Below the pieces are notes generated by a model. That model was not told where the DNA came from and made no database searches. It saw nothing but the letters and a program-made list of their open reading frames with translations. Below are positions 1 through 64,000 of a stretch of 64,000 nucleotides of DNA, piece after piece. Origin of the DNA: a virus; IMG/VR virus record IMGVR_UViG_3300008262_000231, positions 34,724-98,723 of that record; one strand, written 5' to 3'. The position numbers and the translations under genes were made by a program. Numbering within the stretch: position 1 is the stretch's first letter; the number at the start of each line of letters is the position of its first letter.

Positions 1-2
1 AT

Positions 3-395
3 ATGAATATAAATCGAATTCTGAAACTTGGACATATAGAAGCTTGTATCACTTGGGGAAATGTGATAAATGTTTATTGGGATGATATAGAAAAAGCTAT
101 TGAGAAAGAATATGGAAAAGGATGGAGACTTCCTACCTTAGAAGAACTCCTGTACATAAGAAATTTGGAAACCGATTTGGGTATTCTATTAGAATTTGAT
201 CTAGACGATGATTATTGGACTTCTACCCCAGGAACCCCTGAATATATACCGGATCGTAATGAGTTTGGTGTAGACCTTAGATGGTTTTACCAGGTGAGAA
301 TGGAACACGAGAACCCAAGGAATATAGATTACTCTAGAGGATTTCTTTGCCATGTAGATTACTATGGAAATATACTTCCGGTTAGAGATATATAA
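3..395 (+). CDS. DUF1566 (Lcl C-terminal)-like protein
   Basis: This is a 130-residue protein with the DUF1566 signature: GWRLPTLEEL near residues 41-50, followed by YWTSTP near residues 71-76. DUF1566 domains have a C-type-lectin-like fold and often occur in surface or ligand-binding proteins, but the role in phages is not established. The ATG lies two bases from the window edge, so a start further upstream cannot be excluded. Two related reading frames follow at 1200-1739, on the other side of a peptidase gene. The family assignment is fairly sure; the function is unknown. Confidence 0.7.
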   Translation: MNINRILKLGHIEACITWGNVINVYWDDIEKAIEKEYGKGWRLPTLEELLYIRNLETDLGILLEFDLDDDYWTSTPGTPEYIPDRNEFGVDLRWFYQVRMEHENPRNIDYSRGFLCHVDYYGNILPVRDI

Positions 396-408
396 AATAA
401 AAAATTAA

Positions 409-1200
409 ATGAAAAATCTAAAAAAATTCAACGATCTAGTTCAAGAAGGATTTTTTGATCATGAGGTATTGGGTACTTTCGGGAATGTTATTAAAGATAC
501 TATGTCTTCTTCGGTAAATACCGATAGTATAGAAAACGAAACAGAATTAGAGGGGTTACCCGAGCCAGGAGGTTCTTTCTCAAATTCTCCCGCAGGAAAA
601 GGAATGCCTTTAGATTCTAATGCTACTTTATCTGCTGAGCAATATGATTCATACGGATCTAAGGTAGGAATATCCGACAAATCGGATAATGCTAAACTAG
701 AACAGCCATCATCCGGACCAGTTGGAAATATTGTAAATTCAGCATATGCTAATTTGAATGTTCCTACTAGAGGAATTCCCGGAACAGGAAGAGGAAATCT
801 CGGATGCGGAGCAGGAACTTCTTTAATGTTCTACCGAGCTACCGGATATTCTTTAGCAGGAAATACTAAAGTTTGCCTAAGTACTCAGACTATATACGAC
901 GAGTTAGAAGCAAAAAGCAAAGAACCGATGTCTGCTTGGAAAAAAATAGACAACTGGAGAACTAATTATAAACCGGGAGATATTATAGTTACGCGAAGGG
1001 GAGGAAGAGCTGGACACGTAGGAATAGTTGTTAATGATGGAAATATAATATCTAATTCTTCTTCTGGATTTGCAGGAGATAAAAGTGGCCAGATAGAGCA
1101 GAACTACACCATAAAATCCTGGGAAAGTGTAGCAAAAAGAAATCCTTCTAAAACCGCAATATTCAGATACCAAGGCCCTTATAAGAATAACTGGTCTTAA
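409..1200 (+). CDS. Cys/His peptidase with capsid-targeting-like N-terminus
   Basis: This 263-residue protein appears to be an NlpC/P60- or CHAP-like amidase. A Cys in LGCGAGTSL (Cys133) would be the nucleophile, and a His in RAGHVGIVV (His203) the base, preceded by the usual KPGDIIV strand. Such enzymes cut peptide crosslinks in peptidoglycan. Residues 1-13 (MKNLKKFNDLVQE) resemble the T4 capsid-targeting peptide and end in a prohead-protease-like V-Q-E site. Residues 13-30 (GFFDHEVLGTFG region) recur in the proteins at 61170 and 61839. Residues 30-110 are a low-complexity Ser/Asn/Gly linker. I infer a virion-packaged, injected cell-wall enzyme. The stop overlaps the next ATG by one base. 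Confidence 0.65.
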   Translation: MKNLKKFNDLVQEGFFDHEVLGTFGNVIKDTMSSSVNTDSIENETELEGLPEPGGSFSNSPAGKGMPLDSNATLSAEQYDSYGSKVGISDKSDNAKLEQPSSGPVGNIVNSAYANLNVPTRGIPGTGRGNLGCGAGTSLMFYRATGYSLAGNTKVCLSTQTIYDELEAKSKEPMSAWKKIDNWRTNYKPGDIIVTRRGGRAGHVGIVVNDGNIISNSSSGFAGDKSGQIEQNYTIKSWESVAKRNPSKTAIFRYQGPYKNNWS

Positions 1201-1445
1201 TGAAAAGATTTATAGCAGGAAGAGTAGAGGTTCATCTCGGATATAATTTCGAGGAAATGGATAAGCAGGATGCTATAGAAAAATGTAAAGAGTTAGGTCC
1301 TGAATGGAGATTGCCAAATAAGAAGGAAATCAATTATATTTGCTGGGATCTAGCTTATGGAGGTTCTTCTGATTTTTGGACATCTACCGGAACCCTGGGA
1401 GGAATAGTTAATCGAAGAGGAGGATACTTTAATGAACCCTCATAA
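1200..1445 (+). CDS. DUF1566-like protein, short (first half)
   Basis: This 81-residue frame carries the DUF1566 motif EWRLPNKKEINYI and a following DFWTSTG. Its start overlaps the stop of the peptidase gene. It ends in TAA at 1443-1445, and an ATG follows at once in the same reading frame, beginning a second DUF1566-like segment. The two may be tandem genes, or one two-domain gene split by a nonsense codon. Compared with the 130-residue copy at 3-395, this one lacks the C-terminal third of the domain. Function unknown. Confidence 0.6.
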   Translation: MKRFIAGRVEVHLGYNFEEMDKQDAIEKCKELGPEWRLPNKKEINYICWDLAYGGSSDFWTSTGTLGGIVNRRGGYFNEPS

Positions 1446-1739
1446 ATGGAAATCCCTGAAGATTCTAAAGATGGAAAATGGAAAGATTTTAACGAATTAG
1501 CGGAAAAAGAAGGATTTAGATTACCTACTTTAAAAGAGCTTCGGTATTTGTATTCATTGAAAAAAGATCTTGAAATTGGATCTTTTCCTGGTAGTTGGTT
1601 TTGGTCCTCTGAAGTCATGAAACTAAACGTATATTCTTCTGGATCTAAATATTACTTTAAGGATTTTAGGGGAGGAATAGAAGATTGGGAATATGGAAAT
1701 AGTCCCCATGCTCTTCTCATAAGAGTTTACGATAAATAA
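1446..1739 (+). CDS. DUF1566-like protein, short (second half)
   Basis: This 97-residue frame begins directly after the TAA of the preceding frame and is in phase with it. It contains GFRLPTLKELRYL and FWSSE, the same pair of motifs as its two neighbours, and ends in ALLIRVYDK, resembling the usual DUF1566 C-terminal strand. The N-terminal strand of the domain seems to be missing, which fits either a truncated duplicate or the second half of a two-domain protein. A hairpin terminator follows within about 20 bases. Function unknown. Confidence 0.6.
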   Translation: MEIPEDSKDGKWKDFNELAEKEGFRLPTLKELRYLYSLKKDLEIGSFPGSWFWSSEVMKLNVYSSGSKYYFKDFRGGIEDWEYGNSPHALLIRVYDK

Positions 1740-1749
1740 CCACACAAAA

Positions 1750-1776
1750 AAACCAGAATCCTTTGGATCCTGGTTT
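1750..1776. terminator. Hairpin terminator between convergent genes
   Basis: AACCAGAATCC and GGATCCTGGTT pair around a TTT loop with one mismatch. An A-run lies on the left and a T-rich flank on the right, so it could act in both directions. It sits between the + strand DUF1566 genes and the minus-strand methyltransferase. Confidence 0.75.
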
Positions 1777-1797
1777 ATCTTAAATTTATTTAATATA

Positions 1798-2805
1798 TTA
1801 TTTTAATTTCTTTCTTAAAATAACTCCCGCTTGATAAGAAGGAACAGGAACACCTGGATACATTTTAGGGTAAGTTCTCATGAATAGTGTTTCCGGAATG
1901 TGTCTGTGCATATAAAGACCGTAATATTCCATATCTGGATTATTCTTAAGTACTTCGTCCATAATCATAGAAGATAGTAAATAAGGCTTTTTATTCTGAA
2001 TCATGTCCTTGATCAAAGTAACGAAGTATCCACCTGGCTTTAAAAATTCAATACCTTGGGTGTACATACCATTAACAAGATCCCAATATTCGCTTCCTTT
2101 AGTTAGACCGATATTATTTGGATGCTCATAATCGAAAGTTTTATCATTTAAAGTTCCATCTGCATTTTTAGCCATTCCTCTTTGTGGAGCATCTGAAGAT
2201 TTTCCACTTAATTTAGGGTATGGAGTACCGTTAACAATTAGAGATAATTGTCCTCTTTTAATTCCTGAACTCTCTAGATTTTCTGTGGTATTTCTAGCAT
2301 CTCCCTGAACTAGCTTAGCAGTAACATCAGTTCTTTCTACCTGAGCTGCAATGTTGTTATAAGCAATCTGTGGATACTCTAGCTCAACTCCGATTGAATT
2401 TCTACCGTTATTATATGCTTCAACTAAAGTCGTCCCTGTACCACACGTAGGATCAAATACCCAATCCCCTGGTTCTGTTAGATTCTGGATTGCCCATCTG
2501 TACCCTTGCCAGTGTCCTGGACATAGGTGTTTATCCTCTTGTTTAGGATAATACTTATATCTTGCAGATTGAGAATAGTATTTATCTCTTTGTGTATCAT
2601 AGATTTCACCTAAGAAGTTTTGGGTGTAATCTGTAGTGTGATAGTCAGAAGGCAATTCCATTCTTACCAAAAGTTCTTCCGTAGGAGTTATATCGTTTCT
2701 ATAAACGCTTTTATCCTTAGGATCTTTTTTGATCTTTTCTACAGGAGCTGGAGCTTCTTTAGGTTTAGTTTTGTCCTCGAAAGGGACTTGTTTCATTTCA
2801 ATCAT
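1798..2805 (-). CDS. DNA methyltransferase (N4/N6 amino type)
   Basis: This 335-residue protein is an SAM-dependent DNA amino-methyltransferase. Motif I is DPTCGTGTT (residues 118-126), followed by an acidic strand GVELEYPQ (139-146). The catalytic motif IV position reads NGTPYPKL (192-199) in place of the usual (S/D)PPYP. The first 45 residues are a charged Lys/Pro-rich segment. It is the only minus-strand gene in the window and converges on the hairpin terminator at 1750-1776, so it probably has its own control. A likely role is self-modification against host restriction. Whether the altered motif IV is active is uncertain. Confidence 0.8.
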   Translation of the reverse strand: MIEMKQVPFEDKTKPKEAPAPVEKIKKDPKDKSVYRNDITPTEELLVRMELPSDYHTTDYTQNFLGEIYDTQRDKYYSQSARYKYYPKQEDKHLCPGHWQGYRWAIQNLTEPGDWVFDPTCGTGTTLVEAYNNGRNSIGVELEYPQIAYNNIAAQVERTDVTAKLVQGDARNTTENLESSGIKRGQLSLIVNGTPYPKLSGKSSDAPQRGMAKNADGTLNDKTFDYEHPNNIGLTKGSEYWDLVNGMYTQGIEFLKPGGYFVTLIKDMIQNKKPYLLSSMIMDEVLKNNPDMEYYGLYMHRHIPETLFMRTYPKMYPGVPVPSYQAGVILRKKLK

Positions 2806-2866
2806 TTTTTCAATTTTGATAATTATATAATGATTTTTATAGACTATTTGTTTCTAAAAATTTCGG

Positions 2867-2874
2867 GATATATA
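2867..2874 (+). promoter_or_regulatory. GATATATA box (candidate late promoter)
   Basis: GGATATATAAT is preceded by a TTTCG tract and lies 18 bases before the ATG of the SleB-like gene. It belongs to the recurrent intergenic motif described in the findings. Confidence 0.45.
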
Positions 2875-2892
2875 ATAAAAAATTACCTATTA

Positions 2893-3966
2893 ATGACAAA
2901 TTTGGAAAGTTTTTCGGGGTGGAGCTTAAATGAGGGACTATTCTTCTCTGATTTTAAGTGGGTATCTGCACCGAAAAATCTAACTTCTACCCAAAAATCT
3001 TCGATAGAGGGAAAAATGTCAATATTCGGTTCTGATATTATAGACACTGTAAATTTTTCATATACAAGCAGATACTGGGAATCCCTGAAGAAAAGACTAG
3101 GAGAAAATAAGATCCAATTTAAATACGGAAATTCTTCTGCTATTCCTAAGCAATGGATATACTGGAGTGAAAAAGTCATATATTCAGATCAAAGACCTTT
3201 ATTATCTAAGAATTCATCAGGACAGAAAGTCATAGCTTATTATCCATTATCTTATAATGGAGCTGTTCTTGATAAATTTTGGGTGATTGCGATATGGAAA
3301 GGGGAAGATGGAAAAAAATATCTAAGAGAAATGACTCTTAAGGACTTCCTAACTAAGTCAACTAAAGATATTATAGACAAAGATTTTTTATCCACTTCAG
3401 CGGTAAAAACCGACGTAGCTAAACAAAATAAAATAAATAAAAAAGATTATTGGACTTTAATTACAATAATAGCCTGTGAGAATTTTCCAGATCAAAAACA
3501 GGGAATGGCAGATGTTGCACAGTCCATATACAATAGGTACCACGTCAGTGGAAAGCCTTACGGTAAAACTATATCTGAAATCATATTAGCTAAATCCCAA
3601 TACGAACCGGTTACTAAGGGACTAAAAAAAGGAGCAGACTGGAAAAATATAAATGATAAGACTAAAGCTATATCAGTGTATATGAAGACAATTGGGGTTG
3701 ATATTAAGAATGCAACTAAAGCTATAGAATCAGCCATATCAGCTCAGTCCAACAAAACGTATATGGATAATGCAAGGTCCCACGTAAAAACAAGAACCGA
3801 GTTTCTAGCAAATCCCCCTTCTGCTTATTCAGCAGTTAGTCCGGTAGAAAGACCAGAAAAAAATAAAAACAATTCTTTTTTCTGGAATTATGCAGGGAAA
3901 AAGACCTATTATGCCAAAAATGATTTTTCGGCAAAACCTATACCACCAGAAGTCAAAAGTGTTTAA
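2893..3966 (+). CDS. SleB-like cell-wall hydrolase with capsid-targeting-like N-terminus
   Basis: This protein has 357 residues from the ATG at 2893. That start is chosen because it lies just downstream of a GATATATA box; the open frame runs further upstream but would overlap the divergent methyltransferase. From about residue 184 the protein matches the hydrolase family 2 (SleB/CwlJ) pattern: a catalytic Glu in ACENF, then QGMADVAQSIYNR, then KTISEIILAKSQYEPV. These enzymes cleave the glycan strand of peptidoglycan. The N-terminus MTNLESFSGWSLNE then G looks like a tag ending in an L-N-E prohead-protease site. The middle is of unknown fold. I infer a packaged lysis or entry enzyme. Confidence 0.65.
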   Translation: MTNLESFSGWSLNEGLFFSDFKWVSAPKNLTSTQKSSIEGKMSIFGSDIIDTVNFSYTSRYWESLKKRLGENKIQFKYGNSSAIPKQWIYWSEKVIYSDQRPLLSKNSSGQKVIAYYPLSYNGAVLDKFWVIAIWKGEDGKKYLREMTLKDFLTKSTKDIIDKDFLSTSAVKTDVAKQNKINKKDYWTLITIIACENFPDQKQGMADVAQSIYNRYHVSGKPYGKTISEIILAKSQYEPVTKGLKKGADWKNINDKTKAISVYMKTIGVDIKNATKAIESAISAQSNKTYMDNARSHVKTRTEFLANPPSAYSAVSPVERPEKNKNNSFFWNYAGKKTYYAKNDFSAKPIPPEVKSV

Positions 3967-3967
3967 A

Positions 3968-3975
3968 GATATATA
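3968..3975 (+). promoter_or_regulatory. GATATATA box (candidate late promoter)
   Basis: AGATATATAGATAAA lies 14 bases before the ATG at 3990, immediately after the previous stop codon. Confidence 0.45.
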
Positions 3976-3989
3976 GATAAAAAAGTATA

Positions 3990-4430
3990 ATGTCAAGAAT
4001 ATACGATTACGGATCTTTTTCGAATAATAAATCTAAATTTTCAGATTCCAGAAACAAATTTGGGTTTGAGATGTCTTTTGTTGATATAGATATAACAGGT
4101 AAGCCCAAAGAATTTAGGGATATAAACGACGTTAAAGTTTTCATAGAGTATTCTACTGAGGTACTTTCTAACAAGAGAGGTTTAGAGGGAGTTAATTTTT
4201 CGGTAGACTCCATAGAACTTATTATGAAAGTAGAGACTTCTACCGGTAAAGTGGATGAAATTGATTTTGATCTTATACCAGGAAAAACTATAGATTACGG
4301 ACAGGTAAAATATACGGTAAACGATTTTCCAATACCGTCATATCCCGAGAGAATAGAAATAAATATGAATGGATTTACCGATCCTACCAGATTTGATGTT
4401 ATGGTTTATTTTGGAACTAATTATTCATGA
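3990..4430 (+). CDS. Hypothetical protein (146 aa)
   Basis: I do not recognise this 146-residue protein. It has no signal peptide, membrane segment or cysteine pair. The sequence is rich in beta-prone segments (KVFIEYS, SIELIMKVETS, RFDVMVYFG) and looks like a small soluble beta protein. It follows a GATATATA box, and its TGA stop overlaps the ATG of the next gene (ATGA), so the two are probably co-translated. Confidence 0.6.
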   Translation: MSRIYDYGSFSNNKSKFSDSRNKFGFEMSFVDIDITGKPKEFRDINDVKVFIEYSTEVLSNKRGLEGVNFSVDSIELIMKVETSTGKVDEIDFDLIPGKTIDYGQVKYTVNDFPIPSYPERIEINMNGFTDPTRFDVMVYFGTNYS

Positions 4431-5395
4431 GAGAAATATTAAATTACGACGGCTTTAATTCTTTAAACGAATCTAAAAAATATGAAAATTTAAGATCCGT
4501 TAAAAAGACATGGGGAGGAGAATATATCCTAGATGTTGACGATTACCAAAAAACTGGATCTAAACCATTAAAAGGGTCTATTCTGGTAGGTAAAGATAGC
4601 GGAAAAGCTGTTGCTCTTACATATCTTAATTCCGACGGAAGTGAAGCTAAATACCTTTGGGTTCCCTATTTTGGAGCATTCATAAATAGAAATATTAGGG
4701 GCGGAATAAGTTCAATTAAAATAACTCCATATAAAAACTGGTTATCCCAGCCGGAGAACGAATCTAAATTGGAACAATTCTTAGATGGGTATGAAGAATC
4801 TATAGAGAAGGAAAAGACCGAGAAGGAAAAGACCGTAAGCCTACAAGCTCAAAAAGATCTGGATCTTATATTAGATATGTACGGGATAAACTCAGGAATA
4901 AAAAAATTCGATAAGGGGGATAGAGAAAACGAATGGAGAGCTCTATTAGAAAATGGTTTTGTTGTTATGATAAAAAAGAGATCTTCTGAAGATCTTGTGG
5001 GAGAATTTAGAATATACCCTAAAAACGACTCGGATGTTCCTTATATAGAAATAAACACCGAAAAAAATAGCGAAGGATTCAACTTCAGAAGACCCGGTGA
5101 GTACATAGTACAAAGAAGAATAGGAATGACCGAACTAAAAGAAGATCCAGTTGCTTCTTACCTATTTAAAAATATAACGGGTCTACAAGAATACCAAGAC
5201 GAAAAGTCTTTATTAGATTACTTCGAATCCATAATTAAATCGGAGGATACTTCATACCAAATGTCAGATGATTCCAGATCTTACAGAAGGGGACAAGCTC
5301 AAAGAAAGGAAATAGATCTTGTTTCCAAATTACTTGAAGATTTCTTAACCTCTAAAAAAATAGAAGAAATCTACTCCAAAAACAGAAAAAAATAG
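4427..5395 (+). CDS. Hypothetical protein with capsid-targeting-like N-terminus
   Basis: This 322-residue protein begins MREILNYDGFNSLNE then S, a variant of the tag shared by several accessory proteins here, with an L-N-E prohead-protease-like site. The rest is unfamiliar. A beta-rich first part (residues 20-115) is followed by a charged Glu/Lys helix (about 120-150), a second globular part, and a Lys-rich tail. It overlaps the previous gene by 4 bp. If the tag is real, the protein is packaged in the head. No catalytic motif is visible. Confidence 0.6.
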   Translation: MREILNYDGFNSLNESKKYENLRSVKKTWGGEYILDVDDYQKTGSKPLKGSILVGKDSGKAVALTYLNSDGSEAKYLWVPYFGAFINRNIRGGISSIKITPYKNWLSQPENESKLEQFLDGYEESIEKEKTEKEKTVSLQAQKDLDLILDMYGINSGIKKFDKGDRENEWRALLENGFVVMIKKRSSEDLVGEFRIYPKNDSDVPYIEINTEKNSEGFNFRRPGEYIVQRRIGMTELKEDPVASYLFKNITGLQEYQDEKSLLDYFESIIKSEDTSYQMSDDSRSYRRGQAQRKEIDLVSKLLEDFLTSKKIEEIYSKNRKK

Positions 5396-5428
5396 AAACT
5401 TTTCTTTTTTATTTTTCTATTATCTTAG

Positions 5429-5710
5429 ATGAAAATTGATGATTCTTTTGTCCTTAATAAAGGAGAAACCCTAATATTGAAGAAAAAGGGTGGATTTAGT
5501 TATTTGGAATTTACCAGAAGAAATGAAAAACATCTTAGCGATATTATAGAATTGGAATATAAAAATTCCAGATCTAAGAAAAAAGATCCTTCGGTTTGGA
5601 TAATAGAAAAAGATTTCATCAACAGAATTTCTTATGAGATTAATACCTGTGGATTTGAATTTCATGAGATTAAAAAAGTAGAAAAACCAAATAAAAAAGA
5701 ATCAAAATGA
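5429..5710 (+). CDS. Hypothetical protein (93 aa)
   Basis: This is a 93-residue charged protein without a recognisable domain and without membrane segments. It ends in a Lys/Glu-rich tail. It sits among small unknown genes leading into the tail module, with a 33-base AT-rich gap upstream. Confidence 0.5.
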   Translation: MKIDDSFVLNKGETLILKKKGGFSYLEFTRRNEKHLSDIIELEYKNSRSKKKDPSVWIIEKDFINRISYEINTCGFEFHEIKKVEKPNKKESK

Positions 5711-5716
5711 TTCATA

Positions 5717-6352
5717 ATGAGAAAATTAATTTCTTTATTCAAAACGAAAAAACAATCCTCAAAAATGGAAACTAAGGAGAAAAATTTAGAAGATTTAAAA
5801 TTAAAATATCAGGGAATGATATTTGAGTGGATTAAAGGTGATCTTACGGGATCCTCTAATGTATTTAAAGAGGTCAAACAAACAGGAGAAAATTTCTTTA
5901 TAGAATTTATAGAAGGGGGAAGGATAAATGAGGATCTAGTAGAAGAATACACCCTTTACTATCCGGCACCGGTAAATCCTCCAGCACAAATTCATTCTAC
6001 CCCTGAAAAATCTTCTACCGTTACTTCTATAGTTTACGGTGAATCCCCTAACAATTCCTCTAACCCGGATTCCCCTATCTATAATCTTTTAAGAAAACAA
6101 AAAAAGAATATGGTAGAGGTTTCAATTAAAATTGAATTGAATCTACCATCAAAAGAACTTTATGGTGTTCTTTCTTCTTCTTTTGAAGATGCAGAGAACG
6201 AAATTATAAAATTTGTAATTGACGGGGTTGATATAGAGGACATTAAAAAATCTTTATCCGAATCAATAAAAAGAAATTACTATTCTCCTAGCTCTTCGGT
6301 AGAAAAAAATTCTACAAAAAGGATAAATAAGGAAAAAGATATTAATGAATAA
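5717..6352 (+). CDS. Hypothetical protein (211 aa)
   Basis: This is a 211-residue unknown protein. Residues 20-75 form one small globular segment, followed by a Pro/Ser-rich linker (about 75-115) and a second segment with VEVSIKIELNLPSKELYGVL and a helical C-terminal part. There is no catalytic motif. Its end overlaps the Nudix gene start by 8 bp, indicating co-translation. Confidence 0.55.
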   Translation: MRKLISLFKTKKQSSKMETKEKNLEDLKLKYQGMIFEWIKGDLTGSSNVFKEVKQTGENFFIEFIEGGRINEDLVEEYTLYYPAPVNPPAQIHSTPEKSSTVTSIVYGESPNNSSNPDSPIYNLLRKQKKNMVEVSIKIELNLPSKELYGVLSSSFEDAENEIIKFVIDGVDIEDIKKSLSESIKRNYYSPSSSVEKNSTKRINKEKDINE

Positions 6353-6929
6353 AGAAGAAAAATTACTTTACTCCTCCAAAAGATTTGACGTTGTCGATGC
6401 AGGGGAAAATACAGGGGTAAGAACCAAATGGGATTCTGTTTTAATACTTCCTTTTACATCCGATGATAGAGGACTTCCCCTGATGCTAGGAGTTCTAAAT
6501 GAAAGAAATTTATTCAGGAGCGGAGGGTATGCTTTATCCATAATATCAGGAAGTCCTGAAGATGAAGATCCTAATACTCTATCTACTGCTCAAAGAGAAC
6601 TTCTAGAAGAAACTGGGTTTGACGTAAAAGAAGAAGAGAGGTGGTATTTTATAGGAACTTTAACTGGAAGTAAATTTGTAGATTCAATACATCCCTGTTT
6701 TGCAGTAGATATAACTGGTATTGAGCCAGGAGAGCCTAAAACAGATGGGTCTGAACAAGAAAAACTTTCTAAATTCACGTTAGTTCCTGCTAATGATGTT
6801 ATATCTATAGAAGATCCTTTTGTATCGGCTTTGTTCCTTAGAATTTTTAAATACGTAGTAGGAATGGACATATATAATAGAGAAGATTCCATATTTTCCA
6901 AGAAAAAAGAAATAAACACAGAAATTTGA
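6345..6929 (+). CDS. Nudix hydrolase
   Basis: This 194-residue protein carries the core of the Nudix box, RELLEETGF (residues 84-92), in which Arg84, Glu85, Glu88 and Glu89 correspond to the metal- and diphosphate-binding residues of REUxEExGU. The upstream Gly loop (SGSPEDEDP, 69-76) is slightly longer and more acidic than the canonical spacing. Nudix enzymes hydrolyse nucleoside diphosphates linked to another moiety, such as NAD, ADP-ribose, dNTPs or capped RNA. The substrate cannot be told from the sequence. It overlaps the preceding gene by 8 bp. Confidence 0.85.
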   Translation: MNKEEKLLYSSKRFDVVDAGENTGVRTKWDSVLILPFTSDDRGLPLMLGVLNERNLFRSGGYALSIISGSPEDEDPNTLSTAQRELLEETGFDVKEEERWYFIGTLTGSKFVDSIHPCFAVDITGIEPGEPKTDGSEQEKLSKFTLVPANDVISIEDPFVSALFLRIFKYVVGMDIYNREDSIFSKKKEINTEI

Positions 6930-6933
6930 TAAA

Positions 6934-7227
6934 ATGAATAGAGCACAAAGGAGAAAAATGCTTAAAGATGCAGGTTTATTAGGGAAACAGGCAGAGAAAA
7001 ACGGAATTAAAATAGATAAAAGAGAATTAAATTCCCTTATAAAATCAGGAGAAGATAAAAGAAGATCTGATCTCCAAAGAATAAAAAATAAAAGTATATC
7101 AGAAGGGAAAGGTGAAAAAAATACTTCCGAGGAATATATACAATTCGTTACATACCCAACAGATTCTTATAGCGGATTAGCTAATTTTTTAAGTAATCCT
7201 GATTGGGAAGATACTGGGAACGATTAA
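6934..7227 (+). CDS. Small basic hypothetical protein
   Basis: This 97-residue protein begins MNRAQRRKMLKDAG, a basic helix, and is Lys/Arg-rich up to about residue 55; it ends in an acidic segment. It lies immediately before the tail structural genes, a place where T4-like phages often keep small assembly factors, but no family is recognisable. The TAA stop overlaps the ATG of the next gene. Confidence 0.5.
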   Translation: MNRAQRRKMLKDAGLLGKQAEKNGIKIDKRELNSLIKSGEDKRRSDLQRIKNKSISEGKGEKNTSEEYIQFVTYPTDSYSGLANFLSNPDWEDTGND

Positions 7228-7571
7228 TGGAAGCTATCATGTCGGAAACTAAGAACTTGGTTTTTTATATCTCTAAATACAGTCCCAAGGAATCTAAAAA
7301 AAGAATAGAGGATCTTTTAGATCTCTATATAGTAGATATTTCTAAAATAATAAAAGATCTAGGATACGACACCAAAAATTTATCTCTTCAATCTGAATTT
7401 ATATTGAATTATTCAATTCACAAAAAAATTATTCATGGAATATATAATAGTAAATGCGAGGGTATTCTCATTTGCTACCGGGGTAATTCACCAGATTTTG
7501 TCGATAATTTAATATCATTTGTCGAAGAATTACAAGAGCCTATAGAATACTCCTTTAATTTTATAAATTAA
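7227..7571 (+). CDS. Hypothetical protein (114 aa)
   Basis: The protein has 114 residues from the ATG at 7227, which overlaps the upstream TAA (TAATG). An in-frame start at 7203 is less likely because it overlaps the previous gene. The protein is mixed alpha/beta, without membrane segments or a known motif. It sits directly ahead of the first large tail gene and may be a tail assembly factor, but this is position-based only. Confidence 0.5.
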   Translation: MEAIMSETKNLVFYISKYSPKESKKRIEDLLDLYIVDISKIIKDLGYDTKNLSLQSEFILNYSIHKKIIHGIYNSKCEGILICYRGNSPDFVDNLISFVEELQEPIEYSFNFIN

Positions 7572-7583
7572 AATTAAGGATTT

Positions 7584-9494
7584 ATGTATTACTATGAAGG
7601 AAATGATCCGAGTAACGGAACCACAGCAGGTGAATTCATTGTAGGATCTCCGCAAGTTCAGCAAGTTCTTGCGGACAGAGCTGGATCTATTGTCAATAGA
7701 TATAGTAATATAGGAGCAGATAATCCGGCAAAAACATACCCATTACCCCGTTCATTATTTTATGATGTTGCAAAGCTGGATCCAAATGTCAAGGAAGCTG
7801 AGAAATATGGACTTTTTATGTTCTATTCGTTTGGCTCAGGAGAAGGAAATGCATATTTGGATCAATATTATCTTTCAGAAAGATCCGAATATAATAGAAA
7901 AATATCAACCCCAGAGTCAAAAAATCCCACTGCTTATCAGCTGGTAAGAGACACCGCAGGGTATAGCCCTTTACTTCTGGCCAGCGGTGATACTATTCCA
8001 GGAAGTAGTGCGATTAAAGGAGGGGTTCATGCTCCTTATTATTGGAAAGATTTTATCTATTGTAAATATTACGGAACTATACCAAATAACAGACTGATAA
8101 CACTAAGAAGATTTTCTTCCCCTGTATTAGATAATTTTTCCGTACCCAAAGGTTTACAGACCCCGGAAAATATAAAGAAGGGAGTTGGAATGCCAGTTGC
8201 TCAGGCAATTACTTGGTTCGGGGGAAAAAGCGGAAACACGTTAAATAGTTTAATAGGATTTAGCTCGGGTCTAACGTGGACCAGCAAAAACATAAGCGAA
8301 GAAAGAATTCAGCAAGCCTTCGGAGATGGTCTTTTGAATTCTGCTGCTTTCGAGACTCTCCAGAATTTAGCATCCAGTTTTTCAGGTGAAGGAGATCCTA
8401 AAGGAGATTTTAGCCAAGATAAAAAAGATGCAGCTGATGCTATTGCAAATGCTCTTAGCCCGGAGGGAGATGAATTGACTAGAAGTAAATATTTTAGATC
8501 TTTCTACGATGTGGCAAAAGGAAGTGATGCAGGGAGATTGGGGCTTCTAAGTGAAAGAATCTGGGTCCCCGTAGACGTAATAAAAGAAACCCAGATAAGA
8601 GATTTTGGACTCTCATTTACATGGGGTGATTTAGTTCTTAAATTTTCGTACGACTTAACATCGGTTGGAGAGATTAACAGTAAGGCTGCATTATTTGACA
8701 TAATGGGAAATCTTCTCTCTATAGGAACAAATTACGGTAACTTCTTAGTACCTTACATAAAATATGAATCTGAATATTCTGCTTTAACCTTTCCCGGGGG
8801 AGACGAAGGAGCTAAATTGTATTTTACCGATCCAGAGCGTTTTGTTATTGAAAATATAAGTAAGATGTTTGTCCAGGATAAGCCTTCGGGAAAAGTTATC
8901 GGGAATACTACCATAGATCAAGGGTCATTAGACACTTTTAACCAGGACATTAAAAATTTGCAGAAATCAATAACCGACGGAACCGCTATAGATACTGCGG
9001 TTGCTCAAAGAGTATTTAAAGGGATAAAATCCCAATTAGCAGAAAAAGCATCAGAAAAATGGCAAGCCCCATTATCTTTGTATACAGGAGCTCCTATAGG
9101 AGAATGGCATGTTGTTATAGGAAATCCATATAATCCTATAGCAATGATAGGAAATCTAATTTGCACTGACATCACAGTTAATTTCGGCGATGCCTTAGGC
9201 CCAGATGATTTCCCAACAACTCTCGAAGCATCGATAACTCTAGCACATGGAAGACCTAGGGAAAGAGGGGAAATAGAAAGTATATTTAATCAGGGTGATG
9301 GAAGGCTATATCAAACTGTACAAAGTACTTCTTCCAATGCTCAGACCTATAATACCATTGTCGATATTAACGGTAATGTACTTACTAACGAGAATCTTAA
9401 TAATCTCTGGGGATCGGATGATAACGGAGGAGTTGTAGGAAGTAATGCCCCTGTCACTACCGGAAATATTTTTGATCAAGATGTAAATGTTTAA
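7584..9494 (+). CDS. Large tail/baseplate structural protein
   Basis: This 636-residue protein opens the tail module. It has NRLITLRRFSSPVLDNF near residues 171-187. A C-terminal domain at about 505-575 contains EWHVVIGNPYNPIAMIGNL and, separately, GPDDFPTTLEASITLAHGRP, which looks like a tube/baseplate-type beta domain. The last 60 residues are Asn/Gly-rich. It is followed without gaps by the LysM-like, hub and spike genes. I infer a tube- or baseplate-associated structural protein; the exact T4 equivalent is not clear. Confidence 0.6.
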   Translation: MYYYEGNDPSNGTTAGEFIVGSPQVQQVLADRAGSIVNRYSNIGADNPAKTYPLPRSLFYDVAKLDPNVKEAEKYGLFMFYSFGSGEGNAYLDQYYLSERSEYNRKISTPESKNPTAYQLVRDTAGYSPLLLASGDTIPGSSAIKGGVHAPYYWKDFIYCKYYGTIPNNRLITLRRFSSPVLDNFSVPKGLQTPENIKKGVGMPVAQAITWFGGKSGNTLNSLIGFSSGLTWTSKNISEERIQQAFGDGLLNSAAFETLQNLASSFSGEGDPKGDFSQDKKDAADAIANALSPEGDELTRSKYFRSFYDVAKGSDAGRLGLLSERIWVPVDVIKETQIRDFGLSFTWGDLVLKFSYDLTSVGEINSKAALFDIMGNLLSIGTNYGNFLVPYIKYESEYSALTFPGGDEGAKLYFTDPERFVIENISKMFVQDKPSGKVIGNTTIDQGSLDTFNQDIKNLQKSITDGTAIDTAVAQRVFKGIKSQLAEKASEKWQAPLSLYTGAPIGEWHVVIGNPYNPIAMIGNLICTDITVNFGDALGPDDFPTTLEASITLAHGRPRERGEIESIFNQGDGRLYQTVQSTSSNAQTYNTIVDINGNVLTNENLNNLWGSDDNGGVVGSNAPVTTGNIFDQDVNV

Positions 9495-9505
9495 TTTTTT
9501 AGGAT

Positions 9506-10090
9506 ATGTTAAATATAGATACTTTATCAGTAAATAAAAGGGTATTCAATCCCGATCTAGAACAACAAGCAAAATCTTTCGGAATATGGGATTTGACACA
9601 GTCCTCTGTAAATTACCAAATCGGATTCTTAAACTCTAGAAAGATATTCACTGTTACCTCAGATTTAACCATGAGGCCAGATCTTATTTCTCTCTATCAA
9701 ACAGGGGATTCACAGTATTGTGGATCCATAATGAAAATTAATAATATATCTAATCCTTTTTCTATAGAAGAAGGAAGAAAATTATTTATACTCAGTCCTG
9801 AAATGATAAGGAGAACTTACGACAAGAAAAAAGAAGAAATATCTTCCCAATCGACATCTAAAGAAAATAAACCATTGGACGATCTGAAGAAAGCTCAGGA
9901 AGATAAAATGTTTAAAGTTAGTCCAGGAAGAAAAAATTTCTTGGATAAAAATGTAAAAAATAAGCCAGCATTGATACTTCCTCCTAACGTAGCACAGCCG
10001 GGAGACCGAAAATTCGTAAGAAAAGGAGATGTTTTCACTTTTGCCCCAGATGCAGGAAAAGGGGGATTTAATAAGCCATTAAAGAAATAA
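9506..10090 (+). CDS. LysM-like baseplate wedge protein (gp53-like)
   Basis: This is a 194-residue protein. Residues 52-94 have the layout of a LysM-like domain: RPDLISLYQTGDSQYCGSI, then NNISNPFSIEEGRKLFI. This is the arrangement found in T4 gp53-type baseplate proteins, where LysM-like folds hold the wedges together. The C-terminal half is a Lys-rich, probably disordered tail. Its position between the large tail protein and the hub supports a baseplate role. Confidence 0.6.
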   Translation: MLNIDTLSVNKRVFNPDLEQQAKSFGIWDLTQSSVNYQIGFLNSRKIFTVTSDLTMRPDLISLYQTGDSQYCGSIMKINNISNPFSIEEGRKLFILSPEMIRRTYDKKKEEISSQSTSKENKPLDDLKKAQEDKMFKVSPGRKNFLDKNVKNKPALILPPNVAQPGDRKFVRKGDVFTFAPDAGKGGFNKPLKK

Positions 10091-10091
10091 A

Positions 10092-11609
10092 GTGAAGGAA
10101 ACTAAAATAAATCAGATATCTCTGAATAATATAAAATTAGATCAGCAATTTTTAGTTTCAGAAGGTAATGACCCGAATGATAAAAAAACTAACGCTGGTC
10201 AAAGAACTGGGGTAGAAACTCCCTTTATAACTATAAATGCTTATCCGGTTAACCAGTACTTAACTTCTTTTAATCTAGATCTTAATGGGTTTTTACCGGT
10301 ATTGAATTTTTCTTTCTTTAGTGGAAATGACACTTTTATCTCGATAAATTACCCTAAGGACGGGGATGTAGTTTCCCTCTATATTTCTTCTCCCGAGGGA
10401 TATTATAAGCCAATAAGAATGGACTTTAATATTTTGAATGTTAAAAGTAGCGTTTCCAGCAGGTATTCAGAAAGCGGAAGAGCTCCGGATCCTGATGGTA
10501 ATCAACTAAGATTCTCTATCATGGCTGAATGCAGAATACCTTCTCTTTATACCCCGGTAATAAAGTCTTTTAGAAATAAAAGTTCATACCAAACTCTTCT
10601 TGAAGTTTCCCAGGATTTAGATCTAGGATTTTCTACTAATGAATCCTCTACCGAAGATCAAATGACTTGGATATGCCCAAATTATTCATATTATGATTTT
10701 ATTCAAGAGGTATGTTTAAGATCCTATAAAGATGATGAATATAGTTTTTTTGATTGCTGGATAGATCCGTATTATAATTTAAATTTTATAAATCTGGGAT
10801 CCCAATTTTCATACGAAGGAATCATACAGGAAGAAGTTGTATATGCAGAAGCATACTACTCCAATGATAATTACAAGCCAGATGCTAGCCTAAGTGGAAG
10901 TTTTTCTCCTACTATAAAAAAATCATATCTTGTACTTAAAAATATATCAGATAAGGATACCTATCCTTTTTCGATAAACGGATATACTTTAATTTCTAAT
11001 GCAGGTACTAACGTCAATAAAACAGGTTATATAGTTAATATTGGGTTTTATGATGAAAATTTAGAGGAGGATTCCCCAGAAAATAAGTATATCAATTATG
11101 ATATAGAATCCCTAACAGGATCAGATATATTTAGTGGAAAAATACTCCAAAAAGGTAGGGGTAGAGATGATGAATATAAAAGAGAGAAAAGAAGAGAATG
11201 GCTAGGTATATTAAATACTAAAGACGAAACCGGGGGAGTTCATATAAATTATTTACATTCAAAATACCAGAATTTAATAAATTATAACGACTGTACTAAA
11301 TTTTCTCTTAAAGTAGAATTGGATGGATATTTTCCGGGGTACTATAAAGGACAAATTATTCCCGTTATGATAGAAGTAGCAAAATCCAGTCTAAGAGGAG
11401 AAAATACAGGGAATACCCCGCCAGGGGAAAAAAATACTTCAGGGGATAGAAAAATAGATAATTTTCTATCGGGTAATTACGTAGTTATGGGTATAGAAAT
11501 ATCATGGAGTAATCAAGGGTTTAAACAAATACTTTATCTTTCTAAAAGAAACTGGGTAGTTAACAGAGCAGGAAATCTTCCTAAAGCATACCCTTTCGTT
11601 TTGGAATAA
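10092..11609 (+). CDS. Baseplate hub protein (gp27/gpD-like)
   Basis: This 505-residue protein is read from a GTG start at 10092, two bases after the previous stop; no in-frame ATG lies near it. The layout suits the phage hub family: an N-terminal beta domain (residues 40-110, with GDVVSLYISSPEG), a middle domain with SIMAECRIPSLYTP, a helical stretch with QTLLEVSQDLDLGF, and a C-terminal beta barrel including YYKGQIIPVMIEV. The spike gene lies one gene downstream. The specific equation with T4 gp27 is an inference from context. Confidence 0.6.
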   Translation: MKETKINQISLNNIKLDQQFLVSEGNDPNDKKTNAGQRTGVETPFITINAYPVNQYLTSFNLDLNGFLPVLNFSFFSGNDTFISINYPKDGDVVSLYISSPEGYYKPIRMDFNILNVKSSVSSRYSESGRAPDPDGNQLRFSIMAECRIPSLYTPVIKSFRNKSSYQTLLEVSQDLDLGFSTNESSTEDQMTWICPNYSYYDFIQEVCLRSYKDDEYSFFDCWIDPYYNLNFINLGSQFSYEGIIQEEVVYAEAYYSNDNYKPDASLSGSFSPTIKKSYLVLKNISDKDTYPFSINGYTLISNAGTNVNKTGYIVNIGFYDENLEEDSPENKYINYDIESLTGSDIFSGKILQKGRGRDDEYKREKRREWLGILNTKDETGGVHINYLHSKYQNLINYNDCTKFSLKVELDGYFPGYYKGQIIPVMIEVAKSSLRGENTGNTPPGEKNTSGDRKIDNFLSGNYVVMGIEISWSNQGFKQILYLSKRNWVVNRAGNLPKAYPFVLE

Positions 11610-11620
11610 ATCCGATTTCG

Positions 11621-11628
11621 GATAAATA
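11621..11628 (+). promoter_or_regulatory. GATAAATA box (candidate late promoter, variant)
   Basis: ATTTCGGATAAATAGAATAAA lies 12 bases before the ATG at 11641. It is a one-base variant of the GATATATA motif and closer to the T4 TATAAATA box. Confidence 0.35.
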
Positions 11629-11640
11629 GAATAAAAGACT

Positions 11641-14091
11641 ATGAGTTTCGGGTTTGCAGGCGCTACGGATAGAGATAGATATAGGTTTTTAAGTGGATTT
11701 AAGCTTAATGACCAGGGAAAAAATGAAGACCCTACGTATCTAGGATTCTCTATAGATTTTGATTTTGGTGTACTAGGAATAGATCAAGAATACGGAATTC
11801 CAATAAGTCCACTATTTAAAGAAGGAAGCTATTATAACGATACGAATTTAAATATATTCGGTCAATATGATTACGAGGGAAGAGGAAAAACCCCAAAAGA
11901 TGTTCTTTTTTATTCTGCCCAAACCTATCTAGAGAATAGGGAAGTTGCGGTGACTAATAATGATTTTCCGGAAGCCGGGGGAAAAAGATCCCAAATGATT
12001 AAGCAATTTAAAATCCTTCTTAGGGATATAACTAAAAATCAACCCTGGTTTTTTCAATCTTTAGAAGGAGCAGATTCCTTATATAAGGTTGCAAGAGGAG
12101 GATATCAGGATGAAGATAAAGAATCTGATTTTAATGCATCAAGATCAGCAACTATAACAATAAGCACTTTAGAATCATTAAATCTTAGAATTACTGCATT
12201 AGCGGACCTTTACAATCACGCTACCTTCGATTTCATAAATATGAGAGAAACTATTCCTAAAAATCTTAGGAGATTTAGGATGTATATTTATGTTACCGAT
12301 TTAAGAAATTTCTTTAAGACCAATCGTCTTATAAATTCTTCTACTACATTAACAACGATAGCAAATACAGCTAACCTTATAGGATCTGGAATAAATCCCG
12401 GGAATAGTTTATCGGGAAGTACATTGGATAGTACCGGTAATTTTCCGGACGACACTGGTGCCCAAGGAGGAGCTTTCGGTAATGTTGTTGGTGATATAGC
12501 TAGATCCGAAGGTCTTACTAATCAGCAGGACCAATCCGGGATTAAACCTATAATCCTAATAGAATGTAGTAATTGTGAATTTGATTTTAATGAGACATCT
12601 CCTATATCCGCTAATATTAATGCGGGAACAGATTCTGGGGACCCACTAGGACAAAGTTTTAAAATACACGTAGGGAGAGTAAGAATAAGAAGTCAATATC
12701 CTAATATAAGAATGGATAAAAATCCTCTGATTATTTCCGATGATGTCTTCACTAACAAAAGCTCAGTTCAGAAGTATCAGGGAGATCCTTCGGGAAGAAC
12801 TGTTCTAGGTGTAGAAATACCTAATGGTCCAGCTGCAGATCTTTTAGAACAGGGAGCAAATCTGGGAACTAATTTTGTAGGTAATACGGTGAATAATCTT
12901 TACGATAGAGGGGTTCAGTTAGTAGCAAATGAACTCAGCGGAGCAGATCAGTTATTACTTGGGAACATCTATTCTTTTAATCCCTCCGAAGTTATGAAAG
13001 CTTTATCTGGGGATTTTTCAAACGTGGGTCTGAATTTTAACGAAAATTTAGGATTAGATTTTTCAAATCCCCTCTCAGGAGCATCTTCTGCTATTAAAAA
13101 CGGATTACCAAATCCTCAAACGATGGGACAAGGTGGGCCTCCCCAGAATAACTATTCCCCCGGGGATCTAGGAGGAGAGGGAATAGATTCTTATACAGGA
13201 GTACCGGGACAAGATCTAGGTGTTACCCCTCCAGGGTCTCCAACAATAGGAAGAGTCTATCCCATATTAAAACCGGAAGATTCATATCCTACTGTTCCTG
13301 GATCAGATCTAGGAGTTCCGGGGAGAGCTTACAAAGGGCCAGAAGGTGATGCTTATTCTACTGTTCCTGGATCTGATTTAGGTGTTCCCCAAAGAGCTTA
13401 TCCGAACCCTTCAGGGGATGCATATCTTAATGTACCCGGATCTGATTTAGGTGTTCCCCAGAGGGTTTACCCGGATCCTTCCGGAGATGTATACGATAAT
13501 GTACCGGGATCCGATTTAGGTGTTCCTGACAGAGTTTATCCACAGGTAACTGATGATTTCTATCCAGATGTTCCTGGAGTTGATCTAGGAGCTCCTGATA
13601 GGGTTTATCCTCAGATTAACGATGATGTTTATCTAAAAGTTCCGGGACAGGATTTAGGAGTTCCCGATAGAGCATATCCTATAGTAAACGATGATGCATA
13701 CCCAGACGTTCCGGGATCGGATCTTGGTTTACCTGGAAGGAGATACGAAGGAGTTAATGAAAATGTTTATTCCGGTGCTTCTACAGAATCCAATCAATTA
13801 AAATCCCCGGAAAGAATCTATACGGAAGAACCAATTAAGAAAGTAAATTTGAGGGAGGATGTATATGAGGATACAAATAAAAATTTAACAGAATTTTCGT
13901 CCAAACCTGCTCCGGTTTATCCTAAAGGAGATACTAAGTATTTTAGAGGGACTTTAGGAGATTTATATCCTCCAACACAAGAAGATTTTAATCCGGATGA
14001 GCCAGGAAATCTAGGAAACTTAAAAGTAGAAGGATCATATAATATAAGTCTAGGAGGTAAAAACCCAGATCGTACCAAATTTAATTCTTAA
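11641..14091 (+). CDS. Large baseplate/tail structural protein with 23-residue tandem repeats
   Basis: This is an 816-residue protein. Residues 130-215 contain NQPWFFQSLEGADSLYK and RRFRMYIYVTDLRNFF, and 303-350 contain PIILIECSNCEFDFNE, a layout seen in tube-initiator or baseplate structural proteins. Residues 552-712 are seven perfect-length 23-residue repeats of the form VPGSDLGVPxRxYPxxxxDxY, preceded by one diverged copy. The C-terminus is acidic and Pro-rich. Its stop codon overlaps the ATG of the spike gene. Structural role likely; repeat function unknown. Confidence 0.6.
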   Translation: MSFGFAGATDRDRYRFLSGFKLNDQGKNEDPTYLGFSIDFDFGVLGIDQEYGIPISPLFKEGSYYNDTNLNIFGQYDYEGRGKTPKDVLFYSAQTYLENREVAVTNNDFPEAGGKRSQMIKQFKILLRDITKNQPWFFQSLEGADSLYKVARGGYQDEDKESDFNASRSATITISTLESLNLRITALADLYNHATFDFINMRETIPKNLRRFRMYIYVTDLRNFFKTNRLINSSTTLTTIANTANLIGSGINPGNSLSGSTLDSTGNFPDDTGAQGGAFGNVVGDIARSEGLTNQQDQSGIKPIILIECSNCEFDFNETSPISANINAGTDSGDPLGQSFKIHVGRVRIRSQYPNIRMDKNPLIISDDVFTNKSSVQKYQGDPSGRTVLGVEIPNGPAADLLEQGANLGTNFVGNTVNNLYDRGVQLVANELSGADQLLLGNIYSFNPSEVMKALSGDFSNVGLNFNENLGLDFSNPLSGASSAIKNGLPNPQTMGQGGPPQNNYSPGDLGGEGIDSYTGVPGQDLGVTPPGSPTIGRVYPILKPEDSYPTVPGSDLGVPGRAYKGPEGDAYSTVPGSDLGVPQRAYPNPSGDAYLNVPGSDLGVPQRVYPDPSGDVYDNVPGSDLGVPDRVYPQVTDDFYPDVPGVDLGAPDRVYPQINDDVYLKVPGQDLGVPDRAYPIVNDDAYPDVPGSDLGLPGRRYEGVNENVYSGASTESNQLKSPERIYTEEPIKKVNLREDVYEDTNKNLTEFSSKPAPVYPKGDTKYFRGTLGDLYPPTQEDFNPDEPGNLGNLKVEGSYNISLGGKNPDRTKFNS
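13294..13776 (+). repeat. Seven 69-bp coding repeats (VPGSDLGVP)
   Basis: There are seven consecutive 69-nt units, each encoding 23 residues. The core VPGSDLGVP and the Arg-x-Tyr-Pro part are conserved, and the middle differs between units. A partial, longer unit begins at 13201. The DNA units differ at many third positions, so the repeat is selected at protein level and is not a recent duplication. Confidence 0.85.
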
Positions 14092-14771
14092 TGCCATCTA
14101 ATAAGTCATATTTAGGAGTTGTAGTCGATATAGCAGATCCTTTAAAACAAGGAAGAGCCAGAGTTAGGGTTTTTGGGATATTTGACGGTATTCCAGTTGA
14201 AGATTTACCCTGGGCAGAACCGGGAACCGCATGCGAGTACTTCGGAGGAGGCGGAGGCGGAGGAGCAGTTAGCGTTCCCCGGGTAGGAGCCGTAGTTTAT
14301 TGTTCTTTCGAGGGGGAAAATTATTATAAATTGTATTTTGATACGATAAAAGAATTTTGTCCTGAGCTTGTCGAGGAGATGAAAGAAGAAAATTCTTATG
14401 AGGGATTTCATTCTATAATATATGATACCGAAGCTGAGCCTGGAGCTTTAAAACTATTTTATAGTCGAAAAAAAGGTTTAGTATTTGAATTAGGAGATTC
14501 TAAAGTCCAATTAGATACTCAGAATGGAGGAGAGCTTAGAGTAGTTATAAAAATGGGAGATGACGAGATAAGAATGGAAAATAAAAAAGTTATAATAAAT
14601 TCCAATAATATAGAATTAGGAGAAGCTGCCGTCGAAAAAATAATAAAGGGAAGTACCTTTCTTACCCTCTTCAATTCTCACACCCACCCTACCCCCGTGG
14701 GACCTTCAGGAACTCCTATACCAACTATGGTCGATAATATACACTTAAGTCAGATATCAAAAACTAAATAA
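14091..14771 (+). CDS. Baseplate spike protein with OB-fold (gp5/gpV-like)
   Basis: This 226-residue protein is a central spike. It starts with the OB-fold strand pattern YLGVVVDIADPLKQGRARVRV (first 20 residues or so), then DLPWAEP and VPRVGAVVYCSFE. After the OB domain comes a beta-helical part (FELGDSKVQL, VIINSNNIELG) and the metal-binding HTHPTP motif near residue 195, typical of gpV/Gp45-type tips. A run of Gly (GGGGGGG) interrupts the OB domain at about residues 52-58. No lysozyme domain is present, unlike T4 gp5. It acts at the tip of the tail to pierce the outer membrane. Confidence 0.8.
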   Translation: MPSNKSYLGVVVDIADPLKQGRARVRVFGIFDGIPVEDLPWAEPGTACEYFGGGGGGGAVSVPRVGAVVYCSFEGENYYKLYFDTIKEFCPELVEEMKEENSYEGFHSIIYDTEAEPGALKLFYSRKKGLVFELGDSKVQLDTQNGGELRVVIKMGDDEIRMENKKVIINSNNIELGEAAVEKIIKGSTFLTLFNSHTHPTPVGPSGTPIPTMVDNIHLSQISKTK

Positions 14772-14772
14772 T

Positions 14773-16203
14773 ATGCCAGCTAACTGGGGAGGGTTCATAA
14801 AAGATTTATCTAGCTATCTTTCTGATAAAAAAGAAAAAACTTCTCAGGAGACCGCTGACAAAATAATAGATTTATATATAGAAGCTCTTGGAAATAAAGC
14901 ACAACCTCTCCCTGGAACATCTCTATTCAATCCCAATGATCCTAAAGTTTTATCCGGAAAGGTAGCTCTAAAACAGGCTTTTGGTAAAGCCATGGAAATG
15001 CTACAAAAGGATCCAGATCAACAAAAATTAACTTTTGATAAAAAGAAGAAAGATACGAATTTTGTGGATCCTGAAAATCTTGAAAATATACAAAAAATTC
15101 CTCCTTCCCCTTCATCTTCCGGAGAATCCATTGAATTTCCAGAAATTGACGAAAAATATCTAGACGAGATTATAAATAATTCCACCGAAATTTTTGTTAT
15201 AAAACAAAAAGACGGTAAAAAATCAAATAAGGTATTTGATTATAAGACAAAAGTAGATCTAGCAGCTTATAATGGATACGGAATACCCCTTTCTTTATTT
15301 GGAAATACCATAAGCGAAGTTATATCTACTCTTTCTTCTTATGGATATTTACCGGGATTGCTTAAGTTAATTTCTTATAGGAATCCTGGATATGATCTAG
15401 TTCCGTATATAAACATAAAAGGGGTAAATACCAGCCACGGGGAACTAATAAAGTATTTTATCGACATGTACGGAAGAGGTGGTCCATATAGACAAATCGG
15501 AGATGCTTATAAAAGCGTAACGGGAGCAGCAGAAGAGAATTTAACTCCTACTATACAATCCGAACTTGGAATTATTATAAAACTTTATAGCGAATTTGGA
15601 TTAAAGAAATGGGCAGAGATAGCTAAACCTTATATAGAAAAAACAGCTAAGGATAAAGCTATAGAAGAAATAAAAAAATCTGAAAATTTAAAAGAGGGAG
15701 AAAAAATAGAGGGATCCGAAACCATATTGGATAAATCTATAGATCAGATATCTTCCTTTCTTTCAATAAGCCCTGAAAAAGATCCATATATGATTATGGG
15801 AAATGCCCTTGTTCTATTCTGGACGACTATAGGAGTATCTTCCCCTACACTATTTACCGGTCCTTTAGGGGTTCCCCCCTCCACAATAACAGTTCCTAAT
15901 ACATATCAGATAGTTTTTCCGGGGATTCCCTTTACAGTAGCAAAGGGACTAAAAATAGCTTTCAATGTTGGTGCAAATCCTAAATTTATACCAGATATCC
16001 CATTTGATCTTTTTCAGAAAAATAAAGAATTAGCAATGAATAAAATAGAAGAGATAGGAAAATTATCTTCTAAGGCAACAGCTTCTGCTTTAGCTTCTGT
16101 TTTTGCAGGACACCTATTAACTGTTAAATTTTTATATTTTGGACAGATCCCATCAGCTCCGAGCCCTATACCTGCACCTTCTTTCGTTTATGCAGTTTAT
16201 TAA
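14773..16203 (+). CDS. Hypothetical tail/baseplate protein (476 aa)
   Basis: This 476-residue protein directly follows the spike. It has a helical N-terminus (residues 1-75), a disordered Pro/Ser/Lys segment (75-125), a globular middle, a charged helix (about 290-315), and a C-terminal third that is hydrophobic and Pro-rich, ending in APSPIPAPSFVYAVY-like sequence. It may contact the membrane during infection or sit in the hub. No family is recognised. Confidence 0.5.
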   Translation: MPANWGGFIKDLSSYLSDKKEKTSQETADKIIDLYIEALGNKAQPLPGTSLFNPNDPKVLSGKVALKQAFGKAMEMLQKDPDQQKLTFDKKKKDTNFVDPENLENIQKIPPSPSSSGESIEFPEIDEKYLDEIINNSTEIFVIKQKDGKKSNKVFDYKTKVDLAAYNGYGIPLSLFGNTISEVISTLSSYGYLPGLLKLISYRNPGYDLVPYINIKGVNTSHGELIKYFIDMYGRGGPYRQIGDAYKSVTGAAEENLTPTIQSELGIIIKLYSEFGLKKWAEIAKPYIEKTAKDKAIEEIKKSENLKEGEKIEGSETILDKSIDQISSFLSISPEKDPYMIMGNALVLFWTTIGVSSPTLFTGPLGVPPSTITVPNTYQIVFPGIPFTVAKGLKIAFNVGANPKFIPDIPFDLFQKNKELAMNKIEEIGKLSSKATASALASVFAGHLLTVKFLYFGQIPSAPSPIPAPSFVYAVY

Positions 16204-16214
16204 TTTTTTTCGAA

Positions 16215-16222
16215 GATATATA
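16215..16222 (+). promoter_or_regulatory. GATATATA box (candidate late promoter)
   Basis: TTTTTTTCGAAGATATATAG lies only 5 bases before the ATG at 16228. If it is a -10 element, the transcript would be nearly leaderless. Confidence 0.4.
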
Positions 16223-16227
16223 GTTAA

Positions 16228-17631
16228 ATGACCGAAAGAAATCATATAGATAAACTTAATGCACTTTCATCTTCTGTAATAGGATTCGAATTTGAATTCT
16301 ATACAAATATGTTGAAAGGAGAAGCTGCCGAGTCAATAGGTAAAGAAATAAAGAAAAAGGTTCAGGTTTCGGAAAAATACCATTCCGATCTAAAAGTTAC
16401 CTCATCTTTATTTAAATTAGAGCCCGATTATTCCGGAGGAAATAAAATGGTGGAACTCATAACAGGACCAATGGAATATTCCGAAGCTATCCCTGTTATG
16501 ATAAAAATCCTAAACTGGATAGAAAAAAATGGATGGACCGATGATAGGTGCGCATTTCAATTTTCTTTAAGTTTCGATAAATTCAGAAGAGAGATAAAAG
16601 ACAGAATAGAAAATTTGGATAAACTTAAATTTATTCTAGGGATAGATGAAAATTTCATTTATTCTAAATTTGGAAATAGATCGAATAACGTATATGCAAA
16701 TACGGTAAAAAGAGTAGTTCCGGTTAATAGATTTTCTATGTTAGAAAACATCACTTACATAGATCCTAAATTATTTAAAGTACCCGATGAAAAATACTAC
16801 GGAGTAAATTTCACTAAACTTAAAGATGGATATTTAGAATTTAGGTATCTTGGAAATAGAGATTATCAAAGAAAAGTCAAAGAGATAAGAGAAGTTATAG
16901 ATTATGTTATCCTTTATCTTTATGACATTCTGAGTCATAGAACGAATGGATACACTAAAGAAGATTTAGCTAAGCTTAAAGAAATGATGAAGGACTATAG
17001 CAAAGTTGTAAGATGCTATAGTAATCCTGAATTGTTCTTTATGAATTTTCCGGATTTTCACGTTTTTGTTGATCTTAAAGGGCTTGACGAAAATATAAAA
17101 ACCTATTTTCCGATGATAAAAGACAAGATATTCGAACTCATTGTCGATGGAAATGTTAGATCTTGTTATTTTAATTATGACACTACAAACGGAAGGTATC
17201 AGGTTAAAGAAGCAAGAATAAGAGATTTTATGAAGATTAAAGATATGGATTTAATCTCTTGTGATATTAAAGGAGGGGCTTTAGAAAATTGTAATCTTTT
17301 TACCTGTGACATAAAAAAATCAAGAGTAGAAAACTGTAATGTTGCTAATGGATGTAAAATAAGTTCTTCCAAAGTTAATGATAGTGTAATAGAATTTTCT
17401 AACGAATTAACAAATTGCTTTGTTGATTGCAAAGGTAAAAACGTTAACTGTAAAATGGTCGGCGGAGTTCTTAGAGATGGGAATGTTGGGGAATATGCAG
17501 AAATAAGTAAAGATACTATAAAAGTTAAAGGGTTTAATGATCTCAGAAACCAAAGGTTTGTTACTGATAGTAGACTGAAGGATTTAAATTTCGATTACAA
17601 AAGATCCAAATTCGGAAACCTAAATTATTAA
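16228..17631 (+). CDS. Amidoligase-like protein with pentapeptide-like C-terminus
   Basis: This is a 467-residue protein. The start IGFEFEFY (residues 18-25), the ELITGPMEYSEAIPVMIKIL segment (75-94) and FQFSLSFD (111-118) follow the pattern of the glutamine-synthetase-fold amidoligase family (acidic metal ligands, then an E(L/V)xxxP loop and a HxH-like strand, here FQFS). From about residue 335 the sequence turns into short repeats (LISCDIKGGALENCNLFTCD region) with a five-residue rhythm, suggesting a beta-helix. Amidoligases form peptide-like bonds on proteins or cell-wall peptides. It sits inside the baseplate gene run. The assignment is moderate. Confidence 0.5.
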   Translation: MTERNHIDKLNALSSSVIGFEFEFYTNMLKGEAAESIGKEIKKKVQVSEKYHSDLKVTSSLFKLEPDYSGGNKMVELITGPMEYSEAIPVMIKILNWIEKNGWTDDRCAFQFSLSFDKFRREIKDRIENLDKLKFILGIDENFIYSKFGNRSNNVYANTVKRVVPVNRFSMLENITYIDPKLFKVPDEKYYGVNFTKLKDGYLEFRYLGNRDYQRKVKEIREVIDYVILYLYDILSHRTNGYTKEDLAKLKEMMKDYSKVVRCYSNPELFFMNFPDFHVFVDLKGLDENIKTYFPMIKDKIFELIVDGNVRSCYFNYDTTNGRYQVKEARIRDFMKIKDMDLISCDIKGGALENCNLFTCDIKKSRVENCNVANGCKISSSKVNDSVIEFSNELTNCFVDCKGKNVNCKMVGGVLRDGNVGEYAEISKDTIKVKGFNDLRNQRFVTDSRLKDLNFDYKRSKFGNLNY

Positions 17632-17634
17632 AAA

Positions 17635-18321
17635 ATGACTCTAGACGAACTAGTACAAGAAATAGAAGATTCCATATCTTTTAGCTGTTCTCTTCCCTAT
17701 AATTTAAATAGGCAAGAGACTGAAAGAATTATAAAAAGAGCTAGAGCTTGGTTTTATGATAATTATCAATATGCAGTAGAAGAAAGAATAATTGTTCTTG
17801 CAAATCAATTATTTAATCATCCTGAATTTAGAAAAACCAGACAGATAAAACTTCCAGATTCCATAGTAACAGTTTATGACGTTAGGGAAGTTGGGGGAGC
17901 AGGTATTTCGGGTAACCCAGATAGGGATTTTAGTGATTCTAAATTGTTAGGATCCGAATTATTACTTTCTCCTTTTATCGGAGATAACTTGGTTTATAGA
18001 ACGGTAATGTATTCTTATTTCGATTTGGCAAAAGCACAATTAGCTCAAGGATTTGGATCCGGGGGTAGCGATGTTGCTGTTAGATGTTTCGTTGCCATAA
18101 ACGACGAGTATCTATACGATGATGAATTATTTGTTAGATACTGTATAGGAAAATGTAAATCCGCTTTAGGGACTATGTTAGGTGTTTTTTCTTATACCCT
18201 TCCGGGAGGAGTTCAAGTTAATGCAGGAGACATCAAAGCAAATGGAGAAGCAGAAGTTCAAGAAGTTATGGAAATGATAAATGGAGAAAATACAGCTTCT
18301 TACTTCCTTCAATGGTCTTAA
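17635..18321 (+). CDS. Virion structural protein, unknown (228 aa)
   Basis: This 228-residue protein lies between the amidoligase-like gene and gp25. It begins with a helical segment containing RIIKRARAWFYDNYQYAVEE and has a beta-rich middle. I do not recognise a family. By position it is probably a baseplate or neck component. It is followed by a T-rich leader and a GATATATA box. Confidence 0.5.
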   Translation: MTLDELVQEIEDSISFSCSLPYNLNRQETERIIKRARAWFYDNYQYAVEERIIVLANQLFNHPEFRKTRQIKLPDSIVTVYDVREVGGAGISGNPDRDFSDSKLLGSELLLSPFIGDNLVYRTVMYSYFDLAKAQLAQGFGSGGSDVAVRCFVAINDEYLYDDELFVRYCIGKCKSALGTMLGVFSYTLPGGVQVNAGDIKANGEAEVQEVMEMINGENTASYFLQWS

Positions 18322-18353
18322 AATAATATACTTTTTTTGGATTTTTTTTCTCG

Positions 18354-18361
18354 GATATATA
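18354..18361 (+). promoter_or_regulatory. GATATATA box (candidate late promoter)
   Basis: TTTTTTCTCGGATATATAAA lies 17 bases before the ATG at 18379. Its position inside the upstream extension of the open frame argues for that ATG as the real start of the gp25 gene. Confidence 0.45.
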
Positions 18362-18378
18362 AAAAAATAAAAAAATTT

Positions 18379-18753
18379 ATGCTGAGAGAAATCTATAATA
18401 GAGACCCCGAAGATCCTAACTATAAAGAGGATCAGTTGGAGGTTACGGATCCTTTAGAAGCTTGCTTAGGTAAAATAAAAATGATGATATTTACCAGAAA
18501 GGGAGAAGTATTAGGAGATCCTTCTTTTGGATTAGATCTGGAATCTCTTATTTATGATATGAATTTATCGGAAACATCAATAAGAAAAGAAGTACAGAAT
18601 AATATAAAAGCATATATACCGGAATTTGAATCATTAGGGGGAACTTACCAGCTTAAATTCTATTTAGGAACTAATAGAGATATAGCAACTCTAGATTTTA
18701 GATTTAATTCCAATTCAGGTTTAAGTCCTATTGTTACATTGTTAATAACATAA
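18379..18753 (+). CDS. Baseplate wedge protein gp25-like
   Basis: This is a 124-residue gp25/GPW lysozyme-like baseplate protein. DPLEACLGKIKMMIFTRKGE and the PSFGLDLESLIYD strand-helix (about residues 18-56) match the family, which has a lysozyme-like fold without activity and forms the wedge core with gp6. The start is put at the ATG at 18379. The open frame reaches a TTG at 18337, but a promoter-like GATATATA box lies between the two. The gp6-like gene follows after 2 bases, the usual order. Confidence 0.85.
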   Translation: MLREIYNRDPEDPNYKEDQLEVTDPLEACLGKIKMMIFTRKGEVLGDPSFGLDLESLIYDMNLSETSIRKEVQNNIKAYIPEFESLGGTYQLKFYLGTNRDIATLDFRFNSNSGLSPIVTLLIT

Positions 18754-18755
18754 AA

Positions 18756-20492
18756 ATGAATATTTATCAGAAAAATAACATATTAATATCAGGTCTTTTA
18801 TCTAGTACCTATAATTTCATCAGTAAAACCTATTCCCAAAGTAAAAACCTTTTTACTGTGGCTTCCGCTTGGGGACAAATTATGTTCGTTTTTCAGAACA
18901 TATCTCAGCTTATACTTTATTTCATAGAAGATTCCATAACAGAATTAAATATGGAACAAGCTACCCGGGATTATTCAGTAAGAAGTCTTGCGAGAATATC
19001 CGGATACGATCCTAAGAGGACAACAACTTCTCAGGGGGAAGTTATCGTATCGTGGAATTCTTCTAATAGCCAAGCAGGAGGAGGTTCTGTTATCATTCCC
19101 AGAAATACCCAGATAAGAAATCAGCAAAATGGACAAATTTATACTCTAATTATTCCTTCCGATAGAATTACTATTCCGCTTTCTTCCCAATCCCAGCCAC
19201 AAACATTTAAAGTGGTACAGGGTAATTTTGAATCCACTAACTTTACTTCTACGGGAGCAGCTTTATTGAGTTTTAATGTTCCTTCCGTAAGCGGACAAAA
19301 TATAGATCATTTTTATGTTGATGTATTTGTCAACGAAGAGAAATGGAGAAGGTATGATTCTTTATATGATATCCCGCTTAACGCAAAAGGATTTATTGTT
19401 AAAAGTGGGATTTCTAATGGTATCGATGTTTATTTTGGGAATTCTTTCTTTGGGCAAATTCCTCAAGCCGGATCTAGGGTTAGAATCGAATACCTTAGTA
19501 ATCTAGGAATAAAGGGAAATGTTTATTCAACCCAAAATAATCCTTTAACCTGGAAATTTTCTACCTCAGGGACTGATCTATATGGCGCATCTCTAGACCT
19601 AAATCAATATTTAAATATAGTAAATTCTTTAGATCCTGATTTTGGGACTGATGCAGACGCCACATCTCTAATAAGAATAGTTGCTCCTAAAACCAGTAGA
19701 GCTTTTGTCTTTGCAAATGCAGAAAGCTACGAAATATTTCTAAATAAACTTGGAATATTTTCACAGATACAAGCATACTCTACTTTTGGCGACGATGATA
19801 GTAATGATAATTTAGATGACGATAACGTTGTATACATTTATTTAGTTCCTGATATAACTCTAAATATAGCATCGAATCAAGATTATTTTAGTGTTCCGGT
19901 TCAGAATTTTATAGTTACCCAAGCCCAAAAAACTAGAATATTGAATCTAATAGAGGATTCTGGTTCTATGATAGCAACCACTGTGGTTCAAATAGTAGAT
20001 CCAGTAGTTAAAAGATTTATTATGAATATAACTATAAGTATATTTGAAGGGTTTGATCCGAATACGATAAAACAGGAGATAAGAAATAAAATATCGGAGT
20101 ATATGTTAAACCTCAAAAGGAGAGATAAAATACCTAGATCAGACATGATTGCTATAGTAGAATCTGTTTCCGGAGTAGATTCTGTTTATGTTGAATTTAT
20201 ATCAGAAGAGGATCAGGAAAGCTTAAAGGATTTACAGAAAACCGCAGGACCTGATGTAACTGTAAACTATCAATCTTCTTCTATAGATTCTTTCGGAGAC
20301 ATAATAATAGGTAAAAATCAATTAGTAATTTTTAGAGGGGGTTGGTCTGATTTAGATGGAAATAATTATACAGTTAGCCCAGTTGGTGGAAGCCTAGGAC
20401 CTATAAATATAACAATAGAGGGATTACCGGTTTTGGTTAATTTCAACAATCAATTGAATTCAAAAACTAGACAATCCATAATTAATAGCTAA
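18756..20492 (+). CDS. Baseplate wedge protein gp6-like (baseplate J family)
   Basis: This 578-residue protein belongs to the gp6/GpJ wedge family. N-terminal helices end in ATRDYSVRSLARISGYDP (about residues 68-85), followed by a beta domain with VIIPRNTQIRN. A C-terminal alpha/beta segment reads ITISIFEGFDPNTIKQEIRN, then SDMIAIVESVSGVDSVYVEF (about 420-490), the typical ending of the family. In T4, gp6 dimers form the iris-like inner ring of the baseplate. It directly follows gp25. Confidence 0.8.
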   Translation: MNIYQKNNILISGLLSSTYNFISKTYSQSKNLFTVASAWGQIMFVFQNISQLILYFIEDSITELNMEQATRDYSVRSLARISGYDPKRTTTSQGEVIVSWNSSNSQAGGGSVIIPRNTQIRNQQNGQIYTLIIPSDRITIPLSSQSQPQTFKVVQGNFESTNFTSTGAALLSFNVPSVSGQNIDHFYVDVFVNEEKWRRYDSLYDIPLNAKGFIVKSGISNGIDVYFGNSFFGQIPQAGSRVRIEYLSNLGIKGNVYSTQNNPLTWKFSTSGTDLYGASLDLNQYLNIVNSLDPDFGTDADATSLIRIVAPKTSRAFVFANAESYEIFLNKLGIFSQIQAYSTFGDDDSNDNLDDDNVVYIYLVPDITLNIASNQDYFSVPVQNFIVTQAQKTRILNLIEDSGSMIATTVVQIVDPVVKRFIMNITISIFEGFDPNTIKQEIRNKISEYMLNLKRRDKIPRSDMIAIVESVSGVDSVYVEFISEEDQESLKDLQKTAGPDVTVNYQSSSIDSFGDIIIGKNQLVIFRGGWSDLDGNNYTVSPVGGSLGPINITIEGLPVLVNFNNQLNSKTRQSIINS

Positions 20493-20493
20493 A

Positions 20494-21036
20494 ATGGAAG
20501 ATAAAAATCAAAAATTTTCTCCATTTTTTCCGGGAGATGAATTAAGAGTAAATTATACTCCTTTTGGGGCTAAATACCCGACATCAAATACAACTTTCTA
20601 TGAATCTAAGGATCAATACGAAACTTCTCAACTAGCAGAAGAAAGATCTCTCAATATAGGATGCTCGGGATATAGATCCTCTATAATAAATTCTAATGGG
20701 GATCTTAAATTTTTTCCTTGCAATACTTCTTCGGAATACATTTCTATTATGAAAGAAATGACCCCGGTGGATGAGGAAAGAAGGTATTATGATTTTGATC
20801 AGAGAAATAATATATTCGATGTGATGTATAGCAGCAATGATACTGCTTATTCGGGATTTGATTATAAAGATAAAATATTGAAAAAAACTTTATCCAAAGT
20901 CTTATTTAGAGATCCTGTTAAATCAAATATCTTATCATATTTCGAGAAAGGATTTTTTGCTTTAGTTGAAACCACTAAGCAAATAAAAAATTATTTTAAT
21001 TATACGGTACCAAAAAATAACAGAAGAGTTTTTTAA
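20494..21036 (+). CDS. Probable baseplate protein, unknown (180 aa)
   Basis: This 180-residue protein sits between the gp6-like and gp7-like genes with 1-2 base spacings. It begins with an extended Pro/Thr-rich part and ends in a helical segment (FFALVETTKQIKNYF). There is no recognised domain. Its tight placement inside the wedge operon points to a wedge or wedge-assembly role. Confidence 0.55.
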   Translation: MEDKNQKFSPFFPGDELRVNYTPFGAKYPTSNTTFYESKDQYETSQLAEERSLNIGCSGYRSSIINSNGDLKFFPCNTSSEYISIMKEMTPVDEERRYYDFDQRNNIFDVMYSSNDTAYSGFDYKDKILKKTLSKVLFRDPVKSNILSYFEKGFFALVETTKQIKNYFNYTVPKNNRRVF

Positions 21037-21038
21037 AA

Positions 21039-24000
21039 ATGGCGGATTTAAAACTTAGATTTTTTAATAAGAGGGGGAATCCCTTAAATTTCGAATATAT
21101 CGGACCGACTGGACCTAGTCCTTTAGATTCAAGATTTTTATACAAAACGAATTCTTCTTATTCCTCTAACGGAGACGTTACTTTCCAACAATCGGGATCA
21201 GATTATATTTTCCAGTTCAATTTCTCTGACGTTAATTTTTTCGATATCACTGAAATAGCGAATGAGATTGATTATTGTATAGATAGAGGATCTGAAATTT
21301 ACCTAAATGGTAGAGTTTTAGGGGGAAAAGAATTCAAAGGTAAAATTTCTTCTTGTGTGATTACCCTTAATGGAATTATTATAACGATACCGGTAAATAA
21401 TTTCATAGGACAAAATATAATTAGTTTAAGTAATACCATATCTTTTACTGTGTCCTATAAAAATAGACCAGGAGGATATTTTACGGGAAATATCTATTTT
21501 GATCCCGTTTCTGCAGGACTATACGAGAATGAACAGATATTTATAACCCAACAGATAATAGGTCCTTCGGGAGGAATTGATTACAGTTATCCTAGAACTT
21601 TGGCTACTGGTGCTACTTCAGGAAAATGGAGAACCAGATGGTACAATAATGCATACGGGAGTATAGACGTAACTGAAATATTATTTACATATAAGATATT
21701 AGACGAATTAGAAGGTGGAGAAGGATACCCTTTAATAGTTTCTTATCCCAATATAGTCTATAATGATGTAATAGCTTCTTCCTCGGATTATTATTCTAAT
21801 GGTTCTTTGAATTGTCCTTCTTTCACAAGTAGTGAATCTGAAGCTCTTTCCGTGAATGTGGCATTGAACGGCCCGGAAATATCAGAAGAAGTATACGAAA
21901 GAAAACTTATAATAGAAGATATAAGTGCAGGACCAACTGGTGATAATGTCACAAAGATCCTTGAAGTTAATTTTTATGGACAAATAATAGCAGAAGACGA
22001 GAGACTAAAGGTATTAGCAAATAACTTAGGTAGATCTTTTAACAATGAGGATTCTATAATCTTAAGAAATCATGATCCCAAAGAGCCTCTTCCTAATTAC
22101 GAAGAAATAAACGAAAAGAGAAAAGAGCTATTGTTAGCGGGAGAAGACATATTCCCGTATATAGGTAGTTATAAAGGACTTATAAATGCTCTTAAATTTT
22201 TTGGATATCAGGATCTACGAATAAAAGAATATTGGTTGAATCTGGATTTTTCCGAAGAAGATGATCTAACTTCTCCTTTAACAAAAAATCAAATCGTATT
22301 AAATGAGATAAAAAACCAGAGATCCCAATCGGGATCCCAATCTTATCAGATAAAAGACGTTTTAGATAATCCAAATTCTGGAAAGTATAGAATGGAACAA
22401 ACATATGGCCCTGATTCTGAAGGGAATTATGTTCTTGATATATCATCACAAAATACTTTAGTTCCTAGTAATACCTATAAGAAAACATCTCTTTTTGGAC
22501 TTTATTACGATTTAAATAAAGTAACTTCAGAAACTGATGAGTTTGGGTATCCTGTAGTCGTAGACTCATTCCAATTTACCCAAGAAGAAGTTCTAATAAA
22601 ATTATTTGGATTAAAACGAAAATTAAAAAAAGATTATTTACCTCTAAATGCAAGAATAATAGATATAACAGGGGAAGGAATTTATTTTTCCGTTGTTAAT
22701 ACCAAAGCTTGGGTAGATAAGGTAGATATAAACGTAATAAGATCTGGATCTGAATTTAATTTTAGACTAAATCCGGATCTAGCTTACATAGAGGATTTAA
22801 GAAATTTTAATATAAAACCAGATGCCCTTCCTATACAAACCCCTAGTTCATATTACGATACTTATGATATATCAGTAAACGTATTAGGAGGAACCGGAAG
22901 TGCCCTTTATTTTACAGGTTTTCCTGATTTGGGAATAACTGGACCTTCGGGTCCAAATCTTCCTTTAAATGTAGTCGTAGGGAAATCGTATAACTTTAGT
23001 CTTTCCACTGAAGGATTTACTTTTTATATAACAGAATCTCCTAGCTTTACCCAACAAGACCCATTAGGATTGATAGGAAATGGAGCAACCTCAGGATCTT
23101 CTCTTATGTCTTGGTATATAAATCCTCAGCAGACAACTCCAGTATATTACTATTGCCCAGAAAATCCTAATATAAACGGAACTATTAATATTTTACCTCC
23201 TGATGTATCGGATTTAGGTAATATAATAAATCCATTAGATTTTCAACAAAACTATAATTCAGTCCAAAATGAGAGTTTAATAAATTCAATAAATCAATTT
23301 TATGAGCTTAAGCAAGAAGGAAAAATACAGCTTTTAGGAGATGGTAAATACGATCCACCTTCTTACGTGGATCCTTCTACTAATTTGCCATACAAAGTTC
23401 CAATAGGAACTCCTCTCGTTTTAGAACTAGAGGTTGATAGATGGACCTGGGAAGAAATGAATTTTTCCTGGAGCGGAATAAATCTTCCGTCATTTAAAGT
23501 GGGGGATTTAGTAGAAATAAAACCGCAGACAGCTTCTTTAACAGCAGGATTAACTGGGGGAACTATAGGATCAGTTACTATAAATTTTCAAGGTCTAGGG
23601 TATACATCAGTTCCTCTCGTAACTATAACCGGGGGAGGTGGAGCAGGAGCAGTATTAATCCCAGTAATAACCGGTTCTAAAGTGACTTCTGTTACTATAT
23701 TTTCCTCAGGATCTGGATATACGTCAAGCCCTACTTTAACTATAGGTTCTCCTTCTGGTGATTCCGGGACTGTTGTTAACGTTAATTACAATAACGGAAC
23801 TTATGATGTTTTATTAGATTCCAATGGATTAATTTACACCTTTGAAGCTTTTGAATTGTCTTCCTCTTCTCAGACCTATAATTTGATGAACTGGAAAAAT
23901 ATAGATTTTTCTAATGATCTTGAAATAGAATGGATAATAAATAAAGATGCAACCCAGGATGGATCCCCTTATAATTTTGAATTTAGAGGTTCTATAATTG

Positions 24001-25469
24001 ACTTTAATAAGTTAGCCCACTTTATCCCATTCACAGGGGATTTTAATGTAACCTGTAACGTCTACGACGGATTTAACAACAAATCTACTAAGATAAAAAA
24101 CAAGAATCTAACTGTTCAGCCTAAAAAAATAAAATTGGAATCCTGGGCAAATGAAGAAGCAAGTTCTTGGACAAGATATAGAGAAGTTGAATACTATTTA
24201 TGGGATAATATTTATCGGGGATGGGACGAATATGAATCCATATGGGAATATCCAGCAGAAGGTAAAAGCGAGAAAAAAATGACCAATCTAATTTCTAAAG
24301 AAATTTTAGATTTTGCATTTTACGGAAATAAAGCAGAGGAAGGACAGGATGTATACGTTAAAGTTAAAACAGACCCAGTAGGTGCTACAGGGGAAATAAG
24401 ACTAGCTCAATCCTTTTTAAATATTACTGAAATATATTCTTTAGAGGTAACTCCTACCCAATACGGGTATGTTAGAATATCTTTTCCTTCTCCGCATGGA
24501 CTAAATACAGGAGACTATATTTACATCTCTAATAGTATACCTGAACTTGCTGGAAGTTGGGAAATTACGGTCATATCATCTACTATAATCCGAATAAATA
24601 CCGTTTTAGAATCTACCTGGTCAGGGGTAATACCCTCGGTTTCCCCGAATAGATTACAGGTGTCTTCTATTTTATATCCATCCCAACAGATTACAGGAAG
24701 CGGATTTGTTTCTGTTAACGTGGGGGGAGTTACTATAGGATCTACCCCATCAGGACAAAGTCTATACAATACCACTAATTATTTAGTCTCTTCTATAAAT
24801 AATTTAACCACATATCCCGATTATTTTGCATATTGTAGCGATCCTACTACTAATCCTACTTCTATAATAATACACGCTTCGGATGATCTCGGGAGAACAC
24901 AAAATGGAATTCCAATGGTTGTTACGACCTCTGGACTTATATCTACATCTTATTACGATCCTACATTAGAGAATGGATTAAGTCCTTTAGAAACCTATGA
25001 GTATTGGAGTGAATCTAGTGAAAAATACCCTAACGAAAATTTAAAATTTTGGGGAACTAAAAGGATAAATTGGGATATATTCTATAACAATACTTGGGAA
25101 GATGGATATGCTCATTCTTGGTTAGATTTTGAATTTAATAATGACTGGCTAGGAGGATTTGAATTACATAATTTAAGTGTGGGGGATTTAATATCCGTAA
25201 GTTCTGGAATATTAACTCCCCCCGATACTAATAATTATAATTCTTCTATCTACAGCTTAGGATTTTATGGGATAACCGGATCTACTATACAGGAGATAGC
25301 AAATGAGCTAAATGGGAATTCTAATTCTCATATAGGAAATTATGATTATAGACCGATACCAAATGATACCGGATCTTTTAATAGTGATTCTCCACCGATT
25401 AATGTGGGAATACAGAGTTTTTCACCTTCTGCATCCCCTTATCCGGCTCCTCCTTCTGTCCCTGTATAG
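21039..25469 (+). CDS. Giant baseplate wedge protein (gp7-like)
   Basis: This is a 1476-residue protein. Residues 315-400 contain AEDERLKVLANNLGRSF and EDIFPYIGSYKGLINALKFF, then RIKEYW, the region I associate with gp7-type wedge proteins of T4-like phages. The rest is a string of beta domains; one, at about 830-920, has a repeated VTINFQGLGYTSVPLVTI-like unit. T4 gp7 joins wedges to the periphery and is also very large. Short GxTG/GPSG tetrapeptides are scattered through it. A wedge or peripheral baseplate role is likely. Confidence 0.55.
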   Translation: MADLKLRFFNKRGNPLNFEYIGPTGPSPLDSRFLYKTNSSYSSNGDVTFQQSGSDYIFQFNFSDVNFFDITEIANEIDYCIDRGSEIYLNGRVLGGKEFKGKISSCVITLNGIIITIPVNNFIGQNIISLSNTISFTVSYKNRPGGYFTGNIYFDPVSAGLYENEQIFITQQIIGPSGGIDYSYPRTLATGATSGKWRTRWYNNAYGSIDVTEILFTYKILDELEGGEGYPLIVSYPNIVYNDVIASSSDYYSNGSLNCPSFTSSESEALSVNVALNGPEISEEVYERKLIIEDISAGPTGDNVTKILEVNFYGQIIAEDERLKVLANNLGRSFNNEDSIILRNHDPKEPLPNYEEINEKRKELLLAGEDIFPYIGSYKGLINALKFFGYQDLRIKEYWLNLDFSEEDDLTSPLTKNQIVLNEIKNQRSQSGSQSYQIKDVLDNPNSGKYRMEQTYGPDSEGNYVLDISSQNTLVPSNTYKKTSLFGLYYDLNKVTSETDEFGYPVVVDSFQFTQEEVLIKLFGLKRKLKKDYLPLNARIIDITGEGIYFSVVNTKAWVDKVDINVIRSGSEFNFRLNPDLAYIEDLRNFNIKPDALPIQTPSSYYDTYDISVNVLGGTGSALYFTGFPDLGITGPSGPNLPLNVVVGKSYNFSLSTEGFTFYITESPSFTQQDPLGLIGNGATSGSSLMSWYINPQQTTPVYYYCPENPNINGTINILPPDVSDLGNIINPLDFQQNYNSVQNESLINSINQFYELKQEGKIQLLGDGKYDPPSYVDPSTNLPYKVPIGTPLVLELEVDRWTWEEMNFSWSGINLPSFKVGDLVEIKPQTASLTAGLTGGTIGSVTINFQGLGYTSVPLVTITGGGGAGAVLIPVITGSKVTSVTIFSSGSGYTSSPTLTIGSPSGDSGTVVNVNYNNGTYDVLLDSNGLIYTFEAFELSSSSQTYNLMNWKNIDFSNDLEIEWIINKDATQDGSPYNFEFRGSIIDFNKLAHFIPFTGDFNVTCNVYDGFNNKSTKIKNKNLTVQPKKIKLESWANEEASSWTRYREVEYYLWDNIYRGWDEYESIWEYPAEGKSEKKMTNLISKEILDFAFYGNKAEEGQDVYVKVKTDPVGATGEIRLAQSFLNITEIYSLEVTPTQYGYVRISFPSPHGLNTGDYIYISNSIPELAGSWEITVISSTIIRINTVLESTWSGVIPSVSPNRLQVSSILYPSQQITGSGFVSVNVGGVTIGSTPSGQSLYNTTNYLVSSINNLTTYPDYFAYCSDPTTNPTSIIIHASDDLGRTQNGIPMVVTTSGLISTSYYDPTLENGLSPLETYEYWSESSEKYPNENLKFWGTKRINWDIFYNNTWEDGYAHSWLDFEFNNDWLGGFELHNLSVGDLISVSSGILTPPDTNNYNSSIYSLGFYGITGSTIQEIANELNGNSNSHIGNYDYRPIPNDTGSFNSDSPPINVGIQSFSPSASPYPAPPSVPV

Positions 25470-25495
25470 ATTAGGATTTGACCTTTTTTTGAAAG

Positions 25496-25503
25496 GATAT
25501 ATA
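25496..25503 (+). promoter_or_regulatory. GATATATA box (candidate late promoter)
   Basis: TTTTTTTGAAAGGATATATA lies 16 bases before the ATG at 25520. It is among the best-conserved copies of the motif. Confidence 0.5.
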
Positions 25504-25519
25504 ATAATAAAAAGAATTA

Positions 25520-28500
25520 ATGCCGGGAAGTAGTATTTATATAAATCAGATAGATTTAGATTCGAATTTTTTTGTTTGGGCAACTGGGCAAGACGTAAGA
25601 AAATTTAATGGAACAGCATGGGAATATTACGATAGCTCAAATTCCGCAGTTCCTAGTGGATCCCCTTATTATTTGGATACAAGATCTATATCCATCGACA
25701 ACAAAGGAATATTGTGGGGGGGAATAGCACAGATATCCAATGGGATTTCTCCAGCCAATAGTGAGGATGTATCTTTTTATTCTCAAAGAACCTCGAGTTT
25801 TAATGGATCTGTAAATTCTACTGCCGTTCAGTCTGACGGAAAAATATTAATGGGAGGAATTTTTACTTCTTTTAATGGAAACACTAGAAATAGATTGGTA
25901 AGACTTAATTCCGATGGAACTGAGGATACTTCTTTCTATACTAATCTGGGAACAGGTTTTTCTTCTGGTGTTACTAGTATTTCCCTACAATCGGATGGAA
26001 AAATACTGGTAGGAGGAAATTTTATTTCTTTTAACGGAAACACTAGAAATAGATTGGTAAGACTTAATTCCGATGGAACTGAGGATACTTCTTTCTATAC
26101 TAATTTAACAAGTGTAGGTACGGGTACAGCGTTTACCGGTATAATAACAGTAACAAGAGAACAGACGGATGGCAAAATTATTATAGGAGGATTTTTTAGC
26201 TCTTTTAACGGAAATACAAGGGAAAGACTAATTAGATTGAATCCATCGGGGATAGAGGATTCAACATTTTATTCAAACTTGTCCCTTTACGGATTTGGAT
26301 TTAATGGGGGGGTTTATGGAGTATCTATACAAAATGATGGAAAAATTATAGTTACGGGGTCTTTTTCTTTTTATAATTCATATCCTAGAACTGGAATAGT
26401 TAGATTAAATAGTGATGGATTAGAGGATACCCAATTTTATACTAATTTAATAAGCACGGGGGATAATTCGGGACTTCAGAATGGAGTACCTCTTATTAGC
26501 AGGACACAATCAGACGGTAAAATAATAGTAGGAGGATCATTTACCGATTTTAATGATAACGGAGGATACAATAGAAATAGAATACTGAGATTAAATTCTG
26601 ACGGGACTGAAGATTCTTCTTTCTACATACCAATAAGTCCAGGATTTGATCTTCCGGGGGATATTTATACTATAGAAATACAAACTGATGGAAAAATTTT
26701 AATAGGAGGGGATTTTACTACTTTTGCCGGAAATACTAGAAATTATAGCATAAGATTAAATTCTAGTACAACAACTCCGGGTACTCCTTTGATATTTAAT
26801 CTGGATACTTCTGAAGTTACGGTAGGAAAATCCTGGAAATCTGATGATATATCAACTTTCGATAATCTTTTATATGAAACTTCATTGGTATATTCTTCTC
26901 CTTTCGGGAGCGAGGTTTTAGCCTACATAACTCCTTTGAATGGTATAGGATCTACTGGAGCTACTGCATATACAAGAATAAATGGGGTTACGGGAGGAAG
27001 ATTATTTTTCTATGACAAGAATATAGAAAAATGGAATGAAACCCTTTCTGGATACACTTGGCCTCATATATTTCAAATTAAAGCTAAAGGGTATAAAGGT
27101 AAAGAATATAAATATTTTCTAGGAACAACGGAAGGACTTTGGGTAATACCGCCGGGACTTCTTAGTAAACTTTCTTTAAATGATGGAGGCGAAATAGTTA
27201 GTCAGGCAAGAGTCTATAATACTAGTACTAGTGGGATAATATCTAATAATATCTACACTATAGATTTTGACGAGAACGGGAATCTATGGATAGGAACAGA
27301 TTTAGGATTATCTTTTTTCGACGGAAGAAAATTTTGGAATTATTACACCTCTGGTCCAGTTACTTATGTAAAATCGAGAGAAAATGGGCATGTTTTTTAT
27401 TCCATAGGGGATGGAGAATTATCTCAGGGAACAGGACTTTATCACTTCAACGGAACTACCCACACAAATATAAATTCTTCTAATTCAGATCTTCCTAATA
27501 ATAATATACTTGAGATAGAATTAATTCAGAATGGAACTAAACAAGGAGACGTAACTTTACACGAGAATTCTTTATGGATATTGTCTTTGAATGATCTTTC
27601 TTCTTTTGTTTACGATCTTCCACATGTCTATGCTTCTTCTAAGTCTGAAGGAGCAACTGGGTGGAATTTTACATATAGAGTTCCTATAGGAGGAACCGGA
27701 GAGACTGGAGCTCCTCCTATTCCCAAAATTAATAAATACACCTGGAATTACCCTGAATGGCAGACTTACGATAGCGAATTTGTTGCTTCGGATCTTCCAG
27801 GATTAGATCCTAGAAATCTTTTTCTTACCGTTCCACTTAATGATATAGCAGACGGAAAAGCAGGGGAGCAATATTATTGGAGTAATTCTCCTATTACTAG
27901 TTACGACGAAAAAGTTTTAGGAGAAAGAATAGGGGAATCTTTATGGGATTCCCAGATAACTTTAGGAGGGTCTGGTGACATTAAGATTACCTGTTCTACC
28001 TCTTTAGAAACTGATCTAGGAATTAAATACCTGATAGGAGGGTATATCTCTGGTGATTCTGAAGCCACTTTTGGATACTATAATGATCTAACCCCAGCTA
28101 CTATAAATAATCTAAATCCTACTATAGGAGCTTCAGGTGGAACGGCTGGTTCCTCTAGTTTTTACGGGGAAATGGGATTTGTTGTTTGCTATGACTATTC
28201 GGGGTCTGTAGATACCATACTTCCATTTAGAGGATATAGAACAAGAATAGATTCCTTAGATCCTAGCCCTGATGATAATACTTTTTCCGTATCTGGATCT
28301 TACGATTGGTTTATGGAATCTGGACCTTGGGTTTGGCATTCTTGGGAAGGAGCTAATTCTTTTTCAGGAAACGGGGTTACCGGGTCACCTTACGGAGCTA
28401 CAAACTTAAATTATCCTGGATTAACATCGGGTAACTACAATTGGATATACGACCCTTTATCCCCCACATCTTCACCAATACTATCTAGTTCTTGGACTTA

Positions 28501-30553
28501 TAATTCAGGGGCTACGGGAAATATATCTTCTGGAGAGTTTGACCTGTCTTACTCATTATCTAATGATTTTCCGTATGTCAATGGAATTTATATTTCTTAT
28601 TTTGACGATTTGTCATCGGATCAAACCTCGATATTAGATTCTTTACTTACCTCTAACGTTTTAAGTATATCAGTTTCCCCAGATGCTTTATACACCATAA
28701 CATCTATATCGGCGATAACCGGAGGATTGTTTATAGGTCTTAGCTACCAATATGGAAACCCCGGGGTATTTCCTTTTTCAACCGGAAATAGTGTAAACCT
28801 AGATTTTTACGAATGGACAAACTATACATATCCATTAGTTAAAAATTTAAATTCATTTCCTGGGAATCCGGAAGGGTATTCCTATGGAGTATTTACTGCA
28901 GAAATACAAAGGGATCTAGGTAATAAATTTTCTTTTACAGGGATTACCGGAGACTATAATTCAGGTATAAATTCATCATATAGAGTTACAAGATTTAGAA
29001 ATTTCCCGGTTAAGAATTTAAATATCCTTACAGGTAATCAAGAAGTTCCTCTTACATCTGTCCAATTAACAAATTACCATACTCACCTATTAATAGAATC
29101 CAATGTTTCTGGTAATTTTGCAGATTTATCCACTCTTAAAAACGAATGGAATCGATCAAATGATAATTATCTTGTCGATTCTTATCTATCTGATCCTGCA
29201 TATACCGGATTACTTTCTTACGTTAAACTAAATAATTTAGATTACTCCCTTCAATCCAATTATAATTCAAACACCCCTGGATCTAGTGGATGGAGAAGAG
29301 TAGGATCCGAAATAAATTCTTTGGATCTTGGAGAATCTGTTGTTATAACCGGGTCTGCAACAGGGGGATTCTATTTTTCTGGAAATTATTTATCCCCTAC
29401 GGGATCTTCAAATTCTCCTTTCTATATTTCCATAACTAGTAATCCTGTAGGATCTACTGGATTCTATTTAACCTCATTCGGAAATACTGGAAATAAAATA
29501 GGGGTAACTAAAGACGAATCTAACTATTACATAACTACTGTGGTTGGATCCTCTGGATCTTATTTTGGGAAAAATTTTATAGCTGAATCCGGAAATACCT
29601 ATTTTTTAACAGCAAAACTAACGGAACAAACTGTATGCCGAAGTATTTTCTACCCATCTGTAACAGGATCTAATTCTACATTGGATTTAAAGACCACACT
29701 AAAGCTTCCTAACCATCAATTTGTTATACATTATGAAAATTATGATGATCCATATACGGTTAAATTATTAAAAACTGATGAGGATTCTAGAGTGACTAAT
29801 ACTGTAACAATAGGAGGATTTAATGGGGATCTTACTGTATGTAATGATATGGAATCTAATATATTCTTTTCTGGGTTTAATTCTTTAGGGTTAACCTCTT
29901 CAGCATATGTCGATTTTGGATATGTTGATATTGGATATTTTGTCTATACGGCCACCGGATTTGTTTATCTTGCCAAACAATATAAACCTAACTTGGGCAT
30001 AAATGAGGGAGAGATAATATCCAGACCTGGATCGGATCCTTGGACTTGGAGTGATTCTCACGTAAAAGGGGAAGGATCTTTTGAAGTTCCCCTCCTGTCT
30101 ACAGTTATCTTTAATAATTATTCTTCTGAAATATACGGTAAAAATACAAATAAATGGGTTTTATCTAATGCTATTACTGGAGAAGAAATATTAAATATAA
30201 AATATTCTCCTTATTTTATTTATACTTTCACCGAAGAAGGAGAATACACTATTTATAATGAGGTTCTGGATTCTGAAGGAAATGTATACGCAACTACAGG
30301 AAATGGATTCATAAGAGTGCTAGATCACAAAAAGATGAGAATCCCAGGAAGAAAATCCGCACCTATAAATTCTTCTAATTACGGGGTAGATCAACCTTTT
30401 GACGATAGGACTTACCAAGGACAAAAATTACGAAAAGATTTAGAAAAACAGCAGATAGAGATAGAGAGAAATAATAAACCTAAATTTACCCCTGCTATAG
30501 TTATACCTGATAATCCAGATTCTACTTACAAAAAAATAAATTTGGAATCGTGA
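25520..30553 (+). CDS. Giant beta-propeller tail/baseplate adhesin
   Basis: This is a 1677-residue protein. About residues 95-417 hold six copies of the delta-60 repeat, with cores such as QSDGKILVGGNF and RLNSDGTEDTSFY; delta-60 repeats form a beta-propeller. A second propeller-like stretch follows near 565-620 (FDENGNLWIGTDLGLSFFDG), as in sensor-type propellers. The remainder is Gly/Ser/Thr-rich beta sequence, and the end is a charged helix (LRKDLEKQQIEIERNN). It is flanked by baseplate and fibre genes and may bind host glycans or proteins. Confidence 0.6.
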   Translation: MPGSSIYINQIDLDSNFFVWATGQDVRKFNGTAWEYYDSSNSAVPSGSPYYLDTRSISIDNKGILWGGIAQISNGISPANSEDVSFYSQRTSSFNGSVNSTAVQSDGKILMGGIFTSFNGNTRNRLVRLNSDGTEDTSFYTNLGTGFSSGVTSISLQSDGKILVGGNFISFNGNTRNRLVRLNSDGTEDTSFYTNLTSVGTGTAFTGIITVTREQTDGKIIIGGFFSSFNGNTRERLIRLNPSGIEDSTFYSNLSLYGFGFNGGVYGVSIQNDGKIIVTGSFSFYNSYPRTGIVRLNSDGLEDTQFYTNLISTGDNSGLQNGVPLISRTQSDGKIIVGGSFTDFNDNGGYNRNRILRLNSDGTEDSSFYIPISPGFDLPGDIYTIEIQTDGKILIGGDFTTFAGNTRNYSIRLNSSTTTPGTPLIFNLDTSEVTVGKSWKSDDISTFDNLLYETSLVYSSPFGSEVLAYITPLNGIGSTGATAYTRINGVTGGRLFFYDKNIEKWNETLSGYTWPHIFQIKAKGYKGKEYKYFLGTTEGLWVIPPGLLSKLSLNDGGEIVSQARVYNTSTSGIISNNIYTIDFDENGNLWIGTDLGLSFFDGRKFWNYYTSGPVTYVKSRENGHVFYSIGDGELSQGTGLYHFNGTTHTNINSSNSDLPNNNILEIELIQNGTKQGDVTLHENSLWILSLNDLSSFVYDLPHVYASSKSEGATGWNFTYRVPIGGTGETGAPPIPKINKYTWNYPEWQTYDSEFVASDLPGLDPRNLFLTVPLNDIADGKAGEQYYWSNSPITSYDEKVLGERIGESLWDSQITLGGSGDIKITCSTSLETDLGIKYLIGGYISGDSEATFGYYNDLTPATINNLNPTIGASGGTAGSSSFYGEMGFVVCYDYSGSVDTILPFRGYRTRIDSLDPSPDDNTFSVSGSYDWFMESGPWVWHSWEGANSFSGNGVTGSPYGATNLNYPGLTSGNYNWIYDPLSPTSSPILSSSWTYNSGATGNISSGEFDLSYSLSNDFPYVNGIYISYFDDLSSDQTSILDSLLTSNVLSISVSPDALYTITSISAITGGLFIGLSYQYGNPGVFPFSTGNSVNLDFYEWTNYTYPLVKNLNSFPGNPEGYSYGVFTAEIQRDLGNKFSFTGITGDYNSGINSSYRVTRFRNFPVKNLNILTGNQEVPLTSVQLTNYHTHLLIESNVSGNFADLSTLKNEWNRSNDNYLVDSYLSDPAYTGLLSYVKLNNLDYSLQSNYNSNTPGSSGWRRVGSEINSLDLGESVVITGSATGGFYFSGNYLSPTGSSNSPFYISITSNPVGSTGFYLTSFGNTGNKIGVTKDESNYYITTVVGSSGSYFGKNFIAESGNTYFLTAKLTEQTVCRSIFYPSVTGSNSTLDLKTTLKLPNHQFVIHYENYDDPYTVKLLKTDEDSRVTNTVTIGGFNGDLTVCNDMESNIFFSGFNSLGLTSSAYVDFGYVDIGYFVYTATGFVYLAKQYKPNLGINEGEIISRPGSDPWTWSDSHVKGEGSFEVPLLSTVIFNNYSSEIYGKNTNKWVLSNAITGEEILNIKYSPYFIYTFTEEGEYTIYNEVLDSEGNVYATTGNGFIRVLDHKKMRIPGRKSAPINSSNYGVDQPFDDRTYQGQKLRKDLEKQQIEIERNNKPKFTPAIVIPDNPDSTYKKINLES
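25806..26770 (+). repeat. Six delta-60 repeats, two nearly identical in DNA
   Basis: Six units of roughly 53 residues each carry an (S/T/N)DGKI core followed by a RLNxxGxEDxxFY-like core; the last unit lacks the second core. Units one and two share a 69-bp perfect DNA repeat (25877-25945 and 26036-26104, offset 159 bp), pointing to a recent duplication or gene conversion inside the propeller. Confidence 0.8.
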
Positions 30554-30617
30554 AATTTTACCTCTATTTTTTTCTAGAATAAATAACCAATTTGGATTTT
30601 TAACTATTTAAAAAAAC

Positions 30618-30625
30618 GATATATA
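30618..30625 (+). promoter_or_regulatory. GATATATA box (candidate late promoter)
   Basis: AAACGATATATAAAAATAAA lies 22 bases before the ATG at 30648, in a 94-base intergenic gap. Confidence 0.45.
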
Positions 30626-30647
30626 AAAATAAAAAATAAAACAAAAA

Positions 30648-31559
30648 ATGGCTTCAACTGTAAACATTACTGAAATTCTAGGATCAGATTCCATATCGGG
30701 ATCTAGGATTACTATTAATTCTAATTTTTTAATTCTTCAAAACTGGATAAATGGATACGTTCAAGTTTTCGGAGTAGATACCACTAACGGTATATTGGAT
30801 CTAACAACAGCATCCACCGGAAAGGTTATGGCGAAAATAGGAAGATTTGATTCCCTCTCTTTGCCTGCTTCCGGAACTGCTCTTACGTCTTTTGATTCGA
30901 TCGGGGGAGCTTCTTTTGTTTCTGTTTCATCCACAAATGTTACAATATCAGGAGCTCTAACTGCTAACGGATCAATAACACTAGGAACAGGATCAACATT
31001 CGTATCAGGAGGAACTTCTAGCTTTAATGGATCATTAAGTGCAAATGGAGCTTTTTATCTAGGAACCCAAGGACACGTAATAAGTCAAAATACTACCGTT
31101 GCTACCGGATTAACCGCAGGTACACCATTTCCTTCTACCGCTCTAGGAGGTGGAGGGTATCAAACTCCTAATTCTGCTTCTCCTTATGCAATAACAGGAT
31201 TAGAAGATGTTATATTTGCAGATTGCGGTCCTACTGGATTCTTTATTAAAGTTGTAGACGGAACTTCTCCTGTAGGAGGAACTTTACCTAATTTACCACA
31301 GGGAACAAGAGTAACTATAGTAAATACTAATCCAGCGACAGGATACATCTGGACAGGACTTACCGGCTCTACTACATATTATACCGGATTTAATACGGAT
31401 TCTTCTTACGGAGGGTATTCTTCTTCTGGTATTGTAATTCCTCAGAGCAAATCATACAGATCTTCCGTTACTCTTCAATGGGAGCCTAGGGTAGGACAGG
31501 GGCAAGCCACAATGAATGGATCTTGGGTAGTTATAGGTTCTAGTAACGTTACAGTATAA
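30648..31559 (+). CDS. Tail fibre / baseplate appendage protein (303 aa)
   Basis: This 303-residue protein is rich in Gly, Ser and Thr. The N-terminal SRITINSNFLILQNWING resembles the attachment segment of the collagen-like fibres downstream. The middle has repeating beta units (VTISGALTANGSITLGTG, SFNGSLSANGAFYLGTQG) that look like a trimeric beta-helix shaft, and the C-terminal part is compact with a YRSSVTLQWEP strand. No enzymatic motif is present. It is probably a short trimeric fibre or baseplate appendage. Confidence 0.55.
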   Translation: MASTVNITEILGSDSISGSRITINSNFLILQNWINGYVQVFGVDTTNGILDLTTASTGKVMAKIGRFDSLSLPASGTALTSFDSIGGASFVSVSSTNVTISGALTANGSITLGTGSTFVSGGTSSFNGSLSANGAFYLGTQGHVISQNTTVATGLTAGTPFPSTALGGGGYQTPNSASPYAITGLEDVIFADCGPTGFFIKVVDGTSPVGGTLPNLPQGTRVTIVNTNPATGYIWTGLTGSTTYYTGFNTDSSYGGYSSSGIVIPQSKSYRSSVTLQWEPRVGQGQATMNGSWVVIGSSNVTV

Positions 31560-31577
31560 TATTTATAATTTTAACAG

Positions 31578-33779
31578 ATGGCAAAAACACCTTTTATTAG
31601 GCCGCTGCAAGTTCAAGGAGGTACTTTTTATACCTTTACTTCTTCTTCAGAGGATTTAGCTTTTACGTTTAATAACGATACAAATAAATTTACATTCTCA
31701 AAATTTGCCCTGTTAAATATACCTAATATAGATAACAGCTCTTCTTCGGATACGAATTATATTAGATTAAATGGTCCAGATGGAGCATTTTTAGATTGGG
31801 CAAATAATACCCAAAAGATAATAACTGGAAATTCCAATATAGATTTTTCTCAAAGTTTCCAAAGCTATTGTTTAAATTTAGAATCTATAATAATAAGTGA
31901 CGATAATTACGATCCTACTAAAAAACAAAATGTATCGGAAAGAGTATTTTTTAAATGGCTTAAAGAAATAGGAGCTATGAGATTTAGGCCAGCAAGCTCG
32001 AGCGAGGTTGCTTCTACCCTAAACCAAAATACAGTTACTATAGTTAATGATCTTCCGGTAACCCAGAAAAGATATGTAGAAGGAGATAACGCTGCAGGAA
32101 CTACAGGATCCTATGGTATGACTGGATCTACTTACAATAAAGTTGTTCAGTATGTTGGATCTTTGGATATAGTAAATTCAGTAACGAATAATAACAATTC
32201 TTATTCCGAAGTATATGTTTATGTTCCTACATCAGCGGGAAATACCCCTACTGTTTTATTCAAAAATGTTGTAGATTCCAATTACTATCCAGACTATCAA
32301 TGGACAAATAGCCCATTAAATCCTCTTAATGACGAATACCTATACGGAAGAAATTATACAGAAATAAATCCCAGTGGAATTACTAGTCTTGCTATATATG
32401 ATGACGATGTTTTAGGATCCCCTACTGCTTCTTATATCGACACAGGTCTATCGACTACCCCGATATCAGGAAATTGGTACTCGCCAAGAGATACTGCAAA
32501 TACTTATTTTACGGATTCTCTTTTTACAGATCCTTCTAATTACGTACTTACTAAAAGTGCGAATTCAAATTCTCTTACTTACGTTAGAAGTAAATTAGAT
32601 TCTATAGGTATAGATTTTGATCCTAATTCATACAAAGCTATAGTAGATGATACTTCTATATCAACACTTGATGAGTACAATTCTACCCCTATAGCTTCTG
32701 ATTTTGAATTCAATGCAGCTTTAATCTATTATGATGTCTACGATCCTGCAAATCCTACCGATAGAGCAACTAATCTATATGGGGTTTTGTTTTTGGATGA
32801 AGTTAATTCATCTTCAGGGGATATATTCATACCAAGAACCAAAAAATACAAACCAAATCCTGTAACAGGACTAAATGGAAATTCCTACGGATTCAAGATA
32901 AACATAAAATTTGATACTGATATAGATCAAACCGGAATAGAGCAGGCAATAAATGATTATTCCCCTTTCTCCCTTTCTATGTTTATGGATGCTATGAATG
33001 TACTTCAGGATTCTAGCTCTACCCTTAATAGATCTTCTTCTCAATTTATAGATCTTTCCAATAGGGTTACTAACTTAGAAAATATAGCTTTAACTACGGA
33101 AACCTCTGTTAATTTCAATGCAAGAATAGCAGCAATAGAACAATCTTTAGCTGCAAATCAAGCTTTATTTAATAATACACAATCTATATTAAATCTCATA
33201 AATCAAAATTATGATTTAACTAGATCTATACTTAATAATGAAACGAGCGTTGAGGTTTCATATAACTTAAATACAATAAATCAGGGATTAGGTATAAATG
33301 TAGACAGATCTGTAGAAAATTTAGTAACTATAAATAATTCTAGCCAGGATTTTAATATAGGCGTAAATAAAGGATATGGTATTTTAACCCAGACCGGACA
33401 GAATACTATAGAATTACTAAATTTTTCAAATTACTTTAAGCACATAAATAATGGGATAGATATAAATCTGACAGGAGACATGACTATCAGATTAGACGAT
33501 ACCAATGTTAAATGGAAAAATGGACAAAGATTTAGAATTTCATTCGGAGACAAGGTATACCCACAGTCTTCTATAATAACTATAGTAACAGACTCACAAG
33601 GTCTTTACCCCCTAAGCTCTCCTTCTGGAGGAATATACTCAACAACGATAGTAGTATTAGATGATACTATTTTTTCTGAATGGGGTTATAAACCAGTATT
33701 CGATATAGTTTGTATAGACGATCAGAATTTAATATTCCAAGTTGATGCAATAGGAAAAAGTTTGACAGATAATCAATAA
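31578..33779 (+). CDS. Fibre/baseplate structural protein (733 aa)
   Basis: This 733-residue protein has beta-rich N- and C-terminal parts and, at about residues 480-560, a helical region with SSSQFIDLSNRVTNLENIAL-like heptads followed by IAAIEQSLAANQ, suggesting a trimeric coiled coil. The C-terminal domain (WKNGQRFRISFGDKVYP) looks like a small beta head. No homologue is recognised. The place in the fibre gene block supports an appendage role. Confidence 0.5.
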   Translation: MAKTPFIRPLQVQGGTFYTFTSSSEDLAFTFNNDTNKFTFSKFALLNIPNIDNSSSSDTNYIRLNGPDGAFLDWANNTQKIITGNSNIDFSQSFQSYCLNLESIIISDDNYDPTKKQNVSERVFFKWLKEIGAMRFRPASSSEVASTLNQNTVTIVNDLPVTQKRYVEGDNAAGTTGSYGMTGSTYNKVVQYVGSLDIVNSVTNNNNSYSEVYVYVPTSAGNTPTVLFKNVVDSNYYPDYQWTNSPLNPLNDEYLYGRNYTEINPSGITSLAIYDDDVLGSPTASYIDTGLSTTPISGNWYSPRDTANTYFTDSLFTDPSNYVLTKSANSNSLTYVRSKLDSIGIDFDPNSYKAIVDDTSISTLDEYNSTPIASDFEFNAALIYYDVYDPANPTDRATNLYGVLFLDEVNSSSGDIFIPRTKKYKPNPVTGLNGNSYGFKINIKFDTDIDQTGIEQAINDYSPFSLSMFMDAMNVLQDSSSTLNRSSSQFIDLSNRVTNLENIALTTETSVNFNARIAAIEQSLAANQALFNNTQSILNLINQNYDLTRSILNNETSVEVSYNLNTINQGLGINVDRSVENLVTINNSSQDFNIGVNKGYGILTQTGQNTIELLNFSNYFKHINNGIDINLTGDMTIRLDDTNVKWKNGQRFRISFGDKVYPQSSIITIVTDSQGLYPLSSPSGGIYSTTIVVLDDTIFSEWGYKPVFDIVCIDDQNLIFQVDAIGKSLTDNQ

Positions 33780-33783
33780 AAAA

Positions 33784-36700
33784 ATGGCAGGTACAAATAA
33801 TAGTATAAGTTCTTTAATAGCTCAATTTCTAAGACTCCAATCTAATTCTTTGGAGATAATAAATGGATTAAACGAGGTAGCAACGTCTACAAATGAATCT
33901 GTTACTATACAAATATTAGACGAAAATGGGTTACCCAAAACAGTTAATATCCCTTCTTATGGGTATATGAGCGGGGAAATCCAAAGATTGAATAATAATG
34001 TAAAATCCTTAGCTGGATTAGAAGAAAATTCTGCAACAGTAAGAAATTCAGATGGAACATATTCACAGGTCTATAAATCTAAAACATTAAAAGAACCTTC
34101 AAGTCCTTCCGAACTTCAAATACCTAGTTCTTTTAAGGTAAAAGATAATTGGTTCTTTGAAAGCTTTCTAAGCCCTCTTTTATATGTTAGCATAGATGTT
34201 ACTGGAAAAATTCCCGAAAATTCTGATAGGATAGTAGTTAAAAGAATTATAGCAAATACCCAAACGGAATCTGAGAAAAATTTCTTTGATCTTAACCTTA
34301 AAGGTAAAAATGATATAAGTCATGACGGGTTTATATCGGCTTTAGAAGGATATGGGATTTCCTATTTTACTGATGAAGATGTCGTAAGCCTCCCTCTAAA
34401 AACTATAAGATACGTAGGAAATTTTGGGGTTCTTAATTTTATAGACGATGTCGTAAATCAGACAGATTCACAAGGTAACTCATTCCAGGTTACAGTTAGA
34501 AATTATAAGCTGACTTCTTTAAATTATACCGATACTACAAGTTCTGTTACTAACGGGGAGACTTTAAAAAACGGTGATACCCTATCAACTCCGGACGGAA
34601 CAAAATATAAAATTACCTCAGTGAACATATCCGATTCTACGGTACAATTAGAAAGAGTATCCGGATTTCAACCGGTTTTATTAGGTAGTAATTCTCTTGC
34701 AATAGCAATGGCAGATTTTGGAAATAGATTTGCTGATGTAAACATAGGAAATGACGAAAGACAAGGAATATTTTTCAAAAGTATTGACGATGATTTTAAT
34801 ATCGTTGCAGCAACCTGGTCTACGGGGGTTACTTTTTGGTCTAGTGAATTAGAAACAACTACAACCGACGGTAGCGTAGTTGATCTTTCAACTTATTATA
34901 AAGATAGTGTTTCTGATTTCGGGAAGCTTTTTATAGGACTCGCTAAAGAAAATACGGTTACCGCTATTGATGGATTGGTTCCTAATATACCAACCATTAC
35001 CCAGGATTCTTTCAAAGTAGTTCAAATAAATAAACAGATAACAGATTCTACCTCTGTAAAAAATATTGACGACAAATTAAAACTTAAGACGTCAATAAAG
35101 AGCGAAATAGATTCCATAGATCAAGCTCTTCAACAAACTAAATTACAGATAAATAATTTAAATTCAGGAAGATCCGGAGGGGGATCTTCTTTCTCGACTT
35201 TCACGGATCAAAAATCTTCTTTAGAAAATAATTTAAAATCCTTAACTGAAGAAAGATCTAATAAATCTGAGCTTTATGCTTCTTTAGTTAGCGAGGTATC
35301 TACTTTAACTAAAGATGTTCCCCAGCTTTTAGAAAAGCCAAAATACAGGGTTAGAGGGTTTTGGCCTATACCAGATCCTAAAGTAAGTGGAACCACAAAA
35401 CAGGAAGTTATCCAATTTGTAGTCAGATATAGATATCTTTCGGATTCCGGAGCTTCTCAACCTTCCGATCAGATAGAATATACAGACAAAGACGGTCTTA
35501 AAAAGAATGCTGCTTTTTCCAACTGGGTAGAATATAAAACTCCAGAAAGAAAAAAAGTATACGATTCATCAAAAGGAATTTATGTTTGGTCTACAGAGGA
35601 CCCTTCTAATGCAAATTCGGTAAATATAAACCAATTAGATATACCAATAACAAAAGGGGAAAAGGTTGAAATACAGATAGCTTCTATTTCTGAAGCAGGA
35701 TGGCCTCAGAATCCTTTAACCTCTGATTTTTCTCCTTCTGTTACCATATCATTTCCTGACAGTCTTAATGTTAATGGTGCTTCGGATACCTTATTAAAAA
35801 ATAATGAGGATTCTGCAGTAGTTAAAGTTCAACAAAATTTAAATTCTCAAGGTTTACCTCAGCATTTATCTGAACAATTTACTGATGGATCAGTTACATA
35901 TTATCACAATGCATCTAATATAGCAAGCGGGTTTTATACCACTAGTGGATCAGTTTTAAGTTTATTTGAAAAGATAACGGATCTTCAAAATCAGATAGAA
36001 GTTCTTAAATCGCAGATCACTAATACTAAAGGAGTTCTAGAAGTTTATATCGTAGATTCTTCTAACCAAAAAATTAAAGTTACCAAAGGCTCTTTAGTTA
36101 GCTTAAATGCTGGATTTTATGACGGGATATTCAGTAATCCTTTAGGAACAGATGCCGGAAAAATTGCTTCTGTTACTTATAATATTCAACTTTATAATTC
36201 TCAAACTACTGCAGTTGAATTGGCTTCTATAATACCTGGAGGACTAGGAGTTAAATCACCTAATGTTATCTCTTCATCATCTCCTGTTGGTTATAATGAT
36301 AATTTAAGATATGGGCAATGTCCTATTTCTATAAGTTCTTTAACCTCTTCCCAGGTAGAGGACAATACATATTTTAGACAGGTTTCTCCTTTTGCTTCTT
36401 CTGGATCCTATTCCCAATTTCTTTATCCTAGATATAGAAATGTTGGATTGAACGAAATACTCTATTGTGCAGTGGATAATAATGTATCTACTAATACTCC
36501 TGTCGGGGATAGTCCTTCTGCTCCGGTTATACCTGGAGCATTTACTTCTCTGTATAATCCGACATATTCTTACGACGGGTCTACGCAAATCAATTTTAGT
36601 ATTTCCGGAACATATCCGCAGAACGGAACTATTCTTACCCCTTACGATCCTACGGTTACTCCTTCTTCTGCAGCAGGAGCTACTTCTTCCGGTGTTTGGG

Positions 36701-37386
36701 CAGGATCGTTTTCTGGTACAACCGGGGGAACCCCAGATGGAGGTGGTAATGTATCTGAATTTTGTATCTCTACTAGCCATCCTTATCTGATAGAAATAGG
36801 AAATGCATATAGCTATACAACATATGGAGAATTGGTAAAACCTTATTCGGCAGACACCAAAGTATATCCTCCTTTTAGGCATACCCAAACTTTTTGGGGA
36901 GATACTTCTCTTTCTAATTCTTCGGTTCAGCAGGGATATAGAGATCCTATTACATTTGCTTCAGGACCAACAGCAGATAGAGAAGATAGAATGTATTCGG
37001 ATAAACTAGGATTTTCGGCAAACGATGAATATCTAATAGGAAAATTTTCTTGCGGAGCTTATTTATTTTTAAGCCCTGTGGATTCTTCTTTCTTACAGGT
37101 TCCCGGTAGAAGCGCATTATCTACCATATATCTAGATAGCGGAGAATCCAATTCTATAAATGTTCCTTTGGTTTTCCAATTTAGAGCAGTAGATAAATTA
37201 GGATATGTCGGAGGTTTTAGAAAATCAGGAAATCTTTCTAATATAACATACACTAAAAAATTAGGAATAGATATCCAAATTAAAAACGATGATGTTTTTT
37301 CTTTTGATGTCCAAGTTACAGGTTCATATAAAAATGAAACCCTAGTAGCTCCTAATTTTAATAGTGCATTAGTTAGTAGATCTTAA
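33784..37386 (+). CDS. Long fibre/baseplate structural protein with coiled coils (1200 aa)
   Basis: This is a 1200-residue protein. Two coiled-coil stretches are visible: about residues 435-515 (IDSIDQALQQTKLQINNLNS, then LENNLKSLTEERSNKSEL) and about 725-750 (FEKITDLQNQIEVLKSQI). Between them lies a beta domain with IQFVVRYRYLSDSG that resembles a fibronectin-type fold. The C-terminal part is Gly/Ser/Thr-rich. The architecture of coiled coil, beta domain, coiled coil and head suits an elongated appendage. No known domain is assigned with certainty. Confidence 0.5.
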   Translation: MAGTNNSISSLIAQFLRLQSNSLEIINGLNEVATSTNESVTIQILDENGLPKTVNIPSYGYMSGEIQRLNNNVKSLAGLEENSATVRNSDGTYSQVYKSKTLKEPSSPSELQIPSSFKVKDNWFFESFLSPLLYVSIDVTGKIPENSDRIVVKRIIANTQTESEKNFFDLNLKGKNDISHDGFISALEGYGISYFTDEDVVSLPLKTIRYVGNFGVLNFIDDVVNQTDSQGNSFQVTVRNYKLTSLNYTDTTSSVTNGETLKNGDTLSTPDGTKYKITSVNISDSTVQLERVSGFQPVLLGSNSLAIAMADFGNRFADVNIGNDERQGIFFKSIDDDFNIVAATWSTGVTFWSSELETTTTDGSVVDLSTYYKDSVSDFGKLFIGLAKENTVTAIDGLVPNIPTITQDSFKVVQINKQITDSTSVKNIDDKLKLKTSIKSEIDSIDQALQQTKLQINNLNSGRSGGGSSFSTFTDQKSSLENNLKSLTEERSNKSELYASLVSEVSTLTKDVPQLLEKPKYRVRGFWPIPDPKVSGTTKQEVIQFVVRYRYLSDSGASQPSDQIEYTDKDGLKKNAAFSNWVEYKTPERKKVYDSSKGIYVWSTEDPSNANSVNINQLDIPITKGEKVEIQIASISEAGWPQNPLTSDFSPSVTISFPDSLNVNGASDTLLKNNEDSAVVKVQQNLNSQGLPQHLSEQFTDGSVTYYHNASNIASGFYTTSGSVLSLFEKITDLQNQIEVLKSQITNTKGVLEVYIVDSSNQKIKVTKGSLVSLNAGFYDGIFSNPLGTDAGKIASVTYNIQLYNSQTTAVELASIIPGGLGVKSPNVISSSSPVGYNDNLRYGQCPISISSLTSSQVEDNTYFRQVSPFASSGSYSQFLYPRYRNVGLNEILYCAVDNNVSTNTPVGDSPSAPVIPGAFTSLYNPTYSYDGSTQINFSISGTYPQNGTILTPYDPTVTPSSAAGATSSGVWAGSFSGTTGGTPDGGGNVSEFCISTSHPYLIEIGNAYSYTTYGELVKPYSADTKVYPPFRHTQTFWGDTSLSNSSVQQGYRDPITFASGPTADREDRMYSDKLGFSANDEYLIGKFSCGAYLFLSPVDSSFLQVPGRSALSTIYLDSGESNSINVPLVFQFRAVDKLGYVGGFRKSGNLSNITYTKKLGIDIQIKNDDVFSFDVQVTGSYKNETLVAPNFNSALVSRS

Positions 37387-37401
37387 ATATAAAATATTAA
37401 A

Positions 37402-40400
37402 ATGGCAGGAAAATCAGGACCAAAATTATTTGATTATAATTCATCATTTTCTGTTCTCAGAACAAATCCAAAGATAACTGGGAATTTAAAAATAACGGTA
37501 GATTCTAATGGATCTGTTTCTTTTAATTCTTTTTCTGCTAATACTACATTAAGCTCAAAAGAGTATAAGAAATTTAATATAACGGGAAAAAATTCTTTTA
37601 ATGTAGACGTATATAATTTTTTTAAGCAGGGTCAAACACCTATCGAATCTATATTCCAAGTAGCAAAAAAAACAAACGGGGAAACAAAAACCTCTACTAA
37701 TTATACAGGACAATATGATTTCTTTTATGGAAGCGGAGCTTCTCTTTTTATAGATCCTAACTACCCTGAAGCTTTTAGTTATCTTTCTCCCCTTTGGTTA
37801 AAAGATCAATTACCTGATTTTTTTGTTATATTTAAAGTTCCAGGACCTTTAAATTATTCTTATACAGAAAATCAAACTACTATAAACGGTGGAACTTTTT
37901 ATAAAGTTATAGCAGATTATGATAGCTCATACATAAATCCGAATACTAATCTTCCTGATTATAAAATAAAATACGGAAAGGATCCTTTAGGTAATGATGT
38001 TTATTATACGGGGGGAAGTATATTTGAAGGTAATTTATCTTATAACTCATATACGCCTTTCGAAGGGAGTGGAAAAGTTGTAATTTTTGATGAACTTTAT
38101 AATCTGGGAAAAGTTGATGACGTTGAAACTACTTTTAAGGACAAGATACTTACAAATTCTACAGTTATCAAAACTTTCGATCTTAGAGAAAATACTTTAA
38201 TAGGAACCTACATAAGATCTATAATCAATAACAATAATTTCTCAAAATCCCCTATAGATATAAATTGGTCTCCTAATGGATATTCTTATTGGAATGGGGT
38301 TGATATAAAGAATGGTGTTTTTACCTCTAAAGGTGAAATACTATATGATTACTTAAGATCTTCTGATTCTGATTCTATGATAGATCTGGAAGATTATGTC
38401 ACTTCTGGATTTTCTAGAAATGGTATAATTTGCCCAAATCTATTAAATCTAGAATTTTTATTCGATGACGAGGATTCTGATCTTTATACGATAAATAGGT
38501 ATTTCGGAATGTATGTTTCCCGAAATGATATAGGATCTCTCAGAAGTAATGGAAATTTTTTCTATGAATTTAAGGATCTTCCGGGAAATGAGAATCTACC
38601 AAAACCCTCTAGAAATAATGTGGGATATTATTACAACACAGAAAGTAATAAAATAGGAGCTACCTCCGGAATTAAATTCTTTTATGAGAATGGATCTGGA
38701 TTTATCCCTGGATCTAATGATGTTAATCTGTATGATCCTAATAAATTATTTTATTTAACCGATAAGAATGAAAATTTCTATAGTCTTAAAAGATCTGAGA
38801 ATTATGATATTAATGGTGTAAATTCCCCGGATTTCTTTGGTCCTTATGATTACAACACTCTTTCTTTTGGAGGAACCGGCTCTCTGGGAGCCACTTCAGG
38901 GTCTCTTTCCTTGCAGGATACTAAAATAGATCTTTTAGATTTTACCGGGGTCGGTAAAAAAATAGCTTCTGTTAAAGCATCTAAACCGGAAGATGCAGGA
39001 AGATCCTATATAGATATAGAATTTTTAAAACCTTATGATTTACCTTCTACTTTAACTTTTAAAATATTTTGGCCAAATGGATCCCAAAAAGAAGGGTCTA
39101 GAAAATATGATATCGTAGAATCTAAAGACCTATCTTCTATATTTCCTTGGCTAAAAGGAGCATATTATTCATCAGGGGATTCTTATTATTTTAATGCCTA
39201 TTTAGGGGACGTTAGCGACATTTCTGGGGCCTTTGCTAATGTATTAGATGACTTGAATGTTACTAGCTGGGACACCGGATCTAATGAAGGTTACACCACA
39301 ATCAGACTTAAGAACACGGGTACTTATGGAAATTCTTCTTTCTCTGTGAGTATTTTTGATGACTATTTAAATTTTAAATCATCTTATAAAAAAGAATGGA
39401 ATAATACTGATCCATATTCTACTGGGGATATTGTTTTATATCTGGATAAATATTACCAGGCTAATAGCTCTATACCTTCTCCCTTAGTAGGAAATTTCAA
39501 TAGTCCTCCCTTAGATTCTTTTTCCTGGGATTTCTATTATACTTTCTCCCAATCAGATTATATTAAAATAAAAGGAATTGATGCTGTATCTAATCAAAAT
39601 TTTAATTTTATAGGAGGAACTAAAACTAAAAATAATAGATTGGTTTTTGAAAGCAGATATTCGAATCAGGTTCAAGTAGGAGATTTTATACAGACCCTTA
39701 GCGGATTTAATGAAATAAAGGGGGTAACCAAATACATAGATTCCCCTGTAGTAGATTCAAATACAAAAAAAGTTATTTCTTTCGATGGGCTTTTGACTAA
39801 ACTAGTAGTTGAATTCGAGGATGATTACGCAAGAGTAGATCTAGGATCTGATGAATCTTTTAATACTTATTCTACTCCGGATTTAAAGGTAGGAGTTTTT
39901 ACATTTTTCGACTTTAAAGAATTTGATTTTGATTTCTTTACATCTTCTTATTCCTACAATCCTTTCCCTGAAACTTATAAATATTACGGGATAAAGCCGA
40001 ATACGGATGGGTCCATAGAAGATGGAATACCTTATTTCGTTAAACAGGGGGAAATAATCTATAATTCTAATATTTTTGGTACGGGATCTCTTTTTTATGG
40101 GGTTACGGGCATAACATCCTATTCGGAATACAACCCAAATCCTAATTTTCCTGTAGTTGTATTTCCTGCACAGTATTCTAATGTTGAATACAATAGTACG
40201 TCAGTTACTTATCCTAATATCGGATATGAAACAAATTTAGATACATTTAATGGATTTATAGGAATACAGAAATTAAATCCGGGATCTCCTTCCACTACAG
40301 ATACAAAAGAGCAAATATTTTCTTTTGGGAAATTGGAAACCGAATATGAATATCTTTTAGAAAATTATAATCCAAGATTATCCAATTATTCCAGAATAGT

Positions 40401-42921
40401 TCCTTTTGTGAATAAATGGGCTTATTCTTCAGGAACTGATGCTAGAGGAAATTCTTATAGATTAAATTCTACACCTGCTTTTTCCCCCACTAATTTTTCC
40501 CCTTCTGTAGATAGAAACAGAAGAGATCCTAAGTATCTTACCCATGAATGGTTTTTATTGGAATCTCCTCCTTCTAAATTTCCTATAGAATATATGGGGG
40601 ATCAGAATAACTATTTGCCTTATCCTATAGATTTATCTAGTGCTAAAGATGCGGACCCTAATTCTGGAAATTACAATTATTTATCTTCTTATTTTACAGT
40701 AGAACCCAAAGATTATCCTATTGTCTTTTCCGATTCTAGGAATTACACTAAAGAATTATTTACCCCTTTAATTTATAATAAAGCATCCCAGTATTACGAA
40801 ACTCTTTTCAGGGGGGTTAAAATATCAATAAAGAAGAGATCTGATATATCCGGAAATGATCCAGAGGATAAAAATAGATATGTACTCGGATATAAGGGAT
40901 TTGAGGATTATAAATTCTCCGCTGTTTTAAGAGCTATCCCTGAGGGTTCTTCAGTAATCCAATCCCCGGTAAAATATGAAATTATAGAAAATGTTTCCCA
41001 GAAATTTATAGTTTTTATTTGTGATGTTGTAATTAAAGACCAAAAAGCTTTTAATCTGGGGTACACAGGGGGAACGGGATCGACCCCGGTTTTAGACTAT
41101 ACCCTATTGTATACTCTTTCAGATAAAGAAAAAATAACTTTTCCTCTAGTAGATGGGAAAAAATTTAATTCTATAGATGATATAAAATTAAGTGTAGGAC
41201 TAGATCTTTCTCTATCCTCGGGAAGTTTAGTGAATACGATAGATCCTAGCGGATTTATTTATTCAATACCAAATCCAGAATATAATACTGATTTAAGAGA
41301 AGAAATTACTAAAACATTTTCTGCAAATACACCGGGAGCTACTTCCTCTCCTGGAGCTAGTGGTCCTTTAAGCTTTTACGTTCCAAGTATATCTACTGGT
41401 CTTAATTATCCCTGGCCAATAGGAGTAAATTCGAATTCTATAGAATTTGGAAAAATAACGGCTTCTCCGGATTACACTTTTAATATACCATACTCTTTTG
41501 TTAGCCCTGCAACTGTACCAGTAGGTCCATCGTCAATATACAAGGATCAACCTGTTTTCCAGGTAGAAGGAGGATCTAATTACTATGATGCTATAATGAA
41601 TAGAATATCGGTAGGATACATATTCGGGGAATTACAGAAAAGATCTTCTTATATAAAATATAAAACATACTCATGGGATTCTAATTCATCTTCGACCAAA
41701 GTATCCTCAGATTCTTTTGAAATTGAATTCGAAAGACCGGATCTATTATTAAAACCACAAGGATCTATTGTCTTACCTTTATATAATGGACCTAAAACAT
41801 TAGGATCCAATGATCCTACGGCATATACTTTCGAAACCGATCGAAGTCCTAATCTATCTTCTAGCCTTATTAGATATTCGGGAAAATATGATCCAATATT
41901 TAGAAAAATATTACATTTCGATAAGGATAAATCCGATACGATATCAGGAGATACCTCTATAGATCTTTCTTTTAGAAATTGTAATTTCGCACCACATAAA
42001 TATTATTTTGGAATATCTAGAAATCTATGTTTTACGAAAGTTGATCTAGGTTCTAATATATTATCATTGAGTGCTAATCTTCCCCAAGGTAGCGTTTATC
42101 CTTTAGTTGGCCAAACCCCTATATCCAGAAAAGATTTTAATGTTTTTTCTTCTTCTTGGGATCCCGGATATTATGAGAGATTTACTTTACCTGAAACTTC
42201 GGTTAAAGTTGCGGGAACAAGATCAATGGAGGAGTATAAAACATTTATGGGATCTAAGATAATGAAAACTCCTTATGAGATTTATGTTAATAACTATACA
42301 GTTTTAGAGATTTCTAGAACTTCTGGGGATAATTCTGTTTCTACTATAAACGAAAAATTAAATTCTTACATAAAAGATATTCAGAATATAGATAATGCTA
42401 ATTCGGGAACTGGGATAGGATTCGGGGGAACCTATTTATCCGGAGTAGATCTTCCTTCTTTAAATCAAAATCTATTTTCTAATGTGGAAGTATTTTACCA
42501 GTATTTACCAGATACAAATAAAATTTTCGGTATCATAAGATTGGATAGGATATTAAGAAGATATCTTTTGAATTCCGGGATAAAAAATGTATTCCAGAAT
42601 AATATAATATCTGAATTTGGTGTAGGAGATCCTAATTCTATAAATGATGATATAAACACTTATATAGATTTAAATATAGCTCCTGCCTACGAGGGAGGTA
42701 ATTTTAATTTATATGTAAAAAAGACAGCTTCGGAAACTATATCAATAAATAATTTAGTCATAGGAGATATCACTTCTTACAAAAGAGCTACGGGAGGGTA
42801 TTCTTTAAATGGAAATTACACTTTAACTAAAATAAATAATTTAGTTTATAATTTTACTTTCGATATGGAGAAAAATTTTAATTATTCTTTATCTTTTTCA
42901 ATCCCGATTATTAAAATTTAA
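37402..42921 (+). CDS. Giant virion structural protein (1839 aa)
   Basis: At 1839 residues this is the largest gene in the window. It has no recognisable enzymatic motif and no membrane segment. It is rich in Tyr, Asn, Ser and Asp and appears to be a chain of beta domains. The start at ATG 37402 follows an A-rich leader, 15 bases after the preceding stop. Position between the coiled-coil protein and the collagen-like fibres suggests a fibre or fibre-connecting protein. The specific role is unknown. Confidence 0.5.
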   Translation: MAGKSGPKLFDYNSSFSVLRTNPKITGNLKITVDSNGSVSFNSFSANTTLSSKEYKKFNITGKNSFNVDVYNFFKQGQTPIESIFQVAKKTNGETKTSTNYTGQYDFFYGSGASLFIDPNYPEAFSYLSPLWLKDQLPDFFVIFKVPGPLNYSYTENQTTINGGTFYKVIADYDSSYINPNTNLPDYKIKYGKDPLGNDVYYTGGSIFEGNLSYNSYTPFEGSGKVVIFDELYNLGKVDDVETTFKDKILTNSTVIKTFDLRENTLIGTYIRSIINNNNFSKSPIDINWSPNGYSYWNGVDIKNGVFTSKGEILYDYLRSSDSDSMIDLEDYVTSGFSRNGIICPNLLNLEFLFDDEDSDLYTINRYFGMYVSRNDIGSLRSNGNFFYEFKDLPGNENLPKPSRNNVGYYYNTESNKIGATSGIKFFYENGSGFIPGSNDVNLYDPNKLFYLTDKNENFYSLKRSENYDINGVNSPDFFGPYDYNTLSFGGTGSLGATSGSLSLQDTKIDLLDFTGVGKKIASVKASKPEDAGRSYIDIEFLKPYDLPSTLTFKIFWPNGSQKEGSRKYDIVESKDLSSIFPWLKGAYYSSGDSYYFNAYLGDVSDISGAFANVLDDLNVTSWDTGSNEGYTTIRLKNTGTYGNSSFSVSIFDDYLNFKSSYKKEWNNTDPYSTGDIVLYLDKYYQANSSIPSPLVGNFNSPPLDSFSWDFYYTFSQSDYIKIKGIDAVSNQNFNFIGGTKTKNNRLVFESRYSNQVQVGDFIQTLSGFNEIKGVTKYIDSPVVDSNTKKVISFDGLLTKLVVEFEDDYARVDLGSDESFNTYSTPDLKVGVFTFFDFKEFDFDFFTSSYSYNPFPETYKYYGIKPNTDGSIEDGIPYFVKQGEIIYNSNIFGTGSLFYGVTGITSYSEYNPNPNFPVVVFPAQYSNVEYNSTSVTYPNIGYETNLDTFNGFIGIQKLNPGSPSTTDTKEQIFSFGKLETEYEYLLENYNPRLSNYSRIVPFVNKWAYSSGTDARGNSYRLNSTPAFSPTNFSPSVDRNRRDPKYLTHEWFLLESPPSKFPIEYMGDQNNYLPYPIDLSSAKDADPNSGNYNYLSSYFTVEPKDYPIVFSDSRNYTKELFTPLIYNKASQYYETLFRGVKISIKKRSDISGNDPEDKNRYVLGYKGFEDYKFSAVLRAIPEGSSVIQSPVKYEIIENVSQKFIVFICDVVIKDQKAFNLGYTGGTGSTPVLDYTLLYTLSDKEKITFPLVDGKKFNSIDDIKLSVGLDLSLSSGSLVNTIDPSGFIYSIPNPEYNTDLREEITKTFSANTPGATSSPGASGPLSFYVPSISTGLNYPWPIGVNSNSIEFGKITASPDYTFNIPYSFVSPATVPVGPSSIYKDQPVFQVEGGSNYYDAIMNRISVGYIFGELQKRSSYIKYKTYSWDSNSSSTKVSSDSFEIEFERPDLLLKPQGSIVLPLYNGPKTLGSNDPTAYTFETDRSPNLSSSLIRYSGKYDPIFRKILHFDKDKSDTISGDTSIDLSFRNCNFAPHKYYFGISRNLCFTKVDLGSNILSLSANLPQGSVYPLVGQTPISRKDFNVFSSSWDPGYYERFTLPETSVKVAGTRSMEEYKTFMGSKIMKTPYEIYVNNYTVLEISRTSGDNSVSTINEKLNSYIKDIQNIDNANSGTGIGFGGTYLSGVDLPSLNQNLFSNVEVFYQYLPDTNKIFGIIRLDRILRRYLLNSGIKNVFQNNIISEFGVGDPNSINDDINTYIDLNIAPAYEGGNFNLYVKKTASETISINNLVIGDITSYKRATGGYSLNGNYTLTKINNLVYNFTFDMEKNFNYSLSFSIPIIKI

Positions 42922-42923
42922 AT

Positions 42924-44504
42924 ATGCCAAATACTAACATACAGGGACTTAATTATTCGGATAGCCAGAATGAAATTGTTAATAAACTTAATAACAATTT
43001 TGATGAATTAATAGAGCTCCACGGAGGGGTCCAGGGAAATATTGGTCCTACGGGGGGAGAAGGACCTATAGGGCTAGCCGGAAAAAATGGAAGCCCGGGG
43101 ATTACTGGTCCTAGGGGAACAAGATGGTTTGTAAGATCTACACAGCCCGGAGGAACCGGATCCTATGCCGTAGAAGGTGATTATTGGGTAGAGATTCCCT
43201 CATCTAAAATCTATATTTTTACCGATTCAGGTTGGCAGGATACTGGATACACTCTATCCTCACAAAATGTATTATTTAGGGATATAGCATACACTTCTAT
43301 AGGAGGATCTGCTGGAACTTCTATAACGGAAAACCAAAATTCACCTTCACTATATACATTTGTTATAGGAGATCAATCCCCCGAGGATTCTCCTCTGATA
43401 AATAAAGAACTTTCTAAATTTAGGATTTCGACAGATACTTCTATAAATTCTGGACCTTTATTGGAATTTTCCAAAAGCGATATAGAAGACGGGTCTATTT
43501 CGGATTATTCTTCACATCCTGTTTTCTATTGGGGTAATTCAGTATCTAGTAATTCAGATTTAAATCTAGACGTATTGGGAGGTAAATTCTCTATAGGAGG
43601 AAGTGGAGGAGTAGGAATATCAGCTTCTAATATAAATTTAGATTCTCCAGTAGGTATTACTTTTGAAGGTACTTATGAAATTCAAGCTATAGGGGGAATT
43701 AATTTAAATTTTCCATCCGGTACAACAACTATATTATCGGATAATCTTGAGACAGGATCTACTTTTACGTCAATGAAAAGAACTCTTAGCTTAATTCCTA
43801 CTCTAACGACATCGATCCCTAGTGTTTATGTTTCATCGGGAGTAAATGTAGGTCTAAAAACCGAAAGAACAGGGGACACTTACGATGATATTCAGCAATT
43901 CCCTGCATATAACGTTATGTTGGAATCAAACGGTGCAACTGCTTCAGAATCTCAATTTTTTATAAGTACTAAAGGAAAGATAAAAACAAATAAAGTAGAT
44001 GGGGGAATAACCTATCCTAGCAGTATTCCGGGAGCTACCTCTATGGACGGGGCCAATTTAATATATTGGTATCTCGGAGCTAGAACTTCTTCCCCTGCGG
44101 CTTCTACCAATTCTAATGTATATAGGCCTTTCCCTTTAAATTCCGGAAATATTGCGGTAATTAACACTTATTCTTCTACCGTATATTCTAGTTCTTTTTG
44201 TGGAATTGGAATATATTCAGGATCTGATTATTCCTGGGGATCAACCGGGGGACTGGAGAGAGGCCAATCCATGAGATTTTCTGTTTACTGTAGTCAAAAT
44301 CCAAATTCGGCATTAGGTTTTAGCGGATTTAAATATATAGGATACGGGATAAATAGTTCAAGTATAAATACAGTAAACGAACTTAATTTCTTTGCGTCCT
44401 CAGTAGATTTTGTAATATCTAGGGGAGCAACAGGATCCGGAACTAGTGTAAGCTATCTAGCATACGGAACATCTGGCGGATCTGGAGGATCTTTTTACTT
44501 CTGA
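42924..44504 (+). CDS. Collagen-like tail fibre, copy 1
   Basis: This is a 526-residue fibre. The N-terminal segment SDSQNEIVNKLNNNFDELIEL (first 35 residues) is followed by Gly-x-y triplets (GNIGPTGGEGPIGLAGKNG and onward, about residues 36-62) that should form a short collagen triple helix, then TRWFVRS and a DYWVEIPSSKIYIF domain, then a long beta shaft and a Gly/Ser-rich tip. The two following genes have the same architecture. It probably carries host recognition at its C-terminus. Confidence 0.65.
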   Translation: MPNTNIQGLNYSDSQNEIVNKLNNNFDELIELHGGVQGNIGPTGGEGPIGLAGKNGSPGITGPRGTRWFVRSTQPGGTGSYAVEGDYWVEIPSSKIYIFTDSGWQDTGYTLSSQNVLFRDIAYTSIGGSAGTSITENQNSPSLYTFVIGDQSPEDSPLINKELSKFRISTDTSINSGPLLEFSKSDIEDGSISDYSSHPVFYWGNSVSSNSDLNLDVLGGKFSIGGSGGVGISASNINLDSPVGITFEGTYEIQAIGGINLNFPSGTTTILSDNLETGSTFTSMKRTLSLIPTLTTSIPSVYVSSGVNVGLKTERTGDTYDDIQQFPAYNVMLESNGATASESQFFISTKGKIKTNKVDGGITYPSSIPGATSMDGANLIYWYLGARTSSPAASTNSNVYRPFPLNSGNIAVINTYSSTVYSSSFCGIGIYSGSDYSWGSTGGLERGQSMRFSVYCSQNPNSALGFSGFKYIGYGINSSSINTVNELNFFASSVDFVISRGATGSGTSVSYLAYGTSGGSGGSFYF

Positions 44505-44510
44505 TATATA
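44503..44510 (+). promoter_or_regulatory. GATATATA box overlapping a stop codon
   Basis: CTGATATATAGAATAGAAAA overlaps the TGA stop of the first collagen-like fibre and lies 9 bases before the next ATG. An upstream T-tract is present. Confidence 0.4.
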
Positions 44511-44519
44511 GAATAGAAA

Positions 44520-46166
44520 ATGAAAGAATTAAAATTATTATTATTAGAAAAAGGAGATTCACAGAAAAATCTAGTGGATAAGGCCAATTTTAATTTTAGC
44601 CAGATACTTTCTTTTGAAGGAGGTCCTTATGGAAAATTAGGACCCGAAGGAAAATCAGGGAATCCTGGATCCCAAGGACCTACTGGATCTTTTGGGCTCC
44701 AGGGAAAAAGAGGGAATAAATGGACAGTTTCGGATACTTCCCCTTCAGGACCTTTAAATGGAGATTATTGGATGAACCCCAGCTCTAACAATGAAATTAG
44801 AGTTTATAATTCATCCACAGGGATTTGGGATTTCTATTCTCTTAACATAAATGCATTAGATCTTTTTAGGGAATTTGGACCTCTCCAAACCCAATCTGGG
44901 GCTTCCTCTAAAAATGGATATTTTTTCTCCTTTCAGTATCCTTCTTTAAATACTTTCGTTCTTAGCGATTCTTATCTTACGAATGGATCTATTACAGCGA
45001 ATCCCCAATACACAAAAATGGTGATTTCTACCAACTCGCAGATTCCAGAAAGAAGGATACTAGAGTTTACAAAAGGCCCTTATCATGGTACTTCTTTTAA
45101 TCAAGAAACTCCTTCCTTCTTTTGGACTACCGGCCCAACATCAAGCAACGGGAACTATGGTTTAGGTTTTTTATGTCCTCAATCCCTTGATTTTAATCTA
45201 GACGGGGATCTTAATTTAAAATCCTTATCCGGATCTATTCTATTTAAATCTGGGGATCCCTCTAGTTTTGGCATGTACACTGATCTTAATGGTCTTTATT
45301 CTGCTAGTTCTTCTTTTGGGAATTTAAATATTAATATAGGACTAGTGTACGGAGATTCTCTTATTTTCGAATCTCAAAACATTAATTTCCAGAACACAGG
45401 GCTTAATAAAATAGAAACCTCCACGGTCTTAGACATAAGAACTACGGGATCTACCGGATCCCAGCCTTCTTTAAATCTGATAACAAGTAACCCGGGAGTA
45501 GGAAACCTATATTATAAAATGGATGAGGTTTACCCTTCTACTAGATCAGGATCTACCTTATTTAAAGCTACTAATTCGACAACAAGTATTTTAGAAATAT
45601 CAGGAAAGGGGGATTTTAAGGTTGATAAAATCATGTACCCCTTACACCCTTTAGAATCCCCTTCTGCTTACACCCCATCTTCAATTAAATATCTGATATT
45701 TAACCCTACTGTTTCATTAAACGGCCAAACGGATTCTTCATCTTTTAATGTTTCGAGAGGAGTTGATTATTATATAACCCCACCTGCTCTAGCGGGAAAC
45801 GGGAATGGATTATTGTTATGGACACCTAGCGATATCAATTCGGATAAAGGGTGGACGGATTTAATAGAGAAGGATGAGTATGTGAATTTTAGAATACATT
45901 CCGATTCAGATAAAAATGGGTTTAGGGTGGTTGGTATAAATACCTCTTCAAATAAATTAGCCCAGCCTGTTGGTACCGGTGCTGCTAATATAGTACCAGT
46001 TGGACAATATTGTACTTCGGTTGAATTCACAATAATAAATATAAGCAAAACCTCTACGGGGACTTCTACAACAAATAGATGGTTTAAGGTTCTATATCAT
46101 GCTTGGGGAGGAACATTAAGTGTTCCAGTATGCGGTGAATTATATACTAATGGATCTACACCTTAA
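44520..46166 (+). CDS. Collagen-like tail fibre, copy 2
   Basis: This 548-residue protein repeats the plan of its neighbours: EKGDSQKNLVDKANFNFSQI at the N-terminus, a Gly-x-y stretch (GKLGPEGKSGNPGSQGPTG, about residues 38-62), RGNKWTVSDTSPSG and a DYWMNPSSNNEIRVY domain, then a beta shaft. The C-terminal about 150 residues differ fully from the other two, as expected of receptor-binding tips under diversifying selection. A GATATATA box precedes it. Confidence 0.65.
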   Translation: MKELKLLLLEKGDSQKNLVDKANFNFSQILSFEGGPYGKLGPEGKSGNPGSQGPTGSFGLQGKRGNKWTVSDTSPSGPLNGDYWMNPSSNNEIRVYNSSTGIWDFYSLNINALDLFREFGPLQTQSGASSKNGYFFSFQYPSLNTFVLSDSYLTNGSITANPQYTKMVISTNSQIPERRILEFTKGPYHGTSFNQETPSFFWTTGPTSSNGNYGLGFLCPQSLDFNLDGDLNLKSLSGSILFKSGDPSSFGMYTDLNGLYSASSSFGNLNINIGLVYGDSLIFESQNINFQNTGLNKIETSTVLDIRTTGSTGSQPSLNLITSNPGVGNLYYKMDEVYPSTRSGSTLFKATNSTTSILEISGKGDFKVDKIMYPLHPLESPSAYTPSSIKYLIFNPTVSLNGQTDSSSFNVSRGVDYYITPPALAGNGNGLLLWTPSDINSDKGWTDLIEKDEYVNFRIHSDSDKNGFRVVGINTSSNKLAQPVGTGAANIVPVGQYCTSVEFTIINISKTSTGTSTTNRWFKVLYHAWGGTLSVPVCGELYTNGSTP

Positions 46167-46172
46167 AAAAAT

Positions 46173-47699
46173 ATGCATTTTAATAATAAATATATCAATC
46201 AAGGGGATTCCCAATCCGAAATAAAGGATAAAGTTAATTATAATTTTAATCAAATTCTTTCTTTTGCAATAGGCCACGAGGGATTAATAGGTCCAAAGGG
46301 AGCTACTGGAATTCCTGGACCTTCTGGAAAAATAGGGACAACAGGAAATACAGGGGATAGAGCTTCTGATTGGTACAGGGGAATAACTTTTCCTACTACA
46401 GGAAATCCCCAAGAATTCGATCTTTGGGTTAACGATTCTTCCGATTTAGCGGATATCTACGAAAGAGGTATTTCTTCTTGGTCTTATACTGGATTGTCTC
46501 TTTTTAATTCTAATTATTTTGGGGTTTATTCCGGAATAGCTATTTTTTCTTTTTCAAAATCGAATGGAAATTCTATAAATCCTCCTTCTTTTTATTGGAA
46601 AAATACAGGAACTTTATCCGATTTAATTTTTAAAAGCTCAGGAAAATTATCAATTAATACCTTATTGGACCTGGAGTTATCCTCTTATGAAGCTTCAGGA
46701 GGAGGGAATATGCAAATAAATGGTTCTTCTTTTAATGCTAATACTCTAGGGGATATTAATATCATAAGTCCTGGATACGATGTAAAATTTAAGACTAGTT
46801 CTTTTTCTTCTCCCCCAGTCTCCCCTATTTTAATATCTTCTCTTAATATAGGAATAGACACATTTAAATTATACACTAAAACTTTAACCGAGATTTCTCA
46901 TTATTCTGGACTTTATATTTTAAGTTCTAATCCTACCCCGGGTTCTCTCTTTAATTATTTTGGGGGAATTTCTATAAATTCAGATTCCACCACATCTAGG
47001 GTATTTGATTTCACAGGAATGGACGGTCATTCTGTTCTATACGGGCTTCCTTCGGGATCCGTTACATCAGGAAACCACAAACAAATTGTTTTCGGAGCAA
47101 GCGGAGGAGGTCCTACTGGTTCTACTGGAGCTCCCTATTCATATCACGTAAAAAGGCTAAACAATATATCTTTTTCTTCTGTAATTGCAGGATTTTTTAT
47201 TCCCTATAGCAAAAGAAATAATACTAAAATCACATTAGCGGATTTGGTAGGGGTTTCCGCTTATTTGGACGTTTCCAATGTTTCCCTTTGGAATTCCAAT
47301 ATGCTAGTATTAACTACCCCAAATGCTATTTCTGATGATGCTTATATATTTATACCTTCTTCTACTTCCCCATCTTTTGAACCTTTATTTTATTCCGGGG
47401 AAGGAAATGAATATAGGGTTTATCTGAATTCTATGATAGGAGCTAGAAAAATAAAAGGGATAGCTTATACTTATGTATATGAAGATACATCGGGTTCTTT
47501 AATTTCAAGAATCGTATATATTAATTTTCCTTCTACCTGCTCTTACGTAGATTTATTTTGGGCTTATCGGGGAAGTTCTACAAATCCAAACGGTAGGATA
47601 TTCTGGAAAACTTGTTCAGGATCTTCGGGAATACTTGAGACGACTAATCAATTTACCATATCTGCAAATACTGCTCCTACTTTTCCTTTATCCAGTTAA
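46173..47699 (+). CDS. Collagen-like tail fibre, copy 3
   Basis: This 508-residue protein is the third copy. QGDSQSEIKDKVNYNFNQIL at the N-terminus is followed by a Gly-x-y stretch (GLIGPKGATGIPGPSGKIG, about residues 36-60), DWYRGITFP and an EFDLWVNDSSDLADIY domain, then a beta shaft. The C-terminus is unrelated to copies 1 and 2. It is the last gene of the fibre block; the next gene follows after a 71-base gap. Confidence 0.65.
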   Translation: MHFNNKYINQGDSQSEIKDKVNYNFNQILSFAIGHEGLIGPKGATGIPGPSGKIGTTGNTGDRASDWYRGITFPTTGNPQEFDLWVNDSSDLADIYERGISSWSYTGLSLFNSNYFGVYSGIAIFSFSKSNGNSINPPSFYWKNTGTLSDLIFKSSGKLSINTLLDLELSSYEASGGGNMQINGSSFNANTLGDINIISPGYDVKFKTSSFSSPPVSPILISSLNIGIDTFKLYTKTLTEISHYSGLYILSSNPTPGSLFNYFGGISINSDSTTSRVFDFTGMDGHSVLYGLPSGSVTSGNHKQIVFGASGGGPTGSTGAPYSYHVKRLNNISFSSVIAGFFIPYSKRNNTKITLADLVGVSAYLDVSNVSLWNSNMLVLTTPNAISDDAYIFIPSSTSPSFEPLFYSGEGNEYRVYLNSMIGARKIKGIAYTYVYEDTSGSLISRIVYINFPSTCSYVDLFWAYRGSSTNPNGRIFWKTCSGSSGILETTNQFTISANTAPTFPLSS

Positions 47700-47770
47700 T
47701 ATCATTTGAGGAAAAAAATATATACTTAAAAGGAAATAGAACATGAACTCCCTAATATAAACTTAAAACT

Positions 47771-48028
47771 ATGAAAAGATTAAATAAAAGAGAACAGAAT
47801 GAAATATTAAATTTATCTAAAAGATTTATCGACATACATTCAAAAATAGTTAAAGTTGAAAAAGAGATTCAATTTTTAGAAACCCAATCTTCTAATCTAA
47901 TTTTAGATCTTGAATCCTGTAGAGAAATAGAAAAAGAATTCTGTGAAAAAATGAGCGAAAAATACGGAATAGGAGAATTAGACCCATTATCAATGACATG
48001 GAAAATAAAGACGGAAAAAGTAAAATGA
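47771..48028 (+). CDS. Small coiled-coil protein (85 aa)
   Basis: This 85-residue, strongly helical and charged protein has heptad-like spacing of hydrophobic residues (FIDIHSKIVKVEKEIQFLE region). No signal peptide or membrane segment. Its TGA stop overlaps the ATG of the following membrane-anchored protein (ATGA), so the two are probably made together. It could be a partner of that protein; function unknown. Confidence 0.55.
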   Translation: MKRLNKREQNEILNLSKRFIDIHSKIVKVEKEIQFLETQSSNLILDLESCREIEKEFCEKMSEKYGIGELDPLSMTWKIKTEKVK

Positions 48029-48870
48029 AAAAAATTAGTGAAACCTTAGAATCTGTTTATAAAATAGTTTCTAATAGATTAGTTCTTATAGGAGTAATAG
48101 TTCTTCTTATATTTTTATCTATAAGGCAGTGCGAAAGAGCAAACGGGGCTGAAGCAGATTCTAAAAGACAACATAACAATTATCTTGCTATGCAGGATTC
48201 TGTTAGAATCATAAAGAAAGAAAAAGATCTCCTTGTAGTAGAAAAATCTGCAATGGAAATGAAAGTTTCTGAATTGACCGAGGATCAAAAAGAGCTAATA
48301 AGAAAATTAGGTTTAAAGGATAACGGGAAAGGAACAACCCCTTCCGTTGTAGTTAGAACCGAAGTGGTTTATGTAGATAGATTTATAAACGTTCCAACTA
48401 AGGTAGAAAAAGATAAAGACGGGAAAGAATTTATATCTTTTACTCATTCCCCTAAAATGAAAGGGAATAATAGTTTAACTATATCGGGGAAAATACCCTA
48501 CACTTTGGATATAATAAAGAGTACAGAAAAAGAGGATTTAGTTTTTACTAAATTGAATACCAGTCCTGCTGAACTCGACATAAAACAAAATATAGAAATA
48601 ACTACTGGAATTTATAGGGATCCTGAAACAAAAAGGTTAATGACTAGAGTAGCTACAGAATATCCGGGAATAGAATTTAAGGATGTTAATTCCTTTACTA
48701 TATTGGATACTAAAGAAAATAGGGATGCTTTGAAAGCAGCAAGAAAACCTTACGGAATAGGAGTTAATTTCGGAATAGGCCTAGCAGCAAACCAAAAAGG
48801 AATAGGACCGGGTATTTACCTTGGGATTGGTCTTCAATACTCTCCTAAATTCTTACAATTCGGAAAATAA
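48025..48870 (+). CDS. Membrane-anchored protein with periplasmic-type coiled coil
   Basis: This protein has 281 residues from the ATG at 48025, chosen because it forms an ATGA overlap with the upstream stop; an in-frame ATG at 47998 is possible. One transmembrane segment, LVLIGVIVLLIFLSI (about residues 19-33), is followed by RQCERANG and a charged coiled coil (about 45-100), then VVYVDRFINV and a C-terminal beta-rich part with Gly-rich strands (GIGVNFGIGLAANQKGIG). The layout recalls inner-membrane spanin-like or DUF-type proteins common in Bacteroidota phages. A lysis role is a guess. Confidence 0.55.
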   Translation: MKKISETLESVYKIVSNRLVLIGVIVLLIFLSIRQCERANGAEADSKRQHNNYLAMQDSVRIIKKEKDLLVVEKSAMEMKVSELTEDQKELIRKLGLKDNGKGTTPSVVVRTEVVYVDRFINVPTKVEKDKDGKEFISFTHSPKMKGNNSLTISGKIPYTLDIIKSTEKEDLVFTKLNTSPAELDIKQNIEITTGIYRDPETKRLMTRVATEYPGIEFKDVNSFTILDTKENRDALKAARKPYGIGVNFGIGLAANQKGIGPGIYLGIGLQYSPKFLQFGK

Positions 48871-48872
48871 AT

Positions 48873-51251
48873 ATGTCTTTTAGCTATACATCTAAATTCT
48901 TCCAGCTGACATCATACCTATTGATGGAATATCGATATGCAGATCAGCCAAATCCAGAAACGTACTTCACAAATACCGGTCCAAATACGGTAACCTACGA
49001 TAAATTGGTGAATGGATTCATTAGTGATTCTATCCAGATATTTAATCCAGTTGTGGATTCTGCTATAACAAATAACACAACAGAGACTAGTGTTGTTAAA
49101 ATATCCGAGACATCTTATGTTACTTTAGATTCGAATTTAATAGTTCCTTTTAATGATTTTGCGGACGAATTAACAAATACAGCAAATTTACCGGTTACAT
49201 TTCCTTCTAACCTTTCGGTAGTTTACGATAGTGTTAGATATCATATAAGAGCAGGATACAATCTAAACAATATAGACGGACTTATTGCTTGTATAGAATT
49301 CCCTGATCAAAATGGGAAATATGTAACAATGTCTCAGGTTCTTATTAGAAAGGGAACAAATCAAGAATATGAATTTAGTCCTAGCCCTATATCCATAGGT
49401 TCTGCTATATACGATAAGTATTTGGAAATTAAGATACCGAATCTAAAAGATATGAACGACAAATATCTTGCAGCTTCGGACTTTTTTAAACCGAGCACTT
49501 TAGCAGGTTTGATAAGTCAAAGCGGAAAAGGGTTTATATATGGAGCTCCTTTAAGAGTTTCTATAAATGAGGTTCAAAATATAAACACATATAACGGATA
49601 CGAAAGGTATAACACTGCAAGATTAGCTACATTATCTTTAGAGCAAGAAGATCCTTTTTCTAATATAGGGTCCATAATAAAGGAATCTGACCAAGGACAG
49701 TTTTTTGAATATTATGCTACTGACAATGAAGGGTTTATAGAAGATTTTATACTTTTTCAGAATTCTATAGGAAATAGTTATTTCATATCACACCAAATAC
49801 AGGTAATAGAACAGATAGGAGCTTCTTTTATAGAAACTTCTAGATTCGAAAGCATACAAACCACAGCTTACGACGTTCCTAACTATTATAGACCGATAGT
49901 TAGAAATGCTGGAGTTGCTGCAAGTTTTACCCTTAGATATACTATGTCTTTGGTTAACAACAAAGATCAATCCCGAGTAATAAGAATAGGAACTTACACT
50001 TCTTCCAATCCTTCAGAATGGGGTATTACTATATCCCCTATACAGCTTTCCAACTTCCCTCAGGTTCAGAAAATATACAATAGAATATATGGACAATCGG
50101 TAGTTAATAATTCTACTAAAAGTTCTCCTGTTAAAATATTGGAAAGAACAAAATATGTTAATAGCATACTTCAACAGAATTCGGTAACTACCGTATTTAA
50201 TAATCTCACATTACCGAATGAAAATAAATCTACTACGGGGAGTTCAGAAACTACTGCATTAGGTACAGGAAAATTAACTGTAGAGGTTTCTCCTTTTGAC
50301 AATTTATATAAATTTAAATTCATAAAATCGGGATCTGATGGTTCTCCCGTAGATATAGATTTAACCTCGTATGGAATTCTTAGGATGTCTTTTCTTTTAG
50401 AAAAAGGGGAAAAATTGAATGTGAAATCATTTTCCGATAATACTATAGCAAATCCATCTAAAGGAGAAATATTATTTAAACTTGATGAATCTAATTCCTA
50501 TAGGGTATTAAATCTTAAGGACAGAAGATTTTTTATAACCTCAGGAACTGAAGATCCGGACCCTTCTAAATCTTTAAATCCCCAAAAATCGTTAGTTCCT
50601 TCGCTTAAGCCAATAAAAACATCATTAAAGCAAGGTATAAAGGGAAGAATACTAGAAAGATCCAATGCTTTAAATTCCGCAAAACAATCTTCCAATCCAG
50701 CACAGACTTTTCAAGCAAATGTTATTTATTGGGGATATTGGAAACCTTCGGGAGAACAAGATGTAGTAGTTCCAACTTCATCTTCATCTGCGATAGGATT
50801 AGAAAGTTTACCTGTTATAAAAAGACCTATAAATACTCCTCTTAGATCTCCAAATAAACCTTCTGTTAATTCATTAAATCCTGCTTCTTTACTTAATTCG
50901 GGAGCTACAGGAGGAAATATTACATCTCAAACAACTGTAGATCTTTCCTCTTTATCGGGAACAGCTTTAGATAATTCTGTGGTATCAGGGATAAAAGCAG
51001 TATTCGATACAGGCAATAGCCCAAATTCAAATCCTCTTAACCAATTTGGGATATTTAATCTCCCTTCGAGTTCTTCAGGTTCAGATTCTTCTTCCTATGT
51101 GAGTTCTCTTGTTGATCTTTATTCTAAATACCCTCAGATAACAAAAAATAAATTTTTGACATTATATACTAAGGCTACTAACAATCTAAATTCTTATTCC
51201 CCTGCATTTATATCGTCAATTAAGCTTAAACTCACCACACAATTAGATTAA
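48873..51251 (+). CDS. Large virion structural protein (792 aa)
   Basis: This is a 792-residue protein. The first 400 residues are beta-rich with FQLTSYLLMEYRYADQPNPE at the start and no enzymatic motif. From about residue 560 the sequence becomes Ser/Pro/Asn-rich and low in complexity. It lies two bases after the membrane protein and six bases before the tail-tube-like gene, which suggests a tail or baseplate component. Family not identified. Confidence 0.5.
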   Translation: MSFSYTSKFFQLTSYLLMEYRYADQPNPETYFTNTGPNTVTYDKLVNGFISDSIQIFNPVVDSAITNNTTETSVVKISETSYVTLDSNLIVPFNDFADELTNTANLPVTFPSNLSVVYDSVRYHIRAGYNLNNIDGLIACIEFPDQNGKYVTMSQVLIRKGTNQEYEFSPSPISIGSAIYDKYLEIKIPNLKDMNDKYLAASDFFKPSTLAGLISQSGKGFIYGAPLRVSINEVQNINTYNGYERYNTARLATLSLEQEDPFSNIGSIIKESDQGQFFEYYATDNEGFIEDFILFQNSIGNSYFISHQIQVIEQIGASFIETSRFESIQTTAYDVPNYYRPIVRNAGVAASFTLRYTMSLVNNKDQSRVIRIGTYTSSNPSEWGITISPIQLSNFPQVQKIYNRIYGQSVVNNSTKSSPVKILERTKYVNSILQQNSVTTVFNNLTLPNENKSTTGSSETTALGTGKLTVEVSPFDNLYKFKFIKSGSDGSPVDIDLTSYGILRMSFLLEKGEKLNVKSFSDNTIANPSKGEILFKLDESNSYRVLNLKDRRFFITSGTEDPDPSKSLNPQKSLVPSLKPIKTSLKQGIKGRILERSNALNSAKQSSNPAQTFQANVIYWGYWKPSGEQDVVVPTSSSSAIGLESLPVIKRPINTPLRSPNKPSVNSLNPASLLNSGATGGNITSQTTVDLSSLSGTALDNSVVSGIKAVFDTGNSPNSNPLNQFGIFNLPSSSSGSDSSSYVSSLVDLYSKYPQITKNKFLTLYTKATNNLNSYSPAFISSIKLKLTTQLD

Positions 51252-51257
51252 TAGAAT

Positions 51258-51803
51258 ATGATTTTAAATCCTAGAGGAAATAGCTTTTATTTTAACTTCC
51301 CTAGAGGATTTTTTCCTCAGAGGGTAACTGAAAAGTATTTGCCGTATATAAAGAAACAACCAATTCCTTTCGATACGGTAGAGCAGTATATAAATAGTAC
51401 AATACAATCTATATCTTTTCCTAGCTTAGCTCTGGATTCTGTTGAACAGGTGAGAAAATTAGGTAAAAAGATTGCATACAAAGGATCTAATCCAGTACAA
51501 GATCTCTTCAGTAAAGAATTCTCCATCAATATGAAAATGACGGATGGATTTATGAGCTATTGGATAATGTTGGATACTATATTAGATTTTATAAATTTTG
51601 CAAATCCAGAAGTTTTTTTGATGAACCTTCCTCTAAGAATAATGGATAGCCAAGGGGATATAGTTGCTTCTGTTGTTTTCCAAGAAGTTCTATTCACCTC
51701 TTTTGGAGAAATAGAATTAAATTACACTTCAAATAATCCTCAATTCTCTGCATTTGCGGTGGGATTTAAATGCAATTATTTGGATATAAAAATGGAAATA
51801 TAA
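51258..51803 (+). CDS. Tail-tube-like protein (gp19/gp54-like)
   Basis: This is a 181-residue protein. INSTIQSISFPSLALDSVEQ (about residues 47-66), FSINMKMTDGFMSYWIMLDT (about 88-107), then MDSQGDIVASVVFQEVLF and AFAVGFKCNYLDI at the end follow the order of strands and the central helix of phage tail-tube-fold proteins. T4 uses this fold in gp19 and in the tube-initiating gp48 and gp54. A single copy here, at the end of the structural block, could be a tube-initiator or a tube protein. Confidence 0.6.
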   Translation: MILNPRGNSFYFNFPRGFFPQRVTEKYLPYIKKQPIPFDTVEQYINSTIQSISFPSLALDSVEQVRKLGKKIAYKGSNPVQDLFSKEFSINMKMTDGFMSYWIMLDTILDFINFANPEVFLMNLPLRIMDSQGDIVASVVFQEVLFTSFGEIELNYTSNNPQFSAFAVGFKCNYLDIKMEI

Positions 51804-51813
51804 AAATAAAAAA

Positions 51814-51821
51814 GATATATA
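51814..51821 (+). promoter_or_regulatory. GATATATA box (candidate late promoter)
   Basis: AAAGATATATAGATTAAAAA lies 17 bases before the ATG at 51839. The upstream T-tract is absent here. Confidence 0.4.
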
Positions 51822-51838
51822 GATTAAAAATAACAACT

Positions 51839-52075
51839 ATGAAAACATTTACGGAATTAAAGGAAATTAATGAAATGAAGTACGGTCAGTCACTTTATAG
51901 TGCTAAAGACCAAATGAAAAATGCTTTAATAGCTGCTAGTGGTAACGACCAAAGAGTTCTAAACGATCTAGTAGACTGTCTTTCTGATCAACAAATGAAA
52001 GCTTGCTTTGATAAGCTATCTAAAGAGTATGGTTATACCGGTAGTGTAGGGCAAACCGAACCAGCTGATCTATAA
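51839..52075 (+). CDS. Small protein with capsid-targeting-like N-terminus
   Basis: This protein has 78 residues from the ATG at 51839; the frame is open further upstream, but that would overlap the tube-like gene and pass the GATATATA box. MKTFTELKEINE then M is close to the T4 capsid-targeting peptide (MKTYQEF type) with an I-N-E site. The remainder (residues 13-78) is helical: YSAKDQMKNALIAASGN and MKACFDKLSKEYGYTG. It may be a small internal head protein, like the T4 IP proteins. Confidence 0.55.
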   Translation: MKTFTELKEINEMKYGQSLYSAKDQMKNALIAASGNDQRVLNDLVDCLSDQQMKACFDKLSKEYGYTGSVGQTEPADL

Positions 52076-52084
52076 TACAATTTT

Positions 52085-52741
52085 ATGAATCTAGTTGGGA
52101 TAGATTTTTCGATCAATTCCCCTTCTTTTTGCTGTCTTAAAGGCGATAAGTATGTATGGGGATCTTTGACGAGATCAGATAGAACGGAAGAATCTCTTAA
52201 AAAGAATTCTAAAAAACCATTTGCCATTCTTGGTGAAATGGAAAATTTAAGATTTATTTTCCTGGACAAAAAAGAACTTCCCTCAGAATATTCTGAGAGG
52301 GAAAGAATAAAAATAGAATATTTTTTAGAAATAGTTGATAATCTATGGGAAGCAATTTCTAATGAGATGGGGGATGAACCATTTAAAGTAGCTATGGAAG
52401 GACTTAGCTTTTCTTCAAATGGAAATTCTCTTGTTGATATAGCAATGGCTACTGCTCTACTAAGAGAAAGAATCATCAATAAAATAGGAGTGGAAAATTT
52501 TCATGTTTTTTCTCCCACATCAATTAAAAAGTTTGCAGTAAAGGGAAATGCCAAAAAGGATGAGCTTTACCATGCTTTAGTTGATTTAAAAGAGGGCGGA
52601 ACTAATATGAATGAATTGACCCAAATACTGGAAGAAAACCAGGAGGAGTGGATTACCCCGAAAAAGGTAGTAAATAAGCCAGTGGATGATATAGTAGATG
52701 CAACGTGGATACTATTATTTTTGAAAAATAATTTAAAATAA
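52085..52741 (+). CDS. RuvC-like Holliday junction resolvase
   Basis: This 218-residue protein has an RNase H fold. GIDFSINSPSF supplies the first catalytic Asp (Asp7), VAMEGLSFSSNG the Glu (Glu105), and KPVDDIVDATWIL the last pair of acids (Asp201/Asp202, Asp205), with Lys157-Lys158-Asp159 in between. RuvC-type enzymes cleave four-way DNA junctions. T4 uses the unrelated gp49 for this task, so this phage appears to have a RuvC-type replacement. It begins the DNA-metabolism block, ahead of the SSB gene. Confidence 0.75.
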   Translation: MNLVGIDFSINSPSFCCLKGDKYVWGSLTRSDRTEESLKKNSKKPFAILGEMENLRFIFLDKKELPSEYSERERIKIEYFLEIVDNLWEAISNEMGDEPFKVAMEGLSFSSNGNSLVDIAMATALLRERIINKIGVENFHVFSPTSIKKFAVKGNAKKDELYHALVDLKEGGTNMNELTQILEENQEEWITPKKVVNKPVDDIVDATWILLFLKNNLK

Positions 52742-52759
52742 TCGGGAATATTTTCTCGA
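52742..52759 (+). promoter_or_regulatory. Hairpin between resolvase and SSB genes
   Basis: TCGGGAA and TTCTCGA pair around a TATT loop (seven pairs, one G-T), immediately after the resolvase stop. There is no T-run, so it may be a regulatory or RNA-processing hairpin and not a terminator. Confidence 0.4.
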
Positions 52760-52767
52760 TGCTAGTG

Positions 52768-52776
52768 TATAATTTG
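52768..52776 (+). promoter_or_regulatory. Promoter-like box before SSB gene
   Basis: TATAATTTG lies 30 bases before the ATG at 52807. It combines a -10-like TATAAT with the TTTG ending of the Bacteroidota box, and differs from the GATATATA motif of the structural genes, which would suit an earlier class of expression. Confidence 0.35.
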
Positions 52777-52806
52777 TGTTAATTTAAAATTTAAAAAAAA
52801 GTAATT

Positions 52807-53826
52807 ATGGAAAATTTGGACATTTTTAATTTGAGTGCAGATTCTTTGGTAACCAAAGTAAATGCAAAATCTGAAAAGGATTTGGAATTTTATAAGCCTT
52901 ATCCTGAAAACGGAAAAGATGGAGTTTATAAATCTCTAATTCGTTTCGTACCTAATCCGGTAGATCCGGCTAAATCTAAAATCCACAAGTATTATGTTTA
53001 TTTGAATGATCCAGTTTCTGGAGAATCATTCTCTGTAGACTGTCCTTCGACTGTGGGTAAAAAATCTATCGTAAAAGACCTTTTCTGGAAACTTAAAAAT
53101 TCTCATTCTGCAGCAGATCAAGAATTAGCTAAGTCTTTCTCTAGAAAAGAAGATTTTTACGCTTTGATTCAAATCGTTCAGGATAAAAATTCACCTGAAT
53201 TAGAAGGAAAGATTATGATCTTTAAGTTTGGTAAAAAACTTAATGACATGATCGAAGCACAATTAAAGCCTGAATATGGCGATGCTTCAAATCCATTTGA
53301 TTTATTCAATGGTAGAGAATTTGCTATCCAGGTAAGAAAAGTAGGTGAGTGGAATAACTACGATCTTTGTTCTTTTGTTGGAAATCCATCCCCTATTAAA
53401 ATTGAAGGGATTCCTATGCAAAGAAGCGAAGGAGATATGAAAAAAATTGTAGATTATCTTAACAATGGCCCTAAGAATTTATCTTCTTTCGATTATAAAG
53501 ATTGGGACGATTCTACAACACAAAGAGTTATGTCAGTAATTAGAAATTCTGTTCCTGAAGGAAGATTGGTTAATGAGGTTATCGGAGGAGTTTCTTCTGC
53601 GCCTAGCATACCATCTAATAATTCTTATACTTCTCCGGTTCAGTCTTATACTACACAACAGGATCCTGCACCTAGAGCTCAAGCTACATCCGAACAAATC
53701 TCAGATTTTAGTTCTTTCTATAACGAAGCATCTAATACAAAATCATCTTCGGATAATACCCCAGATTCTTCCCCTAATACATCAGGAGGAATTTCTTCAC
53801 TAGATGATCTTTACGCAGATCTTTAA
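52807..53826 (+). CDS. Single-stranded DNA-binding protein (gp32-like)
   Basis: This 339-residue protein is a T4 gp32-type SSB. Residues 40-200 form the core: YKSLIRFVPNPVDPAKSKIH, FSVDCPSTVGKKSIVKDLFWKL and KIMIFKFGKKLNDMIEAQL. The C-terminal 80 residues are a Ser/Pro/Gln-rich linker ending in an acidic tail, SLDDLYADL, as expected for recruiting replication partners. The zinc-binding His/Cys set of T4 gp32 is not evident. It is followed by a strong terminator, so its mRNA is probably separately controlled, as in T4. Confidence 0.85.
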   Translation: MENLDIFNLSADSLVTKVNAKSEKDLEFYKPYPENGKDGVYKSLIRFVPNPVDPAKSKIHKYYVYLNDPVSGESFSVDCPSTVGKKSIVKDLFWKLKNSHSAADQELAKSFSRKEDFYALIQIVQDKNSPELEGKIMIFKFGKKLNDMIEAQLKPEYGDASNPFDLFNGREFAIQVRKVGEWNNYDLCSFVGNPSPIKIEGIPMQRSEGDMKKIVDYLNNGPKNLSSFDYKDWDDSTTQRVMSVIRNSVPEGRLVNEVIGGVSSAPSIPSNNSYTSPVQSYTTQQDPAPRAQATSEQISDFSSFYNEASNTKSSSDNTPDSSPNTSGGISSLDDLYADL

Positions 53827-53843
53827 TAGATAAAAAATAAATC

Positions 53844-53871
53844 AAAGGCAGCTTTTTTAAGCTGCCTTTTT
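53844..53871 (+). terminator. Intrinsic terminator after SSB gene
   Basis: AAAGGCAGCTT and AAGCTGCCTTT form an 11-bp perfect stem with a TTTT loop and a run of T. It is the clearest intrinsic terminator in the window and isolates the SSB gene from the primase gene. Confidence 0.9.
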
Positions 53872-53884
53872 CATCTCATTTAAA

Positions 53885-54946
53885 ATGGAAGCTTCAAGAA
53901 TTGAAGAATTAGTATCTGGTGTTTTGAGGAAAGAATTTCCAGATTTTCCTTTAAAGCAGAGTATTTCTAAATCTTTAAATAGATTTAATATATCTTGTCC
54001 CTATTGCGGGGACAGTAAAAATCCAAGAAAGAAAAGGGGAAATTTCTATTTAGACACTTTAACATATAAGTGTTATAACGGAGGATGTGGTGTATTTAAA
54101 GATTCTATTTCTTTTTTTAAAGATTTTGGTCTATATGGAACTTTATCCGGAGGAGAAAGAAAAGAGATATCTCAGATCTTAGATGAAAATAAAAATAAGA
54201 GAAATAACTCCTACGGAAAAATAGATTTTTCTTATTTTATAGATAATGATTTTAGCTCAGTCCTTATAGATAGAAATGATTTTTGCCAATCTTTGAATCT
54301 TGTAAATGTCTGGGATTCTAAAATCCTAGTTTATGTAAAAAGAAGACACCAAGCACCAGATTCTAAATTTGCTTGGGATCCTAAAAAAGAAAGACTATTT
54401 CTTTTCAATTTAACCCCGGATAATAAAATAATGGGTTTACAAATTCGAAATATGAATTCTATAAAAGGATCTTCTAAATACCTTACATATAGACTAAGTG
54501 GAATTTATTCTAAACTTTTAGGAATAAATGACGAATCTGTTATCGAAAAAGCTCAAAGAGTAGATCCGGTCTCCCATGTTTTTGGTCTAGGTACTTTAGA
54601 CTTTGGGAAAGATATTACCGTATTTGAAGGACCTATGGATTCTTGGCTTTGGGGAAATTCGGTAGGACTTTGCTCAATAGAAAATAGATTTCCCTTTGGT
54701 GTTAATAATCTAAGATACTGGTATGACTGGGATACCGCAGGAATAAATAAATCCATGGAACTTCTGGGTGAAGGGAAAATGGTATTTAACTGGGGAAAAT
54801 TTCTAGAAGAACATGAAATAACAAAGAATAAAAAATGGGATCTTAATGATTTAGTAATACATTTAAGATCTTCAGGAAAGAAGATAAAAAGATTTGATAA
54901 TTATTTTACTAAAGATGTACTGGACCTTAGATATTTTGTCAGATAA
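53885..54946 (+). CDS. DNA primase (DnaG/gp61-type)
   Basis: This is a 353-residue primase. A four-Cys zinc ribbon lies at about residues 38-70 (CPYCGDSKNP, then YKCYNGGCGVF). TOPRIM-type motifs follow: ITVFEGPMDSWLWG (about 242-255) and YWYDWDTAG (about 278-286). It synthesises RNA primers on the lagging strand with the replicative helicase. The 3' end overlaps the start of the next small gene. It is short compared with cellular DnaG but normal for T4-type primases. Confidence 0.85.
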   Translation: MEASRIEELVSGVLRKEFPDFPLKQSISKSLNRFNISCPYCGDSKNPRKKRGNFYLDTLTYKCYNGGCGVFKDSISFFKDFGLYGTLSGGERKEISQILDENKNKRNNSYGKIDFSYFIDNDFSSVLIDRNDFCQSLNLVNVWDSKILVYVKRRHQAPDSKFAWDPKKERLFLFNLTPDNKIMGLQIRNMNSIKGSSKYLTYRLSGIYSKLLGINDESVIEKAQRVDPVSHVFGLGTLDFGKDITVFEGPMDSWLWGNSVGLCSIENRFPFGVNNLRYWYDWDTAGINKSMELLGEGKMVFNWGKFLEEHEITKNKKWDLNDLVIHLRSSGKKIKRFDNYFTKDVLDLRYFVR

Positions 54947-55181
54947 AGATCCTTCCATGTTGGAGGATAAAACCCATTCTTGGGAAGAAGAGTTAATAGA
55001 AGATTCTTCCCCAAAATTAAAATTTCCTTTAAAACTAAAAGAAGATCCTTTGAAAGGAGAAACTATAGAATTTAAAGATCCTATAATAAAAGAACCAGTT
55101 CCCAAAAAGAAAGAATCAGATAAATCCTTTAAGGTTGTGGATATTGGAAAAAACAAAAAAGATAAGAAAAAATTATTTTAG
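54915..55181 (+). CDS. Small charged protein (about 88 aa)
   Basis: This charged small protein is rich in Glu, Lys and Pro and ends in a run of Lys (GKNKKDKKKLF), so it is probably disordered. The start is uncertain: in-frame ATGs lie at 54894, 54915 and 54957, and only the last avoids overlap with the primase. It lies between the primase and the UvsY-like genes with no gap to the latter. Function unknown. Confidence 0.5.
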   Translation: MYWTLDILSDKDPSMLEDKTHSWEEELIEDSSPKLKFPLKLKEDPLKGETIEFKDPIIKEPVPKKKESDKSFKVVDIGKNKKDKKKLF

Positions 55182-55625
55182 ATGTCAGACGATAAAGTAG
55201 ATTTTAGAAAAATATTTGAACAAGAGAGATTCGAATGGAGAGAGAAAATTCAAGTAATTTCTTTACAATTAAAAGATATAAAAACTGTAGCAAATGCTCA
55301 GATAGATCTTTTTACGCAAAGACAAATCCTGTTAGAATATAGTTATAAGCTAGCTTCAATTATAGCTAAACTTAATTCTAGATACCGTTCCGAAAGAAAT
55401 AGAAAGACTAAGGATTATTCCGAAAATAGTAATTTCAGATATGGTGCAAACGAAATAAAAACACTTGTAGAAGGAGATCTTTCCGAGATAGTCGAAAAAC
55501 TAGAATTGGTAGAAGGACATAGAAAATTTATAGACCAAACAGTTCAAACCGTAGATCATATGCTCTATGGGATAAGGCAAAGAATAGCTCTTGAAGATTA
55601 TTTGAGAGGTTCTACTATTAAATAA
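55182..55625 (+). CDS. UvsY-like recombination mediator
   Basis: This 147-residue, highly helical protein has the length and layout of T4 UvsY: QILLEYSYKLASIIAKLNSRYR in the first half, then NEIKTLVEGDLSEIVEKLEL and a final helical segment with DHMLYGIRQRIALEDYL. UvsY loads the UvsX recombinase on SSB-covered DNA. The next gene is UvsW, its genomic neighbour in T4-type phages, and gp32 is nearby. The sequence match is by pattern only; context makes it convincing. Confidence 0.65.
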   Translation: MSDDKVDFRKIFEQERFEWREKIQVISLQLKDIKTVANAQIDLFTQRQILLEYSYKLASIIAKLNSRYRSERNRKTKDYSENSNFRYGANEIKTLVEGDLSEIVEKLELVEGHRKFIDQTVQTVDHMLYGIRQRIALEDYLRGSTIK

Positions 55626-55635
55626 TATATAACCC

Positions 55636-57177
55636 ATGCTAAGATTTCAAGTTTCCGAGGATGAGCAATGGATGATTCTTTTAGATTTCGAAGATGAGGT
55701 GGAGAGGAAGCAGATCGAAATATCCTTAACTAAAAAGATCCACAATTTCTATTTCCACCCGTTAGTTAAGAAAAAAATATGGGATGGATCTATATGTTTC
55801 ATAGAAAAGAAAGGGGGATTTTGGAAAATCCCGATAGGACTTTGGAGAGAAGTTTTACAAATAGGAGAAGAGTATTCTATAAAAATAGAAATAACAGGTC
55901 TTGATAAGATAATTCTAAAGGATCTAACTTTAGAGGATTTTACCAAGTGGGTTAACGATTTTTTCGAGGGAGGAATAGGGGGAAATCCAGAAGTTATGCC
56001 AAGAGACTATCAGATAGAAACTGCTTGGAAAATAATCAAATATAGGTACTCTATAAGCGAGGTAGCTACCTCTAGTGGTAAAACCTTAATCTCTTTCATG
56101 ATACTTGCGTACCTCAAATCTATGGGACTAATACGGAAGTATCTTATGATAGTACCTACCACAAATCTAGTATTTCAGGGGAATGATGATTTTATAGACT
56201 ATGGTCTTGATAAATTAGAAGGATCGAGAATTCAACAGATAGGGGGAGGAAGTAAATTAAGAGGAGACTGCGATATTATAATAGGAACCTTTCAATCCCT
56301 AGTTAAAAAAGAAGCTGATTTTTTCGAAGATGTTGATGTAGTTTTTATTGACGAAGCTCATTACACAAATTCAAATTCAATCAAGAAGATAGTTTCTAAA
56401 TGCATGCATTCTAGATGGAGATACGGTCTAACCGGAACTTTAACAAAAAGGGGAACTGCAGATCATCTTACGATACAGCAATTCTTAGGTCCTCTTATTA
56501 TGGAGATATCCCCTAATTTTTTATTCCAGAATAATTACGCTACCCCGGTTTCGATAAAAGTTGTTATTATGGATTGGCTTGATCCTGAATATAAAGAAAA
56601 ACTTGCGGACCTAAAGACGAACACTAACAATTTGGAGGGAAATGATGTTTATAATCTAGAGAGGAAATTAGTAATTGAGAGTAAGATTAGGCTAAATTAT
56701 GTTGTAGATTTTATTTCTAAAACTTCTAAAAATTCTCTAGTTCTTTTCCAATCAGTAAAAGACGAATATGGAAAAAGCATATGGAATTTATTAAGAGAAA
56801 AAACCTCGGATAAGGAAGTATTCTATGTTGATGGTGATACCTCAGAAAATTTGAGGGAAGAATATAAATCAAGAATGGCTAAAGGTGAAAATAAGATCCT
56901 TATAGCTACATATGGGACTTTCTCCACCGGTATATCCATAAATAATCTGCATAATATATTTTTAGTGGAATCCTATAAGAGTGAGGTTCTCATAAAACAG
57001 AGCTTAGGTAGGGGAATGAGAAAGATGGAGGGAAAAGAAAGCGTTAATATAATAGATTTTGTAGACGACTTCAGTGTTTCTAAGTATCAAAACTATTTAA
57101 TGAAGCACAGCCTTGCTAGAATAGAAATATACAAAAAAGAACAATTCCCTTACAAGATATACAAAGTAAAATTATAA
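55636..57177 (+). CDS. uvsW: UvsW-type DNA/RNA helicase
   Basis: This 513-residue superfamily 2 helicase has Walker A VATSSGKTLISF (about residues 142-153), FIDEAH (about 236-241), the motif YGLTGTL near 260-266, and the arginine-finger motif QSLGRGMRK (about 455-463). The N-terminal 100 residues are a small beta domain used for nucleic-acid binding in UvsW. UvsW unwinds branched recombination intermediates and RNA-DNA hybrids, switching replication from origin to recombination mode. It is 11 bases behind the UvsY-like gene. Confidence 0.88.
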   Translation: MLRFQVSEDEQWMILLDFEDEVERKQIEISLTKKIHNFYFHPLVKKKIWDGSICFIEKKGGFWKIPIGLWREVLQIGEEYSIKIEITGLDKIILKDLTLEDFTKWVNDFFEGGIGGNPEVMPRDYQIETAWKIIKYRYSISEVATSSGKTLISFMILAYLKSMGLIRKYLMIVPTTNLVFQGNDDFIDYGLDKLEGSRIQQIGGGSKLRGDCDIIIGTFQSLVKKEADFFEDVDVVFIDEAHYTNSNSIKKIVSKCMHSRWRYGLTGTLTKRGTADHLTIQQFLGPLIMEISPNFLFQNNYATPVSIKVVIMDWLDPEYKEKLADLKTNTNNLEGNDVYNLERKLVIESKIRLNYVVDFISKTSKNSLVLFQSVKDEYGKSIWNLLREKTSDKEVFYVDGDTSENLREEYKSRMAKGENKILIATYGTFSTGISINNLHNIFLVESYKSEVLIKQSLGRGMRKMEGKESVNIIDFVDDFSVSKYQNYLMKHSLARIEIYKKEQFPYKIYKVKL

Positions 57178-57183
57178 TTTTTG

Positions 57184-57191
57184 AATATATA
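57184..57191 (+). promoter_or_regulatory. GAATATATA box (variant of candidate late promoter)
   Basis: TTTTTGAATATATAAAAATA lies 11 bases before the ATG at 57203. It has the T-tract but AATATATA in place of GATATATA. Confidence 0.35.
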
Positions 57192-57202
57192 AAAATAAAA
57201 CA

Positions 57203-57526
57203 ATGATAAAAGACATAAAAGAAAACGAGCTAAGAGAATCTATAGAAAATTCCAAAAAACCAATTCTAATAGATTTTTATGCAGTTTGGTGTGGTCCTTG
57301 TAGAGCAGCAGATCCTTTAGTTAAAGAATTCTCAGAAGAGAATTCTGATTTTGTAGAATTCTATAAAGTTAATGTCGACGAGAATAGATTTATTGCTGAG
57401 GAATACGGGATAAGAAATATTCCTAGCTTTATTGTTTTAGAGAACGGGGAAGTTAAAAGTAAATTGGTTGGTTCCCCAACTAAAGAGAAATTAGAGGATC
57501 TAATTTCTGAATATAAATCAAACTAA
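57203..57526 (+). CDS. Thioredoxin
   Basis: This is a 107-residue thioredoxin with the active site WCGPC at residues 29-33, the cis-Pro region NIPSFIVLENGEV and the usual length. It would reduce disulfides and could serve ribonucleotide reductase or another phage enzyme. The stop overlaps the next ATG by one base, so it is co-translated with the nucleotidyltransferase gene. Confidence 0.92.
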   Translation: MIKDIKENELRESIENSKKPILIDFYAVWCGPCRAADPLVKEFSEENSDFVEFYKVNVDENRFIAEEYGIRNIPSFIVLENGEVKSKLVGSPTKEKLEDLISEYKSN

Positions 57527-58464
57527 TGGAAAAAGGGTACTTAAGATTTGGAGATTTTTTAAAACTATTTGAAGGAGGAGCTGCTATAAAGACCGCAAGG
57601 AAAATTAGAGAGGATGAATTCCCAAAAACTTTAGAAAGTATCCAAAATGATTTATTACCTCTTTTAGGGATAGACTCTCTAAAAATAGGTGAAGAATATA
57701 TCATAATAGGAAGTATAGGAAAAAAGAAAAATCCTTCGGACGAATCCGGGGATTTAGATTTAGGGTATGATGGAAATATTTTTTCTAAGAAAAATGGAAT
57801 TACATATAAAGATTCTTCCAAGAAGGTATATGAGATTTTAACTTCTGACCTTAAAGAGTTATTAGGATTTGAACCCGAAATAAATTTCCTTAGAGGACTT
57901 AATATAGTAAGTATAGGATGGCCAATAGAAGGAGATCCGGAATTAGGAATAGTTCAATTGGATCTAATCCCTTTATCTTCTATGAAATGGGCTAAGTTTA
58001 TTTATTATTCTCCAGACTACAGATTCGGAGAAAGCAAATATAAATCTGCACATAGGAATTGGCTTTTGTCTGCAATACTTTCAGCAAAAAGAAATGTTTT
58101 GGCTTCTGATGAAGAAGGTGAAGTTTTAGATTACGAATCTCCGGTGATAATACTTAGTGATGGGTTATATTTAAACACTAAAAGCTTCAGAGGGAAATTA
58201 AAAGGAAGACTTAAGAATCCTAAGAAGGTTGAGGGAGGAGAAAAATTCATAACTAACGATCCCCAAGAATTTATAGATTATACATTAGGAAAGGGGTATA
58301 ATCAAGATCAAATTAAAACTTTTGAAGCTCTTCTTAAAATAATAACTTCCCCGGATTTCCCGGATAAGGATAAATTACCAATTATAAAGGAGAGATTTTT
58401 GGAATATATGGAGAGAACTGGTCTTCCAGTTCCTTCTGAAATAAACTATTTGCCTTCTAACTAA
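57526..58464 (+). CDS. Pol-beta-type nucleotidyltransferase with capsid-targeting-like tag
   Basis: This is a 312-residue protein. IIIGSIGKKKNPSDESGDLDLGYD spans residues about 58-82 and supplies the GS motif and the paired Asp of the pol-beta nucleotidyltransferase superfamily; the third acid is in VQLDLIP (about 143-149). A helical C-terminal domain follows. Members add nucleotides to RNA, proteins or small molecules. The N-terminus (YLRFGDFLKLFE then GG) resembles the tagged family and ends in an L-F-E site. It lies before the RNA ligase gene, so an RNA-repair partnership is possible but not shown. Confidence 0.6.
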   Translation: MEKGYLRFGDFLKLFEGGAAIKTARKIREDEFPKTLESIQNDLLPLLGIDSLKIGEEYIIIGSIGKKKNPSDESGDLDLGYDGNIFSKKNGITYKDSSKKVYEILTSDLKELLGFEPEINFLRGLNIVSIGWPIEGDPELGIVQLDLIPLSSMKWAKFIYYSPDYRFGESKYKSAHRNWLLSAILSAKRNVLASDEEGEVLDYESPVIILSDGLYLNTKSFRGKLKGRLKNPKKVEGGEKFITNDPQEFIDYTLGKGYNQDQIKTFEALLKIITSPDFPDKDKLPIIKERFLEYMERTGLPVPSEINYLPSN

Positions 58465-58487
58465 TTTTTTTTTAACAGAGAAAATCT

Positions 58488-58495
58488 TATATTTG
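58488..58495 (+). promoter_or_regulatory. Bacteroidota-type -7 box before RNA ligase gene
   Basis: TATATTTG matches the Bacteroidota -7 consensus TAnnTTTG and ends 21 bases before the ATG at 58517. A T-rich stretch stands where the -33 TTG would lie, so the match is partial. Confidence 0.5.
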
Positions 58496-58516
58496 CCAGA
58501 AACGAAATAAAATAAA

Positions 58517-58942
58517 ATGTCAGGAATATCACATCTTTACGATCTATATAACAAAAAAGGACAAGAGTTTATAGAGAAATTGTTTAATACCTACGTTACT
58601 GTAAACGAGAAAATGGACGGTTCTGCTTTTATTTTCGAAAGGGGTTTAGAAACTGGTAAATTTAAATTCTATAAGAGGGATCAGAGAAATCCAATAACAA
58701 TGGTGGATAGAACTCTGATGAAATACTATGAAGTTCCTATCCAATATATAGAATCTCTTCCCCCACACATATTAAATAAAATACCGAGAGGGTGGAAATT
58801 CGGTCTTGAATATTTTTCAAATCCACAGCCAGTAGAGATTGCTTATGATAGAATTCCTAAGAATAACCTAATTCTTTCATATGTTCATGTTCTAGACGAA
58901 TCTGGTACAGTATGTAGAACTATCCAGGAAAAGGAAAATTAG
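58517..58942 (+). CDS. RNA ligase, N-terminal part
   Basis: The 141-residue open frame holds the ligase nucleotidyltransferase core. VNEKMDGSAFIFERG carries the predicted AMP-accepting Lys32; KFYKRDQRNP and PRGWKFGLEYFSN would be motifs III and IIIa. It ends at TAG 58940-58942 within a region rich in A and G (AGGAAAAGGAAAATTAG), while the homologous sequence continues in the next frame from about 58921. If no frameshift occurs, the product would lack motif IV and the C-terminal half. Confidence 0.7.
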   Translation: MSGISHLYDLYNKKGQEFIEKLFNTYVTVNEKMDGSAFIFERGLETGKFKFYKRDQRNPITMVDRTLMKYYEVPIQYIESLPPHILNKIPRGWKFGLEYFSNPQPVEIAYDRIPKNNLILSYVHVLDESGTVCRTIQEKEN

Positions 58943-59973
58943 ATACATGGGCTGATCTATTAGGAATAGAAAGACCCCCTATTATTTTCCAAGGAGAATT
59001 AGATGACGATCAAAAGAATAAAATTCTAGAGTTTTTAAGAACTCCTTTTAACGAGTTAGTAGAGGAATTTAAAACCAAAAGTTTTGTTAGGTTCATAATA
59101 GGTATATTAAATCCTGAATTAAAAAAGACCGCACTAAACGAGGATCTAGATAAAGCTATAGAAGGTATAGTTTTTAGATTTGGGGATCCTGCAGGAGGGG
59201 ATCCGGTTCTTTCTAAAATGGTAGATCCTTTGTTTACCGAGATAGCAAAATCCAAAGCTCAGAAAAGAAGAGAAGAAAAACCTAGTGATTTTTTAGGGAT
59301 AACCCTAATAGATGTAATGAATTTTATTCTGGAAAAAGGAGTAGATTCTTTCGAATGCAAAGGAGATACTAACGACGAAAGATATGTTTCTTTCATGTCT
59401 TCTGTATTTGTGGAATTTCTTAGCGAGTATTCAGAAATGTACAAGGGAGCAGATTTCCAAGAACCTGAATACCTAAAGAAAGATGAATTTAGAATAAATA
59501 AAAAATTCATAACAAATAAAGATGTTATAAACTATCTAGAAGAAGACGAATCTTTTGAATCCCTGTTTAAACTAATGCTAAATTCTTTTAGAAAGATAAA
59601 GAAGAGAGCAGGTGGATTAATAAACCAAGGTGCTTTAGAACAATTCAATTTATTGGTTACCGACATTCAAAAAAGAGTAGAAAATGTAAATGAATCTTTT
59701 GTTTTCGAATCGGATTTACCGACTTTCCTAGATTTCAAAAGGAAAAATTCGGACAAGAATAAAGTTAACTATGTTACCGAAGAAACCGAAGGAGAAAAAG
59801 AAGAAGATCCTTTTTATTCTTATAATGAATTTATATCTGCTTTAGAAACTATAGATACCTCAAAAAAACCAAAATCTGATTTAATCGAGGAAGAAAAAGA
59901 ACCAGAAAAGGAATTAGAAGATGTAAATATCCTAATAGGAAGATTCCAGCCATTCCATAACGGATATCGTTAA
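58921..59973 (+). CDS. RNA ligase C-terminal part plus start of nucleotidyltransferase domain
   Basis: This is the continuation in the -1 frame. KLDTWADLLGIERPPIIFQG and the motif IV-like AIEGIVFRFGDP complete the ligase domain. A helical region of about 150 residues follows (LIDVMNFILEKGVDSF, then a charged linker with many Glu/Lys), and the frame ends in VNILIGRFQPFHNGY, the signature start of NMN-adenylyltransferase-like enzymes with the second His of HxGH replaced by Tyr. The first in-frame ATG is only at 59218, so the 5' 300 bases need a frameshift to be translated. TAA follows two codons after the signature. Confidence 0.6.
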   Translation, partial: YPGKGKLDTWADLLGIERPPIIFQGELDDDQKNKILEFLRTPFNELVEEFKTKSFVRFIIGILNPELKKTALNEDLDKAIEGIVFRFGDPAGGDPVLSKMVDPLFTEIAKSKAQKRREEKPSDFLGITLIDVMNFILEKGVDSFECKGDTNDERYVSFMSSVFVEFLSEYSEMYKGADFQEPEYLKKDEFRINKKFITNKDVINYLEEDESFESLFKLMLNSFRKIKKRAGGLINQGALEQFNLLVTDIQKRVENVNESFVFESDLPTFLDFKRKNSDKNKVNYVTEETEGEKEEDPFYSYNEFISALETIDTSKKPKSDLIEEEKEPEKELEDVNILIGRFQPFHNGYR

Positions 59974-60298
59974 TAGAGGACTTTTAGGTGTAATATATGG
60001 AGCTGCTAAATCTCACGGATTCAATGTCAAATCCATAGGAGCAGGAGAAGATAGAATATTAGATTATAGAAAACAGATAGACTATTTAAAAAAGAACGGA
60101 TCTGATTTCCCTAAAGACATCGAAATAGTGAAAACCCCTAGAGCCACTAGTGCTACAGAGGTAAGAGAAAAAATAAAAAATGAAGACTTTACTTCTTTTA
60201 GAAAATTAGTCCCTCCTTCTATATCTTCACTCTATAATTCATTAGTAACTGGGATGAATTCCCACGTTAAGACTAATGAATCTTTAGAAAGTGAATAG
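59973..60298 (+). pseudogene. Orphan C-terminal part of NMN-adenylyltransferase-like domain
   Basis: This open frame follows in the third phase without an ATG near its start. It reads NRGLLGVIYGAAKSHGFNVK, SIGAGEDRILDYRKQIDYLK and ATSATEVREKI, the last being the (I/A)SxTxxR-like motif of NMN-adenylyltransferase-type enzymes. Compared with the usual domain, roughly 40-60 residues between the HxGH motif and this part are missing. The stretch 59974-60309 therefore holds gene remains and is not empty intergenic DNA. Confidence 0.55.
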
Positions 60299-60305
60299 AT
60301 ATATA
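60298..60305 (+). promoter_or_regulatory. GATATATA box overlapping stop of ligase fusion
   Basis: TAGATATATAAGATATGG contains the motif, but it ends only 4 bases before the ATG at 60310. A classical -10 element would place transcription start inside the start codon, so this copy is doubtful. Confidence 0.3.
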
Positions 60306-60309
60306 AGAT

Positions 60310-61164
60310 ATGGAAAAATTAAAATCTTTTTACGAATTCTTAAGTATTACAGAGTCTTTAGCAAAAGAAGGATCTGAAATACCGCCAGATCTAACTAAAA
60401 GCTCAGCTCCTTATTCTCCCACATCAGAAGCTCCAGAGAAATCTTCTTCTACTCAAACCTTAAATTTGGATAAATATGAGGAATATGGAATTGATCCTGT
60501 AGAGATATCAAAGGATTTTCAGAATATTGCTAAAGGTGGTTACGCTTGGAAAGATGGAAGTTCAGGTATGCCAGTAGACATTTATTTTAAATCCGAATCC
60601 CCACTATTTAAAAAACCATCAGATGGAAGCACATATTGTACAGGATTTACCTTTGCGGTAGGTTATATTACCTGTCTAAATAGAGGACTTCTGAATGATC
60701 TTACTGATTCAGATATAACTAAAATGCAGAAAATCTGGAATCAAGGGGATGCCAAAACATACCCTAAATTATGTGTTGATGCAATAGCTAATACTGAATA
60801 TTCTAACGGTAAAACATTAGGGGAAGAGGTCACTATAGAAAATGTAAAATCTGGGGATTTTTGCCAAATATGGAGAAATACAGGATTCGGACATAGTGTC
60901 ATAGTTCTGGAAATGATTAAGAAAGACGGTAAAACTGTAGGTATAAAATACTACAGTTCTAATACTAAAATTAACCCCCAAACTAAAAGATCTGGCCCTG
61001 GAGAAAATACAGAATATTTTACTGATGCCACCGGAATGGGAGGAAAAGTTCTTAGAAGTAAAACCTATTTTTCAAGAATATCCCCATTAGCCGTAAACAT
61101 CGAAGATGCAACAAAAACAATTGTGAATTCGGTTAAAAGCTTTGCTGGAAGTTTAGGAGATTAA
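60310..61164 (+). CDS. Cys/His peptidase-like protein with capsid-targeting-like N-terminus
   Basis: This is a 284-residue protein. STYCTGFTFAVGY has the candidate nucleophile Cys110; SGDFCQIWRNTGFGHSVIVL has the candidate base His195; both fit an NlpC/P60- or CHAP-like fold. Residues 1-15 (MEKLKSFYEFLSITE) resemble the shared tag with an I-T-E site, and residues 16-55 form a Ser/Pro/Glu linker. It is unlike the peptidase at 409 in its catalytic domain, so two different Cys/His enzymes carry the same kind of tag. Likely a virion-borne cell-wall enzyme. Confidence 0.6.
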   Translation: MEKLKSFYEFLSITESLAKEGSEIPPDLTKSSAPYSPTSEAPEKSSSTQTLNLDKYEEYGIDPVEISKDFQNIAKGGYAWKDGSSGMPVDIYFKSESPLFKKPSDGSTYCTGFTFAVGYITCLNRGLLNDLTDSDITKMQKIWNQGDAKTYPKLCVDAIANTEYSNGKTLGEEVTIENVKSGDFCQIWRNTGFGHSVIVLEMIKKDGKTVGIKYYSSNTKINPQTKRSGPGENTEYFTDATGMGGKVLRSKTYFSRISPLAVNIEDATKTIVNSVKSFAGSLGD

Positions 61165-61169
61165 ATAAA

Positions 61170-61835
61170 ATGGGAAAAATAAAAAAATTCTTGGATTTCG
61201 TAAATGAAGGCTTCTTTGATAATGAAGTTTTGGGAAATTTTGGGTCTATAATTTCAAATACATCCCGAAATTACGGGAGAGTAAATGAATTACCTACTAC
61301 TTTAGATACTGAATCCCCAAGTCCTTTTTCGACATCTAGAAATGATGAAACTTCTTGCGAAGGAAATGATTGTTGGACTTGGTTCGGAAAAGAAAAATTC
61401 TGGAACGGAGTTAATAAAGTAAATAATAAAACAGTTCCTAAAATTACTATAGATAAGGACCCAAAAAGTTTTAATATAACTTACGAAGGACCACCTTCTG
61501 GATTTCTGCTTAAGCATAAAAACGGAGGAAAAGGAGATACAATTCATCAGCTACTTAATGTATTGACATTAGAATTAAATTCTTATCTAGAAACTATATA
61601 TGCAAAACCGGTTTTAAGCGGAATTAAAATGGATTTAAGGGGAAATAAATTAAGTGTCAGTGTTCCCCTTCAGAGTTCCCCTAAACACTACGAAATCCAC
61701 AGAAGAGGGGGATTAGGACACGGAGGGGATTTTTCTGGACTTATTAAATACGAGTCTAATCCAGGATACGAAGAAGCAATACATAAATCCGGAAGACTAA
61801 CTGAAAAATTTGTCATCTTCCATAAATCAATTTAA
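61170..61835 (+). CDS. Tagged protein of unknown function (221 aa)
   Basis: The N-terminus MGKIKKFLDFVNE then GFFDNEVLGNFGSII is nearly the same as in the peptidase at 409 and the SGNH protein at 61839. The C-terminal about 130 residues contain GFLLKHKNGGKGDTIHQLL and HRRGGLGHGGDFSGLI, with several His that could bind metal, but no family is clear. An acidic Cys pair (ETSCEGNDCW) lies near residue 70. The tag suggests packaging in the head. An enzymatic role is possible but unproven. Confidence 0.55.
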   Translation: MGKIKKFLDFVNEGFFDNEVLGNFGSIISNTSRNYGRVNELPTTLDTESPSPFSTSRNDETSCEGNDCWTWFGKEKFWNGVNKVNNKTVPKITIDKDPKSFNITYEGPPSGFLLKHKNGGKGDTIHQLLNVLTLELNSYLETIYAKPVLSGIKMDLRGNKLSVSVPLQSSPKHYEIHRRGGLGHGGDFSGLIKYESNPGYEEAIHKSGRLTEKFVIFHKSI

Positions 61836-61838
61836 TTA

Positions 61839-63161
61839 ATGAAGAATCTAAAAAAATTTTCTGATTTTATAAATGAAGCATTTCTAGACGATAAAGTACT
61901 TTCTACGTTCGGAGCTATAATTAACAATAGAAAAGATTATTCATATTCAGAATCTCCTTCTATTGTTTCCTACGGAAATCCTGGATCGATAAATAAAACT
62001 TTGGTTCCCATTAAAAACACAGATCCCAAGAATATTTTATTTATAGGGGATTCACATACTGCTATTAAGAACAAAGAGGGAAAAGCAGTAACCTACACCT
62101 TTCCTAATATATTAAAAAAAGAATTAGAGCCAAATGGATATAAAATAGACGTCTTGGCTCTCGGAGGAATGACTACCCAATGGATGCTTGATAATCTTCC
62201 TAATCAGCTAAAAAATAAAAAATACGATAGGGTTTACATCTACGGGGGAGCAAACGATGCTGCAAATTCTAGTATTACCCTAGATAAAGCGTTATCCAAT
62301 ATACAAAAGATGGTAGATCTTTCCAGAAATAATGGAGCTGATGTATTTGTAAATCAGGGTTATATTATCGAAGGAGAAAATGGAAAATTTGGAAATTGGA
62401 AAAAAATGTCAATTTCAGGTACTCTTCTCAAAAAACAAGAAGAATGGATACCTTACATAGAAAGAAAAAAAGAACTTCAGAGAAGAATACCTTTAGAAAT
62501 AAAAAATTCTAATTTCATTTCTCCTTACGATTTAAAAGGATTAACTTCCGATGGAATACATGCTAATTCTGAGGGACAAAAGATTGTAGCTAAAATTTTC
62601 TCTGACTCCATAAAAAACACTTCATCTTCTTCAGAAAACTATAAATCTATTTCTAGTCCTAGAGTAGGCCCAGCAGGTAAAAGTATAGTTATAGGAGATT
62701 CATTATCTCCCAACGTAGCAAAGTGTTCACAAGCTGATTTAATAAGTAGCACAGGAGGTTCTTCTTCTCTTTGGAAAGGAGGAATAGCAATAGGAACCTT
62801 ATTGGATTATGTAAAATCTTACGGAAAAACTGATGCTACTATTAAAAATGTTGTGATATCCATAGGAACAAATGGTATATTCGGTAGAAGCACAGACACG
62901 GTAAATAAATTAATGGATGAGTTAAAGAAAAAATTCCCAAATGCAAAAGTTTTAGTTGTAAAAGGAACTTACGGTCCAAAAGCTACATGGTCCCCTGCTT
63001 TAACTAAGGTTAGTCAAACTACAGTAGATAATTACTATTCAGATTTTTCTAATAAAGGAGCTTTCGTAGTTCCTACTGCGATTGGGAATCAAAAAGATGC
63101 TCATAACTATACGGATATATACACTACTATCGGAAAAGAGATAGACGCTAATCTGAGTTAA
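61839..63161 (+). CDS. Tandem SGNH-hydrolase protein with capsid-targeting-like N-terminus
   Basis: This is a 440-residue protein with two SGNH (GDSL-like) hydrolase domains. The first has NILFIGDSHTA (Ser72), YIYGGANDA (about 134-141) and SDGIHANSEGQ (Asp238, His241). The second has KSIVIGDSLSP (Ser288), ISIGTNGIFG (about 340-349) and a KDAHNYTD end with Asp and His. Such esterases remove acyl groups from polysaccharides or peptidoglycan. The tag MKNLKKFSDFINE then AFLDDKVLSTFG matches its two neighbours. It may deacetylate cell-wall sugars so that the tagged hydrolases can act. Confidence 0.7.
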   Translation: MKNLKKFSDFINEAFLDDKVLSTFGAIINNRKDYSYSESPSIVSYGNPGSINKTLVPIKNTDPKNILFIGDSHTAIKNKEGKAVTYTFPNILKKELEPNGYKIDVLALGGMTTQWMLDNLPNQLKNKKYDRVYIYGGANDAANSSITLDKALSNIQKMVDLSRNNGADVFVNQGYIIEGENGKFGNWKKMSISGTLLKKQEEWIPYIERKKELQRRIPLEIKNSNFISPYDLKGLTSDGIHANSEGQKIVAKIFSDSIKNTSSSSENYKSISSPRVGPAGKSIVIGDSLSPNVAKCSQADLISSTGGSSSLWKGGIAIGTLLDYVKSYGKTDATIKNVVISIGTNGIFGRSTDTVNKLMDELKKKFPNAKVLVVKGTYGPKATWSPALTKVSQTTVDNYYSDFSNKGAFVVPTAIGNQKDAHNYTDIYTTIGKEIDANLS

Positions 63162-63173
63162 CTAATATAAAAT

Positions 63174-63704
63174 ATGAAAAATTTATTAAATTTTAGAGGA
63201 TGGGAATCAGTAAATGAAGCTGATGGATTTGGTACTTCCCCTTTTCTTCTAAAAAAAGAAAAAGATCAATATAACTATTTCTTCAACCTAGAGGATAAAA
63301 AAGAAGAAAAAGGATTTCACCTTATAATAGGTAAATACTCAGAAAAAGAAGTTATATCGGGATCTAAGAATTCTTATTGCGTTCTAGGACTATATCAAAT
63401 TTCCGAGGACTTAATATCAGATATTGCAGTAGATAAAGCAGAGATACCTTCTTCTAATAACAATAGATTTAAATCCGATGAAAATGAAACTTCTAGAATT
63501 TTAGAATGCGTTTCTAAATGCCTTTTGGATTATCTAGAAAAAAATTCTAAAGTTAGTCGAATTTATGATGAGATACAGGAAACTCTATTCTTTAAAGGAA
63601 AAGGAAGCTATTTAGAATATATGAAATCTGTTATAGGCCCAGTAATCGGAGATTGGGCTATCCAAGATGGAAGCGATAAAAATTCGGTTTTAATCAGTAG
63701 ATAA
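63174..63704 (+). CDS. Tagged hypothetical protein (176 aa)
   Basis: This 176-residue protein begins MKNLLNFRGWESVNE then A, another form of the shared tag with a V-N-E site. The body has GFHLIIGKYSEKEVISGS and a helical part (RILECVSKCLLDYLEKNSK), with no catalytic motif in view. It closes the right-hand cluster of tagged genes. A head-packaged protein is inferred from the tag only. Confidence 0.55.
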   Translation: MKNLLNFRGWESVNEADGFGTSPFLLKKEKDQYNYFFNLEDKKEEKGFHLIIGKYSEKEVISGSKNSYCVLGLYQISEDLISDIAVDKAEIPSSNNNRFKSDENETSRILECVSKCLLDYLEKNSKVSRIYDEIQETLFFKGKGSYLEYMKSVIGPVIGDWAIQDGSDKNSVLISR

Positions 63705-63714
63705 AGAAACATTT

Positions 63715-63739
63715 TTGAACTAATGACATATAAATTCTG
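63715..63739 (+). promoter_or_regulatory. Possible promoter before histone-like gene
   Basis: TTGAAC at 63715-63720 and TATAAATTCTG at 63729-63739 precede the ATG at 63767. The second box is a poor match to TAnnTTTG and the spacing is short, so the call is weak. Confidence 0.25.
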
Positions 63740-63766
63740 TAATTTTAATAATAAACACAGTAACAC

Positions 63767-63940
63767 ATGGAAAAGTTCGAAGAACTAGTGGCTCTACTAG
63801 AACAAACAAGAGCAGATGCAGAGAAATTTTTTGATAAGGGAAATGACTCAGCAGGAACAAGAGTTAGAGTTGCAATGCAAAAATTGAAAGCAGTTGCACA
63901 AGATTTAAGAGTAGAAATTCAAGAAGCTAAAAAGAAGTAA
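63767..63940 (+). CDS. Histone H1-like protein (Bacteroidota type)
   Basis: This 57-residue protein reads MEKFEELVALLEQTRADAEK at the start, then KFFDKGNDSAGTRVRVAM and a Lys/Glu helix ending in EAKKK. This is the small histone H1-like (Hc1) family that is widespread in Bacteroidota, with the conserved DAEKF(F/Y)xKGN(x)xAGTRVR core intact. It would bind DNA as a helical hairpin and might compact phage DNA or take part in host nucleoid takeover. Too short to have been noticed by length alone, but the motif is distinctive. Its presence supports a Bacteroidota host. Confidence 0.8.
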   Translation: MEKFEELVALLEQTRADAEKFFDKGNDSAGTRVRVAMQKLKAVAQDLRVEIQEAKKK

Positions 63941-63943
63941 GAA

Positions 63944-64000
63944 ATGAGTTATTACCTAGTAAAAACAAGTTTTGAAACTGGAGAAGTTACCAAAAAAGGG
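63944..64000 (+). CDS. Partial CDS at window edge
   Basis: The first 19 codons (MSYYLVKTSFETGEVTKKG) are seen; the gene continues beyond the window. The pattern, an opening YxLVKxSFE strand followed by a turn, recalls DUF4494-type proteins of Bacteroidota, but so short a piece cannot settle it. It begins three bases after the histone-like stop. Confidence 0.4.
   Translation, partial: MSYYLVKTSFETGEVTKKG

Follow-up and report, generated by a model that had tools for sequence, protein, structure and literature searches.

T4 RNA ligase 2 (gp24.1/rnlB) is an Rnl2-type ligase (Pfam PF09414), and the T4 internal proteins IPI-III and Alt carry a short N-terminal propeptide with the pattern [FY]xx[FY]...[LI]xE (PMC9026906). 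The capsid-targeting peptides of T4 are 10-19 residues long and follow rules for positions 4 and 7, and the prohead protease cleaves after L/I-X-E (PMC9026906). RlaP is a known RNA-ligase-associated nucleotidyltransferase family (PMC7824862). Other described proteins that resemble parts of the locus analyzed here are archaeal NMNAT and NadM-Nudix, the phage "cytidyltransferases" of PHROG 395/3041, and gp026 of Campylobacter phage CP220 (503 aa), which is annotated as hypothetical.

We analyzed a window of 64,000 nucleotides at the end of a virus record of 98.7 kb (IMG/VR record IMGVR_UViG_3300008262_000231) that contains a gene joining a predicted RNA ligase to a HIGH-superfamily nucleotidyltransferase. 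The ligase half shares motifs I (K-x-D-G), III, IV, and V with T4 Rnl2, as well as the fold and a helical rather than OB C-terminal domain. Unlike T4 Rnl2, it is fused to a HIGH nucleotidyltransferase, it is too divergent for a significant hhalign match to T4 Rnl2 alone, and it coexists, as a distinct paralogue, with RNA ligases of a more typical kind in these phages. The HIGH half shares GRFQPFHxGH, S-x-T-x-x-R, and the fold with archaeal NMNAT and NadM-Nudix, but the fusion has no Nudix partner domain and falls below the NMNAT equivalog cut-offs. The HIGH domain is also shared with PHROG 395/3041, whose examined members are mostly stand-alone or joined to parts other than a ligase. CP220 gp026 has the same domain order, with a weak RNA_ligase match (E=0.029) followed by CTP_transf_like, and its HIGH half matches that of the fusion by hhalign (E=3e-8); it differs in being shorter and very divergent, with an altered HIGH motif (GKFRILTKAH), and is possibly an independent or ancient fusion.

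As in RlaP systems, a pol-beta nucleotidyltransferase is linked to the RNA ligase in the window. Unlike RlaP, this partner has no Pfam match and no hhalign match to T4 nrdC.11, which we take to be T4 RlaP, and its identification as RlaP was not supported. Many ORFs of the record share the propeptide pattern of the T4 internal proteins; the difference from T4 is that far more proteins bear the pattern, putative RNA-processing enzymes among them, and that their packaging is a prediction.

The window copy of the ligase-HIGH gene

The window copy is broken into three frame pieces. The pieces and their surroundings are listed below by window position, with a slash marking the putative cleavage point.

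57526..58464, + strand: pol-beta-superfamily nucleotidyltransferase, conserved upstream partner, with GS-x(n)-DxD and a third Asp (VQLDLIP)
57526..57573, + strand: putative N-terminal capsid-targeting propeptide of the partner, MEKGYLRFGDFLKLFE/GG
58517..58942, + strand: ligase core, N-terminal piece of the broken fusion ORF, with motifs I and III (EKMDGSAF at 58607-58630)
58930..59967, + strand: second frame piece, with ligase motifs IV and V, the helical domain, the disordered linker, and the start of the HIGH domain (EGIVFRF at 59161-59181; GRFQPFHNG at 59938-59964)
59692..59910, + strand: interdomain linker with two short conserved motifs (AF2 pLDDT <50 for the equivalent residues 393-465)
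59707, + strand: E/S of the linker motif [IV]xE/S..SFx[DE]F
59821-59847, + strand: linker motif YNEFISALE
59966..60298, + strand: third frame piece, with the C-terminal portion of the HIGH domain (SATEVR at 60149-60166)
60310..61164, + strand: neighbour with capsid-targeting-like N-terminus MEKLKSFYEFLSITE/S
61170..61835, + strand: neighbour with capsid-targeting-like N-terminus MGKIKKFLDFVNE/G
61839..63161, + strand: GDSL-type hydrolase with capsid-targeting-like N-terminus MKNLKKFSDFINE/A
63174..63704, + strand: neighbour with capsid-targeting-like N-terminus MKNLLNFRGWESVNE/A, a homologue of which is apparently fused to ligase-HIGH in loci L032 and L072

Both motif sets were found within the interval given in the preliminary description (58517-60298), which is correct and which had been read as one ancestral gene. 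Placed one after another, the three frame pieces align with uninterrupted single ORFs of related phages at 84-94% identity. Against one such ORF (L004), identity was 94% for the first piece (residues 1-140), 87% for the second (residues 139-484), and 89% for the third (residues 541-650). In the alignment to relatives, the first break is a frame slip of one base within an A-rich run, near 58930; the second, near 59967, falls within the HIGH domain and is a deletion of about 170 bases. All of the neighbouring genes that were compared are intact. Upstream of the window, a T4-gp23-like major capsid gene is split in two frames (L104, record positions 1590-3172), giving 317+169 aa here versus one ORF of ~570 aa in relatives. 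Because this essential gene on the same contig is also split, an assembly error may be the source of the break in the fusion gene, with gene decay as the alternative.

The fusion is intact in related huge phages

A copy broken at two places could mean that the apparent fusion is an artefact of the window sequence and that there are really two separate genes. A first scan of viral contigs found 12 relatives, in which both domains lay in one complete ORF except in one case that was cut by the contig end. In a profile scan, the ORF was complete and single in 74 of 80 viral loci, truncated by the contig end in the other 6, and split in none. With 74 uninterrupted ORFs and no split locus, the fusion is not a chance product, and we rejected the artefact explanation, the probability of which is negligible. 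These searches for uninterrupted homologues bear out the single ancestral gene and run counter to the idea that the two domains always occur as separate genes. We conclude that the ligase-HIGH fusion is real and is the normal state in this phage clade.

The intact protein is ~630-690 aa long. The contigs bearing it reach 434 kb, and the carriers are therefore huge phages. An intact fusion is also present in the 462-kb phage LR756500, and in phages of 635-735 kb the ligase-like half alone is retained. When viral structure models were searched by fold, full-length matches were obtained to a 623-aa protein whose sole annotation is cytidyltransferase-like (E=1e-50) and to a second protein of 484 aa. 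The whole fusion was not found in 84,980 bacterial and archaeal genomes, in which all 41 matches were confined to or near the HIGH half. In L032 and L072, the downstream gene of ~180 aa (GFGTSPF family) is apparently joined in frame with the ligase-HIGH ORF, for a product of 855-871 aa.

A literature search, with most subscription journals outside its reach, found no description of a ligase-HIGH fusion or of capsid-targeted RNA enzymes. The fusion is built from already known enzyme domains, in an arrangement that appears to be new.

Conserved active sites and predicted fold of the ligase half

We assessed conservation in 37 copies of the fusion made non-redundant at <90% identity. Nearly all of them keep the four ligase motifs (I, III, IV, and V) as well as the HIGH-type motifs (GRFQPFHxGH, S[AG]TxxR), and residues K32, E98, E216, K234, H481, H484, and R607 are conserved in 35-37 copies. 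The Lys nucleophile of motif I (K32) is present in 36 of the 37, the window copy reading NEKMDG, and motifs III, IV, and V are conserved as LEYF, EGIVFRF, and SKMVDP. The AlphaFold model of the fusion (pLDDT 74) consists of two ordered parts and a disordered linker at residues 393-465. T4 Rnl2 was the PDB fold match of the ligase half (2hvr, E=2e-6; 2hvq and 1s68 were also among the best). An OB fold follows motif V in DNA ligases and capping enzymes and a helical domain in Rnl2; in the AF2 model of the fusion, the chain after motif V is helical. Pfam RNA_ligase was matched in 7 of 9 copies (best 7.6e-5), below the gathering score in most of them (18.6 versus 27 bits in L003; G004 reaches 27 with neighbours). 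These scores, and the hhalign result for T4 Rnl2 alone, count against our main reading (final section). From its sequence motifs and the model, the N-terminal half most likely represents an Rnl2-type, ATP-dependent RNA ligase with a predicted role in RNA-end sealing.

Fusion-bearing genomes also contain one or more other RNA ligases, which likewise counts against our main reading. In the 462-kb phage locus L014, a second ligase-like ORF (1260-2522; SEKLDG ... SEGIVF) with a capsid-targeting-like N-terminus lies directly upstream of the fusion; Pfam and hhalign support for this ORF was absent.

The motif I Lys has been lost in L014, L091, and L015-L017, which include 462-kb and 635-735-kb phages, and the protein persists. 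L015, L016, and L017, from the 635-735-kb phages, encode a stand-alone ligase-like protein in which this Lys is replaced (EDIQGS/ENIQGS), a persistent pseudo-ligase. In L079-L081, the ligase motifs of the fusion are intact and the HIGH motif is ruined (GKFQPFDNLD). Persistence of the protein after loss of the nucleophile argues for an additional, non-catalytic role, at which the loss of one or the other active site in several lineages also hints. The fusion might even act mainly in the structure or scaffolding of the head core, with its enzyme folds retained and catalysis secondary, as could be expected of a protein that can lose one or the other active site and persist, and that has targeting-like motifs in its linker. 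We consider this quite unlikely, as some 36 of 37 copies in the main clade, including those as little as roughly 50% identical, have both active sites conserved.

The HIGH half and the question of NAD

The preliminary description had called the C-terminal domain NMN-adenylyltransferase-like and had proposed a link between RNA repair and NAD. Pfam CTP_transf_like was matched in all 9 copies, the PDB fold match was to nicotinate/NMN adenylyltransferases (E=5e-7), and the HxGH and S-x-T-x-x-R signatures of NMNAT are present in the HIGH half of nearly all of the 37 non-redundant copies. The closest relatives were found to be the phage "cytidyltransferases" of PHROG 395/3041, which all nine copies match (best E 5e-18), and the NMNAT equivalog cut-offs were missed by far (18.9 versus 181 bits for TIGR01527; 21.8 versus 409 for NF003791). 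For these two reasons the "NMN" label is not justified. By its sequence, the domain is assigned to the adenylyl/cytidylyltransferase superfamily with an NMNAT-like signature, so the earlier description holds for superfamily and signature, and NMN specificity is not supported.

If the HIGH domain were nevertheless a true NMN adenylyltransferase, it could act with phage NadV to rebuild NAD depleted by host defence, with the ligase half carried along or using the same adenylate chemistry. The GRFQPFHxGH and S[AG]TxxR signatures and the NMNAT structures among the best fold matches agree with such NAD salvage, as do the presence of NadV (PF04095) in 8 of 12 related genomes and the finding that in G001, G002, and G005 no PF01467 protein other than the fusion was detected. 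Against it, in addition to the failure at every equivalog cut-off, the Trp of archaeal NMNAT that we take to bind nicotinamide by stacking is unmatched in the hmmsearch alignment, which is itself weak in that stretch. Furthermore, G003, G007, and G008, all three possibly incomplete, have the fusion with no NadV found, and NadV-bearing genomes such as W02 have no fused HIGH domain. We regard NAD salvage as somewhat unlikely, though still a serious alternative. Of the proposed link between RNA repair and NAD, the ancestral fusion stands, and the NMN/NAD part is not established, with NadV in only those 8 genomes.

A conserved pol-beta nucleotidyltransferase partner

The pol-beta nucleotidyltransferase noticed next to the ligase in the preliminary description turned out to be a conserved partner, located upstream of the fusion in 68 of 82 loci. 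Its motif residues G62, S63, D76, D78, and D146 are invariant, and all three catalytic acids are kept. The AF2 model of the partner has a pLDDT of 88.8. Its top PDB folds were terminal uridylyltransferases (TUTases), CutA, and pol beta, all below significance (E > 0.001), and searches of PADLOC and of PDB sequences with the partner gave no matches.

In Stenotrophomonas, Xanthomonas, and cyanophages (L099, L098, L100), the HIGH enzyme adjoins ligase-like ORFs (KMDG/KWDG; one is DUF6267), and the Stenotrophomonas and Xanthomonas phage loci have GDxD motifs and baseplate genes nearby. In Stenotrophomonas phage Mendera, Xanthomonas phage X1, and cyanophage S-PRM1, the neighbours of the HIGH enzyme gene look like the partner and the ligase by eye (KMDG, GDxD, a protein starting MGGN). 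They were not accepted as homologues and are left as a resemblance because neither hhalign nor Pfam gives support.

Capsid-targeting-like motifs

All 68 homologues of the partner that were found have the propeptide pattern, mostly with [LIV]xE. The N-terminal piece is 13-24 residues long and ends in xE/GG; its sequence varies and its aromatic spacing is about constant. In the partner model, residues 1-17 are the only segment with pLDDT <50, and the cut is predicted after residue 16.

The N-terminal targeting-like motif was found on 22 of the 91 ORFs of the 98.7-kb record (the partner and 21 others), versus 2.8±1.6 expected from 1000 shuffles of the N-termini (shuffle maximum 9). The excess was absent at residues 32-61 and at the C-terminus in the same record. 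A 434-kb relative has the motif on 43 of 509 ORFs, versus 11.6±3.3 expected. Applied to T4, the pattern recovers IPI, IPII, and IPIII, with no genome-wide excess. N-termini that fit M..[FY]xx[FY]...[ILV]xE/[SAGN] occur in excess on unrelated proteins in the 98.7-kb record and the 434-kb relative (L195-L214), and the bearers include a GDSL hydrolase, a RimK-like ATP-grasp protein, an AAA ATPase, and OmpA-like proteins. A gp21-type protease (PF03420) scored over the cut-off in 9 of 12 related records and was not seen in the 98.7-kb fragment itself. The capsid protein of relatives carries HSLNE/S.

At the N-terminus of the fusion protein, a capsid-targeting-like motif is absent, and the only version is internal, in the linker. 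There, [IV]xE/S..SFx[DE]F is present in 33 and [FY]xxFIsxLE (YNEFISALE) in 32 of the 37 non-redundant copies, and the linker outside both motifs varies without such constraint. The largest phages, whose homologues have a dead ligase, retain a related F-x-D-[FY] stretch. The E/S of the linker sits before the F-x-D-F part, not after it, and YNEFISALE does not match L/I-x-E; both features count against our main reading. The genes near the fusion include primase, SSB, and helicase; these are replication genes and also count against it.

The motifs suggest, as their simplest reading, that the fusion and its partner are packaged in the head. The [FY]xx[FY]...[ILV]xE motif could instead serve sorting or docking and have nothing to do with the capsid, directing proteins, for example, to a phage compartment or a hub protein, which its occurrence on many proteins, including the RimK-like ATP-grasp protein and the AAA ATPase, would fit. 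This appears unlikely to us in view of the close match to the T4 internal-protein targeting sequences, the prohead-protease consensus in which the motif terminates, and the same site in the capsid protein.

A predicted RNA-end repair unit of very large phages

Based on the intact fusion, conserved active sites, folds, synteny, and motif enrichment, we predict a two-headed RNA-end enzyme that acts with a terminal nucleotidyltransferase and is plausibly head-packaged, a prediction whose chances we judge to be evenly balanced. The ligase half would adenylate itself, then the 5' end of the RNA, and would then seal; the C-terminal half would act as a HIGH-superfamily adenylyl/cytidylyltransferase; and the pol-beta partner would add nucleotides to RNA 3' ends. 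The most likely joint function of the fusion and the partner would be to repair or re-tail RNA ends, such as those of cut tRNAs. Both proteins may be drawn into the prohead core via the T4-like targeting motifs and cut after Glu, in the fusion within the linker between the halves. Both might then be ejected with the DNA, and repair would therefore be ready at the start of infection.

More tentatively, and with less than even confidence, we propose that this huge-phage clade packages an RNA-end repair kit, the ligase-HIGH fusion plus the pol-beta enzyme, by T4-like signals. The linker would be cut by the prohead protease, and the kit, ejected together with the DNA, would counter RNA-cleaving defences ahead of any phage gene expression.

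The RNA ligase, the HIGH nucleotidyltransferase, and the terminal nucleotidyltransferase would together make up one conserved unit of very large phages, and such a unit is not described in the consulted passages of two surveys, which cover RNA repair and NAD systems in phages (PMC7824862, PMC9503650). Were the unit packaged in the head, RNA repair by the phage would begin before its genes are transcribed. The targeting motif also provides a testable route to candidate ejected proteins of uncultured huge phages from sequence alone.
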